38,566 bases of DNA from Candidatus Kaiserbacteria bacterium (GTDB lineage Bacteria; Patescibacteriota; Minisyncoccia; Phycocordibacterales; UBA2100): NCBI GenBank assembly GCA_016867375.1, contig VGJQ01000009.1:1-38566 (forward strand), in the 5' to 3' direction. A model generated the notes under the pieces. That model worked only from the letters and a program-made list of their open reading frames with translations. It was not told the DNA's origin and ran no database searches. The stretch's first letter is position 1. Each line of letters opens with the position of its first letter. Shown here one piece after another: positions 1 through 38,566 of this stretch. The position numbers and the translations under genes are program-made.

Positions 1-1467
1 GTTGGTCGTCTTGTCCTTGGCTTTGACGGTGAGGATGCCGTTGGCATCGATGTCGAAGGTGACCTCGACCTGCGGAAGCCCTCGTGGCGCAGGCGGAATG
101 CCGTCGAGATTGAAGCGGCCGAGGGATTTGTTGTCGCCTGCCATGGGTCGCTCGCCTTGTACGACATGGATCTCGACCGAAGGCTGATTGTCGGAGGCGG
201 TGCTAAATGTCTGCGAGCGAGAGGTCGGGATCGTGGTATTGCGCTCGATGATCGAGGTAGCCACGCCGCCCATGGTCTCGATGCCGAGTGAGAGTGGGAT
301 CACATCGAGGAGGAGCACGTCTTTGACATCGCCCCGGAGGATACCACCCTGGATAGCTGCACCAAGTGCCACCACTTCATCAGGATTGACCGACATGTTG
401 GGCTTCTTGCCGAAGAACGTCTCCACAGCCTTTTGGATCGCGGGCATACGAGTCTGGCCGCCGACGAGGATCACTTCATTGATATCGCCTACCTTGAAAG
501 GCGAGGCCTCCATCGCACGCTTGGTGATCGTCATTGCGCGATCCACGAATTCGCTCGTAAGCTCTTCGAGCTTGGCACGTGACATCTTGAGGAGGAGGTG
601 GCGCGGACCCGATGCGTCAGATGTAATAAATGGGATGTTGATCTCGGACTCCATCGCAGTCGAGAGCTCGATCTTGGCGCGCTCGGCGGCTTCATCGAGG
701 CGTTGACGCGCGAGTGGGTCTTGGCGGACGTCGATACCGCTCTCTTTCTTGAACTCATCAGCGATCCATCCGATGATCTTTTGGTCAATGTCTTTGCCGC
801 CTAGATGTGCGTCGCCGTCGGTGCTGCGGACTTCGATCACATCATCACCGACTTCAAGCACCGAAATGTCGAACGTGCCGCCGCCGAAGTCGAAGACGAC
901 GATTTTTTCGTTCTTCTTTTTGTTGAAACCATAGGCGAGCGCAGCGGCTGTCGGCTCGTTGATGATGCGCTTTACATCGAGTCCGGCGATCTTGCCTGCG
1001 TCTCGGGTGGCTTGGCGCTGACTGTCGTTGAAATACGCCGGCACGGTGATGACTGCTTCGGTGATGGTCTCTCCCAGGCGTGCTTCCGCGTCTTGCTTGA
1101 TCTTCTGCAAGATCATCGCCGAGATCTCTTCGGGGCGGTACCATTTGTCTTGCATCAAGACTTCGACACCGCCGTTTGCGGATTTGCGGACCTCAAAGGG
1201 GACGGTCGCACGGTCTTTCGTGACACCCTCTTCGTCGAATGAATGACCAATGAAGCGCTTGATCTGGTAGACGGTATTCTTGGGATTGGTCACCGCTTGG
1301 CGGCGTGCCAATACGCCGACGAGCTTCTCGCCCGCCTTGGAGGTGGCGACGATGGAGGGTGTCGTGCGCGCACCTTCGGCATTCTCTATAATGCTCGGCT
1401 CTCCGCCATGCACGTAGGCAAACGCCGAATTCGTGGTACCCAAATCGATTCCCAAAATTGTGCTCAT
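1..1467 (-). CDS. dnaK: Molecular chaperone DnaK (Hsp70), C-terminal part cut by window edge
   Basis: ATP-dependent Hsp70 chaperone that works with GrpE and DnaJ in the cytoplasm. Translating the complement from the ATG at 1467 gives [19 protein letters not shown], the Hsp70 N-terminal phosphate-binding signature. It is followed by the Hsp70 signatures [14 protein letters not shown] and [11 protein letters not shown], the linker region [19 protein letters not shown], and the start of the substrate-binding beta domain. The 489 codons visible cover the whole ATPase domain and about half of the peptide-binding domain; the lid and tail lie outside the window. The long plus-strand frames over this region are shadows. 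No Shine-Dalgarno is obvious, since GTAACTAAT directly precedes the ATG. There is no CIRCE element upstream. grpE is nearby but separated by three other genes, so this is not a classical grpE-dnaK operon. Confidence 0.97.
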
Positions 1468-1648
1468 ATTAGTTACAAAATGCTATGAATAAATAATTGC
1501 TACTGTATCAATACGAATACTCATGCACCTCCCCGCTCCGCTTTACCTCGCTCTCCACTCGCATCCGCTCACTCTGTACTCTCATCCCCCGCTCTCGTCC
1601 CGCTCCCCATCTTTCCCCATCTTTCCCCATCCCCTTCTCTCTTTCATT

Positions 1649-1684
1649 GGCTGACAATTTTCCCAATTGGGATTTTTGTCAGCC
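1649..1684. repeat. CCCAATTGGGA-centred palindrome, copy 1
   Basis: A 36-bp inverted repeat with arms beginning GGCTGACA and a centre TCCCAATTGGGA. It matches the palindromes at 3201 and 22053, but its left arm carries AATTTT where a perfect arm would have AAAAAT. It lies between dnaK and the PaaX/Cas2-like gene, both on the minus strand. The remaining 1468-1648 stretch holds no gene. It has a C/T-rich tract with three tandem copies of a TTTCCCCATC-type unit near 1603-1631 and a weak possible dnaK promoter. Confidence 0.8.
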
Positions 1685-1708
1685 TTATAGAGACATTATA
1701 TGCGGCGT

Positions 1709-2293
1709 TTAAAGCAAGTCAAATTCTTGCACAAACCGACGCATGTCATGGATTTCTGTTGCGACGATGTATCGTATGTATTCATCCACACCATACCATT
1801 TGGCGATCGTAAGGACCTCTTGGTGACACTCATGCGGATAAATAAAGACGGATCGCTGGTACAATTTGAATCCCAGGTCTTCAAGCTTGAGCCGGAATGA
1901 TTTTCTGGCCTGTTCGTGTTTGCTCGGGAGATCAAACATCACGATCCGCCACTTGCGATCCCAGCGGTACGGTGCTTTGATCGCAAGCTCCCAGATGGTG
2001 TCTTCGTTGAGTTTGGTCTCTCCGGCTGATGTCAGGTAGACATACTGATCATGCCCGCGCTCCTCGATGCGTATTCGGTTTTTTTGCTCCAAGTACCTGA
2101 TCGTGCTCCAGATGCGCTTGCGTTCGCGCACTCCTTTTGGATTCAGGTAATCAATGAGTTGGAGCGTATTGGGGGCGGCTACGGCCATGCCGCCGACCAC
2201 GACACCCGCCGCGACGAGCTTGAGGATGTCCCGTGTCAACTCGCCTCTGCGGTATTCAGCGGCGGTTTTGATACCCTTGAATTTCGTTGCCAT
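1709..2293 (-). CDS. Membrane-anchored PaaX/Cas2-like transcriptional regulator
   Basis: 194 residues from the ATG at 2293; a GTG two codons upstream is possible. There is a hydrophobic helix at about residues 22-41. A winged-helix-like region follows at about 54-95 (KRIWSTIRYLEQKNRI, then RGHDQYVYLTSAG). A Cas2/PaaX C-terminal-like ferredoxin fold spans about 112-180 (WRIVMFDLP, then LGFKLYQRSVFIYP). Related stand-alone genes in CPR genomes are often labelled Cas2 or PaaX. No CRISPR array or Cas1 is present here, so a regulatory role is more likely than spacer acquisition. It is transcribed divergently from the membrane protein at 2477. Its probable promoter contains a TCCCAATTGGGA palindrome between -35 and -10, which suggests autoregulation. 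Family assignment is confident; function is inferred. Confidence 0.8.
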   Translation of the reverse strand: MATKFKGIKTAAEYRRGELTRDILKLVAAGVVVGGMAVAAPNTLQLIDYLNPKGVRERKRIWSTIRYLEQKNRIRIEERGHDQYVYLTSAGETKLNEDTIWELAIKAPYRWDRKWRIVMFDLPSKHEQARKSFRLKLEDLGFKLYQRSVFIYPHECHQEVLTIAKWYGVDEYIRYIVATEIHDMRRFVQEFDLL

Positions 2294-2324
2294 ACCCACA
2301 CCCTATCAGTTTCCATATGTCGTG

Positions 2325-2352
2325 TAAATATCCCAATTGGGAAAATTGTCAG
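2325..2352 (-). promoter_or_regulatory. Promoter of the PaaX/Cas2-like gene with embedded operator-like palindrome
   Basis: On the minus strand CTGACA (2352-2347) and TATTTA (2330-2325) are 16 bp apart. The spacer contains the palindrome TCCCAATTGGGA (2331-2342), the same core as the large palindromes at 1649, 3201 and 22053. Only the right arm (ending GTCAGAC) is preserved here. A palindrome inside a core promoter is a typical repressor site; that the neighbouring regulator binds it is inference. Confidence 0.5.
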
Positions 2353-2360
2353 ACAGGGAC

Positions 2361-2390
2361 TTGACATATAGGGATAAGGTGTGATAAACT
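2361..2390 (+). promoter_or_regulatory. Sigma-70-type promoter for the 2477 gene
   Basis: TTGACA at 2361-2366 and TAAACT at 2385-2390 with an 18-bp spacer. It lies about 25 bp downstream of the TCCCAATTGGGA palindrome and reads towards the membrane protein gene. Confidence 0.55.
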
Positions 2391-2476
2391 ATATCTAGTC
2401 AAAATGGTTGAGACCATTGGCTAAAACCGCGCGGGCTCGGAGAGATTTTCGAGGCTGTGCTTGGAGGAGAAAGACG

Positions 2477-3064
2477 ATGAATACAGAACTATTGCTCCCC
2501 GGGATGTTCATGCTGTCGTTGGCGTTCCTGTTGACGGTGGCATGGACTTTATATCAACGGACCGGGACATCCTGGATCAATGGCCGGCTTCAAGAAGGCA
2601 TGGGTTATCGACTCAGCGAGGTTATGATCGGAGCCATACTTGGACTCGGAGCTCTCGTGGTCTACAGCCTGCTCTCGGGCCTGCTCGACCGTGCTCTGCT
2701 CGAGACTCAGCCAGACGACTGGTTCGCTCAGTATGTGCGGTCCCCTGATTACTACATGGATCGTGCCGTATACTGGCTTTCCTGGGTCTTGCTTGCGGTG
2801 CTCGGGCTGTGGTTCCTCTCCATCGCCTCGTTGTCGCTCCAAGAGCCGAGGACTGAAGCCAATCACAACTTCTTCAGGAATGGGCTGTTTGCAGCGGCCA
2901 TGATCCTGGCGGTCCTAGGCACCATCACCGGGTATGCGTTGATTGCATGGGCAACGCCCGAAGTCGCTCGTTGGGCGGTGGGGGCGATCAACATCAATGT
3001 GATCATTCTATTCACCTGGTGTGCGCTCTTTATCATCGCTGGGCCGGTGAAAGAATCGGTCTAG
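2477..3064 (+). CDS. Small four-helix membrane protein, unknown function
   Basis: 195 residues from the ATG at 2477, chosen because GGAGGAGAAAGACG immediately precedes it (strong Shine-Dalgarno). Upstream in-frame starts would give a charged, non-conserved extension. About four hydrophobic segments are visible: residues 6-24, 49-70, about 100-120 and 137-160, with a further C-terminal one near 168-190. The long loop after segment 2 contains DDWFAQYVRSPDYYMD. I do not recognise a family. It has its own promoter (2361) and a strong terminator (3077), so it is a single-gene unit. It stands opposite the PaaX/Cas2-like regulator and shares the palindrome-bearing intergenic region with it, so the regulator may control it. 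Confidence 0.75.
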   Translation: MNTELLLPGMFMLSLAFLLTVAWTLYQRTGTSWINGRLQEGMGYRLSEVMIGAILGLGALVVYSLLSGLLDRALLETQPDDWFAQYVRSPDYYMDRAVYWLSWVLLAVLGLWFLSIASLSLQEPRTEANHNFFRNGLFAAAMILAVLGTITGYALIAWATPEVARWAVGAININVIILFTWCALFIIAGPVKESV

Positions 3065-3076
3065 CGATACAGACAT

Positions 3077-3120
3077 GATCGGCGTTGGGGATGAATCCCC
3101 GACGCCGATTCTCTTTTTTT
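3077..3120 (+). terminator. Rho-independent terminator
   Basis: The stem ATCGGCGTTGGGG pairs with CCCCGACGCCGAT (one G-U) around a short loop and is followed by CTCTTTTTTT. It ends the 2477 transcript. Confidence 0.9.
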
Positions 3121-3139
3121 GGTCCCGTTCATAAATAAA

Positions 3140-3171
3140 GCCCACACATAACGTATACGTTATGTGTGGGC
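3140..3171. repeat. 32-bp perfect palindrome between convergent genes
   Basis: GCCCACACATAACGTA followed directly by its exact reverse complement. It is flanked on the left by GGTCCCGTTCATAAATAA (3121-3138), a box that recurs near 13345-13427 and, inverted, near 23678. It has no T-tract. The stretch 3065-3329 contains no gene: it holds a terminator, this palindrome, the 3201 palindrome and about 90 bp with nothing else recognised. Confidence 0.85.
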
Positions 3172-3200
3172 GAGCCCTTAGCGTTTCGCTTGGACACGAT

Positions 3201-3236
3201 GGCTGACAAAAATCCCAATTGGGATTTTTGTCAGCC
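3201..3236. repeat. CCCAATTGGGA-centred palindrome, copy 2 (perfect, 36 bp)
   Basis: GGCTGACAAAAATCCC, AATT, then the exact reverse complement of the first arm. Same family as 1649-1684 and 22053-22094. It lies between the convergent 2477 gene and grpE. Confidence 0.9.
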
Positions 3237-3329
3237 GCTGCTTTTTTGGATGTGCTGTTTTGATGTCCTGTACTGCGCTGTGTTGTACGTGGTGCGGATG
3301 TCGGGTGGGCCCGGATCAGGAGGAAGCGA

Positions 3330-3905
3330 TTATTTTTTTACGATCACTTGGGCAGGGCGGAGGATTTTTGCTTGCCCTGAGGTATTGGAAGGGGTCTCTG
3401 ACTTGTAACCGAAACGCAGGATGCGGATGATTTCGCCGGATGCTCCGGGTGTGTCTTCCATCTCCTGGACGATTTCATGCAGATTGTGATCGGACATCTC
3501 GCCTACTTTGCCGTAGCGGGTGACGCCATTGCGACTGAGCACATCGAGCAGCTGATTGCGTACCTGGTCCATGCCCGAGCGCCAGGACTGATCGACAGCG
3601 GCCCATGCTTCTCCCGTGGCAGCCATGTCGAAGCTGTCGAGGACGGGGATGATATCCTCCATGAGCGATTCTTTCGCGCGCGCACTCGCACGATCGGCAG
3701 AGGCGAATGCCTCTTTGCGGATATTGACACTTTCGGCCTTAGAGCGCTGCCAGCCGTCGAGGTATTCATCGCGCTTGGCTTGCGCCTCTTTGAGCTCTCC
3801 GCGCAGCTTTTTGATCTTGGCCTGTGCGGCGGCCATATCCCCCATCTCTTCCTCGGGTTCAAAGTTGATTTCCTCCGACATGTCGCGATCATTTTCGTGC
3901 ATCAT
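3330..3905 (-). CDS. grpE: Nucleotide exchange factor GrpE
   Basis: 191 residues. GrpE releases ADP from DnaK. The N-terminal half is an acidic, strongly helical coiled coil (about residues 15-75, AQAKIKKLRGELKEAQAKRD). The typical GrpE core follows: DGWQRSKAESVNIRKEA, DIIPVLDSFDMA, then the C-terminal beta part with GVTRYGKVGEMSDHNLHEIV, ILRFGYKSE and LRPAQVIVKK. ATGs occur at 3905, 3902 and 3881; the last gives the common MSEE start and may be the true one. There is no Shine-Dalgarno. A divergent promoter pair is shared with the membrane protein gene at 3999. Confidence 0.95.
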   Translation of the reverse strand: MMHENDRDMSEEINFEPEEEMGDMAAAQAKIKKLRGELKEAQAKRDEYLDGWQRSKAESVNIRKEAFASADRASARAKESLMEDIIPVLDSFDMAATGEAWAAVDQSWRSGMDQVRNQLLDVLSRNGVTRYGKVGEMSDHNLHEIVQEMEDTPGASGEIIRILRFGYKSETPSNTSGQAKILRPAQVIVKK

Positions 3906-3918
3906 GGTAAAAGTCTAT

Positions 3919-3969
3919 CAAATAGGCGGTTTTTCTAGAAGTTGACAATATGTATAGATTTGATATAAT
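3919..3969. promoter_or_regulatory. Overlapping divergent promoters for grpE (minus) and the 3999 gene (plus)
   Basis: Plus strand: TTGACA at 3942-3947, 16 bp, consensus TATAAT at 3964-3969. Minus strand: TTGTCA at 3948-3943, 18 bp, TATTTG at 3924-3919. The two -35 hexamers overlap in the shared sequence TTGACAA, so the promoters should compete for polymerase. The plus promoter is near-consensus; the grpE one is weaker. Confidence 0.6.
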
Positions 3970-3998
3970 TTAACTAGGCTTGAACTGGAGGAACGTAG

Positions 3999-4343
3999 AT
4001 GTTCGACTACCTCGACAAAGAAGACAAGCAATTCGCAGTCAAGACTGCGAAGATCGTTGGCGTTTTTGCGGTCGTCTGTGTGGGCATCTTTTATCTCACA
4101 AAGGCGGCCATCGTCTACACCTGGATGGATCCTCGGACCGCTGTTTGCCTGGCTATTGGCTTCGGGACGATGATTTGTTTTGGCCTGGTCCTGTGGATAA
4201 CTCATGTTGTCGGTAACAGGGCTGCCGATGTAGCGTCGGAAAGCGGATATCCAAGGCTTTTCGTGCTGATCGCACGGAACCTTATGTGGATCGTAGTCAT
4301 CGGCACGGCGTGGTCGATCCTCAAATTCTACCACTTCGTCTGA
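3999..4343 (+). CDS. Small membrane protein, unknown function (first of two-gene operon)
   Basis: 114 residues. The start at 3999 is set by GGAGGAACGTAG just upstream. There are three hydrophobic segments (about residues 18-33, 45-70 and 88-108) and a soluble N-terminus MFDYLDKEDKQF. No family recognised. It is preceded by a near-consensus promoter and followed after 18 bp by a second membrane protein gene with its own strong Shine-Dalgarno, so the two are probably co-transcribed up to the terminator at 4812. The gene starts opposite grpE. Confidence 0.7.
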   Translation: MFDYLDKEDKQFAVKTAKIVGVFAVVCVGIFYLTKAAIVYTWMDPRTAVCLAIGFGTMICFGLVLWITHVVGNRAADVASESGYPRLFVLIARNLMWIVVIGTAWSILKFYHFV

Positions 4344-4361
4344 TCCTGAAGGAGGAAAGGT

Positions 4362-4796
4362 ATGCGCAATCTGCGTACTGTGCCGGGCTTCGAGGCTGGT
4401 AGAGACCTCGTGATCGGTCTTGTCGTGTTTCTCGGCGTGATTCTCCTTGGAGAGCTCGTCGTCGCGAAAATATGGCATATCACCGGCTGGCATGCCGCGA
4501 CAATGCGATGGGTAGGTATGTCGGGCGCTGCAGTTTTCCTCGGTCTGGGGGGAATCTCATTCCTCTCAGGCTATCGCAAAACGGCGGTGCTCCTGTGCCT
4601 CATGGAATCCATTTCGGCCGCACTGTGGCTCCGAGCGGTCGGACCTCTCGACATCCTGGAGGTCCTGCTTAATGGAGGCTTCACCTACTGGGCCTATGAA
4701 GCCTTGGGTGCCATCGTGTTCACGTCGCTCGGTTTGATCGGTTTGCTCGTTAGCCTTCGTCCGATCCACGAGCGCTATATCAAGCGTTTCGGCTGA
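4362..4796 (+). CDS. Small membrane protein, unknown function (second of two-gene operon)
   Basis: 144 residues. The start follows GAAGGAGGAAAGGT, a very strong Shine-Dalgarno. About four hydrophobic segments lie near residues 17-37, 48-66, 72-92 and 112-132, ending in a basic tail (RPIHERYIKRFG). No family recognised. Its size, topology and translation signals resemble those of the preceding gene, and a tetraloop terminator closes the operon. Confidence 0.7.
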   Translation: MRNLRTVPGFEAGRDLVIGLVVFLGVILLGELVVAKIWHITGWHAATMRWVGMSGAAVFLGLGGISFLSGYRKTAVLLCLMESISAALWLRAVGPLDILEVLLNGGFTYWAYEALGAIVFTSLGLIGLLVSLRPIHERYIKRFG

Positions 4797-4811
4797 TCTT
4801 GGACGATCTGG

Positions 4812-4848
4812 TCGCCCTGGGTACTTCGGTATCCGGGGCGATTTTTTT
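4812..4848 (+). terminator. Rho-independent terminator with TTCG tetraloop
   Basis: CGCCCTGGGTAC, TTCG, GTATCCGGGGCG (G-U pairs allowed), followed by ATTTTTTT. It ends the 3999-4796 operon; the next promoter begins immediately after the T-tract. Confidence 0.9.
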
Positions 4849-4849
4849 G

Positions 4850-4878
4850 TTGACAAAAGTGATAGTATGGGCTATTTT
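4850..4878 (+). promoter_or_regulatory. Sigma-70-type promoter for the 4916 gene
   Basis: TTGACA at 4850-4855, 17-bp spacer, TATTTT at 4873-4878, about 38 bp before the start codon. Confidence 0.65.
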
Positions 4879-4915
4879 TGTGGGCAGATTCAACACATAA
4901 TAGAAGGCAGAGGAA

Positions 4916-5434
4916 ATGGACGCGACAGATCTAGAGACTTGGGGCATCTTTCGCAAGAATCTCCAGGAACACGTCGATAAATTGTGGGAGCAGAAGGGTG
5001 GCGAGAAAATCACCATCACTGCACCTATGACTTTCGTCTACATCCAGACGGGCTTCAAAGACGGGCCGGTTCATAGCGATCCGCGCACCGAGGAAGAGGT
5101 GCATAAGGGCGTCATGAAAGACATGGTCCGTAAGCTGGAGGACAACGTATACGGACCCATTGAGGCCGTGCGACCCGAACCCCATCCATTCCTCGATAAG
5201 CTCGCTATCGTGGTCGATAAGACCCTCTCGATATTTGCGGCCAAATCTGCAGGCAATGGCGCGTGGACCAAAGAAGGCATCCTAGACTCTTTCGCGGGCT
5301 GGACTACGGCAGATACCAATGCCGCTCTGAGCACGCTCCAGGAGTGGAACATTGTGCGTCGTCTGTCTGACGGGAGATGGGTACGGGACTATGAGGTCAT
5401 GTCGCCCGAAGATCGCCCAGACAGGAAGATGTGA
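4916..5434 (+). CDS. Soluble hypothetical protein with possible C-terminal winged helix
   Basis: 172 residues. The start at 4916 is preceded by AGAGGAA (Shine-Dalgarno). No signal peptide or membrane segment. The C-terminal third (about residues 118-160: WTKEGILDSFAGWTTADTNA, then LQEWNIVRRLSDGRWVRDYE) reads like a small winged helix, with two helices and a basic wing ending in a tryptophan. The N-terminal part is of unknown type. It is a single-gene unit with its own promoter and terminator. It shares the strong Shine-Dalgarno style of the three membrane genes before it. Function unknown. Confidence 0.7.
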   Translation: MDATDLETWGIFRKNLQEHVDKLWEQKGGEKITITAPMTFVYIQTGFKDGPVHSDPRTEEEVHKGVMKDMVRKLEDNVYGPIEAVRPEPHPFLDKLAIVVDKTLSIFAAKSAGNGAWTKEGILDSFAGWTTADTNAALSTLQEWNIVRRLSDGRWVRDYEVMSPEDRPDRKM

Positions 5435-5450
5435 TCGCTCTTTTACACTA

Positions 5451-5485
5451 AAAATCGCCTCGGCATGGACCGAGGCGATTTTTTT
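5451..5485. terminator. Bidirectional rho-independent terminator
   Basis: AATCGCCTCGG, loop CATGG, ACCGAGGCGATT, with AAAA on the left and TTTTTTT on the right. It can therefore end both the plus-strand 4916 gene and the minus-strand r-protein operon after rpsI. Confidence 0.88.
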
Positions 5486-5497
5486 GTGGACGAGCCA

Positions 5498-5896
5498 TTA
5501 GCGCTTCGACCATTGCGGTGAGCGGCGGGCGCCTTTGAGGCCAAATTTCTTGCGCTCCTTGCCGCGCTGGTCGCGTGTGAGAAAGCCGCGGACTTTGAGG
5601 TCCTTGCGCTGCTCAGGCACGATCTCCGTGATGGCGCGGGCGACGCCGAGGCGGATTGATTCGGCCTGCGCCTTGTGTCCCCCACCAGAGACCTTTGCCG
5701 TGACGGCATAATGAGCGCCGACGACCTGCATCGAAGCGAAAGCCGTCTGGACCATCGACGGAAGCGGGAAATATTCCTCCGCGGTCCTACCATTCACTGT
5801 CATCGAGGCATTCTTAGCAGGAGTGATGCGGACGCGCGCGGATGCGGTCTTGCGGCGACCGACGGCTTCTGTGTATGTGTGAGCTTTTGTTGCCAT
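5498..5896 (-). CDS. rpsI: 30S ribosomal protein S9
   Basis: 132 residues, full length. Family features include EAVGRRKTASARV near the N-terminus, VSGGGHKAQAESIRLGVARA in the middle, the DLKVRGFLTRDQR segment, and the invariant C-terminal tail ending QWSKR that reaches the P-site tRNA. It is the last gene of the minus-strand operon and follows rplM, the usual pairing. A terminator lies just downstream. The leader immediately before the ATG (ACTATCCCT) comes from the repeated spacer element; there is no Shine-Dalgarno. Confidence 0.98.
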   Translation of the reverse strand: MATKAHTYTEAVGRRKTASARVRITPAKNASMTVNGRTAEEYFPLPSMVQTAFASMQVVGAHYAVTAKVSGGGHKAQAESIRLGVARAITEIVPEQRKDLKVRGFLTRDQRGKERKKFGLKGARRSPQWSKR

Positions 5897-6009
5897 AGGG
5901 ATAGTATATAGCCACTAGTGACTAGTGATTAGTGAAGAGGATACATCGAATTGATTCATATGGTTGGTTTGAGTGCAGTACATCATGATGTTCTTGAATT
6001 TCCTAGTGG
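5897..6009. repeat. r-protein spacer element, copy between rplM and rpsI
   Basis: The left end carries GCCACTAGTGACTAGTGATTAG, i.e. TAG-started heptads, next to the rpsI start. The middle has TTTGAGTGCAGTACATCAT. The right end has TTCCTAGTGGCTAATCACTA next to the rplM stop. It is the most diverged of the first group of copies. Confidence 0.75.
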
Positions 6010-6372
6010 CTAATCACTAATTATTAAATTTTTCATACGAGCGGTGCGCATAGTGTTGTTGGGCAGCATGCGCTGCACGGCGCGGCGGACTGCCTCACCA
6101 TGACCCTTGCGCTCATTGAGCTTGCTCAAAGTCTCCTTCTTGAAGCCTCCCGGGTAGCCGGAATAGCGCGTGTAGGTCTTTTGCAAGGCCTTGCGCTCGC
6201 GAAGGGTGAGCTTGGCGGCATTTATGACAGTGACGCGGACATTGGAGCGGATATTGGGCGTGTAGCTGGCCGTCGTCTTGCCCATAAGCATCTTGGCGGC
6301 CTCTGAGGCGACGCGGCCGATCGCTTTGCCCGAGGCGTCGATCGTGTATTCAGTTTTTACGTGAGTGGTCAT
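6010..6372 (-). CDS. rplM: 50S ribosomal protein L13
   Basis: 120 residues, slightly shorter than the roughly 140 of E. coli L13. Typical segments are IDASGKAIGRVASEAAKMLMGK, VRVTVINAAKLTLRERK, KTYTRYSGYPGG and RAVQRMLPNNTMRT. It binds 23S rRNA early in 50S assembly. Its position before rpsI is the conserved arrangement. A CCTT-type sequence from the repeated spacer precedes the ATG, with no Shine-Dalgarno. Confidence 0.97.
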   Translation of the reverse strand: MTTHVKTEYTIDASGKAIGRVASEAAKMLMGKTTASYTPNIRSNVRVTVINAAKLTLRERKALQKTYTRYSGYPGGFKKETLSKLNERKGHGEAVRRAVQRMLPNNTMRTARMKNLIISD

Positions 6373-6503
6373 AAGGATAGTGATTAGCCACTAGCGACTA
6401 GTGATTAGGGTTAAGAATGCATTGGTGGAATGTATTTTCATGTTGGTGCAGTAAAGCATAATTTCTCTGAATTTCCTAGTGGCTATTCCCCAGTGGCTAG
6501 GCC
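6373..6503. repeat. r-protein spacer element, copy between rplQ and rplM
   Basis: TAGTGATTAGCCACTAGCGA at the left, GGTGCAGTAAAGCATAATTT in the middle, and CCTAGTGGCTATTCCC plus AGTGGCTAGGCCC at the right, abutting the rplQ stop. It fills the whole intergenic space. Confidence 0.85.
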
Positions 6504-6860
6504 CTATTTTATGAATTCGATACGTGCCGATTCGGTGGCTTGTTTGCCGATTTGACCCATGCGGACGATGCGGGTGTAGCCTCCGTGACGAGCAGCATAC
6601 CGCGGCGCAAGCGTCTCGTGAAGCTTTTTCACGGCGTCCGGTGCACCACCAAGGCGGCTCGAAATGGTGCGCTGCGATGCGACGGTATTCTTTTTGGCCT
6701 GCGTGACCAATCGCTCGACAAACGGTCGCAGCTCCTTGGCCTTGGCGACCGTGGTGACGATCCCCTCCTCAAGGACGAGTGAGCGGGCGAGGCTTCGCAT
6801 GAGTCCGGTGCGGACGTGTTTGACGCGGCCAAATGTTCGTTTGCGGTGATGGTGACGCAT
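6504..6860 (-). CDS. rplQ: 50S ribosomal protein L17
   Basis: 118 residues, full length for L17. It starts MRHHHRKRTFGRVKHVRTGL, the family signature, with SLARSLVLEEGIVTTVAKAKELRPFVERLVTQAK and a C-terminal GGYTRIVRMGQIGKQATESARIEFIK. It follows rpoA, the usual alpha-operon order, and continues into rplM-rpsI. Confidence 0.98.
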   Translation of the reverse strand: MRHHHRKRTFGRVKHVRTGLMRSLARSLVLEEGIVTTVAKAKELRPFVERLVTQAKKNTVASQRTISSRLGGAPDAVKKLHETLAPRYAARHGGYTRIVRMGQIGKQATESARIEFIK

Positions 6861-6971
6861 AAAATTCAGTTGACAGTTGATAGTTGACAGTTGACAGAAA
6901 AACCGCGAACGACGTTGGTCGTCACTGTAAACTGTAAACTGTAAACTATAAACTTATTCATAGGTTATAAG
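6861..6971. repeat. Heptad-arm inverted repeat between rpoA and rplQ
   Basis: Left arm: tandem heptads CAGTTGA, CAGTTGA, TAGTTGA, CAGTTGA. Right arm after about 30 bp: ACTGTAA repeated three times, then ACTATAA. The arms are imperfect reverse complements of each other. The plan is the same as the other r-protein spacers (short TAG/CAG heptads as arms around a middle) but the heptad is different. It resembles the sequence beside the IVP gene at 38041. Confidence 0.75.
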
Positions 6972-7943
6972 TTATTGAATCCGCAACGTCAAACCAAGGT
7001 TCGACAAGGCTCTCTTAATGTCCTGGAGGCCCTTCTGACCCATACCCTCGATCGCGAGGAGATCGTCTTCGCGCTTGCGGACGAGACCGCCGACAGTGCG
7101 GATTGATGCGTTGTCGAGAGCTACCTCGACGCGCTGCGGGAGATTGAGCTCGGTGATGCGGGTCTTGAGGATTTCGGCATCCATCGGGACGGACTTATCT
7201 TCCTGCTTCGCAGGCTTTTCCACGGGGGCGGCAGGCACCTCAATAACCTCCTCTTCTTTGAAGCCGATGATCGATTTGAGCTGGTGGATCATCGTCTCGA
7301 TCGAAGTCTCAAGTGCATCGCGCGGGCTGATGGTGCCATCGGTCTCGATGATCATGCGGAGGCGGTTGAAATCGGTGCGATCGCCGACGCGCATGTTTTC
7401 CACCTCATAATTCACGCGGCGGATCGGGCTGAAGATCGCATCAAGGGCGATAGTGCCGATGTCGACGCGCTCTTTCTGGTGGATCTCCTTCGGGATGTAG
7501 CCCAAGCCACGCTCGGCGCGGATCTCGATCTCCAGATCAGCCTTGGAGGTGATCGTGGCGATGTGGGTCTCGGGATTGAGCACTTCGACCTGGCCGGGGA
7601 GCTTAAGATCGGCTGCGGTGACCTCCTTCGGACCCTTCACTGAAAGGTGGATCGTCTGGGGCTCATCGGTGAGGAGGCGGAAACGGATCTTGCGGAGGTT
7701 GAGGAGGATCGTGACGACATCTTCCTTCACACCCTCTAGGGTCGAGAATTCATGCGGGACACCCGGTATCTTGACGTGCGTGACGGCAGCGCCCGGAAGC
7801 GAAGAAAGCACGATACGGCGGAGGCTATTGCCGAGCGTAAAACCATAGCCCGGGTACAGGCCGTCGATCTCGTAGACGCCGCTGCGCTCAGTCTCCTGTA
7901 CGATGCGGGGCTTGCTGGGGAGTGCGATATGATAGTCGGACAT
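6972..7943 (-). CDS. rpoA: DNA-directed RNA polymerase subunit alpha
   Basis: 323 residues. The N-terminal assembly domain (about 1-230) has PGYGFTLGNSLRRIVLSSLPG and RGLGYIPKE. An acidic/lysine linker follows (EVPAAPVEKPAKQEDKS). The C-terminal domain (about 255-323) shows VEVALDNASIRTVGGLVRK and IEGMGQKGLQDIKRALSNLG, the helix-hairpin-helix that contacts UP elements and regulators. It sits in the standard position between rpsD and rplQ. It has its own predicted promoter in the rpsD-rpoA gap, the only junction in this operon without a repeat-derived spacer. Confidence 0.98.
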   Translation of the reverse strand: MSDYHIALPSKPRIVQETERSGVYEIDGLYPGYGFTLGNSLRRIVLSSLPGAAVTHVKIPGVPHEFSTLEGVKEDVVTILLNLRKIRFRLLTDEPQTIHLSVKGPKEVTAADLKLPGQVEVLNPETHIATITSKADLEIEIRAERGLGYIPKEIHQKERVDIGTIALDAIFSPIRRVNYEVENMRVGDRTDFNRLRMIIETDGTISPRDALETSIETMIHQLKSIIGFKEEEVIEVPAAPVEKPAKQEDKSVPMDAEILKTRITELNLPQRVEVALDNASIRTVGGLVRKREDDLLAIEGMGQKGLQDIKRALSNLGLTLRIQ

Positions 7944-8022
7944 AATATCAAGTGGGCTGTTACGTTAAATAAATTAAATAAACGATAGCGTGATAATAAA
8001 TATATACACCAAAATTGGTCCT

Positions 8023-8050
8023 ATTATACCCTGTCGGAAACGAAAATCAA
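8023..8050 (-). promoter_or_regulatory. Internal promoter ahead of rpoA
   Basis: On the minus strand TTGATT (8050-8045), 16 bp, TATAAT (8028-8023). It lies about 80 bp upstream of the rpoA ATG in a gap free of the r-protein spacer repeat. Confidence 0.6.
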
Positions 8051-8089
8051 GCTGCTAGCGTGCATAACGAGGATAGGATCAGCGAACCG

Positions 8090-8710
8090 CTACCTGCTGT
8101 AGAACTCGAATACCGTCGCGTAATCGAGGCCGATTTCCGCCGGATTGTATGACGGCTCGCCCTTGATTTCGGCACGCAGATTGGAAAGGTCGACCTCAAG
8201 CCATTGCGGGATGGCACGGCGCATCTCTTCGGTGTCTTCGGTGAGGCCGGCAAAGAGCGGGCTCGTGCGGCTGCCTTCGCGGACAGCAAGGATGTCAGCG
8301 GTACGGATGCGGTGCGAGGGGATGGTGACGCGGACGCCACCCACGGTGATGTGCCCGTGGCTCACGACCTGGCGCGCAGCGCGGCGCGTAGAGGCGAGTC
8401 CGGCGCGATAGACTGCGCTGTCGAGGCGGGATTCGAGTGCCTGATGAAGTGCCTTGGACGGGTCTGCCTGCTCGAATGCCTTCTCTGCATAATTTGACAG
8501 CTGGCGCTCGGAGAGTCCATAGGTGTAGCGTACGCGCTGCTTTTCCAAAAGCTGCTTGCCGTAATCCGATCCGCCGCCGCGTCCGCCGCGAGTCTTTTTG
8601 CTGGCCTTGGAGCGCGCTTCGGAGAGCGCAAATTTCTGAGTCTGGGTTTTCTCGAAGACGGCCGGACCGAGGCGCTTGGCGACTTTGTACTTTGATTTTA
8701 CTTGCAGCAT
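8090..8710 (-). CDS. rpsD: 30S ribosomal protein S4
   Basis: 206 residues, normal length. It has YGKQLLEKQRVRYTYGLSERQL and a central S4 RNA-binding domain with LESRLDSAVYRAGLASTRRAARQVVSHGHITVGGVRV. The N-terminal zinc-binding cysteines seen in some bacteria are absent. Primary 16S rRNA binder and, in many bacteria, translational repressor of the alpha operon. It lies between rpsK and rpoA as usual. The ATG follows the spacer-derived CACTATCCCT. Confidence 0.98.
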   Translation of the reverse strand: MLQVKSKYKVAKRLGPAVFEKTQTQKFALSEARSKASKKTRGGRGGGSDYGKQLLEKQRVRYTYGLSERQLSNYAEKAFEQADPSKALHQALESRLDSAVYRAGLASTRRAARQVVSHGHITVGGVRVTIPSHRIRTADILAVREGSRTSPLFAGLTEDTEEMRRAIPQWLEVDLSNLRAEIKGEPSYNPAEIGLDYATVFEFYSR

Positions 8711-8844
8711 AGGGATAGTGATTAGCCACTAGTGGCTAGTAATTAGAGTTAGCAATACATTGATGCAATCTGTTATTTTCGTTTGAGTGCAGTAAATCAT
8801 AGTATTTTTGGATTTTCCAGTGGCTATTCCCTAGTGGCTAATGC
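8711..8844. repeat. r-protein spacer element, copy between rpsK and rpsD
   Basis: Left: AGTGATTAGCCACTAGTGGC then TAGTAATTAG. Middle: TTTGAGTGCAGTAAATCATA followed by GTATTTTTGGATTTTCCAGT. Right: GGCTATTCCCTAGTGGCTAA, touching the rpsK stop. The middle and right are almost identical to the copies at 9812 and 10059. Confidence 0.88.
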
Positions 8845-9279
8845 CTATACACGGCGAGCTTTGCGCTTGCGCGGGCCATTATGGGGTACGGGCGTATCAT
8901 CTGCAATGCGGGAGACCTCGATGCCTTTTCCGGCAAACGCGCGCAGTGCCGATTCACGACCAGAGCCGACTCCGCGGATGACCACGTCGACTTCCTTGAT
9001 GCCGATGATGTTGGCCTTGTCGCCGACGATCTCACCGACCTTGGCGGCGGCAAACGGAGTACCCTTCTTGGCACCGGAGAATCCGAGGCTGCCCGAAGAA
9101 GACCATGCGACGGTATTGCCCGCCTTGTCGGCAAGAAGAACTTTTGTGTTGTTGAAGGTCGCCTCGATATGAAGCGTGCCCGCGACGATATTCTTCTTGG
9201 CGACACGCGCCAAAGAGCGCGACTTGAGTCCCGCATCGACGCCACCTCCCGATTTTCGAATGATTCGTTTCTTACCCAT
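8845..9279 (-). CDS. rpsK: 30S ribosomal protein S11
   Basis: 144 residues. A basic N-terminal extension of about 25 residues precedes the core: AGTLHIEATFNNTKVLLADKAGN, SSSGSLGFSGAKKGTPFAA, VDVVIRGVGSGRESALRA and the C-terminal VSRIADDTPVPHNGPRKRKARRV typical of S11. It forms the platform of the 30S subunit. Standard place between rpsM and rpsD. Confidence 0.98.
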   Translation of the reverse strand: MGKKRIIRKSGGGVDAGLKSRSLARVAKKNIVAGTLHIEATFNNTKVLLADKAGNTVAWSSSGSLGFSGAKKGTPFAAAKVGEIVGDKANIIGIKEVDVVIRGVGSGRESALRAFAGKGIEVSRIADDTPVPHNGPRKRKARRV

Positions 9280-9427
9280 GGTTTTGAATAGTGATTAGCG
9301 ACTAGCCACTAGTGAGTACTAGTGGGCGAGACTTCTACAATGGTGAATGTTTTTTCTGTAAAGATGTTCATAATTGAAAGATTAATTGAGTGCTCCTAGT
9401 GGCTAACCCCCTAGTCGCTAGTGGCTG
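9280..9427. repeat. r-protein spacer element, diverged copy between rpsM and rpsK
   Basis: The left end has TAGTGATTAGCGACTAGCCA then CTAGTGAGTACTAGTGG. The right end has TCCTAGTGGCTAACC and CTAGTCGCTAGTGGCTG at the rpsM stop. The middle (ATTGAGTGCTCC) is only faintly like the others. Confidence 0.75.
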
Positions 9428-9811
9428 CTATGTTTTCTCCAGCTTGCGACGGCCGGATGTCATGGTCTTGCGGACATTGCCACGGACAGTGCGTGAGTTG
9501 GTCTTGGTGCGCTGACCGCGGACAGGAAGATGGCGTGTGTGACGGACTCCGCGATGCGCTTTGATGTCGCGCAAGCGGCGGATATTGGCGGAAATTTCGC
9601 GCTTGAGCTCGCCCTCGACAGGACGCTTCTCAATCGCCTCGCGAAGCGCACTCTCTTGGGTAGGGGTCAGATCTTTTGGCTTGGTGCCCGGATCGATGCC
9701 GAGGGCGAGAAGGGTCGACTGCGCAAGCGGGCGACCGACACCATAGATGGTCGTGAGACCAATCTCAAGGCGCTTGTTATCTGGGACAGTGATTCCGGAG
9801 ATTCGCAACAT
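9428..9811 (-). CDS. rpsM: 30S ribosomal protein S13
   Basis: 127 residues, full length. Signature LRISGITVPDNKRLEIGLTT and YGVGRPLAQSTLLALGID. The C-terminal basic tail contains GVRHTRHLPVRGQRTKTNSR, which contacts tRNA and the B1 bridge. It lies between rpmJ and rpsK as in most bacteria. The start is preceded by spacer-derived CACTATCCCT. Confidence 0.98.
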   Translation of the reverse strand: MLRISGITVPDNKRLEIGLTTIYGVGRPLAQSTLLALGIDPGTKPKDLTPTQESALREAIEKRPVEGELKREISANIRRLRDIKAHRGVRHTRHLPVRGQRTKTNSRTVRGNVRKTMTSGRRKLEKT

Positions 9812-9944
9812 AGGGATAGTGATTAGCCACTAGTGGCTAGTGATCAGGCTTAGAGATGTATATGCGTTATTCGTTTTAATTTTTATGCAGTAAATCATAG
9901 TATTTTTGGATTTTCCAGTGGCTATTCCCTAGTGGCTAGGCCCC
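9812..9944. repeat. r-protein spacer element, copy between rpmJ and rpsM
   Basis: Left: GGGATAGTGATTAGCCACTA then GTGGCTAGTGAT. Middle: ATGCGTTATTCGTTTTAATT and GCAGTAAATCATAGTATTTT. Right: CCAGTGGCTATTCCCTAGTG then GCTAGGCCCC, directly before the rpmJ stop. Nearly identical along its length to the copy at 10059-10190. Confidence 0.9.
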
Positions 9945-10058
9945 TTATCCCTGACGCTGCTTATGGCGGGGATTAGAGCAAATAACCCACAAGCGTCCGC
10001 GACGGCGGACATTGCGGCAGTGCATGCAGATTTTCTTGACGGATGCTTTGACTTTCAT
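9945..10058 (-). CDS. rpmJ: 50S ribosomal protein L36
   Basis: 37 residues, too short for most gene callers. It starts [20 protein letters not shown] and ends NPRHKQRQG. The zinc ligands C11, C14, C27 and H32 are all present (the C+ form), as in most L36. It sits between infA and rpsM, the conserved position. The ATG at 10058 directly follows the repeat-derived ATCACTATCCC. Confidence 0.97.
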
Positions 10059-10190
10059 GGGATAGTGATTAGCCACTAGTGACTAGTGATTAGGTTTAGA
10101 GATGTATATGCGTTATTCGTTTTAATTTTTTTGCAGTAAATCATAGTATTTTTAGATTTTCCAGTGGCTATTCCCTAGTGGCTAGGCCCC
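10059..10190. repeat. r-protein spacer element, copy between infA and rpmJ
   Basis: Same parts in the same order as 9812-9944 with only a handful of differences (for example TTTTTTGCAG for TTTTTATGCAG), so one is a recent copy or conversion of the other. The right end GCTAGGCCCC abuts the infA stop. Confidence 0.9.
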
Positions 10191-10397
10191 TTAGCTTCGT
10201 CGGACGATCCGCGATCTCCCGCCATATGGGTCAAGTTGGACCTGGACCCGATCACCCACGAGCACCTTGATGCGATGCAGACGCATTTTGCCGGCAAGGT
10301 ACGCGAGCGTCACCTCCCCAGATGCAAGCTGCACCCGAAAAAGTGTGTTTGGAAGCGCCTCTTCGACGACCCCTTCTACTACCTCTGGTTCAGCCAT
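10191..10397 (-). CDS. infA: Translation initiation factor IF-1
   Basis: 68 residues, single OB fold. VEGVVEEALPNTLFRVQLASG and LAGKMRLHRIKVLVGDRVQV match IF-1, with the C-terminal LDPYGGRSRIVRRS. It binds the ribosomal A site during initiation. First gene of the minus-strand r-protein operon, with a good promoter just upstream; secY, adk and map, which often precede it, are not here. Confidence 0.97.
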   Translation of the reverse strand: MAEPEVVEGVVEEALPNTLFRVQLASGEVTLAYLAGKMRLHRIKVLVGDRVQVQLDPYGGRSRIVRRS

Positions 10398-10410
10398 ATC
10401 TGCGTGAAAG

Positions 10411-10438
10411 ATGATAGCAAAGCATAGCGGTATGTCAA
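10411..10438 (-). promoter_or_regulatory. Promoter of the infA-rpsI operon
   Basis: On the minus strand TTGACA (10438-10433), 16 bp, TATCAT (10416-10411). The infA ATG lies 13 nt past the -10, so the 5' leader would be only a few nucleotides. Confidence 0.7.
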
Positions 10439-10442
10439 GGAC

Positions 10443-11978
10443 TTATCGGCTCGTTTCGGCTGACGGGTCTATGATACGGACCTGGATGTCTTGACGATCC
10501 TTTGGAAATGTTTTCTTCCAGAATGGCTCGACACGAGCAACGGCCGATTCTATACCGGGAAATGTCGCTACAATGCTCTGGAATGAGGTCTGATCGCGCC
10601 CAATCAGGGCCTCAAGGAGGGCTTCGGTATCGACATCCCATACCAAGGTGGCTGTGCCGCCGAGAGTAAAGTGGAAGGGCTGGTTTGCGGCCGTGCTCGA
10701 CGCATAATCGGAAGAAAGAGCGGTATACCCTTCTCCGCCGACGATCTTGAGGTCGGCGTTTTCGGTGTCGGCGGCGACACTCGAGCCGATCATCTGTGCC
10801 AAGACCTGTGCCGGTAGGCTGGGGGCGATGATACGGATGCGCTGATGGATGCCGACACCATTTGCCTCGTTGGTATCAGGGAGATCTTGGTATGCTATCT
10901 GCATCAAGCTCGGGAATATCATGCTCCCCTCACCACCCATCTCTCGAAGCTTCTCAAGAGCCGTCTGCTGTAAGCGTTCGCGCATGGTGGCGATGGCCGT
11001 AGCGCGAGCGCCTGGATCGGTGGAGACGCGATCCCCAGCGAATCCTCCGGTGATGGGGCCGGTCGAGTCGGCATATACCCCCTTGTACATAGGGGCATTG
11101 GTCTTCAGGCCTGGTACGGTAAAGCGTACCACAGATGAGGTATTGTACTGTTCACCAGCATTTTCGGCGATGACGGTCACCGTGACTTTGCCCAGGCTAC
11201 TACCCTTCTTGCCGGGCACGACGATGTCATTGGGCGTGCGGAAGATAAGGCCGCTGGGTGTCTCGAAGCGCGTAGTCGCCACGAGACGCACCGGCGAGGT
11301 GGAGAAGTCGTTGAAAACAGTGATGGAGGCGGAGGCCTTCGTCTCTACACGCGTCGTCCCGCCGAGCGCCGGGATGACCTCGGTGTCGTCGAGGTCGATC
11401 GTGACGAGCTTGTACGGCAAGGTGCCTGTAGCGGCAATGTCGGCAGGATACGCCACAAACGCGGTGCTCGGATCAAATACGATGGCATGCGAACGCGGGG
11501 TCACGGTGACGACAGTCGGACGCATCGCCAGTATCGCAAAAAGTCCGAGTATCAGCACGCATACTGCAGCGACGACCCAAATCCAGAGGCGACCACCCTT
11601 CGAGTGATTCTGTTTTGGTGCTCCGATACCGATGAACGGCGGAGAGGTCGGGCGTGCATCGGCGGCAGGTCGTGTGCGGCCACGGTTGGGGATGCTGATG
11701 TTGCGGATGCCACGCAGACCGACTGCTTCGTGCGCATCCTCTTCTTCCACATCCTCTGCGTCAGCGAAGGCGTTGTGTATGGGGACATCGGAATCATCCC
11801 CTTCATAATCCTGGCGATGCACCGATCGGGATGTGCGCGTAGGCGCAGAAGATTCTTCTTCGAGAGCGGTGGTGTCTTCTTCTTTCACACGCTTTGACGC
11901 TTTCCCGCGAGATGTGGCGGGATGCAGCTTGCGCGCGGATGATGGAGGGACGATGTCTTGAAAATAATCTTTTGCCAT
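10443..11978 (-). CDS. Baseplate-J-like single-pass envelope protein
   Basis: 511 residues from the ATG at 11978 (MAKDYFQDIV). An upstream in-frame extension would run through the promoter and into the preceding gene. Layout: charged, low-complexity cytoplasmic segment 1-129 with acidic runs; one membrane helix at about 131-152; then an extracytoplasmic beta-rich region. The segment around VTVTVIAENAGEQYNTSS resembles baseplate J/gp47-type domains, and similar CPR proteins carry that label. I see no tail-tube or other phage genes, so a cell-envelope function beside the FtsA/PilM-like gene is more likely than a prophage. A probable promoter lies only 8 nt from the ATG, implying a leaderless mRNA. 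Confidence 0.65.
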   Translation of the reverse strand: MAKDYFQDIVPPSSARKLHPATSRGKASKRVKEEDTTALEEESSAPTRTSRSVHRQDYEGDDSDVPIHNAFADAEDVEEEDAHEAVGLRGIRNISIPNRGRTRPAADARPTSPPFIGIGAPKQNHSKGGRLWIWVVAAVCVLILGLFAILAMRPTVVTVTPRSHAIVFDPSTAFVAYPADIAATGTLPYKLVTIDLDDTEVIPALGGTTRVETKASASITVFNDFSTSPVRLVATTRFETPSGLIFRTPNDIVVPGKKGSSLGKVTVTVIAENAGEQYNTSSVVRFTVPGLKTNAPMYKGVYADSTGPITGGFAGDRVSTDPGARATAIATMRERLQQTALEKLREMGGEGSMIFPSLMQIAYQDLPDTNEANGVGIHQRIRIIAPSLPAQVLAQMIGSSVAADTENADLKIVGGEGYTALSSDYASSTAANQPFHFTLGGTATLVWDVDTEALLEALIGRDQTSFQSIVATFPGIESAVARVEPFWKKTFPKDRQDIQVRIIDPSAETSR

Positions 11979-11986
11979 ATGTGAAA

Positions 11987-12014
11987 AGTATACCCGGTCC
12001 CTGAAGGTAATCAA
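11987..12014 (-). promoter_or_regulatory. Promoter giving a probable leaderless transcript
   Basis: TTGATT (12014-12009), 16 bp, TATACT (11992-11987) on the minus strand. The ATG at 11978 begins 8 nt after the -10, so transcription should start at or next to the start codon. Confidence 0.6.
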
Positions 12015-12051
12015 CGCACGCGCAGTGTATAAGTCGAGCGAAGCGAAGCGT

Positions 12052-13215
12052 TTAGGACTTTTCCTCAAGGTGCGCGAGCGCGCATGCAAACATGAGGCGC
12101 TGATTGATATGCACATCCTTTGGCGTTGTCACGAATGATTTGAAAGACGCGGCGTCGTGGAGAGGGATGATAGAAAAGGGACGCGTCGTCGTGGTGAATT
12201 GGGTGAAATCGATTCGAGAGAATAATTCGGAGAGCCAATGGAAAAGCAGATCATCACAAAGGAGGACGAGTACGGGGGGTACATAGCGATCGGCAACGAG
12301 CTTGACCATCGCATCGGCATAGATGCGGACAAGCTCAGGCTCGGCTTTTATCATCGCCTCAGTGATGGCGGCACACGCCGCGGAGGAACAGGTCCCCTCC
12401 AGAGACATGCGCAAAAGCGAGAGTGTCTCTTCGGGGATTCCCTTGCCGGCGATGCGCCGCACGATAGAGAGCATCCCCTCGCTGACGGTATGGTGAGCGA
12501 CGGAGAGATCGGTGTGTATGTTTGCAATAATCGACGCTTCCCGGCCGATATCGATGAGGCAGAAGTCTTTGGGGGCAGCGGGAAGCGCTTCAGTGACGGA
12601 CAGCACCGTCCGTAATTGGGATCGGAAGATGAGTGTGGCAGATGCAAATCTCTTTTGGAGCGTTTCCTCGACAATGGAGCGGATGTGCGGATCACATCCG
12701 CTTATGAGCGCATACACGGACAATGTATGTGCGCTTTTCCCGACCGGTTCGGCGGTCGCATAACCATTGAGCTCGATATGGACGACATTGGCTTCGAGCA
12801 GATTGGGAATATCGATCTCGGTGCTCTGGTCGAGAGCTTGCTTTGCAAGGTCGGCGATCATGTCTTCAGTGATAGGGGTCTCTTGGGTGAATTTTTTTGT
12901 GGAACGAATCGTCTGCGATCGGGCCCATGGCGCATTGATGACGATCAGCACGCGTGCGATCTTGGCGCTCGACTGTGTGGTGGCATGGTAGGAGTCGAGG
13001 GCTTTCTTGCATGCTTCGTCGATCTGTTCGGCAAGTGCGGCGATCGTCGCTGTGGGCGATCGTGTCTCAAGGGGAAGTTCGCTTTGGCCGACTGCGATGA
13101 TCTCGAGAGGCTGAGCCGTGTGAGGGATTGCGATTGCTACGGAGACGACGCCGCTCTCTATATCGACGACGGCGATGGGGCGCTCTCTGGAAGACGTCAA
13201 AGAAAATCCGGACAT
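12052..13215 (-). CDS. FtsA/PilM-like actin-fold ATPase
   Basis: 387 residues from the ATG at 13215 (MSGFSLTS). An ATG two codons earlier would lie only 3 nt from the -10. Actin/FtsA-type landmarks are an N-terminal phosphate-1 strand (PIAVVDIESGVVSVAIA), the central phosphate-2 strand (DFCLIDIGREASIIANI), and SEGMLSIVRRIA and YVPPVLVLLCDDLLFHWL as the adenosine motif region. Both FtsA and PilM fit this size; the adjacent single-pass extracytoplasmic protein slightly favours a PilM-like platform. There is no C-terminal amphipathic FtsA anchor. A TATACT at 13229-13224 lies 8 nt before the ATG, so the transcript may be leaderless. Confidence 0.65.
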   Translation of the reverse strand: MSGFSLTSSRERPIAVVDIESGVVSVAIAIPHTAQPLEIIAVGQSELPLETRSPTATIAALAEQIDEACKKALDSYHATTQSSAKIARVLIVINAPWARSQTIRSTKKFTQETPITEDMIADLAKQALDQSTEIDIPNLLEANVVHIELNGYATAEPVGKSAHTLSVYALISGCDPHIRSIVEETLQKRFASATLIFRSQLRTVLSVTEALPAAPKDFCLIDIGREASIIANIHTDLSVAHHTVSEGMLSIVRRIAGKGIPEETLSLLRMSLEGTCSSAACAAITEAMIKAEPELVRIYADAMVKLVADRYVPPVLVLLCDDLLFHWLSELFSRIDFTQFTTTTRPFSIIPLHDAASFKSFVTTPKDVHINQRLMFACALAHLEEKS

Positions 13216-13280
13216 GTGCATTCAGTATACCGCGTAGATACGGCGGCAAGAGCGCATCTCCACAAGGATAGTGCATGAGA

Positions 13281-13508
13281 GCGGGACAGTGTGTATGTTG
13301 TTGCGAAACGCGCCCGCCTTTTGCTTTGCAATCAATAAGGGCTCGTCCACAAATAATGTACCCATTATTTGTGGACTACACTTATGGGCCCGTTCATTTG
13401 GTGTTGAAATTATTTATGGACGGGCCCTAACGCGCTGGACTTGGGGTAATCAAGAATGCGGGATTTCGCTGTGCTCGGACAGTCGCAACCACATACACAC
13501 TGTCCCGC
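13281..13508. mobile_element. MITE-like element with 26-bp terminal inverted repeats
   Basis: The left end 13281-13306 (GCGGGACAGTGTGTATGT...) and the right end 13483-13508 are reverse complements with one mismatch in 26. The 228-bp interior has no credible gene but contains two further hairpins (13345-13376 and 13386-13427). No target-site duplication was obvious. The surrounding gap 13216-13780 has no gene: it holds this element, a palindrome at 13555, an inverted repeat at 13619 and the copied alaS end at 13686. Confidence 0.6.
13345..13427. repeat. Two hairpins built from GGGCYCGTYCAYAAATAA boxes
   Basis: The first hairpin is perfect: GTCCACAAATAATG (13345-13358), loop TACC, and its complement to 13376. 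The second pairs GGGCCCGTTCAT (13386-13397) with ATGGACGGGCCC (13416-13427). All arms are versions of one box, also seen at 3121 and, inverted, near 23678. There are no T-tracts, so these are not terminators. Confidence 0.75.
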
Positions 13509-13554
13509 CCAACCTTGCTCATATCATCTCCAAAATATATTTTCCGGACAAAGC

Positions 13555-13592
13555 ACTTGTTTATAATTCGCGGCCGCGAATCATAAACAAGT
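13555..13592. repeat. 38-bp near-perfect palindrome
   Basis: ACTTGTTTATAATTCGCGG followed by its reverse complement with one mismatched pair, centred on a NotI-like GCGGCCGC. It is not followed by a T-tract. Confidence 0.8.
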
Positions 13593-13618
13593 ACTATAAA
13601 AACAGGAACGGGTTTGGG

Positions 13619-13675
13619 GCTGGAAAGTCTGACTCTCCACGCTTTCTCTTTCCTTGGAGAGTCAGACTTTCCAGC
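13619..13675. repeat. AGTCNGACT-family inverted pair
   Basis: The 21-nt arm 13619-13639 (core AAGTCTGACTC) and its exact reverse complement 13655-13675 surround a 15-nt pyrimidine-rich spacer. Each arm is itself nearly palindromic about AGTCNGACT. It has the same architecture as the element inside mnmA (25724). Confidence 0.8.
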
Positions 13676-13685
13676 ACCTTTTCGT

Positions 13686-13759
13686 TATAGTATACTTTTT
13701 TACACCAATACTCCCTTGATACGACGAATACCGGATGCTATGGCTTCTTCTTTTTGGAT
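13686..13759. repeat. Duplicated 3' end of alaS (distal copy)
   Basis: 74 bp matching 14282-14355 with four differences. On the minus strand it still reads as the last 19 codons and stop of alaS (IQKEEAIASGIRRIKGVLV). Two differences are synonymous and the other two lie in one codon, changing Val to Ile. With the copy in alaS itself it brackets the hicBA cassette as direct repeats. Confidence 0.9.
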
Positions 13760-13780
13760 ATTGCAGCATCTTTGGGTGCG

Positions 13781-13999
13781 CTATGCCGCTTCGGCATTAT
13801 GCCACTCGTCGCGGGTAATGTCCGCTTGCCGGAGTATTTCTGAGACAAGCCCGGCAGAAATATCTGATTGATGAGGATTAGGGATGCGCACAATCCGATT
13901 CTTTCGCACCATAAATTGATGTTTGCGGCCAGAAAAAGGACCTGTAAAGCCGAGTGCTTGCATTCGTTTGATGAGATTACGCCGCGATATGTTTGCCAT
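13781..13999 (-). CDS. hicA: HicA-type mRNA interferase toxin
   Basis: 72 residues from the ATG at 13999 (MANISRRNLIKRMQALGF). A double-stranded-RNA-binding-like fold of the YcfA/HicA family. Visible marks are ISRRNLIKRMQALGF, the catalytic-histidine segment GRKHQFM (His27), RIVRIPNPHQSDISAG and LVSEILRQADITRDEW. The gene lies downstream of hicB and overlaps its end by 23 nt, so the pair is translationally coupled. The cassette sits between two copies of the alaS 3' end, indicating acquisition. Confidence 0.85.
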   Translation of the reverse strand: MANISRRNLIKRMQALGFTGPFSGRKHQFMVRKNRIVRIPNPHQSDISAGLVSEILRQADITRDEWHNAEAA

Positions 14000-14228
14000 A
14001 GACCCCATGTGATGAAGCAATGCGAATACCGGGCACACGAACACCGGCATGCAACTGAAGCACGAGCCATTCTTCGAGTACTTCGCGCAGCTCGGCCCGG
14101 CACATCGGCATTGTCTTTTCGTTGGCCCACACACCGCGCAACGAAGGAATCTCGCCAAAATAGGTACCATCAGCCAATTTCTTGAAGCGGGCAGATGTCA
14201 TCTTCTTTGTTACAAATTCGGTGAGCAT
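13977..14228 (-). CDS. hicB: HicB-like antitoxin
   Basis: 83 residues from the ATG at 14228; a GTG two codons earlier and an ATG at residue 10 (MTSARFKK) are alternatives. It has the HicB partial RNase H-like core: ARFKKLADGTYFGEIPSLRG, VWANEKTMPMCRAELREVLE and EWLVLQLHAGVRVPGI. No separate DNA-binding HTH or RHH domain follows, so how it represses the operon is not visible. Here hicB precedes hicA. The promoter places the transcription start close to the ATG. Confidence 0.82.
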   Translation of the reverse strand: MLTEFVTKKMTSARFKKLADGTYFGEIPSLRGVWANEKTMPMCRAELREVLEEWLVLQLHAGVRVPGIRIASSHGVYGKHIAA

Positions 14229-14234
14229 ACGCAC

Positions 14235-14263
14235 AGGGTACCATCTTCATGCGAGATTGACAA
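14235..14263 (-). promoter_or_regulatory. hicBA promoter
   Basis: TTGTCA (14263-14258), 17 bp, TACCCT (14240-14235) on the minus strand. The ATG at 14228 is 6 nt beyond the -10, so the message is probably leaderless. It lies inside the inserted segment, so the cassette carries its own promoter. Confidence 0.6.
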
Positions 14264-14281
14264 ATAGATTGAATATTGCCA

Positions 14282-14355
14282 TATAGTATACTTTTTTACA
14301 CCAATACTCCCTTGATACGACGAATACCCGATGCCACAGCTTCTTCTTTTTGGAT
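14282..14355. repeat. Duplicated 3' end of alaS (copy within the intact gene)
   Basis: The partner of 13686-13759. Positions 14296-14355 are the functional last codons of alaS; 14282-14295 is the 3' flank, also shared. Confidence 0.9.
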
Positions 14356-16218
14356 GCGGAAGGTGCCAGCGGATTCGATTTCTGAGGTGTTGGTCACGTG
14401 CGGGCCGCCGCAAAATTCGATCGAGAAGGCTTGGTCGAACTGTGGATTCTCCAGGGTAGCACCGACGGGGCCGAGCGAATAGACAGAGACGACATCAGGA
14501 TACTTGGCGCCAAATTCATGCTGCGCGCCGAGTCCCTCAGCCTCTTCTTTGGGCATGGTGGAGCGCGTCATCGGGAGATGCTGCTTGATCGCGTCGTTTA
14601 CAATACGCTCGACCTCTTTTTTCTGATCGTCGGTCATCTTTTCGCCATGGGAGAAGTCGATACGGAGGCGCTCGCCGGTGATATTGCTCCCACGCTGCTT
14701 GACATGATCGCCGAGGACCATTTGGAGGGCCTTGAGGAGGATGTGGTGCGTGGTATGGAGGCGCACCGTCGCCTCGCTATGATCGGCGAGGCCGCCTTTG
14801 AATTTCTGTTCGCTGCCGGAGCGAGAGAGCTCCTGATGCTCCTTCATGCGCTTCTCAAAATCTGCTGCATCTACCGAAAGAGTGCGTTCTCGTGCGATTT
14901 CGAGTGTCATCTCGAAGGGAAACCCATAGGTGGTGAAGAGTGTAAACGCATCGGCCCCTGAGATTGTGCCTGCCTGTGCCATTTTCTCAAACTCTTTCAT
15001 GCCGTTGTCTAGTGCGCGGCCAAATTGCACCTCTTCCTTCCATATCTCCGACGTGATCTGTTGGTAGGCGTCATCAGAGGCGAGTTCGGGATAGGCAGCT
15101 TTGTATTTCTCGATGATGATGACGGCGCAGCGATTGAGCATACTCCCCTCTTTTTGGTCATTTTGCACTCCGATCTTTTGTGCATGTTGCGCGGCGCGGC
15201 GGATGAGGCGGCGCAATACGTAGCCGCGCTCCGTATTGGACGGGCGTACGCCATCGGCGAGCATGAAGACTGTGGCGCGCATATGATCGGCGACGATACG
15301 GAAGCTGCGCTGGTACGCGAGGTCTTCGTAGCTTTTGCCGGAAAAAGCTTCAAGGAGTGAGATAATGCTCTCGAAAATGTCTATTTTGAATACATCGGGC
15401 GTCTGATTGGCGGCTGCGGCGATGCGCTCGAGTCCGCCGCCGAAATCCACGTTTCTTTTCGGCAAAAGGCCAAATGTCCCATCTGCCTTTTTCAGGTACT
15501 GCATGAAGACGTTGTTGCCGATCTCCATGAATCGACCGCAGTCGCAATTGGGGTGGCAGTGAGGGCCAAAAACTTCGTCGTGGACAGTGCCAAAATCGTA
15601 AAACATCTCCGTATCAGGACCTCCGGGCTCACCTGCAGGCATTTTGTCGGGTGTGCCAGCGCGGCTCCACCAATTCTTCCGCGCATCGTAGTAGAAGATA
15701 CGTCCGCCCTGCATGCCCTTCTCATAGCCATCTGCCTCGCTGCCTATGATGACATCTGTCGCTTCGATACCTTTGGATGCGAAGAGCTTTTTCCAAAGCG
15801 CTACCGATTCGGTGTCGCGCGGCAGGTCGTACGCCTCGTCGCCGATGAACGCGGTGACATAGAGCCGCTCCGGATCGATGCCGATCTCGTCGACGAGGAA
15901 TTCAAACATCCATGCGATCTGCTCTTCTTTGAAGTAATCGCCGAAAGACCAGTTGCCAAGCATCTCGAAAAAGGTGGTGTGGCGATTGTCGCCGACTTCG
16001 TCGATGTCTTCGGCGCGGAAGCTGCGCTGACTGTCGGCTACACGCGTGCCCGACGGATGCTCCTCGCCGAGAAGGTACGGCACCATCGGCTGCATGCCCG
16101 AGCCGGTGAAGAGAGTCGTCGGGTCATTGAGCGGAATGAGCGAGGCGGAGGGGACAATCGCGTGCCCGCGCGCTTCAAAAAATGTGAGATATTTGGTGCG
16201 GACATCACTCAGATTCAT
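14296..16218 (-). CDS. alaS: Alanyl-tRNA synthetase, short form without C-Ala domain
   Basis: 640 residues from the ATG at 16218 (MNLSDVRTKYLTFF). It charges tRNA-Ala. The catalytic core has FTGSGMQPMVPYLLG, DNRHTTFFEMLGNWSFGDYF and FGGGLERIAAA. The editing domain has RLHTTHHILLKAL and the zinc/editing motif CGGPHV near the end. The protein stops after the editing domain, so the C-terminal oligomerisation/tRNA-binding C-Ala domain (taking E. coli AlaRS to about 876 residues) is missing, as in other CPR enzymes. The 3' end is duplicated beyond the hicBA cassette. An earlier ATG (16290) would add a non-conserved leader. Confidence 0.97.
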   Translation of the reverse strand: MNLSDVRTKYLTFFEARGHAIVPSASLIPLNDPTTLFTGSGMQPMVPYLLGEEHPSGTRVADSQRSFRAEDIDEVGDNRHTTFFEMLGNWSFGDYFKEEQIAWMFEFLVDEIGIDPERLYVTAFIGDEAYDLPRDTESVALWKKLFASKGIEATDVIIGSEADGYEKGMQGGRIFYYDARKNWWSRAGTPDKMPAGEPGGPDTEMFYDFGTVHDEVFGPHCHPNCDCGRFMEIGNNVFMQYLKKADGTFGLLPKRNVDFGGGLERIAAAANQTPDVFKIDIFESIISLLEAFSGKSYEDLAYQRSFRIVADHMRATVFMLADGVRPSNTERGYVLRRLIRRAAQHAQKIGVQNDQKEGSMLNRCAVIIIEKYKAAYPELASDDAYQQITSEIWKEEVQFGRALDNGMKEFEKMAQAGTISGADAFTLFTTYGFPFEMTLEIARERTLSVDAADFEKRMKEHQELSRSGSEQKFKGGLADHSEATVRLHTTHHILLKALQMVLGDHVKQRGSNITGERLRIDFSHGEKMTDDQKKEVERIVNDAIKQHLPMTRSTMPKEEAEGLGAQHEFGAKYPDVVSVYSLGPVGATLENPQFDQAFSIEFCGGPHVTNTSEIESAGTFRIQKEEAVASGIRRIKGVLV

Positions 16219-16331
16219 AGGCAAAATCGTAACATCGTTACACATAAAATGCATGTTGCATGATGTGGGTATGTATTGTCTTTCATACATTTCGTCGGTG
16301 GGCTTGTAACGGCATACACGTGTTTTGGGAC

Positions 16332-16364
16332 AAAAGAAAAGAGGGGCCGCGGAGCGGTCCCTCT
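16332..16364 (-). terminator. Rho-independent terminator of the sigma factor gene
   Basis: Read on the minus strand: AGAGGGACCGC, TCC, GCGGCCCCTCT, then TTTCTTTTG. It lies 15 bp after the rpoH stop. Confidence 0.8.
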
Positions 16365-16378
16365 ATTGACTTAGTGCG

Positions 16379-17308
16379 TCAGGCGTCGAAAAGCTCGTGC
16401 TTGGAACGCTTTTTTGCTGCGTATCGCTTCTCGCGAAGGCGCTTAGCGAGCAAGTAACGTGTTCGCGCCTGCACTTTTTCAAAAGCCTGTATTTCAAGCT
16501 GGCGGATGCGTTGGTGCGAGAGCCCAAACTCAGCACTCAGTGCTCTCAAGGTCTCCGGAGGTTCCGTCAGTCGCCGTGCCTCAAAGATGCGTCGCTTGCG
16601 CGGATCGAGCACGCCGAGTGCGGATCGCATCGCCTTGAGGCGGTTTTCTCCTTCCTCAACGGCGATGAGATAGTCTTCCATGTCGACGGCATTATCATCC
16701 TGTAACGCATCGACCCATTCGAGCACTTCGGCCCCTTTGTTCTTATTATCGGTCACCTTCTCATTGAGAGATGTGTCGGGCTGCAGACGCCGGCTGGCGT
16801 CCATGACCGTCGACTTCGATACGCTCAGAAGATAAGCAACCTCCTCAAGGTGTTTAGCTTTCAGATCGCCTTCGTAGTCGATACCGAGCACGCGCTTCAC
16901 TTTATGCAAGTTGAAAAAGGCCTTTTTAAAGTCCGATGTGGCCCCCAATCGTACGATAGAAAGCGTGCGCAGTACGTAGTCTTGCACCGCGGCACGAATC
17001 CACCACATGGCATACGTGGCAAATCGGAATCCACGCTCGGGGTCGAATCTGTCTGCCGCCTGCATGAGGCCGATGTTGGCCTCTTGTATGAGGTCGGCAA
17101 CCGGCAGACCGTATCCTCGATATTTGTTTGCCACAGCGACGGCAAGTCGAAGGTGGCTCGTGATGAGCTCGTGTGAGGATTCCCGATTTCCCATCCGTGC
17201 AGATCTTCCAAGATTTAATTCTTCTTCACGCTCAAGTATAGGCATGCTGCGAACGGCGTTGACGTAATGCGCCTCAGTCCCGCTTTCGGGGATGAAGTGT
17301 TTTCCCAT
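16379..17308 (-). CDS. rpoH: RpoH-like (sigma-32 type) RNA polymerase sigma factor
   Basis: 309 residues. Region 2: LITSHLRLAVAVANKYRGYG, LIQEANIGLMQAADRFDPER and FRFATYAMWWIRAAVQDYVL. Then SIVRLGATSDFKKAFFNLHK, which resembles the stretch around the RpoH box (FFNLRK) of heat-shock sigma factors. Region 4.2 is LSAEFGLSHQRIRQLEIQAF. There is no N-terminal region 1.1 and the length suits RpoH (about 285-300), so this is an alternative sigma and not the housekeeping one. The start is supported by GGGAGTAG ahead of the ATG, a Shine-Dalgarno most housekeeping genes here lack. Targets are unknown: dnaK and grpE in this window do not show clear sigma-32 promoters. Confidence 0.8.
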   Translation of the reverse strand: MGKHFIPESGTEAHYVNAVRSMPILEREEELNLGRSARMGNRESSHELITSHLRLAVAVANKYRGYGLPVADLIQEANIGLMQAADRFDPERGFRFATYAMWWIRAAVQDYVLRTLSIVRLGATSDFKKAFFNLHKVKRVLGIDYEGDLKAKHLEEVAYLLSVSKSTVMDASRRLQPDTSLNEKVTDNKNKGAEVLEWVDALQDDNAVDMEDYLIAVEEGENRLKAMRSALGVLDPRKRRIFEARRLTEPPETLRALSAEFGLSHQRIRQLEIQAFEKVQARTRYLLAKRLREKRYAAKKRSKHELFDA

Positions 17309-17347
17309 TGTTCTACTCCCTTACACTGTGTGTATCATCTGCCATAA

Positions 17348-17376
17348 GATGTACGCCCGTCTCAAGTGCGTGTCAA
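17348..17376 (-). promoter_or_regulatory. Promoter of the rpoH-like gene
   Basis: TTGACA (17376-17371), 17 bp, TACATC (17353-17348) on the minus strand, about 40 nt before the start codon. This is a housekeeping-type promoter. Confidence 0.5.
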
Positions 17377-17396
17377 GAGCTTTGGTCAGACTTTTA

Positions 17397-17436
17397 GGAG
17401 CTGGAGAGTCAGACTCTCCAGTCCCTTTCCAGCTCC
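17397..17436. repeat. AGTCNGACT-family palindrome upstream of rpoH
   Basis: CTGGAGAGTC, A, GACTCTCCAG (17401-17421) is a perfect odd palindrome with core AGTCAGACT. An outer pair GGAGCTGGA / TCCAGCTCC closes a larger hairpin. A partial core (GTCAGACTTTT) lies just left at about 17385. The rest of 17309-17607 holds the rpoH promoter and a small GCTCCCG/CGGGAGC hairpin near 17570; no gene seen. Confidence 0.8.
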
Positions 17437-17607
17437 GAGTGTCCGCTCTCGGTGCTAGCGCTGCCGCGGTGCTTCACGATCTCGCGTTTCTTGCATGGTA
17501 CCGCGAAGCGCTTTAGTGCGTTTTGTGCCTGTTTCAATATGCAAAATATGGCGTGTTTGCTCGCTCCCGACTGGCGGGAGCGGGATTTTGCGGGAAGTTG
17601 GCAGGAC

Positions 17608-18927
17608 TCAGGAGATTTTGTCAAGATGCTCGATCGGCCCTGCTGCTGATTCGGAGAGGTTTTCGATGACGAGATACTTTTTGAGCGCCTTGTGGACCTG
17701 CCCCTTGGTGAGCTTGAGTATGCGCTGCGGGAATTCATCGAGATACGATGGCTTCTTGCCCTCGACGGCGATATCGTGTGCGACACGGGCGAGCGCACCG
17801 GAATTGGCACAGAGGACGCGAGAACGCGCCTCATACATCTCGCGGTGTTTGCGTACCTCCTCGCTCGTCGGACCATCATCGACGATCCGCTTGATCTCGC
17901 GCAGGATGGAGGTGCGCCCCTGGCTGAACAAGGCGGGCGCAAAGGTACCCCAGATCGCCACGTAGCCGTCGGTACCGTAGCTAAATCCTCCCGGATACGC
18001 ATAGACGCCGTAGGTGAGGCCTTCTATTTCGCGCACGATCTGCATGAGCCGGCCCGTGAAGCCGCTACGGCTCCCGAGGACTTGCAGCCCGAGAAGAAGC
18101 GGGGGGAAATCCGGGTGCGTATTGGTGATGCCGGTGGCCACCCCGAGCATGTAGTCGATACTCGCCTTGTCGGGGATCGCAGTGACGCTCGTACGCGCTT
18201 TAATCGGTTTGGAGGGATCATAGGGAGGGATGACGACATCGCGCTGCGGCAGCTTCGAGAAATGCTTCTCTACGAGCGCAAACGCCTTGTCTCGCTTCAT
18301 ATCGCCGGCGACCGATATCACCAGCAGTCGACGGTCAATCGCATAGGCATGGTATTCCTGGAGCTCCTTGCGGGTCATTTGCTCCACCGCGAGCTTGGAT
18401 TGCATCGTATCCTCTTGGCGATTAGGATGTCGGATACTGAAAAGGGTCCGCGAGAGATTGATCGATGCTTGCTCGTGCGGATTTTGGGATTCGAGCGAGA
18501 GATCGGCGATCATGCGGGATTTGAGGTGAATGAGCTCTTCTTGAGGGAAGACGGATTCGCGCAGGCATTCGGCGATGAGCGAAAGCAGCTTGTCCGCATA
18601 CACGGCCCGCACGCGCGCATGAAATACAAGGCGATCTTTCTCTGCTGAAAATGAGAACGATGCACCGAGCGTGTCGAGCATGATCTGTATTTCTGTCTTG
18701 GTGTGCGTGGTCGTCCCATCGAGGAGCATCGCCGCATGCATGTCGGCTAAGACATCGCCCGAGAGCGTGCATTCGTCGATCCCCTCGCAGACGAATCCCT
18801 GGGCAAGATGGACCCCGCCCGCAAGGCTGCCCACGATCGAGACTTCGCCGTGCGCAGGAAAGGCTGCAAACAGCGCCTTGCCGCCGAATGTGAGCTTCTT
18901 TTCTTTTATTTTTGATGCGTAAGACAT
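17608..18927 (-). CDS. M16-family peptidase, inactive partner subunit
   Basis: 439 residues from the ATG at 18927 (MSYASKIKEKK), 10 nt after the stop of the active subunit. It has the two-lobed M16 fold: an N-terminal lobe with GSLAGGVHLAQGFVCEG where active members carry HxxEH, and a C-terminal lobe with GFTGRLMQIVREIEGLTYGV, the Arg/Tyr substrate-binding motif of the non-catalytic subunit. It lacks the zinc ligands. Such paired genes encode heterodimeric zinc peptidases in other bacteria. No signal peptide, so probably cytoplasmic. Confidence 0.88.
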   Translation of the reverse strand: MSYASKIKEKKLTFGGKALFAAFPAHGEVSIVGSLAGGVHLAQGFVCEGIDECTLSGDVLADMHAAMLLDGTTTHTKTEIQIMLDTLGASFSFSAEKDRLVFHARVRAVYADKLLSLIAECLRESVFPQEELIHLKSRMIADLSLESQNPHEQASINLSRTLFSIRHPNRQEDTMQSKLAVEQMTRKELQEYHAYAIDRRLLVISVAGDMKRDKAFALVEKHFSKLPQRDVVIPPYDPSKPIKARTSVTAIPDKASIDYMLGVATGITNTHPDFPPLLLGLQVLGSRSGFTGRLMQIVREIEGLTYGVYAYPGGFSYGTDGYVAIWGTFAPALFSQGRTSILREIKRIVDDGPTSEEVRKHREMYEARSRVLCANSGALARVAHDIAVEGKKPSYLDEFPQRILKLTKGQVHKALKKYLVIENLSESAAGPIEHLDKIS

Positions 18928-18937
18928 AGATGGGTAT

Positions 18938-20326
18938 TTAGTAGTCGAAGTCGATCTCGACATGATGAGTCGGTTGGGTCGTGTAGGTGGCGCTCGCTGT
19001 CTCAATGATAGGAGTCTCGACGGTATCCAGGAGGATGCCGGACGTCTCGGTACGCGGCACGAGGTATTTTTTGGCGACGTGATTGATATCGGCAGCGGTG
19101 GTTTTCTTGATTTTCTGCTCAAATGCATAGGCGAGCATCCAATCGCCAGCGGCGATTGATTCGGACACGGTACGGATCTCGTTGAAAATACCGTCGCGTT
19201 CTTCGGCGATTTGCGAGAGAATGCGCTCACGCGCGCGACTCACCTCGGCTGCATCGACGCCCTCGGCGACCACTTTCGCGATTTCTTTGCGCATGATCCG
19301 GATAAGCTTGTCGGGAGCGGTGCCTTCCGCCGCCGTCGCCGTAAAGGTGAGCAGCCCCGGGTCAAAAGTCGGCAAGGTCATGTGCGAGAGATCCGATGCA
19401 AATCCGCGATCGACGAGCGCCTTCTGGAGTCTGCTGGAAAAGCCGCCGGCAAGGATGGTGCCGAGCATAAAGACAGGGATGAAATCGGGATCGGTCGCGC
19501 ACGGAGTCTTGTATGCGAGTATGGCGATCGAGACACCTGAGGCCTTCTTGATCTCGCACGACCGCGCTTTTTTCTGCTCCGGTTCAACGATCGTCATTTG
19601 TGGGATTGGGTGTGGAGAGCGAGGGATTGGACCGAAGTATTTGACGACCAAGCGCTCCATCTCGGCGCGAGAGACATCTCCGAAGATGGCGAGTGTCGCA
19701 TTGTTGGGCCAGTAAAAGGTATCGTAAAATTCGCGCAGCTTCGCGGCGGTCGAGGTCTCGATGTCTTCCTTGGTGCCGATCGTGGGGATCCGATACGGAT
19801 GCACCGTAAAGGCAGTTGCGGTGAGCTCCTCATCGAGCAATTCGTACGGATTGTTGCGGCCACGCTCGTACTCATTGCGCACGACGGTCATTTCCGACGC
19901 GAGGTCGGCGTCGTTGAAGAGTGCATTGCGCATGCGGTCGGCCTCGAGCGCGAGCGCCTCTTCAAGCCGCTCTTTCGGGAGGAGCTCGAAATAGTTGGTG
20001 CGATCGAGCCAGGTCGTGGCATTGACCAGAGCGCCCATCCATTCCAAGTAGCCTGTGATCGCCTTGCCGTTTCTCTGGTTGAATTTCTTGGAATCCTTGA
20101 AGAGCAGGTGCTCCAGGATGTGGGTCGAGCCGGTATGACCCGGGGCTTCATTGCGCGATCCGACATGGAAGGTGACGCAGACAGCCGCGACCGGCAAGGA
20201 CTTTTCGGGCTTATAGAGGACGCGTAGGCCATTACTCAAGAGATACTCGGAAACACCGAAAAGAGTGCGTAGGCTCTTGATTTTTGGCATTTTTCGTGTT
20301 GATTTAGATTTCCGGGCCCGCTTCAT
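18938..20326 (-). CDS. M16-family zinc peptidase, catalytic subunit
   Basis: 462 residues from the ATG at 20326; an ATG at 20290 (MPKIKS) is the alternative. The inverted zinc motif HILEH (H69, E72, H73) and the distal glutamate in VVRNEYERGRNNP (E152) are intact. The C-terminal lobe has GGFSSRLQKALVDRGFASDL. It works with the next gene as a two-subunit M16 protease that degrades peptides in a closed chamber. A TTGTAC-17-TATTCT promoter places transcription start next to the 20326 ATG, which favours that start and a leaderless mRNA. Confidence 0.92.
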   Translation of the reverse strand: MKRARKSKSTRKMPKIKSLRTLFGVSEYLLSNGLRVLYKPEKSLPVAAVCVTFHVGSRNEAPGHTGSTHILEHLLFKDSKKFNQRNGKAITGYLEWMGALVNATTWLDRTNYFELLPKERLEEALALEADRMRNALFNDADLASEMTVVRNEYERGRNNPYELLDEELTATAFTVHPYRIPTIGTKEDIETSTAAKLREFYDTFYWPNNATLAIFGDVSRAEMERLVVKYFGPIPRSPHPIPQMTIVEPEQKKARSCEIKKASGVSIAILAYKTPCATDPDFIPVFMLGTILAGGFSSRLQKALVDRGFASDLSHMTLPTFDPGLLTFTATAAEGTAPDKLIRIMRKEIAKVVAEGVDAAEVSRARERILSQIAEERDGIFNEIRTVSESIAAGDWMLAYAFEQKIKKTTAADINHVAKKYLVPRTETSGILLDTVETPIIETASATYTTQPTHHVEIDFDY

Positions 20327-20465
20327 GGCGGCAAGAATAGCGCACCTTTTTCGATCGTACAAATTTCAAAAGCAATACAAAATTTTTCTCCAAAAACGCA
20401 AAAATATTACACCACACTCCCAAATTGAGAGGTGTCACCTCTGGTGTTGCTTCCGACTTTTACAA

Positions 20466-21155
20466 CTACAGCCAATCAATCGGTTTCTTGTGGTGCTGTG
20501 CGAGAGATTCATTCGCCTTGCTGAAATGTTTGTTGCCGAAGAAGCCACTGTGTGCGGAGAAGGGAGAGGGGTGTGCGGACTCGAGCACGAGGTGTTTGGT
20601 GCGATCGATGTGTGCGCCTTTTTGTTTGGCGTAATTGCCCCAGAGCATGAATACGAGGTGGTCGCGCTCGTCTGAAAGCGCTTTGATCGCTGCATCGGTG
20701 AACTGTTCCCAGCCCTTACCTTGATGCGAACCAGCGTTATTGGCGCGGACGGTGAGTGTCGCATTGAGCAGAAGCACTCCTTGGCGCGCCCAGCGCTCCA
20801 AGTCTCCGGTCTTGTGGATGATCGGTGTTTTGAGGTCGCTCTCGATCTCTTTGAAGATATTTTGCAGGGAAGGTGGCAGTGCTATCCCCTCACCTACTGC
20901 AAAGCACAGACCGTTGGCCTGGTCCTTGCCGTGGTACGGATCTTGGCCGAGGATAACGACCTCGACGTCTTCAAACGGGCAGAGATCGAATGCGCGAAAG
21001 ATATTTTTCGGCGGTGGATAGACGATCGCGTATTGATATTCAGTGTGTACGAAAGTAGATAATTCTTTGAAATACGGCTTTTGAAATTCCGCCGAGAGAT
21101 GCGCCATCCAGGACGAATGGATTCTGATAGGATGGGAATCATTCTTTGCATTCAT
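20466..21155 (-). CDS. ung: Uracil-DNA glycosylase, family 1
   Basis: 229 residues from the ATG at 21155 (MNAKNDSHPI). Removes uracil from DNA in base-excision repair. The water-activating motif is VVILGQDPYHG (Asp72), followed by GLCFAVGEGIALPPSLQNIF, VLLLNATLTVRANNAGSH and LESAHPSPFSAHSGFFGNKH, the DNA-intercalation and catalytic-His loop. A TACAAT 8 nt before the ATG again suggests a leaderless start. Longer upstream starts run through a terminator hairpin and are rejected. 20327-20465 is short and holds no gene. Confidence 0.97.
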   Translation of the reverse strand: MNAKNDSHPIRIHSSWMAHLSAEFQKPYFKELSTFVHTEYQYAIVYPPPKNIFRAFDLCPFEDVEVVILGQDPYHGKDQANGLCFAVGEGIALPPSLQNIFKEIESDLKTPIIHKTGDLERWARQGVLLLNATLTVRANNAGSHQGKGWEQFTDAAIKALSDERDHLVFMLWGNYAKQKGAHIDRTKHLVLESAHPSPFSAHSGFFGNKHFSKANESLAQHHKKPIDWL

Positions 21156-21169
21156 CGCTTGCCATTGTA

Positions 21170-21206
21170 CACAAAAGAAAGACTCCGCACTCATATTGGT
21201 GCGGAG
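21170..21206 (-). terminator. Rho-independent terminator of the 21217 gene
   Basis: On the minus strand: CTCCGCAC, loop, GTGCGGAG, then TCTTTCTTTT. It ends just upstream of ung. Confidence 0.75.
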
Positions 21207-21216
21207 CCTCCGTTTT

Positions 21217-21711
21217 CTAGTCTTTCCGTGCGCGCACCCTCTTGCGCCTTTTGGGCGGGTGGCATGTGGAGAAGTACATGATGGGGATGACCAGCATGGT
21301 AAACGCCAACTGAAACCACAATCGAGCGTTGTCATGATGGATCGCATTGTAGGCATTCTGACCAAAAGACATCACCAGGATGATTGTGACAAATGTCCTG
21401 ATGTAGCCTCCTGGATTCACTGATAGCCACTGCTGCATCCGCGGACCAGGCTTGTATTCGTCTTCCGTTTCCTGCATAGAGCGGAAAAAGAAGATGAATT
21501 TAATCAGGATCGCGCAAAAAAAGGCGAATATGAGTAGTGTCGCGGCAGACTGACGCTGCTCGACCCACATAAACGTCGAAAGCGTGCATAGCCAACAGCA
21601 TATTTCTGCCAGCTTGAAATTGGAGACGCCTATGCGATTGGTAAGGTGCTGGAAGAAGCCGATCATCGTGTCGTCAAGCTTCTCCACGTATGAATCAAGC
21701 TCGCGAGACAT
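21217..21711 (-). CDS. Four-helix membrane protein, unknown function
   Basis: 164 residues. The start at 21711 is set by AAGAGGAGACGATC (strong Shine-Dalgarno). It has a soluble N-terminus of about 33 residues, then hydrophobic segments near 34-50, 57-76, 103-120 and 130-148, and a very basic end (PPKRRKRVRARKD). No family recognised. Like the genes at 2477, 3999, 4362, 4916 and 35667 it is a lineage-specific small protein with strong translation signals and its own terminator. Confidence 0.7.
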   Translation of the reverse strand: MSRELDSYVEKLDDTMIGFFQHLTNRIGVSNFKLAEICCWLCTLSTFMWVEQRQSAATLLIFAFFCAILIKFIFFFRSMQETEDEYKPGPRMQQWLSVNPGGYIRTFVTIILVMSFGQNAYNAIHHDNARLWFQLAFTMLVIPIMYFSTCHPPKRRKRVRARKD

Positions 21712-21755
21712 GATCGTCTCCTCTTATGTTGAAGATTCGATGCTCTTTTTGCACC

Positions 21756-22010
21756 CTACCACACTTTTTCACTTCTCAAAAGACGCTCTTTTTGGCGACT
21801 GCCGCCCCGGTTGTAGCCACCTATGGAGCCGTCGCTGCGGATGACGCGGTGGCATGGAATGTCGGGATCATAATTGGCGCGCATGATGCTTCCTACGGCG
21901 CGGGCGGCACGCGGATTCCCTGCTTTTGTCGCCACCTGTTTGTAGGTCATCGTTTTACCTGGAGGAATCTTCCGGGCGACGGCACGGACCTTTTCGGCGA
22001 AGGATTTCAT
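21756..22010 (-). CDS. MGMT-family DNA alkyltransferase domain protein
   Basis: 84 residues from the ATG at 22010 (MKSFAEKVRAVARKIPPG). Only the C-terminal DNA-binding/active-site domain of O6-alkylguanine-DNA alkyltransferase is present: TMTYKQVATKAGNPRAARAV (helix-turn-helix with the arginine finger) and IPCHRVIRSDGSIGGYNRGG. The PCHR cysteine is kept, unlike the alkyltransferase-like proteins with PWHR, so transfer activity is possible. The N-terminal domain is missing. It sits among other DNA-repair and nuclease genes. Confidence 0.88.
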   Translation of the reverse strand: MKSFAEKVRAVARKIPPGKTMTYKQVATKAGNPRAARAVGSIMRANYDPDIPCHRVIRSDGSIGGYNRGGSRQKERLLRSEKVW

Positions 22011-22052
22011 AGGTAAATACATCATACCATGTCAAGCGACATTGTTGCGCAT

Positions 22053-22094
22053 AGTGGCCGATAAAAATCCCAATTGGGATTTTTATCGGCCACT
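22053..22094. repeat. CCCAATTGGGA-centred palindrome, copy 3 (perfect, 42 bp)
   Basis: AGTGGCCGATAAAAATCCC, AATT, exact reverse complement. Compared with 3201-3236 the arms differ at two positions (GGCTGAC to GGCCGAT) and both differences are matched on the other side. It lies between the MGMT-like gene and the Cas4/RecB-like gene. Confidence 0.9.
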
Positions 22095-22114
22095 GGTTTA
22101 CATGACTCGCGGGA

Positions 22115-22888
22115 TTATTTTTTTATCTTTGACATCTGCGCCCTCAACGTATTTCCGGCGGCTTCACGATACAGGCAGTAATCGCAATCGGGCGATGCAG
22201 GCGGAATTGCTTCACTGAGAAGACACTGCTTGATGTCAAGCAGTGTCTGCTCTACCCAACTCGCGTCGCCCGTATAGGGGATAAGCGTCACCTCAAACTC
22301 GAGCTTCGCATCGAATGCCTCCCGGTCCTTGCTCGCATTGGCATAGACGAAATATCCGGTGTCAGAGACCGCAAATCCCCGCTGTCGCAAAAGCCACTGG
22401 TACACTTCCATCTGGCGTTTGTAGCCGATGTGCCACGCTTCATCGAGTGATTTGATTGTCGTATCTTTACTCGTCGATTTATAGTCGACGACGATCAGTT
22501 CTCCCCCATCGTTTACCCAGAGATCATCGACTGCGCCCGAGACGACGAAACCGGTCTGTGCATGCTTATGCTCGACACCCTTGAAATTCTCACGCCAGAT
22601 GTCGAGATCCGCGTGTGCATAGGGCACCGCATCGACCTTATAGTGCTTCATAAGGGGATGCGGCTCTCCCTGTGCGCGATGGATATCAAACTCTTTTTTC
22701 AGGAGCGCATCGACGGCGCTGTTGAGATTAAACGGAAATCCCGGCGGTCGCGCCACGCCGAGCTTGTTGTCGAGAAAAAAACATCGCTGACAATTCAAAA
22801 AAAGATCGATTTTTGAGCGGGAGAGTCGCCACCGGGCGCCACCGTAATTCCAATCTGTCTTACGATTGGGCTTGTAGAAAGTCGACAT
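22115..22888 (-). CDS. Cas4/RecB-like PD-(D/E)XK nuclease with probable Fe-S cluster
   Basis: 257 residues. Nuclease core: SGAVDDLWV (D121/D122), ELIVVDYKSTS (D135, K137) and the QMEVYQWLL helix (Q159). Cysteines C33 and C36 (NCQRC) and C235 and C238 (CDYC) frame the domain, the pattern of the 4Fe-4S cluster in Cas4 and AddB-type nucleases. There is no helicase domain and no CRISPR locus nearby, so it is a stand-alone exonuclease candidate in repair or defence. It is followed by a palindrome (22053) and the MGMT-like gene. Confidence 0.85.
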   Translation of the reverse strand: MSTFYKPNRKTDWNYGGARWRLSRSKIDLFLNCQRCFFLDNKLGVARPPGFPFNLNSAVDALLKKEFDIHRAQGEPHPLMKHYKVDAVPYAHADLDIWRENFKGVEHKHAQTGFVVSGAVDDLWVNDGGELIVVDYKSTSKDTTIKSLDEAWHIGYKRQMEVYQWLLRQRGFAVSDTGYFVYANASKDREAFDAKLEFEVTLIPYTGDASWVEQTLLDIKQCLLSEAIPPASPDCDYCLYREAAGNTLRAQMSKIKK

Positions 22889-22914
22889 AGCGCAAGCTCT
22901 TCGGGAACAGGCGG

Positions 22915-23433
22915 TTAGTGTTGCTCTTGCTGATTGTCGACAGGACTTTGCGGATGCTGATTGTCATGGTTTCCCCGAAACCAGTGCTTGAAGCGATCTT
23001 CGACATACCACATACCGGTAAACATGATGAGTGCGAGCACGGTCGCAAAAATCGAAAGTGAATACATGCCAAATCCGACTGCAATACCCACAGCTGTCGC
23101 TACCCACATGCCGGCGGCGGTCGTGGCACCATGGAGCGATTCGCCGCGGAAGAACATCAGCCCTCCGCCGATGAAGCCCATACCCATGACCACTGCCGCC
23201 GCGAGACGCAGCGGGTCGAAATTGAGAATGCCGATGAACGCGATATCGACATAATTGCCGACAAGTATAAACATACATGCGCCGAGAGAAACGAGTCCGA
23301 AGGTGCGTGTGCCCACGGGCTGCCGTGCAATGACAGATCGCTCGGTGCCGATGATGCCGCCGAGCACCATCGCCAAGAGGAGCTTGAGAAACATCACTGT
23401 ATCAGTATCGATGAATTGTTCGACGCCGTTCAT
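22915..23433 (-). CDS. MgtC/SapB-family membrane protein
   Basis: 172 residues from the ATG at 23433; the frame extends upstream only through a repeat element. Motifs GGIIGTERS, GTRTFGLVSLGA, GMGFIGGG and GATTAAGMWVATAVGIAVG are the conserved MgtC membrane core. About four or five helices, then a hydrophilic tail (HDNQHPQSPVDNQQEQH) instead of the ACT-like domain of longer members. Family roles include Mg2+-limitation growth and modulation of ATP synthase; its role here is unknown. A TATAGT 7 nt before the ATG suggests a leaderless transcript. Confidence 0.9.
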   Translation of the reverse strand: MNGVEQFIDTDTVMFLKLLLAMVLGGIIGTERSVIARQPVGTRTFGLVSLGACMFILVGNYVDIAFIGILNFDPLRLAAAVVMGMGFIGGGLMFFRGESLHGATTAAGMWVATAVGIAVGFGMYSLSIFATVLALIMFTGMWYVEDRFKHWFRGNHDNQHPQSPVDNQQEQH

Positions 23434-23504
23434 ATGCAGTACTATAAAGTATAAACCATAATCGACAAACAGCACGTGGATAACATTCGTCAATGGGGAA
23501 ATTT

Positions 23505-23635
23505 CGTCTTTGCGAGGCCTGTGGCCGAAGCAATCCAGAGTGCTACCACTTACCCTAGATTGCTTCGCTTTGCACCACAAGGGCACTTCCATTTTTCTAA
23601 GCCTTGGCTAAGAAAAATTGGTCGCTCGCAAAGAC
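23505..23635. repeat. GCGAAGCAATCC-type hairpin element, copy 1
   Basis: The outer arms CGTCTTTGCGAG and CTCGCAAAGAC enclose CCGAAGCAATCCAGAG and CTAGATTGCTTCG, plus a further TTTTTCTAAGCC hairpin. The same repeat type lies at 34424. The remaining part of 23434-23692 holds nothing but a GGTCCCGTTCATACATAAT box (inverted, near 23678). Confidence 0.8.
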
Positions 23636-23692
23636 ACTATTGGTAGGTTGGTAGGTTAGTTGGGGATGGTATTATGTATGAACGGGACCTAG

Positions 23693-24577
23693 TTATGCCG
23701 GTAATGCGTCTCGCGATTCTTGTGGTATGAAACCTGTCGTATCTTGCACGCCGCACAGCTGGCGGGCTTCCGCGAGGACTTCCGGTATCCGCGCAGGCTT
23801 CACGCCGTATTCTTTCAAGAGGTGCGGCGTCTGGATGTGTCTGCACAGCACGATGCGCTTCTCGAGCATCCGACGCTTCTCGCCGTCGGTGAGAGTGGTA
23901 AGGCAGGTCAGCGGGTGCACGCGGCCGGATTCGATCAGAGAGAAAAGACCGCGGGACCGCGGGTATTCCCACCCCAAAAGCTTGAGATTCGAGCACTGCG
24001 CGTAGCGGATCGCATTGCGCGTGAAGCGCGTGTTGGTCACGAGCCAGCCTTCATCGACACGCGACGACTTTTCGGGTGCATTGCGCAGGTCTTCGTAGCG
24101 TGCGTGTACGTATAGTGCGTCCTTGACATCGATCTTGCCGCCGGGATCATTGTGGAATTTTGCTTCGATGCCGATGCGGCGATTGCCGCGCTCAGCGAGC
24201 ACATCGACTTCATGGGAAGCGCAGCGGCCAGCGAGCGTAACGCCAGTCTGCGCCTGGTATCCATGTGCACGCAGGACTTCTGCGAGGAATTGTTCAAACG
24301 GAAATCCTGACGGCCCGAGCGAAAAGACGGCGCGCTTGATCGAATAGCGCGCCGCGACCGGTATCGTCTCGTATTCGCGCAGGAGCGAAAAGGCATGCCG
24401 GTAGATCTCCTCGGTCATTATGCCGGGGCGCAGTTCGTCGATGATCCGAGATACGATGCGCGCCCGCATCGTGGAGCTCGCGCCGGCATTTTGCAGAGAA
24501 TGTTCGAGCTTCTCGGTACTGAAAGGTTCTTGGCCGCCATCGGCCTTGGTGATGAGTATGTTTTGCTTGGGATTCAT
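23693..24577 (-). CDS. ATP-cone plus Mrr-like restriction endonuclease
   Basis: 294 residues from the ATG at 24577. An ATP-cone domain lies at about 7-85 (ILITKADGGQEPFSTEKLEH, ARYSIKRAVFSLGPSG), the nucleotide-sensing module best known from NrdR and ribonucleotide reductase. A PD-(D/E)XK domain of the Mrr type follows at about 92-215 (FEQFLAEVLRAHGYQAQTG, SHEVDVLAE, RIGIEAKFHN: D125, E138, K140). The C-terminal helical part has LKEYGVKPARIPEVLAEARQ. The combination suggests a nuclease whose activity depends on (d)ATP level; that is inference. It immediately follows the 24580 gene. Confidence 0.85.
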   Translation of the reverse strand: MNPKQNILITKADGGQEPFSTEKLEHSLQNAGASSTMRARIVSRIIDELRPGIMTEEIYRHAFSLLREYETIPVAARYSIKRAVFSLGPSGFPFEQFLAEVLRAHGYQAQTGVTLAGRCASHEVDVLAERGNRRIGIEAKFHNDPGGKIDVKDALYVHARYEDLRNAPEKSSRVDEGWLVTNTRFTRNAIRYAQCSNLKLLGWEYPRSRGLFSLIESGRVHPLTCLTTLTDGEKRRMLEKRIVLCRHIQTPHLLKEYGVKPARIPEVLAEARQLCGVQDTTGFIPQESRDALPA

Positions 24578-24579
24578 AA

Positions 24580-25008
24580 TCAACGGAAGACAGAGGTCGA
24601 AGCAGTGTGTAGCGGCACATCCGGTATGACAGCAATCGGGATTGGCTCCCCGTCGAGTGTCGCGGTAAACGATATGCCGAGCGAAGATGCAAAGACGATG
24701 GTGCGGAATTGCCGTGTGACCTCTTGCTCAATACAGAGCGGTACATGAGGCTCCCGCCATGTCGTAAACATAAGAGCGTACGTGGTGGAGGAGACTTGTT
24801 CGGTCTTGACAGTGACTTCATCGCAGGTCGACGAGACCGGAATGGTGCCCGTGAGCGTATGCGAGCCGACGCCGATCGTATCGCGGACCAGGACCGGGCG
24901 TATAGGCTTGAGATTTGCGCGCACCATCTCATTGGCGACGAGAAATGTCGCGCCGAGACCGACGAAAAGTATGAGAATGAGCCATACGAGCGAGCGCAGA
25001 AGATTCAT
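24580..25008 (-). CDS. Single-pass exported hypothetical protein
   Basis: 142 residues from the ATG at 25008. A GTG at 25056 overlapping the mnmA stop would add 16 basic residues. An N-terminal helix (MNLLRSLVWLILILFVGLGA) acts as anchor or uncleaved signal. The outer part is beta-rich with one possible disulphide pair (STCDEV and PLCIEQ). No family recognised. A TATAAT 7 nt before the 25008 ATG favours that start and a leaderless mRNA. Its TGA touches the start region of the ATP-cone/Mrr gene, so the two are probably co-transcribed. Confidence 0.6.
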   Translation of the reverse strand: MNLLRSLVWLILILFVGLGATFLVANEMVRANLKPIRPVLVRDTIGVGSHTLTGTIPVSSTCDEVTVKTEQVSSTTYALMFTTWREPHVPLCIEQEVTRQFRTIVFASSLGISFTATLDGEPIPIAVIPDVPLHTASTSVFR

Positions 25009-25052
25009 CCTTTTTATTATATAGTGTCGCAAAGCCTTGATCGGCGGTTTAT

Positions 25053-26216
25053 TCACAGCGCCTCTATATGTCTCTCTATGCGCCGAATCACTCCCGCACC
25101 AAAGACACGATCATCATCATAGAGCACGAGGGACTGACCGGAAGACACAAGATGCGGCGCGTCAAACTGTACACGCATTCCATCGTCGGCTTGTCGCAAT
25201 GATACGGGAAACGGCGCTTCGCGATGGCGCGACTGCGCGAGTGTGGAAAGCGGGAGCTGTGGGGTCTCCCCGATCCAGTGCATATCTTCAAGCATGATTT
25301 CCCGGACCTCCCCGAGACTGCGGTCGAGAGAGACGGTGACTGTGTTGTCTTTGATCGAGGTGGCGATGACGTACTGAGCACCTTCCGTGTGTCCCGAAAC
25401 GCGGAATCCATGGCGCTGGCCGATCGTATAGAGCGCCGCACCATCGTGCGTACCGATTTTGTTGCCATCAGTGTCGATCACATCACCCTCTTTGAGCGTG
25501 ATATAACGCGCGAGAAAATCGCGCATACTCACGTCGCCCACAAAACAGAGCCCCTGGCTGTCGGGCTTGTGCGCGACCGGCAGACCACATGCCTGCGCAC
25601 GCTTTCGCACTTCGGACTTTGACAGATCACCGATCGGAAAAAGCGTCCGGGCGAGCTCTTCAGTGCGCACGCGGCAGAGGAAATACGACTGATCCTTTAG
25701 TGGATCGACGCCGCGCATAAGCTGCGGTGATAAGTCAGACTTATCACCATGGTGATAAGTCTGACTTATCACCGCGGGCTCCACTCGGGCGTAGTGGCCG
25801 GTGGCGATCAAATCCGCGCCGTGCGCAAACGCCCATTGGGCGAAATGGCCGAATTTGATCTTTTCGTTGCAGAGGACGTCGGGATTGGGCGTGATGCCGC
25901 GCTCATAGTCGCGTACCATGTGCTCCACGATTTCTGTCTTGTATTCGTGCGAGAGGTCGATTTCGCGAAAGGGAATGTCGAGCGCAGCCGCGATGCGCAT
26001 GGCATCGAGGCGATCCTCGCGCCAGGTGCACTCAATGAATTCAGGTTGCCAGATCTTAATGAAAACCCCCGCGACATCGTACCCCCGTTCCTTGAGAATA
26101 GCCGCCGAAGTGCCGCTATCTACTCCTCCCGAGAGGCCGACGAAGACTTTAGTTTTTTCCGATTCCCGTTCTTGAATCTTGTTTTGAAGAGGGATGGTGG
26201 CAATTTCTTGTGGCAT
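25053..26216 (-). CDS. mnmA: tRNA-specific 2-thiouridylase MnmA with in-frame palindrome insertion
   Basis: 387 residues from the ATG at 26216. Thiolates U34 of Lys, Glu and Gln tRNAs using ATP. P-loop SGGVDS (29-34), catalytic nucleophile in NPDVLCNEK (C116), persulphide cysteine in GLCFVG (C224), and GHYARV, RGVDPLKDQSYFL and TIGQRHGF. Between HYARVE and LMRGVDP the enzyme carries the extra stretch AVISQTYHHGDKSDLSP (about 148-164), encoded entirely by a perfect 52-bp palindrome. Family members normally have a shorter loop here. All catalytic residues are intact, so the enzyme is probably active. It follows the AAA/DUF4143 gene by 4 nt. Confidence 0.96.
   Translation of the reverse strand: MPQEIATIPLQNKIQERESEKTKVFVGLSGGVDSGTSAAILKERGYDVAGVFIKIWQPEFIECTWREDRLDAMRIAAALDIPFREIDLSHEYKTEIVEHMVRDYERGITPNPDVLCNEKIKFGHFAQWAFAHGADLIATGHYARVEPAVISQTYHHGDKSDLSPQLMRGVDPLKDQSYFLCRVRTEELARTLFPIGDLSKSEVRKRAQACGLPVAHKPDSQGLCFVGDVSMRDFLARYITLKEGDVIDTDGNKIGTHDGAALYTIGQRHGFRVSGHTEGAQYVIATSIKDNTVTVSLDRSLGEVREIMLEDMHWIGETPQLPLSTLAQSRHREAPFPVSLRQADDGMRVQFDAPHLVSSGQSLVLYDDDRVFGAGVIRRIERHIEAL
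25724..25775. repeat. 52-bp perfect palindrome inside mnmA (AGTCNGACT family)
   Basis: Two odd palindromes GGTGATAAGTC-A-GACTTATCACC and its reverse complement, joined by AT and capped by GC on both sides. The whole 52 bp is its own reverse complement. Cores are AGTCAGACT and AGTCTGACT. It is in frame and adds residues to the enzyme without a stop. Confidence 0.95.
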
Positions 26217-26220
26217 ATGT

Positions 26221-27504
26221 TTATGTTTTGGCTTTATCAAGAAGCCATTCCCATAAAGGCCTGAACTGTATGGTCATTCCACCCTTCTCCATATCACGCT
26301 TATCATCCCACGTAAGGACAAGGAGATTGTTCACATGTAATTCCTTGCCTGCTTCAACCAAGGCTTTTATTTCTCTTTGCACCACATCCGGATTACTCGA
26401 TTCATAGGTCACCTGTATCAATTCGGTTATTTCCGTACCGGACTTCAGTGCAAAATCCACTTCACGATCGTTTCTGGTGTGGTAATAGAATATTTCCCGA
26501 TTAGACTCACTGCCTCGTTTCACCAGCTCGGTGAACACGAGATTTTCCATGTACTTGCCATTGTTCGGTGAATGCTGAACTGCTTTGGACGTTATAAATC
26601 CGTTATCGACTACATATGCTTTCTTTGGAGATCTGAGACGCAAACCGGCTTTTGCAGAATAGCGATGGAGAGAAAATATAAGATAGGCCTCGGTAAGATA
26701 GCCGAGATATTTTTCAAGTGTAACGCCGCTTTTGAAGCCAAGAATGTTGGCAAGTTTGCGTATGCTGTACTGGCCGGTAACGTTGTTTATGAGGAATGAA
26801 CCGAGGTTGTCTATCTGCTCGGAAAAGCGCACCTTATGCCGCTTGACCACGTCCTTAAAAAGCAGGGAGTCAAATAGCACATCAAGATATCCTCTTGGAT
26901 CGAGACCTTTGGTAACTACTTCCGGATAGCCACCACTTAGCATGTATTCATTTAAAATCTGTAGGAGTTTTCCCTTTTCTGAAGGTATGGCAAGTTTTTC
27001 TTCTGTCACTTCATACTGTTTGGCACGAAGTATTTCGGAAAAATCAAACGGGAGTATTTGTATCGGTATATGACGGCCAGTAAGATGGGTGGCAAGTTCT
27101 TTGGATAGCAATCGAGCATTCGATCCCGTAAGTACGAGATTATAGCCTTCACGATGCAAACGATTCACGAACAGTTCCCATTTGGGAAGATTCTGTATTT
27201 CATCAAAGAGAATATTTTTTGTTTCTCCGTAGGCTTGTCGCAATTCCGACATCAGTTCATTGAGATCAAACGTATCTTCTCCGGGGAGTGATTCATCATC
27301 AAAATTGAAATACGCAAACTCTTTATCTTTCAGGAGCATCAGTGAAAAGACCGACTTGCCGGCTCGACGAGGCCCCAAAACCACTTTTATCAAATCCGAA
27401 TCAAGCCACTTTTTGGCCTCTTTTTCCTTGGTACGCTCTATGTATGGCAGAGACAAAAGTCTCTCTTTTTCGCCTTTTTGCCTTAAAACAGTTGATTTAA
27501 GCAT
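26221..27504 (-). CDS. AAA-family ATPase with DUF4143 domain
   Basis: 427 residues. Walker A GPRRAGKS (44-51), Walker B NILFDEIQ (D101, E102), sensor segment LVLTGSNARLLSKELATHLTGR, then a winged-helix region (YSIRKLANILGFKSGVTLEK) and the DUF4143-type C-terminal domain with a nuclease-like strand pattern (FYYHTRNDREVDFALKSG, ITELIQVTYES). The family is widespread in archaea and mobile DNA with no settled role. The gene looks visibly richer in A/T and AAA/AGA codons than its neighbours, suggesting recent transfer. It ends 4 nt before mnmA. Confidence 0.88.
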   Translation of the reverse strand: MLKSTVLRQKGEKERLLSLPYIERTKEKEAKKWLDSDLIKVVLGPRRAGKSVFSLMLLKDKEFAYFNFDDESLPGEDTFDLNELMSELRQAYGETKNILFDEIQNLPKWELFVNRLHREGYNLVLTGSNARLLSKELATHLTGRHIPIQILPFDFSEILRAKQYEVTEEKLAIPSEKGKLLQILNEYMLSGGYPEVVTKGLDPRGYLDVLFDSLLFKDVVKRHKVRFSEQIDNLGSFLINNVTGQYSIRKLANILGFKSGVTLEKYLGYLTEAYLIFSLHRYSAKAGLRLRSPKKAYVVDNGFITSKAVQHSPNNGKYMENLVFTELVKRGSESNREIFYYHTRNDREVDFALKSGTEITELIQVTYESSNPDVVQREIKALVEAGKELHVNNLLVLTWDDKRDMEKGGMTIQFRPLWEWLLDKAKT

Positions 27505-27592
27505 ATTATTTTAGCCGTAATGTGCATAAAGTATCCTTTTTGCACACCACAGATAGTATACTGGACAAAATAGGAAAATACAAGGATTCTTG

Positions 27593-28675
27593 TCAATTAT
27601 CAATATAGATACTCTTTTTGGTGAGATGCTGCTGGTAGGTCTTGCTGAAGTAGGTGGTTCCGTGATCATCGGCGAGATAGAAGAGGTAGTCGTTTTTCGT
27701 CGGGTTGACGGCGGCTTGGAGCGAATCGAGTGATGGGCTTCCGATCGGCGTGGGTGGGAGGCCTTTGTGGACGTAGGTGTTGTACGCAGAATCGCTCTTG
27801 AGGTCATCCCTCGTGAGGCTAAAGGTACTCTTGCCCATGGTATAGAGAAAAGTCACGTCGACTTGCAGTGCCATATCCTTTCTGATCCTATTCCAGAGGA
27901 CACCGCTGATCATGCGGCGATCATTGGAATTAAATGCTTCTTTTTCGATGATGGATGCCATGTTCACTATCTCCTCGAGCGTATGGCCCGAAGCCTCGAT
28001 CTGCTCGGCAAGCGACTTTTCAGACGGAGCCGACAAGGGGGGTGTCGTCGTGGCGTGGAGGATCTCATCGAAGCGGTCGCGCATGCTCTTGATGACCGTA
28101 CCCTCATTGGCATTGGGAAGGAAGTTGTATGTATCGGGAAAAAGGTAGCCTTCCAAGGGCGTCGCCTGCGTGAGGAAATTGGCCTGATCGAAGCGCTCGA
28201 GCTGTGAGCCGAAGATCACCGCCATCTGACGCGTATTGGCGCCTTCGGGGATGCGTATCCGTATCGGCACGAGACCGTTTTCGCCAAGTGCAATGATGCG
28301 AATCACGGAAAAAAGATCATGTGGCTCCTTGAAAAGATAGTCATCGGCCTGCATACGACGCCCCTTGCCTGAGAGTGTCGCCGCGACACGAAACGCAAGC
28401 GCCGAACGCACGACCCCCTGCTCGTGAAGCTTGCGACTGATCTGAGTGAGTGTCTGCCCTTCGGGGACTTCGACCAGGTGGTTGAGCGGAAAATCATCAG
28501 GAGGACGTATCAAGAAAAGATACGTGCATACCGCGAGTATGCCGGCCACGAGGATGATGATGATCGTGCGGCGATTCGTGTGCTCGACCCACCGCTGCGA
28601 AAGATGCAGCTGCACACGATCAAGATCATCGAAGAATTGTCGCAGTTTTTTCAAAAAGGCGTGGAGAAAATCCAT
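27593..28675 (-). CDS. mltG: Endolytic murein transglycosylase MltG
   Basis: 360 residues. Cleaves nascent glycan strands at the membrane and so sets glycan length. A cytoplasmic N-terminus of about 35 residues, a membrane helix at 36-57, a LysM-like region (VEVPEGQTLTQISRKLHEQG) and the YceG domain with LEGYLFPDTYNF and the catalytic-Glu motif ASIIEKEAF (E244). C-terminal YNTYVHKGLPPTPIGSPSLDSLQAAVNP is typical. It shows that the cell builds peptidoglycan. 27505-27592 is a short gap. Confidence 0.96.
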   Translation of the reverse strand: MDFLHAFLKKLRQFFDDLDRVQLHLSQRWVEHTNRRTIIIILVAGILAVCTYLFLIRPPDDFPLNHLVEVPEGQTLTQISRKLHEQGVVRSALAFRVAATLSGKGRRMQADDYLFKEPHDLFSVIRIIALGENGLVPIRIRIPEGANTRQMAVIFGSQLERFDQANFLTQATPLEGYLFPDTYNFLPNANEGTVIKSMRDRFDEILHATTTPPLSAPSEKSLAEQIEASGHTLEEIVNMASIIEKEAFNSNDRRMISGVLWNRIRKDMALQVDVTFLYTMGKSTFSLTRDDLKSDSAYNTYVHKGLPPTPIGSPSLDSLQAAVNPTKNDYLFYLADDHGTTYFSKTYQQHLTKKSIYIDN

Positions 28676-28696
28676 AGATGAGTAGGTCGATCAGTA

Positions 28697-30097
28697 TTAC
28701 ATCGGGAGATTTGGCGGCGGGGCGGCCTTGGTGGCGGGGATGCGATTGATGCCAGGGGCTTGGACGGTGCTACTCGGGAAATGCCACAACGTGGCAATGG
28801 ACTCGACGCTCATGATGCCGATCGGTGCGCTCCATGGCGGATAAAAAGCGGATCGCCTGCGGTAGGCATCAAGGAATCGGCGCATAATGAACTTCTTGTA
28901 CATGTCTTTATAATCCTGCCATGGATAATTAAATGTATTGAGTCCGCCATCGTTGTCTGGCCCGAGCTCATTGAGATATGAGGTCCCCAAGGGTTTCCAA
29001 ATGAGACGCAGTATGCCGATATTGGGTCCTTGCACACTTCCGCGCGAGAGATCGGCCATGTAAATGCCCCGCACACTTACGTCGTAAGATACCTTGCCGG
29101 AATTGCGCTCAATGGCTTCCATCTGGACTTTTTGCTTCCACGTAGGGTTGGGGAAGCGCATCGGATTATCCTTCTGCTCATCAGGTATTGCCTCCACGCG
29201 AATCTCGTCGATCTTCTTTTTCTGGCGCGCCTGCCAATCGGCCTCACTGCTGGTGGGAAACAACACACCACCCGTCGTCTTCGTAGCGCGGATAATAATT
29301 TGAATCCAGACCTGCTCTTGCGGCTTGAGTCCCGAGAGATACTCAAACATCTGCGCCAAGGGCTCGATCTTAAATTCCTCCTTCGGGTCCTTATCGAGCT
29401 CAAAATCGATATAGCTCTTGATCGGAAACACATCTTCCTTACTGAGCTTAAAATCGTTGACAAAGCCATCGTACCGAGCCGGATCGTACTGGAATTTTGA
29501 TGCATAGTCTTCCACGACATGTATCTCGACATCGGGGAATTGCGCATAGAGGGCGGTCTCTACGACGTTGCGCAAAAAATCCCAGGTCCAGACATAGAAA
29601 TGCACTTCTCCACCAAAGCTCGCAATCTCGAGCGAATACCATGGGCGTACGCGACCCATCCATGCTCGCTTGATGAAATCCGTCTCACCCGAGGTGGACC
29701 ACATCGTTGCAAGTGCGATCTCCATGGCACGCGGCGATTTGGACATCTCGCGCGGTATGCGTATCTCGAGGAGAGTGCCCTCGCGCTCAGAAATCCACGC
29801 TGATCGGATATAACGCACCCATGTCTGCCATCCGGCGCTGATGAGCACCAGGGGAAGCCAGATCGGCGCAGTGCCAAGTACCCATCCAAATCCGAAGACG
29901 AGAAAATTGGGTATCTGCGTCGAGAGAATGTTCAGGAGTCCCAGGAAAAGTGCGCCGAGGAAAAGGGGGCGCGGAATGCCCCAACCCCAAAGCCACTGCA
30001 CCCACGCATGAAAATCAAACCATGAGTATGACTGGGACTTGAAACCGATTTTCTTTTGGAGCGGCGTCTCTGTTTTTTGCCTCTTTACTTCAGCCAT
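28697..30097 (-). CDS. CPR membrane protein resembling the N-terminal part of TraG/VirD4-like fusions
   Basis: 466 residues from the ATG at 30097. Two membrane helices (about 43-60 and 68-90) precede a large cytoplasmic domain with EREGTLLEIRIPREMSKSPR, VWTWDFLRNVVETALYAQFP and a C-terminal LWHFPSSTVQAPGINRIPAT followed by KAAPPPNLP. From memory, that C-terminal style occurs just before the ATPase domain in large CPR VirD4/TraG-like proteins. Here the frame stops there and no ATPase follows. It could be a stand-alone DNA- or protein-transfer accessory, or a split gene whose ATPase lies elsewhere. Function not established. Confidence 0.55.
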   Translation of the reverse strand: MAEVKRQKTETPLQKKIGFKSQSYSWFDFHAWVQWLWGWGIPRPLFLGALFLGLLNILSTQIPNFLVFGFGWVLGTAPIWLPLVLISAGWQTWVRYIRSAWISEREGTLLEIRIPREMSKSPRAMEIALATMWSTSGETDFIKRAWMGRVRPWYSLEIASFGGEVHFYVWTWDFLRNVVETALYAQFPDVEIHVVEDYASKFQYDPARYDGFVNDFKLSKEDVFPIKSYIDFELDKDPKEEFKIEPLAQMFEYLSGLKPQEQVWIQIIIRATKTTGGVLFPTSSEADWQARQKKKIDEIRVEAIPDEQKDNPMRFPNPTWKQKVQMEAIERNSGKVSYDVSVRGIYMADLSRGSVQGPNIGILRLIWKPLGTSYLNELGPDNDGGLNTFNYPWQDYKDMYKKFIMRRFLDAYRRRSAFYPPWSAPIGIMSVESIATLWHFPSSTVQAPGINRIPATKAAPPPNLPM

Positions 30098-30144
30098 CGT
30101 CACTATTTTACCACTCCCTATACACAAGTGTGAGACTTATAAAC

Positions 30145-30173
30145 AAAACGCCGCGACTTGGTCGCGGCGTTTT
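30145..30173 (-). terminator. Rho-independent terminator of the sigma4/HARE-HTH gene
   Basis: A perfect 13-bp stem AAAACGCCGCGAC / GTCGCGGCGTTTT around a 3-nt loop, with TTTTGTTT on the minus-strand side. Confidence 0.9.
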
Positions 30174-30194
30174 GTATTGCACGGATGTAGTGGA

Positions 30195-31232
30195 TTATTT
30201 GTGAGATTTTTCCACCGTGTAGCGGCCATCCGGGAGGCGCTTGAATATACCGCCCTGGAGATTGACTGCAATCGTCGCATCTTTCACATAGCGCTCACGC
30301 TTCACGCGATCAAGTATCTCTTCACGGGTCAGAGGTCCTTCACGTTCGATGATGCTGCGGATCACGTCGCGGACGACGCCCGGCTGATAGCCCCACTCCT
30401 TGAGCGCATAGAGGCCGCGCCCGACGAGGACGAAACGCTTGTCCTTGATAAGCTCGTTGTGCGTGGTGGCGGGATGTGTCTTGCGCTTGAAGAGCTTCTC
30501 GATACCTTTGGCCACCTCGGTGAAGTGCATCGGAGAGCCGTTGCGCTTGATGGTGAGGTATGCGAAATCGCGCGTGTTCTTGATGCGGACATGTGGGCTG
30601 TCCATACGGCCCCATTCCCCGAGCGGATTCTTGCCGACACGCTTGGAGATCGCAAGCCAGCGGACGAGCATGTCATCGGCTTTGCCTTTGATACCGAGTG
30701 CTTTGAGGTTCTTGTGGAACATCTGCAAGAACTCCTCTTCCGGCGTCAGAGTATTCATGTCGAGTGCATCGTGCAGCGCGGTCAAGGCCTTTTCGATCTG
30801 ATCGGCAGCTTGTTCATCGATGTGCCAGCGCGTGCGGAAGTCGTTGGTTTCGCGGCGCTCATCAAAATGATGTCCGAGAGTGAGGAGGAAAACGAGGTGA
30901 TTGCGGTCGGCTGCGCTTTCGGCGAGCTCGTCGAGGATTGAGTCCTCGGCAATGACGCCACCGAGCGCATGGACCTGTCGCTTGAGGTCTTCGAGTTTCT
31001 CGATCGCTTCGCGATATGCGGCAGACTCGCGGACTGCAGCGAGTGCATGATTCTCGATCTGACGGACACGCTCGCGCGTGATGCCGTATTCCTGGCCGAT
31101 GGCATCGAGGGTACGCTTGTCGCCTTTCGTGGAGAGGCCGAAGCGGTCCGTGAGGACGCGGCGCGAACGATCCGGAAGACCGGCGAGAAGGTCCTTACTG
31201 GTCGACTTCGGTGAAAATGAAAGTCCTGGCAT
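30195..31232 (-). CDS. Sigma-region-4 plus HARE-HTH regulator
   Basis: 345 residues. The N-terminus has a sigma-70 region 4.2-like helix-turn-helix (about 25-70: SRRVLTDRFGLSTKGDKRTL, IGQEYGITRERVRQIENHAL). A helical middle follows. At about 240-335 there is a HARE-HTH winged helix as in the RNA polymerase delta subunit: SPMHFTEVAKGIEKLFKRKT, LVGRGLYALKEWGY, GPLTREEILDRVKRERYVKD. There is no region 2, so it cannot act as a full sigma factor. The family is common in CPR and probably modulates RNA polymerase. Transcription may start near the ATG (TATTAA 8 nt upstream). Confidence 0.8.
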   Translation of the reverse strand: MPGLSFSPKSTSKDLLAGLPDRSRRVLTDRFGLSTKGDKRTLDAIGQEYGITRERVRQIENHALAAVRESAAYREAIEKLEDLKRQVHALGGVIAEDSILDELAESAADRNHLVFLLTLGHHFDERRETNDFRTRWHIDEQAADQIEKALTALHDALDMNTLTPEEEFLQMFHKNLKALGIKGKADDMLVRWLAISKRVGKNPLGEWGRMDSPHVRIKNTRDFAYLTIKRNGSPMHFTEVAKGIEKLFKRKTHPATTHNELIKDKRFVLVGRGLYALKEWGYQPGVVRDVIRSIIEREGPLTREEILDRVKRERYVKDATIAVNLQGGIFKRLPDGRYTVEKSHK

Positions 31233-31539
31233 AAAGATTTTTAATAGGTTCTTAATAATTATTGACTACCGCTGATAATATTTTTTAATGCCCTCGAAAC
31301 GATAAAAAGTGGCTAGAAACATGACTTTTCGACACTTGCCAGGCCGAGACTTTTGTTTTCCTCTCCTGTTACCAATCGTTTTAGCAAAAATAATGAATGC
31401 GGTCAAGTCCCTGCAATGTACACGGAGGATACGCACACGCCTCGGGTGGTTCATCGCGGGAGGGGGTATCGCCTTATGCACTGGTGAAATACCGACATTT
31501 TCGAGAGCGTGCTACTATTGATTTGTACATCTCCTTGTT
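31233..31539. other. Intergenic region upstream of cyoA, nothing firm found
   Basis: A 307-bp divergent gap between the sigma4/HARE-HTH gene and cyoA. I see no gene, hairpin or repeat that meets my threshold. A TACTAT at 31513-31518 could be a -10 for cyo but has no suitable -35. A 71-codon minus-strand frame at 31266-31481 has no support. Confidence 0.4.
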
Positions 31540-32436
31540 ATGAGCACTATGTCGCGGACCTCTATTTTCCTCGTTCTCGTCGCAGTAGGTCTTGTATCAC
31601 TTCTCGCGCATCTATCCGGCGGAATCGATATCCAGATTCTCAATCCGCAGGGTCCGATTGCACTCGAACAGAAGCGACTCATTATCACGGCCGTCCTCCT
31701 GATGCTCATCGTCGTGGTGCCCGTGTACGTACTCGCCGCCCTCATCGCTTGGAAATACCGTGCGACCAACACAGACGCTCCGTACACGCCCGACCACGAT
31801 CATGATCAGCGGATCGAGATCGTCTGGTGGACGATTCCCCTACTGATCATCCTTACGCTCGGCACAATCACCTGGAAAACGACCCATGCACTTGATCCGT
31901 TTAGACCCCTCGATTCGACAGTATCCCCGGTCACGATCCAGGTCGTCGCTCTCAACTGGAAGTGGCTCTTTATATACCCGGAGTACGGCATCGCCACGGT
32001 CAATTATGTCGCATTTCCCGAGGACACGCCCGTCTCATTTCATATTACCGCCGACGCGCCGATGAACTCCTTCTGGATTCCGAGCCTCGGAAGCCAGATC
32101 TATGCGATGGCCGGCATGTCTACACGCCTGCACCTCCTGGCAGATCAGCCTGGTACCTACCACGGCCTGTCGGCCAATTGGAGCGGTGAGGGCTTCTCAG
32201 GTATGAAATTCATCGCACAGTCCCTTTCGCGGGAAGATTTTGATTCTTGGGTCGCGGCGGTCCGACAAATCTCATCTGTATTCGATACCGGTGAATATGA
32301 TCTGCTCGCTTTACCGAGTAGCCATACCCCTGTGAGATATTTTGGCCATGCTCAACCGGGGTTGTATGATTATGTGGTGAATAAATATATGCAGCCGCAC
32401 GATACTATGCCGGTCCGTGTGCTTCATGATGAATAA
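31540..32436 (+). CDS. cyoA: Cytochrome bo3 quinol oxidase subunit II
   Basis: 298 residues. N-terminal hydrophobic segment, then two helices (about 47-70 and 95-115), then the cupredoxin domain: [40 protein letters not shown] and [14 protein letters not shown]. The CuA cysteines and histidines of cytochrome c oxidases are replaced, as in quinol oxidases. In E. coli CyoA the signal ends LSGC and is lipidated; here the equivalent is LSGG, so the lipid anchor is lost and the first segment may stay as a membrane helix. First gene of the cyo locus; its stop is 1 nt from the cyoB ATG. Confidence 0.95.
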
Positions 32437-32437
32437 T

Positions 32438-34411
32438 ATGTTTGGAAAAATGTCTTTCGCCGCACTCCCGCCCAACGCCATCGTCTTGTCGGCGTTTCTC
32501 TTTATGATTGCGCTTGCAGGACTCATAATCGGCGCACTCTTCTACTATAAGCGCTGGCGTTGGCTCTGGGATGAATGGCTTACCTCGCTCGACGCCAAGA
32601 AAATCGGAGTCATGTATATCATCGTCGGATTCGTCATGCTCGTGCGCGGCGCCATTGATGCCGCCTTGATGCGCGGACAGCAGGCGGTCGCCGCAGGCGA
32701 TTCGCTCGGATATCTCTCTCCCGAGCACTTCGGACAGATATTTACCGCCCACGGCGTGATCATGATTTTTTTCGTCGCGATGCCGCTGATGTTTGGCCTC
32801 TTCAATCTCGTCGTACCTATGCAGATCGGGGCGCGCGATGTCGCCTTTCCCTTCCTTAATTCCCTGAGCTTCTGGCTCTTTGCCGCCGCCGCAGTACTTA
32901 TGAATATCTCGCTTGTCTACGGCGAATTTGCCTCGATTGGTTGGCTCGGGTATCCGCCGCTCTCTGAGCTTGAGTACAGTCCCGGCGTCGGCGTCGATTA
33001 CTACATATGGATACTCCAGATTGCCGGCCTCGGAAGCCTCTTTTCTGCGATCAATTTCCTCGTCACTATCCTGAAGATGCGCGCGCCCGGCATGACGCTC
33101 ATGCGCATGCCGATGTTTGAATGGACGACTCTCGCGAGCGTCGTCCTCGTGATCGTGATATTCCCCATACTCACGGCGACCCTTGCCATGCTTTCGCTCG
33201 ATCGCCTGCTCGGAATGCACTTCTTCACGTCGGATTTTGGCGGCAACGCCATGATGTATGTGAATCTCATCTGGGCGTGGGGTCATCCGGAAGTCTACGT
33301 GCTCATACTGCCAGCATTTGGCGCATTTTCAGAGATCGTGCCGACCTTCGCCAAGAAGCGTCTTTTCGGCTATAGCTCGATGGTCGCCGCGTCGATCGTG
33401 ATCTGCTTTCTCTCCTTCGTCGTCTGGCTCCACCACTTCTTCACGATGGGTGCTGGCGCCAATGTAAATGCCTTCTTCGGGATCGCGACGATGGTGATCG
33501 CCATCCCGACCGGTGTAAAGGTCTTCAACTGGCTCGCGACGATGTATCGCGGGCGCATCACGTTTACCACGCCGATGTATTGGTTTCTCGGCTTCGTCGG
33601 CACCTTTACGCTCGGCGGCATGACCGGCGTCATGATGGCGGTGCCCGGCATCGACTTCCAGATGCACAACAGCCTCTTTCTCGTCGCACATTTCCACAAT
33701 ATGGTGATCGGCGGCGTCGTCTTCGGGTATCTCGCCGCGCTCTCTTTCTGGTTCCCCAAGATTTTCGGCTTCACGCTCGATGAAAAGTGGGGTATTCGCG
33801 CCTTTTGGTGCTGGCTTATCGGATTCTTCGTGGCCTTCATGCCGCTTTACCTCCTCGGATTTATGGGTGCGACGCGCCGTCTCGAGCACTACGACGCATC
33901 GACGGGCTGGCAGCCGCTCTTTATCGTCGCCGGTATCGGAGTCGTGATCATCGCGCTCGGTATCGTCTTTCAGGCAGTGCAGCTTGTCGTAAGTATCATC
34001 AAGCGCCACGAATATGCCGACACGACGGGTGACCCATGGGATGGCCGGACGCTCGAATGGTCGATCCCTTCTCCCGCACCTTTTTACAATTTCGCTATCA
34101 TCCCGGCCGTGCACGGACGCGACGCATTTTGGGAGATGAAGCAGTCCGATCCCATTGTGCAAGCCAGGCCTGCACAAGAGTATGTCGATATAGAATTGCC
34201 GTGCAATACGCCTGTCGGGGTGTATATCGGCGCCTGTGCGTTTGTATTTGGATTTGCAATCGTCTGGCACATGTGGTGGCTCGCATTGCTCGGATTCCTC
34301 GGCGTCGTCGGACTTCTCATTGCACGATCTTTTGACGAGAATACTGAATACATTCTTCCTGCCGCCGAAATCGCGCGCCTCGATGCCGCATACACACAAA
34401 AAACCATATGA
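32438..34411 (+). CDS. cyoB: Cytochrome bo3 quinol oxidase subunit I
   Basis: 657 residues from the ATG at 32438 ([10 protein letters not shown]), which matches the usual CyoB N-terminus; earlier frame starts overlap cyoA. It carries the low-spin haem ligands H105 and, in [12 protein letters not shown], the second His. The CuB/Tyr site is [12 protein letters not shown] plus [10 protein letters not shown], the K-channel lysine sits in [10 protein letters not shown], and the D-channel Asp in GARDVAFP. R70, D74, H97 and Q100 correspond to the E. coli quinol-site residues R71, D75, H98 and Q101. It is therefore a complete proton-pumping oxidase by sequence. Close similarity to proteobacterial CyoB suggests acquisition by transfer. 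Confidence 0.97.
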
Positions 34412-34423
34412 CAACTACTCACA

Positions 34424-34509
34424 TCGTCTTTGCGAGCGAAGCGAAGCAATCCAAGGTATGTGCACGAACTCTAGATTGCTTCGATCGCTCTGCTCCCTCG
34501 CAAAAACGA
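34424..34509. repeat. GCGAAGCAATCC-type hairpin element, copy 2
   Basis: TCGTCTTTGCGAGCGAAG then CGAAGCAATCC on the left; TAGATTGCTTCG and CCTCGCAAAAACGA on the right, forming a long inverted repeat. It occupies almost the whole cyoB-cyoC gap. Similar repeats are common in several unrelated bacterial groups. Confidence 0.82.
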
Positions 34510-34529
34510 ATGCAAAGAATTTCTAATAT

Positions 34530-35144
34530 ATGACAAACTCAATCATCAATCTTACCGAGAATAAGACAGTCTTTGGGTTCTGGATATACATCCTGAGCGA
34601 TTGTTTCCTGTTTGGGACACTCTTCGCCACGTACGCAGTGTTGCGTGGCAATACATTTGGCGGCCCGAGTGGCGCGGAGCTCTTCGATCTATCATTTGTA
34701 CTAGTAGAGACGCTTATCCTCCTCACGAGCAGCTTCACAGCAGGGCTCGCCATGCTCGCCGCAAATAAACATTACACCACATCCAAAAATAAGGAGGTGT
34801 CACCGCCCTATGTCCAGGTGGTAGGACTGCTGGGGCTCACACTCCTTCTGGGCATCACCTTCCTGGGGCTCGAGCTCAAAGAATTCACGCAATTTGTCGC
34901 CGAAGGCGCAGGCCCTCAGCGCAGCGGCTTCCTCTCCGCATTCTTTACGCTCGTCGGTACACACGGCCTCCACGTCGCCGCAGGCTCCGTATGGCTGATC
35001 GTCCTTATGATACAGATACTGCGCCGCGGGCTCACCGAGCCGATCATGAGTCGCTTTATGCGCTGGAGTCTCTTCTGGCATTTCCTCGACGTAGTGTGGA
35101 TCTTCATCTTCACCTTTGTGTACCTTATGGGAGTCATGATCTAA
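34530..35144 (+). CDS. cyoC: Cytochrome bo3 quinol oxidase subunit III
   Basis: 204 residues, five predicted helices as in E. coli CyoC. Motifs are [66 protein letters not shown] and [20 protein letters not shown]. It stabilises subunit I. A repeat element separates it from cyoB and could affect coupling; it runs straight into cyoD. Confidence 0.96.
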
Positions 35145-35150
35145 ATCGAT

Positions 35151-35549
35151 ATGCAACACGAGACACACATGAAAGAATCTGCATCGAATGGATCCCACGG
35201 ATCACTCAGAATGTACGTGACCGGCTTTTTCCTCTCGATCATACTGACTTTGGCCGCGTATCTACTCGTGGATCAGCACGTGAATGCCGATCACGCGGTG
35301 TGGAGCCACTCTTTTCTGATGATCGCCGTCGTCGTGCTCGCACTCCTGCAGATGGTCGTCCAACTCGTGTGCTTCCTCCATCTTGGGCGTGAGTCGAGGC
35401 CCTACTGGAATCTCGTCGTATTTCTCTACGCATTCCTCCTCGTCGCCATTATCGTGATCGGCTCGCTCTGGGTGATGCATCACCTCAACTACAACATGGG
35501 GGCAATAAGCGTACCTGGCGCCCATATGGAGGCGAGAAGCCTCGAGTGA
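35151..35549 (+). CDS. cyoD: Cytochrome bo3 quinol oxidase subunit IV
   Basis: 132 residues, three helices. The N-terminus MQHETHMKESASNGSHGSLR leads into YVTGFFLSIILTLAAYLLVD; the conserved LALLQMVVQLVCFLHLG motif follows and the last helix is LVVFLYAFLLVAIIVIGSLW. An alternative start is the ATG at 35169. The C-terminal tail (GAISVPGAHMEARSLE) is longer than usual. Assists copper-site assembly in subunit I. Confidence 0.93.
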   Translation: MQHETHMKESASNGSHGSLRMYVTGFFLSIILTLAAYLLVDQHVNADHAVWSHSFLMIAVVVLALLQMVVQLVCFLHLGRESRPYWNLVVFLYAFLLVAIIVIGSLWVMHHLNYNMGAISVPGAHMEARSLE

Positions 35550-35569
35550 TGTGCCTGTACCACGTAATC

Positions 35570-35598
35570 TTGACAGTTTGCAAGTTACTTGCTATGAA
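35570..35598 (+). promoter_or_regulatory. Promoter for the 35667 gene inside the cyo locus
   Basis: TTGACA at 35570-35575, 17 bp, TATGAA at 35593-35598, about 70 bp before the start codon. The gene between cyoD and cyoE can thus be expressed separately from cyoABCD. Confidence 0.6.
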
Positions 35599-35666
35599 TC
35601 ATCCAGTGTTGGGGTGAGGTCCTCGCACGCTGTGTAAATACACCTCATAGAGAAAGGAACCGGGCC

Positions 35667-36176
35667 ATGCTCACGGTCGCAGATTATCTGTTCGCCCTTA
35701 TTGGGTTTGGGTTAGGATGGTATTCCGCTCGTCATATCGGTGAAATGATGCAAAGCCTGCTTGGAGGTCTCTTCGGCGCGCTGGTGGGTACTTTGGTGGG
35801 ACTCATAACGGCAGGTGTGGTTGGCGCTACGTTTCCGACCCACTGGGTAGAATCGGAGACAGTGCCGTTGGCAAGTCTCCGTAGTACGGATGGGCTAAGT
35901 GGGTCCTTTGTACTGGGTAGCGGCATTATCGGGACCACATCCTATTACTTCTACTACGAAAAAACACCCGATGGTGGGTATCAGCCGGGAAAAGTGGAGG
36001 CAACAAACCGAGTCACCATCTACGAGCAGGCGGGCCGAAATGTCGGCGAACTCAAAGTATTCAAACTCGCCTTCGTCCATCCGTCAGTCAAATGGTTCGG
36101 AATCGTGCCTAATGAGTATTCCTACCAGTTTTTCATCCCCGAGGGCAGCCTCCAAAAAAAATACATCGTCCAATAA
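35667..36176 (+). CDS. Small membrane-anchored protein of unknown function between cyoD and cyoE
   Basis: 169 residues, start fixed by AGAAAGGAACCGGGCC before the ATG. Two N-terminal glycine-rich helices (about 4-20 and 30-55: GGLFGALVGTLVGLITAGVV) precede a beta-rich outer or cytoplasmic domain (TTSYYFYYEKTPDGGYQPGK, WFGIVPNEYSYQFFIPEGSL). No family recognised. It has its own promoter and is followed by a terminator. It is an insertion into an otherwise standard cyoABCDE order, so it may be unrelated to the oxidase or an added accessory. Confidence 0.7.
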   Translation: MLTVADYLFALIGFGLGWYSARHIGEMMQSLLGGLFGALVGTLVGLITAGVVGATFPTHWVESETVPLASLRSTDGLSGSFVLGSGIIGTTSYYFYYEKTPDGGYQPGKVEATNRVTIYEQAGRNVGELKVFKLAFVHPSVKWFGIVPNEYSYQFFIPEGSLQKKYIVQ

Positions 36177-36186
36177 TCCGCTCTTC

Positions 36187-36222
36187 GCTCCACTGGATAT
36201 ATTCCGGTGGAGCTTTCTCTTT
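36187..36222 (+). terminator. Rho-independent terminator after the 35667 gene
   Basis: GCTCCACTGG, 7-nt loop, CCGGTGGAGC, then TTTCTCTTT. It would separate cyoE from the upstream transcript. Confidence 0.85.
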
Positions 36223-36273
36223 GCCGAATATCCCTATTTGCGCAGATACCCAATGCACGGCACAATACTGGCT

Positions 36274-37161
36274 ATGAAATCTCCTACTGCGGATGCCCTA
36301 TCGACTATACGAGCGTATACTACTCTCACCAAACCCGGTATCATTCTCGGCAACATCATCACCGCTCTGGCGGGATTCTTCCTCGCCTCGCAGGGAACTA
36401 TCGACATCGGATTGCTATGCGCCATGCTCGCCGGCCTCTCGCTCGTGGTTGCCTCCGGTTGTGTGCTCAACAATGTCTACGATCGCGATATCGATGCGCT
36501 CATGGAGCGCACGCGCAGCCGCGCACTCGCGCGCGGACTCATCCCCGTGCATTATGCGATCGCCTTCAGTGCGATGGTCGGATTGCTCGGTGCATGGATA
36601 CTCTTTGCCTATACCAACCCTCTGACGCTCGCCGTCGCGGTATTTGGATTCTTTATGTATACGGTCGTGTATACACTGTGGGCCAAGCGCCACACGAGCT
36701 ATGGCACATTGATCGGAAGCGTCTCCGGAGCTATGCCGCCCGTGATCGGATATGTAGCCGTGACCGGTTCGCTCGATGCAGCAGCATATCTGCTCTGCAT
36801 CATCCTTGTCCTGTGGCAGTTACCTCATTTCTATGCGATCGGCCTGTACCGACTCAAAGACTACACCGCGGCAAAGATCCCGATCCTTCCGGTCACACGC
36901 GGAGTACTCGCGACCAAGCTGCAGATAATGCTCTACATATCCGAGTTCATCGTCGTCACTACGCTCTTGACGCTTTTCGGATATACAGGATTTTTCTACC
37001 TCACGATCATGCTTTTACTCGGATTTACCTGGCTGGGACTGTCTCTACGCGGATTCCAGAGCGCCGACACGCGCGTCTGGGCTCGGAGGATGTTTTTCTT
37101 CTCGCTCGTGGTGATTGTGATGTTTGCCGTCATGATCGTCCTCGACAAGTACACCATATAG
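36274..37161 (+). CDS. cyoE: Protohaem IX farnesyltransferase (haem O synthase)
   Basis: 295 residues from the ATG at 36274 (MKSPTADALS); an ATG at 36253 is possible and neither has a Shine-Dalgarno. UbiA-type prenyltransferase with about nine helices. The first Asp-rich motif is in NNVYDRDIDALMERTRSR and the second in YRLKDYTAAKIPILPV, as in CyoE/CtaB. TKPGIILGNIITALAGFFLA is the family N-terminal mark. It makes haem O for the CyoB binuclear centre, so the locus encodes both enzyme and cofactor step. The long in-frame extension upstream to 35899 overlaps the 35667 gene and a terminator and is not real. Confidence 0.95.
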   Translation: MKSPTADALSTIRAYTTLTKPGIILGNIITALAGFFLASQGTIDIGLLCAMLAGLSLVVASGCVLNNVYDRDIDALMERTRSRALARGLIPVHYAIAFSAMVGLLGAWILFAYTNPLTLAVAVFGFFMYTVVYTLWAKRHTSYGTLIGSVSGAMPPVIGYVAVTGSLDAAAYLLCIILVLWQLPHFYAIGLYRLKDYTAAKIPILPVTRGVLATKLQIMLYISEFIVVTTLLTLFGYTGFFYLTIMLLLGFTWLGLSLRGFQSADTRVWARRMFFFSLVVIVMFAVMIVLDKYTI

Positions 37162-37197
37162 CATAGGCATTAGCGATGAGTCTCCGCAAAAGTCTAA

Positions 37198-37246
37198 CGA
37201 AGTCGGACTTCGATTATTGTGGGACGGCACTGTGCCGTCCCTTTTT
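37198..37246 (+). terminator. AGTCNGACT palindrome followed by the cyoE terminator
   Basis: CGAAGTC-G-GACTTCG (37198-37212) is a 15-bp odd palindrome with core AGTCGGACT. It is followed by the hairpin GGGACGGCA, CTG, TGCCGTCCC and TTTTT (37221-37246), a good terminator. Confidence 0.82.
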
Positions 37247-37278
37247 CATATCCACTATGCTAGAATGGTCATCTGCTT

Positions 37279-38043
37279 ATGGATTCGGCACTTTCTGTAC
37301 ACCACCTGAAGAAAACCTACAGCAATGGCGTAGAAGCTCTAAAAGGCGCCTCACTTGAAATTCCTACAGGTGATTTCTTTGCGCTCCTCGGTCCCAATGG
37401 CGCTGGCAAGACGACGATCATCGGCATCATCACCGGCCTCGTCAACAAAACCGCGGGCACGGCATCCATCTTCGGCTACGATATCGACACGCAACCCGAG
37501 ATGGCCCGTGCGCAGATCGGGCTCGTCGGGCAGGAGATCAATTTCAATCCTTTTGAAAAGCCTATCGACATCGTCATCAATCAGGGTGGCTACTACGGCA
37601 TCCCGCGCTCGATCGCCATCCCGCGCGCCAAAAAACTCCTTACCGACCTGGAGCTCGGCGACAAAATGCAGGACAAAGCTATGGCGCTCTCCGGCGGCAT
37701 GAAGCGACGCCTCATGATCGCGCGCGCCCTCATCCACGAGCCACGATTCCTCGTCCTCGACGAGCCGACCGCCGGCGTCGATGTGCAGCTGCGCCACGGG
37801 ATGTGGGAATACCTGCGCACACTCACCAAAGGCGGTGTCACCATCCTCCTCACCACACACTATCTCGAGGAGGCCGAACAGCTCGCCAAACACGTCGCCA
37901 TCATCAACAAAGGTCAGATCGTGGCCAACGGCACGATGGACGAGATCTTGGCTATGCACGATCCCTCGACAAAGCTCGGGACAGGCGGCTTTCAAGGCGG
38001 TCGCCTGGAAGAAGTGTTCCTCAAGCTCACAAAGGAGAGTTGA
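37279..38043 (+). CDS. ABC transporter ATP-binding protein (ABC-2/DrrA type)
   Basis: 254 residues. Walker A LLGPNGAGKTTI (38-46), Q-loop GLVGQEINFNP, signature LSGGMKRR (135-142), Walker B FLVLDEPTAGVD and switch His TTHYLEEAEQ. The C-terminal DEILAMHDPSTKL and GGRLEEVFLKLTKES are typical of DrrA/CcmA-like exporters with ABC-2 permeases. The permease expected downstream is not found before the window ends; an IVP gene lies there instead. A TAGAAT 12 nt before the ATG may be the -10. Confidence 0.94.
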   Translation: MDSALSVHHLKKTYSNGVEALKGASLEIPTGDFFALLGPNGAGKTTIIGIITGLVNKTAGTASIFGYDIDTQPEMARAQIGLVGQEINFNPFEKPIDIVINQGGYYGIPRSIAIPRAKKLLTDLELGDKMQDKAMALSGGMKRRLMIARALIHEPRFLVLDEPTAGVDVQLRHGMWEYLRTLTKGGVTILLTTHYLEEAEQLAKHVAIINKGQIVANGTMDEILAMHDPSTKLGTGGFQGGRLEEVFLKLTKES

Positions 38044-38070
38044 TAGTAGCTAGTTGGTAGTTGTTAGTCT
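38041..38070. repeat. TAG-heptad repeat beside the IVP gene
   Basis: Heptads TAGTAGC, TAGTTGG, TAGTTGT and TAGTCTA lie between the ABC gene stop and the IVP start. An inverted relative (CTATCAACTACTGACC) covers the IVP gene end at 38430-38446. The arms resemble those of the rpoA-rplQ spacer. Confidence 0.6.
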
Positions 38071-38445
38071 ATGAATAACAAAACCTCATTTAAGGAACTG
38101 GTCGTTTGGCAAAAAGGTGTAGAACTTGCTAAAGAAATGTACCGCACTGCTCAGCTGCTTCCCAACCACGAACTCTTTGGCTTGAGAAGTCAGATGTGTC
38201 GTGCTGCAGTTTCTATTCCTTCAAATATCGCCGAAGGACAAAAGCGAAAAACAATGAAAGACTTCGAACAATTTCTTCGCATAGCATATGGTTCGACCGC
38301 CGAACTCGAGACCCAAATTATAATCGCCGAATCGGTATACCCGGATATTTCATTTTCTCGAACAAAAGAATTGTTGGAGGAAATACAGAGAATGATCCCT
38401 GCTCTTATTCGAAAACTGCAACCCTCCCCTGCTATCAACTACTGA
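38071..38445 (+). CDS. Four-helix bundle protein (23S rRNA IVP/S23 family)
   Basis: 124 residues. Signature FKELVVWQKGVELAKEMYRT, LFGLRSQMCRAAVSIPSNIA then EGQKRK, FLRIAYGSTAELETQIIIA, and a final helix EEIQRMIPALIRKL. The family was first met in 23S rRNA intervening sequences and is related in fold to the Avd accessory protein of diversity-generating retroelements; biochemical function is mostly unknown. It is more A/T-rich than its neighbours and bounded by heptad repeats, suggesting an inserted cassette between the ABC ATPase and its expected permease. Confidence 0.9.
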   Translation: MNNKTSFKELVVWQKGVELAKEMYRTAQLLPNHELFGLRSQMCRAAVSIPSNIAEGQKRKTMKDFEQFLRIAYGSTAELETQIIIAESVYPDISFSRTKELLEEIQRMIPALIRKLQPSPAINY

Positions 38446-38460
38446 CCTTTCCCACATAGT

Positions 38461-38566
38461 TTAGATATCAAATAGCGTACTCGCTCGCAGGAATCCACAC
38501 AGGAGATCACGGTCGTTCATCGTACGCCGCGCGCGTCGCACCTGACGCTTCACGGCAGTAAAGTCT
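38461..38566 (-). CDS. C-terminal end of an unidentified gene, cut by window edge
   Basis: The last 34 codons of a minus-strand frame ending at the stop 38463-38461. The visible peptide includes VKRQVRRARRTMNDRDLLCG and ends FLRASTLFDI. It is basic and probably helical. No family can be assigned from so little; it may be a chance frame, although the codon choice looks ordinary for this genome. Confidence 0.35.
   Translation of the reverse strand, partial: DFTAVKRQVRRARRTMNDRDLLCGFLRASTLFDI

What the first reader, a model, noticed from the sequence alone, without database searches (positions are those of the whole stretch)
25724..25775. Perfect 52-bp palindrome inserted in frame within mnmA
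The sequence is exactly its own reverse complement and made of two nested odd palindromes (cores AGTCAGACT and AGTCTGACT). It encodes AVISQTYHHGDKSDLSP between two conserved MnmA motifs where the family normally has a shorter loop. The frame is kept and all catalytic residues remain. This closely parallels Rickettsia palindromic elements, which insert in frame into protein genes; I know of no such description in CPR. The same core occurs in intergenic palindromes of this window.
Basis: partly seen in the sequence, partly recalled or inferred. Interest (0 to 1): 0.78.

Follow-up and report, generated by a model that had tools for sequence, protein, structure and literature searches.

The report
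Mobile DNA palindromes inside essential genes
A 52-letter perfect palindrome in the tRNA-modification gene mnmA of an uncultured, tiny-genome bacterium belongs to a set of small mobile palindromes, apparently spread by single-strand-DNA transposases, that repeatedly land in frame in flexible loops of essential proteins in this group.

Summary
The 52-bp perfect palindrome at 25724-25775 is real, lies in frame in mnmA, and far exceeds chance. The genome belongs to a relative of Ca. Kaiserbacteria (CPR). Its core AGTCAGACT occurs 58 times genome-wide against 5 for the reversed control. Nearly the same double palindrome, encoding the same VISQTYHHGDKSDLSP peptide, also sits in pheT, which carries four in-frame palindromes; tsaD carries several, and gatA, tgt, uvrC, ligA and others carry more. 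The genome has 13 REP-associated tyrosine transposase (RAYT)-like genes. In the genus, 30 of 44 such genes have the same palindrome on both sides, against 0 of 48 control genes, and some in-gene palindromes match the RAYT-flanking palindrome of the same genome exactly. The mnmA, pheT and tsaD loops are hit by unrelated palindrome families in different species. Best reading: REP/REPIN-like elements mobilised by RAYTs, surviving in frame in disordered loops. In-frame REPs are known in proteobacteria and Rickettsia, so the kind is not new; the CPR setting, scale (a dozen transposase-palindrome pairs in 1 Mb), lack of a GTAG tag, and recurrent hits on the same loops look new. No RAYT carrying the GGTGATA palindrome itself was found.

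The parts
25724..25775 (.). 52-bp perfect double palindrome (REPIN-like), in frame in mnmA
   Evidence: 100% complementary arms, no spacer; ssDNA -29.4 kcal/mol, z -10.7; RNA -47.2 kcal/mol, z -11.1
25726..25748 (.). unit 1, odd palindrome GGTGATAAGTCAGACTTATCACC
25751..25773 (.). unit 2, odd palindrome GGTGATAAGTCTGACTTATCACC (unit 1 with the centre base flipped)
25053..26240 (-). mnmA, tRNA 2-thiouridine(34) synthase; host gene of the insertion, frame kept (the true start codon may lie inside this ORF, 3' of the TTG that begins at 26240)
17401..17421 (.). single unit CTGGAGAGTCAGACTCTCCAG, outside the predicted genes; same family as the palindromes that flank the RAYT gene on contig C25
13616..13678 (.). 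inverted pair of AGTCWGACT units (CTGGAGA-type arms) forming a stem-loop, in a region without a recognised gene

Best explanation
The palindrome is a small non-autonomous mobile element of the REP/REPIN kind: two 23-bp perfect palindromes side by side that fold into a hairpin as single-stranded DNA. Elements of this kind are spread in this bacterium by REP-associated tyrosine transposases (HUH-type, IS200/IS605 superfamily), which presumably recognise the folded single strand, cut it with the catalytic tyrosine and join it elsewhere. Copies that land in a coding sequence persist only when frame and fold survive, so they collect in flexible, disordered loops of essential proteins (MnmA, PheT, TsaD and others), where they are translated. 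Shown: the palindrome, its in-frame position, multi-gene and multi-family copies, pairing of RAYT genes with matching palindromes, exact same-genome matches for some in-gene copies, recurrent hits on the same loops. Inferred: the enzymatic steps, that RAYTs move these copies, and that the GGTGATA family has or had a RAYT of its own.
For: Core AGTCAGACT 58x in the genome vs 5 for the reversed control, in many arm versions that keep pairing (46 of 58 sites have at least 5 of 7 arm bases paired). The double palindrome and its peptide recur in pheT, where the 68%-identical G022 PheT has a 17-residue gap. pheT (4 elements), tsaD (several), gatA, tgt, uvrC, a NifS-type desulfurase, a PilB/GspE-type ATPase, ligA, smc and rnhB carry palindromes in frame. 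RAYTs: 13 in G000; 30 of 44 REP-class RAYTs of the genus have the same palindrome on both sides vs 0 of 48 control genes; HxH and one Tyr invariant in 36 of 36 aligned RAYTs; RAYT similarity correlates with palindrome similarity (Mantel r 0.56, 0 of 5000 permutations). Same-genome links: pheT G000 27/27 nt to RAYT L088, pheT G006 23/23 to RAYT L242, pheT G042 27/31 to RAYT L129. In-gene palindromes exceed synonymous-codon shuffles: pheT 34 vs 0.55, mnmA 5 vs 0.2. Unrelated families hit the same mnmA loop in different species, and likewise loops of pheT and tsaD. AlphaFold2: the MnmA insert (157-168) is below pLDDT 50, between two strands.
Against: No RAYT flanked by GGTGATA palindromes was found in G000, or beside the one copy in a relative, so this subfamily is linked only through shared apex, architecture and gene targets. 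The GTAG tag of described REPs is not clearly enriched (9 of 78 vs 4.7 expected). RAYT profile matches are below the NCBIfam cut-off. No pair of strains close enough to show an exact empty site was available; the mnmA loop is 12 aa (36 nt) longer than in G022 although the palindrome is 52 bp, so the exact target is unknown. Some recurrent pheT hits look inherited rather than independent.
Confidence: 0.78

Rival explanations
1. Palindromes arise and are perfected in place by hairpin-templated replication errors (quasi-palindrome correction), with no transposition; loops tolerate the result.
For: Palindromes are perfect even in genes that have diverged: the shared pheT insert at residues 505-513 keeps 6 of 7 informative codons identical between G000 and G022, against 52% in the rest of the gene. 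Outer arms differ between species but still pair.
Against: Copying in place cannot give the same roughly 50-bp sequence and peptide in mnmA and pheT, nor exact identity to palindromes flanking RAYT genes of the same genome, nor the 30 of 44 vs 0 of 48 RAYT association. It may still explain why inserted units stay perfect.
Confidence: 0.1
2. The palindromes are kept for a cellular function (regulator binding site, mRNA hairpin or transcription pause), and transposase linkage is secondary.
For: They form strong RNA hairpins. One GGTGATA copy in G022 lies just upstream of a gene whose product looks like ribosomal protein L10 (identified by eye). The pheT insert is conserved at DNA level.
Against: Many families with different arms, present or absent at the same position between species; hits in unrelated genes; copies inside the transposase genes themselves. 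Most of this reads as selfish DNA.
Confidence: 0.07
3. Assembly artefact or chimeric joining.
For: The window comes from a 50-contig draft assembly, and perfect palindromes can be produced by template switching in library preparation. No reads were available.
Against: Same family on five contigs of G000 and independently in G022; palindromes in the same loops of separately assembled genomes; frame kept in essential genes; same unit in pheT.
Confidence: 0.03

Closest known systems
REP sequences and REPINs mobilised by RAYT/TnpA-REP (PMC3116915, PMC8266576)
   Same: Short palindromes in many copies, doublets folding into hairpins, HUH/Tyr transposase gene with matching palindromes beside it, perfect palindromes known for group 3 REPs
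   Different: No GTAG tag at the foot; 12-13 divergent RAYTs, most with their own palindrome, in about 1 Mb; a third of sampled palindromes lie in ORFs; CPR host
Intragenic GTAG and CGTC REPs (PMC3733652)
   Same: REPs and dimers translated in frame inside genes, including tRNA synthetase and tRNA modification genes; different REPs at about the same site reported for recB of two Xanthomonas species
   Different: Here the same loops of mnmA, pheT and tsaD are hit by many families across a genus, with exact matches to RAYT flanks of the same genome
Rickettsia palindromic elements (reviewed in PMC10969869)
   Same: In-frame palindromic insertions in unrelated protein genes of a reduced genome
   Different: RPEs there are about 150 bp with a conserved peptide; the units here are about 23 bp or 50-bp doublets and come in many sequence families tied to RAYT genes
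IS200/IS605 insertion sequences (short TnpA)
   Same: Y1/HUH transposase superfamily, hairpins at the ends; short TnpA copies of 147-170 aa are present in the same genus (L101-L106)
   Different: RAYTs here are mostly 220-276 aa, diverse and nearly one of a kind in the genome

Membership tests
REP/REPIN with RAYT | short (20-50 nt) palindrome in many genomic copies | tested here: met
REP/REPIN with RAYT | RAYT gene with matching palindromes in its immediate flanks | tested here: met
   30 of 44 vs 0 of 48 control genes; met for the system as a whole, but not for the GGTGATA subfamily, whose RAYT was not found
REP/REPIN with RAYT | transposase with HUH motif and catalytic tyrosine | tested here: met
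   HxH and one Tyr invariant in 36 of 36; Pfam Y1_Tnp; best NCBIfam match REP_Tyr_transpos, below its cut-off
REP/REPIN with RAYT | doublets in inverted orientation forming a hairpin | tested here: met
   52-bp unit and several others; some doublets have the same centre base
REP/REPIN with RAYT | GTAG (or GGAG/CGTC) tetranucleotide at the foot | tested here: not met
   GTAG 9 of 78 vs 4.7 control, GGAG 6 vs 5.7, CGTC 2 vs 5.0
REP/REPIN with RAYT | cleavage and strand transfer of the single-stranded palindrome by the RAYT | not testable with these tools
   needs protein and oligonucleotides
Rickettsia palindromic elements | in-frame insertion into protein genes | tested here: met
Rickettsia palindromic elements | about 150-bp element with a conserved encoded peptide | tested here: not met
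   units of about 23 bp and doublets of about 50 bp, many unrelated families

The most novel reading that the evidence does not exclude
A reduced CPR genome carries a dozen coexisting transposase-palindrome pairs that act as a standing source of new protein loops: palindromes with frames open to translation are repeatedly dropped into the same loops of essential enzymes across species, and stay perfect because of DNA-level correction or re-insertion, so the proteome is being diversified by REPs.
Probability: 0.25. Interest if true: 0.88.

Novelty: new variant of a known kind. Interest (0 to 1): 0.72.

Why it matters
REPs are usually thought of as extragenic, and a given RAYT as one gene with one REP set. 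Here streamlined bacteria of about 1 Mb carry many RAYT-REP pairs and tolerate translated hairpins in core tRNA-modification, tRNA-charging and DNA-repair genes. The many matched pairs give a natural data set for how a RAYT reads its palindrome, and the repeated hits on defined loops let one test where essential enzymes tolerate insertions and whether this shapes protein evolution in CPR. The searched library gave no description of it in CPR; that library is incomplete.

Tried and rejected
(2) Finding a RAYT flanked by GGTGATA palindromes: none in G000, none at the G022 copy. (3) GTAG/GGAG/CGTC tags: not clearly enriched. (4) Exact empty site for mnmA: the closest relative is only about 72% identical and the loop is variable, so insertion borders could not be fixed. 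(5) A separate class of Y1 transposases (L107-L115, L234) has no flanking palindromes; eight of these were set aside in the both-sides count after looking at the flanks. (6) tsaD genes of ten other genera of the order mostly lack in-gene palindromes (one of ten, L264), so the density seems to be a trait of this genus in the sample seen. (7) Chance palindromes from codon usage: rejected by synonymous shuffles.

Full report
OBSERVATION. The strongest inverted repeat of the window is 25724-25775, 26+26 nt, fully complementary without spacer. It is two adjacent 23-bp odd palindromes that differ only in the centre base. It lies in a 395-aa ORF on the minus strand that matches MnmA well above the curated cut-off. 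In an alignment with 15 genus members the loop between TGHYAR and KDQSYF is 31 aa here and 19 aa in the closest relative (72% identity), while the invariant motifs are intact. AlphaFold2 (mean pLDDT 84.8) gives pLDDT below 50 only for a few stretches, among them 157-168, the heart of the insert, between strands 151-154 and 173-176.

GENOME. The nearest named relatives are Candidatus Kaiserbacteria, a CPR lineage. The assembly has 1.008 Mb in 50 contigs. The apex AGTCAGACT occurs 58 times, against 5 for the reversed control. The arms next to it vary (TGTCAAA, GTACACA, GGTGATA, TGGCACA, CTGGAGA, TGTAGAA and more) but 46 of 58 sites keep at least 5 of 7 arm bases paired. An unbiased sample of 235.6 kb has 64 perfect inverted repeats with arms of 10 or more against 1.7 expected; 21 lie in ORFs although about 79% of the sample is coding, so coding sequence is under-hit but far from empty. 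Some of the 64 are probably ordinary terminators.

OTHER IN-FRAME COPIES. pheT (C4) has four palindromes: GDKLNLSP, PVISQTYHHGDKSDLSP (the mnmA peptide), NVGHPMSYI and NVGSVGSYI. The 68%-identical PheT of G022 lacks the second (17-residue gap) and the fourth (8-residue gap), shares the third, and has a same-length segment without the palindrome at the first. tsaD (C37) carries two double AAAGGCGACGCCTTT units, a TCACACGAAGCAGCTTCGTGTGA unit and a double GGTGACAAGT/GGTGATAAGT unit. Palindromes were also seen inside gatA, tgt, uvrC, a NifS-type cysteine desulfurase, a PilB/GspE-type ATPase, ligA, smc and rnhB. For these last genes the gap against relatives was not tested.

TRANSPOSASES. The genome has 12 Y1_Tnp genes, and 13 matches to the NCBIfam REP-associated tyrosine transposase model, all below its curated cut-off. 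In 36 aligned RAYTs of the genus both histidines of the HUH motif and one tyrosine are invariant. Of 44 RAYTs that are not of the palindrome-free class, 36 have a palindrome within 150 bp and 30 have the same palindrome on both sides; of 48 mnmA/pheT control genes 9 have any and none has the same on both sides. The palindrome-free class was set aside after looking at the flanks, which favours the RAYT figure; with its 8 loci in that test included it is 30 of 52. Similar RAYTs have similar palindromes (Mantel r 0.56, none of 5000 permutations; 21 loci, palindromes chosen by hand from the scan). Several RAYT genes also hold a copy of their palindrome inside the ORF.

LINK BETWEEN RAYTS AND IN-GENE COPIES. 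pheT of G000: 27 of 27 nt found at RAYT L088 of the same genome. pheT of G006: 23 of 23 at RAYT L242, same genome. pheT of G042: 27 of 31 at RAYT L129, same genome. Other in-gene palindromes found no such match among the RAYT loci fetched, which are only part of those in the genus. The GGTGATA family itself occurs only in G000 (10 units) and once in G022 among 52 genomes, and no RAYT with that palindrome was found.

RECURRENCE. The mnmA loop carries GGTGATA (G000), a 48-bp perfect TTCGACC double palindrome (G002), AACGAC-type palindromes (G007, G010, G012, G015) and a GGCAAGGCGACGCC-type one (G051). One pheT loop (P0001 about 345) carries several unrelated families in at least eight genomes, some of which look inherited within a subgroup. 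tsaD shows three such loops. In 30 pheT genes there are 34 palindromes of score 10 or more against 0.55 after synonymous shuffling; in 25 mnmA genes 5 against 0.2.

MECHANISM. Shown: pairing of transposase genes with palindromes, multi-copy spread, in-frame residence, recurrence on loops. Inferred from the known biochemistry of TnpA-REP (PMC8266576): recognition of the folded single strand, cleavage through tyrosine, strand transfer. The 52-bp unit folds strongly as ssDNA and RNA. The unusual perfection of an old insert (pheT 505-513, 6 of 7 informative codons identical between G000 and G022 against 52% elsewhere) needs an additional explanation: DNA-level correction, re-insertion or selection.

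COMPARISON. REPs translated in frame have been described in several bacteria, including dimers, tRNA-related genes and one case of different REPs at about the same site (PMC3733652); RPEs in Rickettsia are the classic case (PMC10969869). Perfectly palindromic REPs are known for group 3 TnpA-REP. So the finding is a variant of a known kind. It differs in lacking the GTAG tag, in the number of RAYT-palindrome pairs per genome, in recurrence over defined loops, and in host lineage. 90 of 142 genomes of the class have a match to the RAYT model, so the transposase is widespread there, although the match does not separate the RAYT subgroups.

LIMITS.

Noticed in passing
window 1649-1684, 2326-2347, 3201-3236, 22053-22094; also L189 9054-9091, L193 220-257: A second palindrome family with core TCCCAATTGGGA and variable paired arms, even-centred; no RAYT with it was seen.
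   Followed up: partly
window 3140-3171, 13345-13376; L174 1430, L179 1556, L183 6415, L186 4434, L191 9206: Family GTCCACACATAACGTACCCGTTATGTGTGGAC in many copies; one copy lies just downstream of the RAYT in L080, otherwise no linked transposase seen.
   Followed up: no
window 13552-13595; L191 2937-2980: Repeated 44-bp palindrome AGTACTTGTTTATGATTCGCGG / CCGCGAATCATAAACAAGTACT.
   Followed up: no
window 31540-37161: Cytochrome o ubiquinol oxidase-like operon (CyoB above its NCBIfam cut-off), notable in a CPR bacterium.
   Followed up: no
window 16379-17308: Sigma factor whose best family matches are RpoH/sigma-32 type.
   Followed up: no
RAYT loci L079, L080, L082, L085, L087, L127, L230, L232, L237, L286: RAYT genes carry their own palindrome inside the coding sequence, often at a similar distance from the end; could be insertion or self-regulation.
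   Followed up: partly
L107-L115, L234: A distinct class of Y1 transposase (about 205-276 aa) in the genus without flanking palindromes.
   Followed up: partly
L189 9393-9445: 53-bp perfect inverted repeat (25-nt arms, 3-nt loop) in frame inside rnhB, encoding GGCDGHHCTACNGAHRIH, unrelated to the families above.
   Followed up: no
L144 (G022 pheT) and L015/L143 (G000 pheT), residues 505-513: A palindrome shared by both species is identical at nearly all synonymous sites while the rest of the gene is about half identical by codon.
   Followed up: partly
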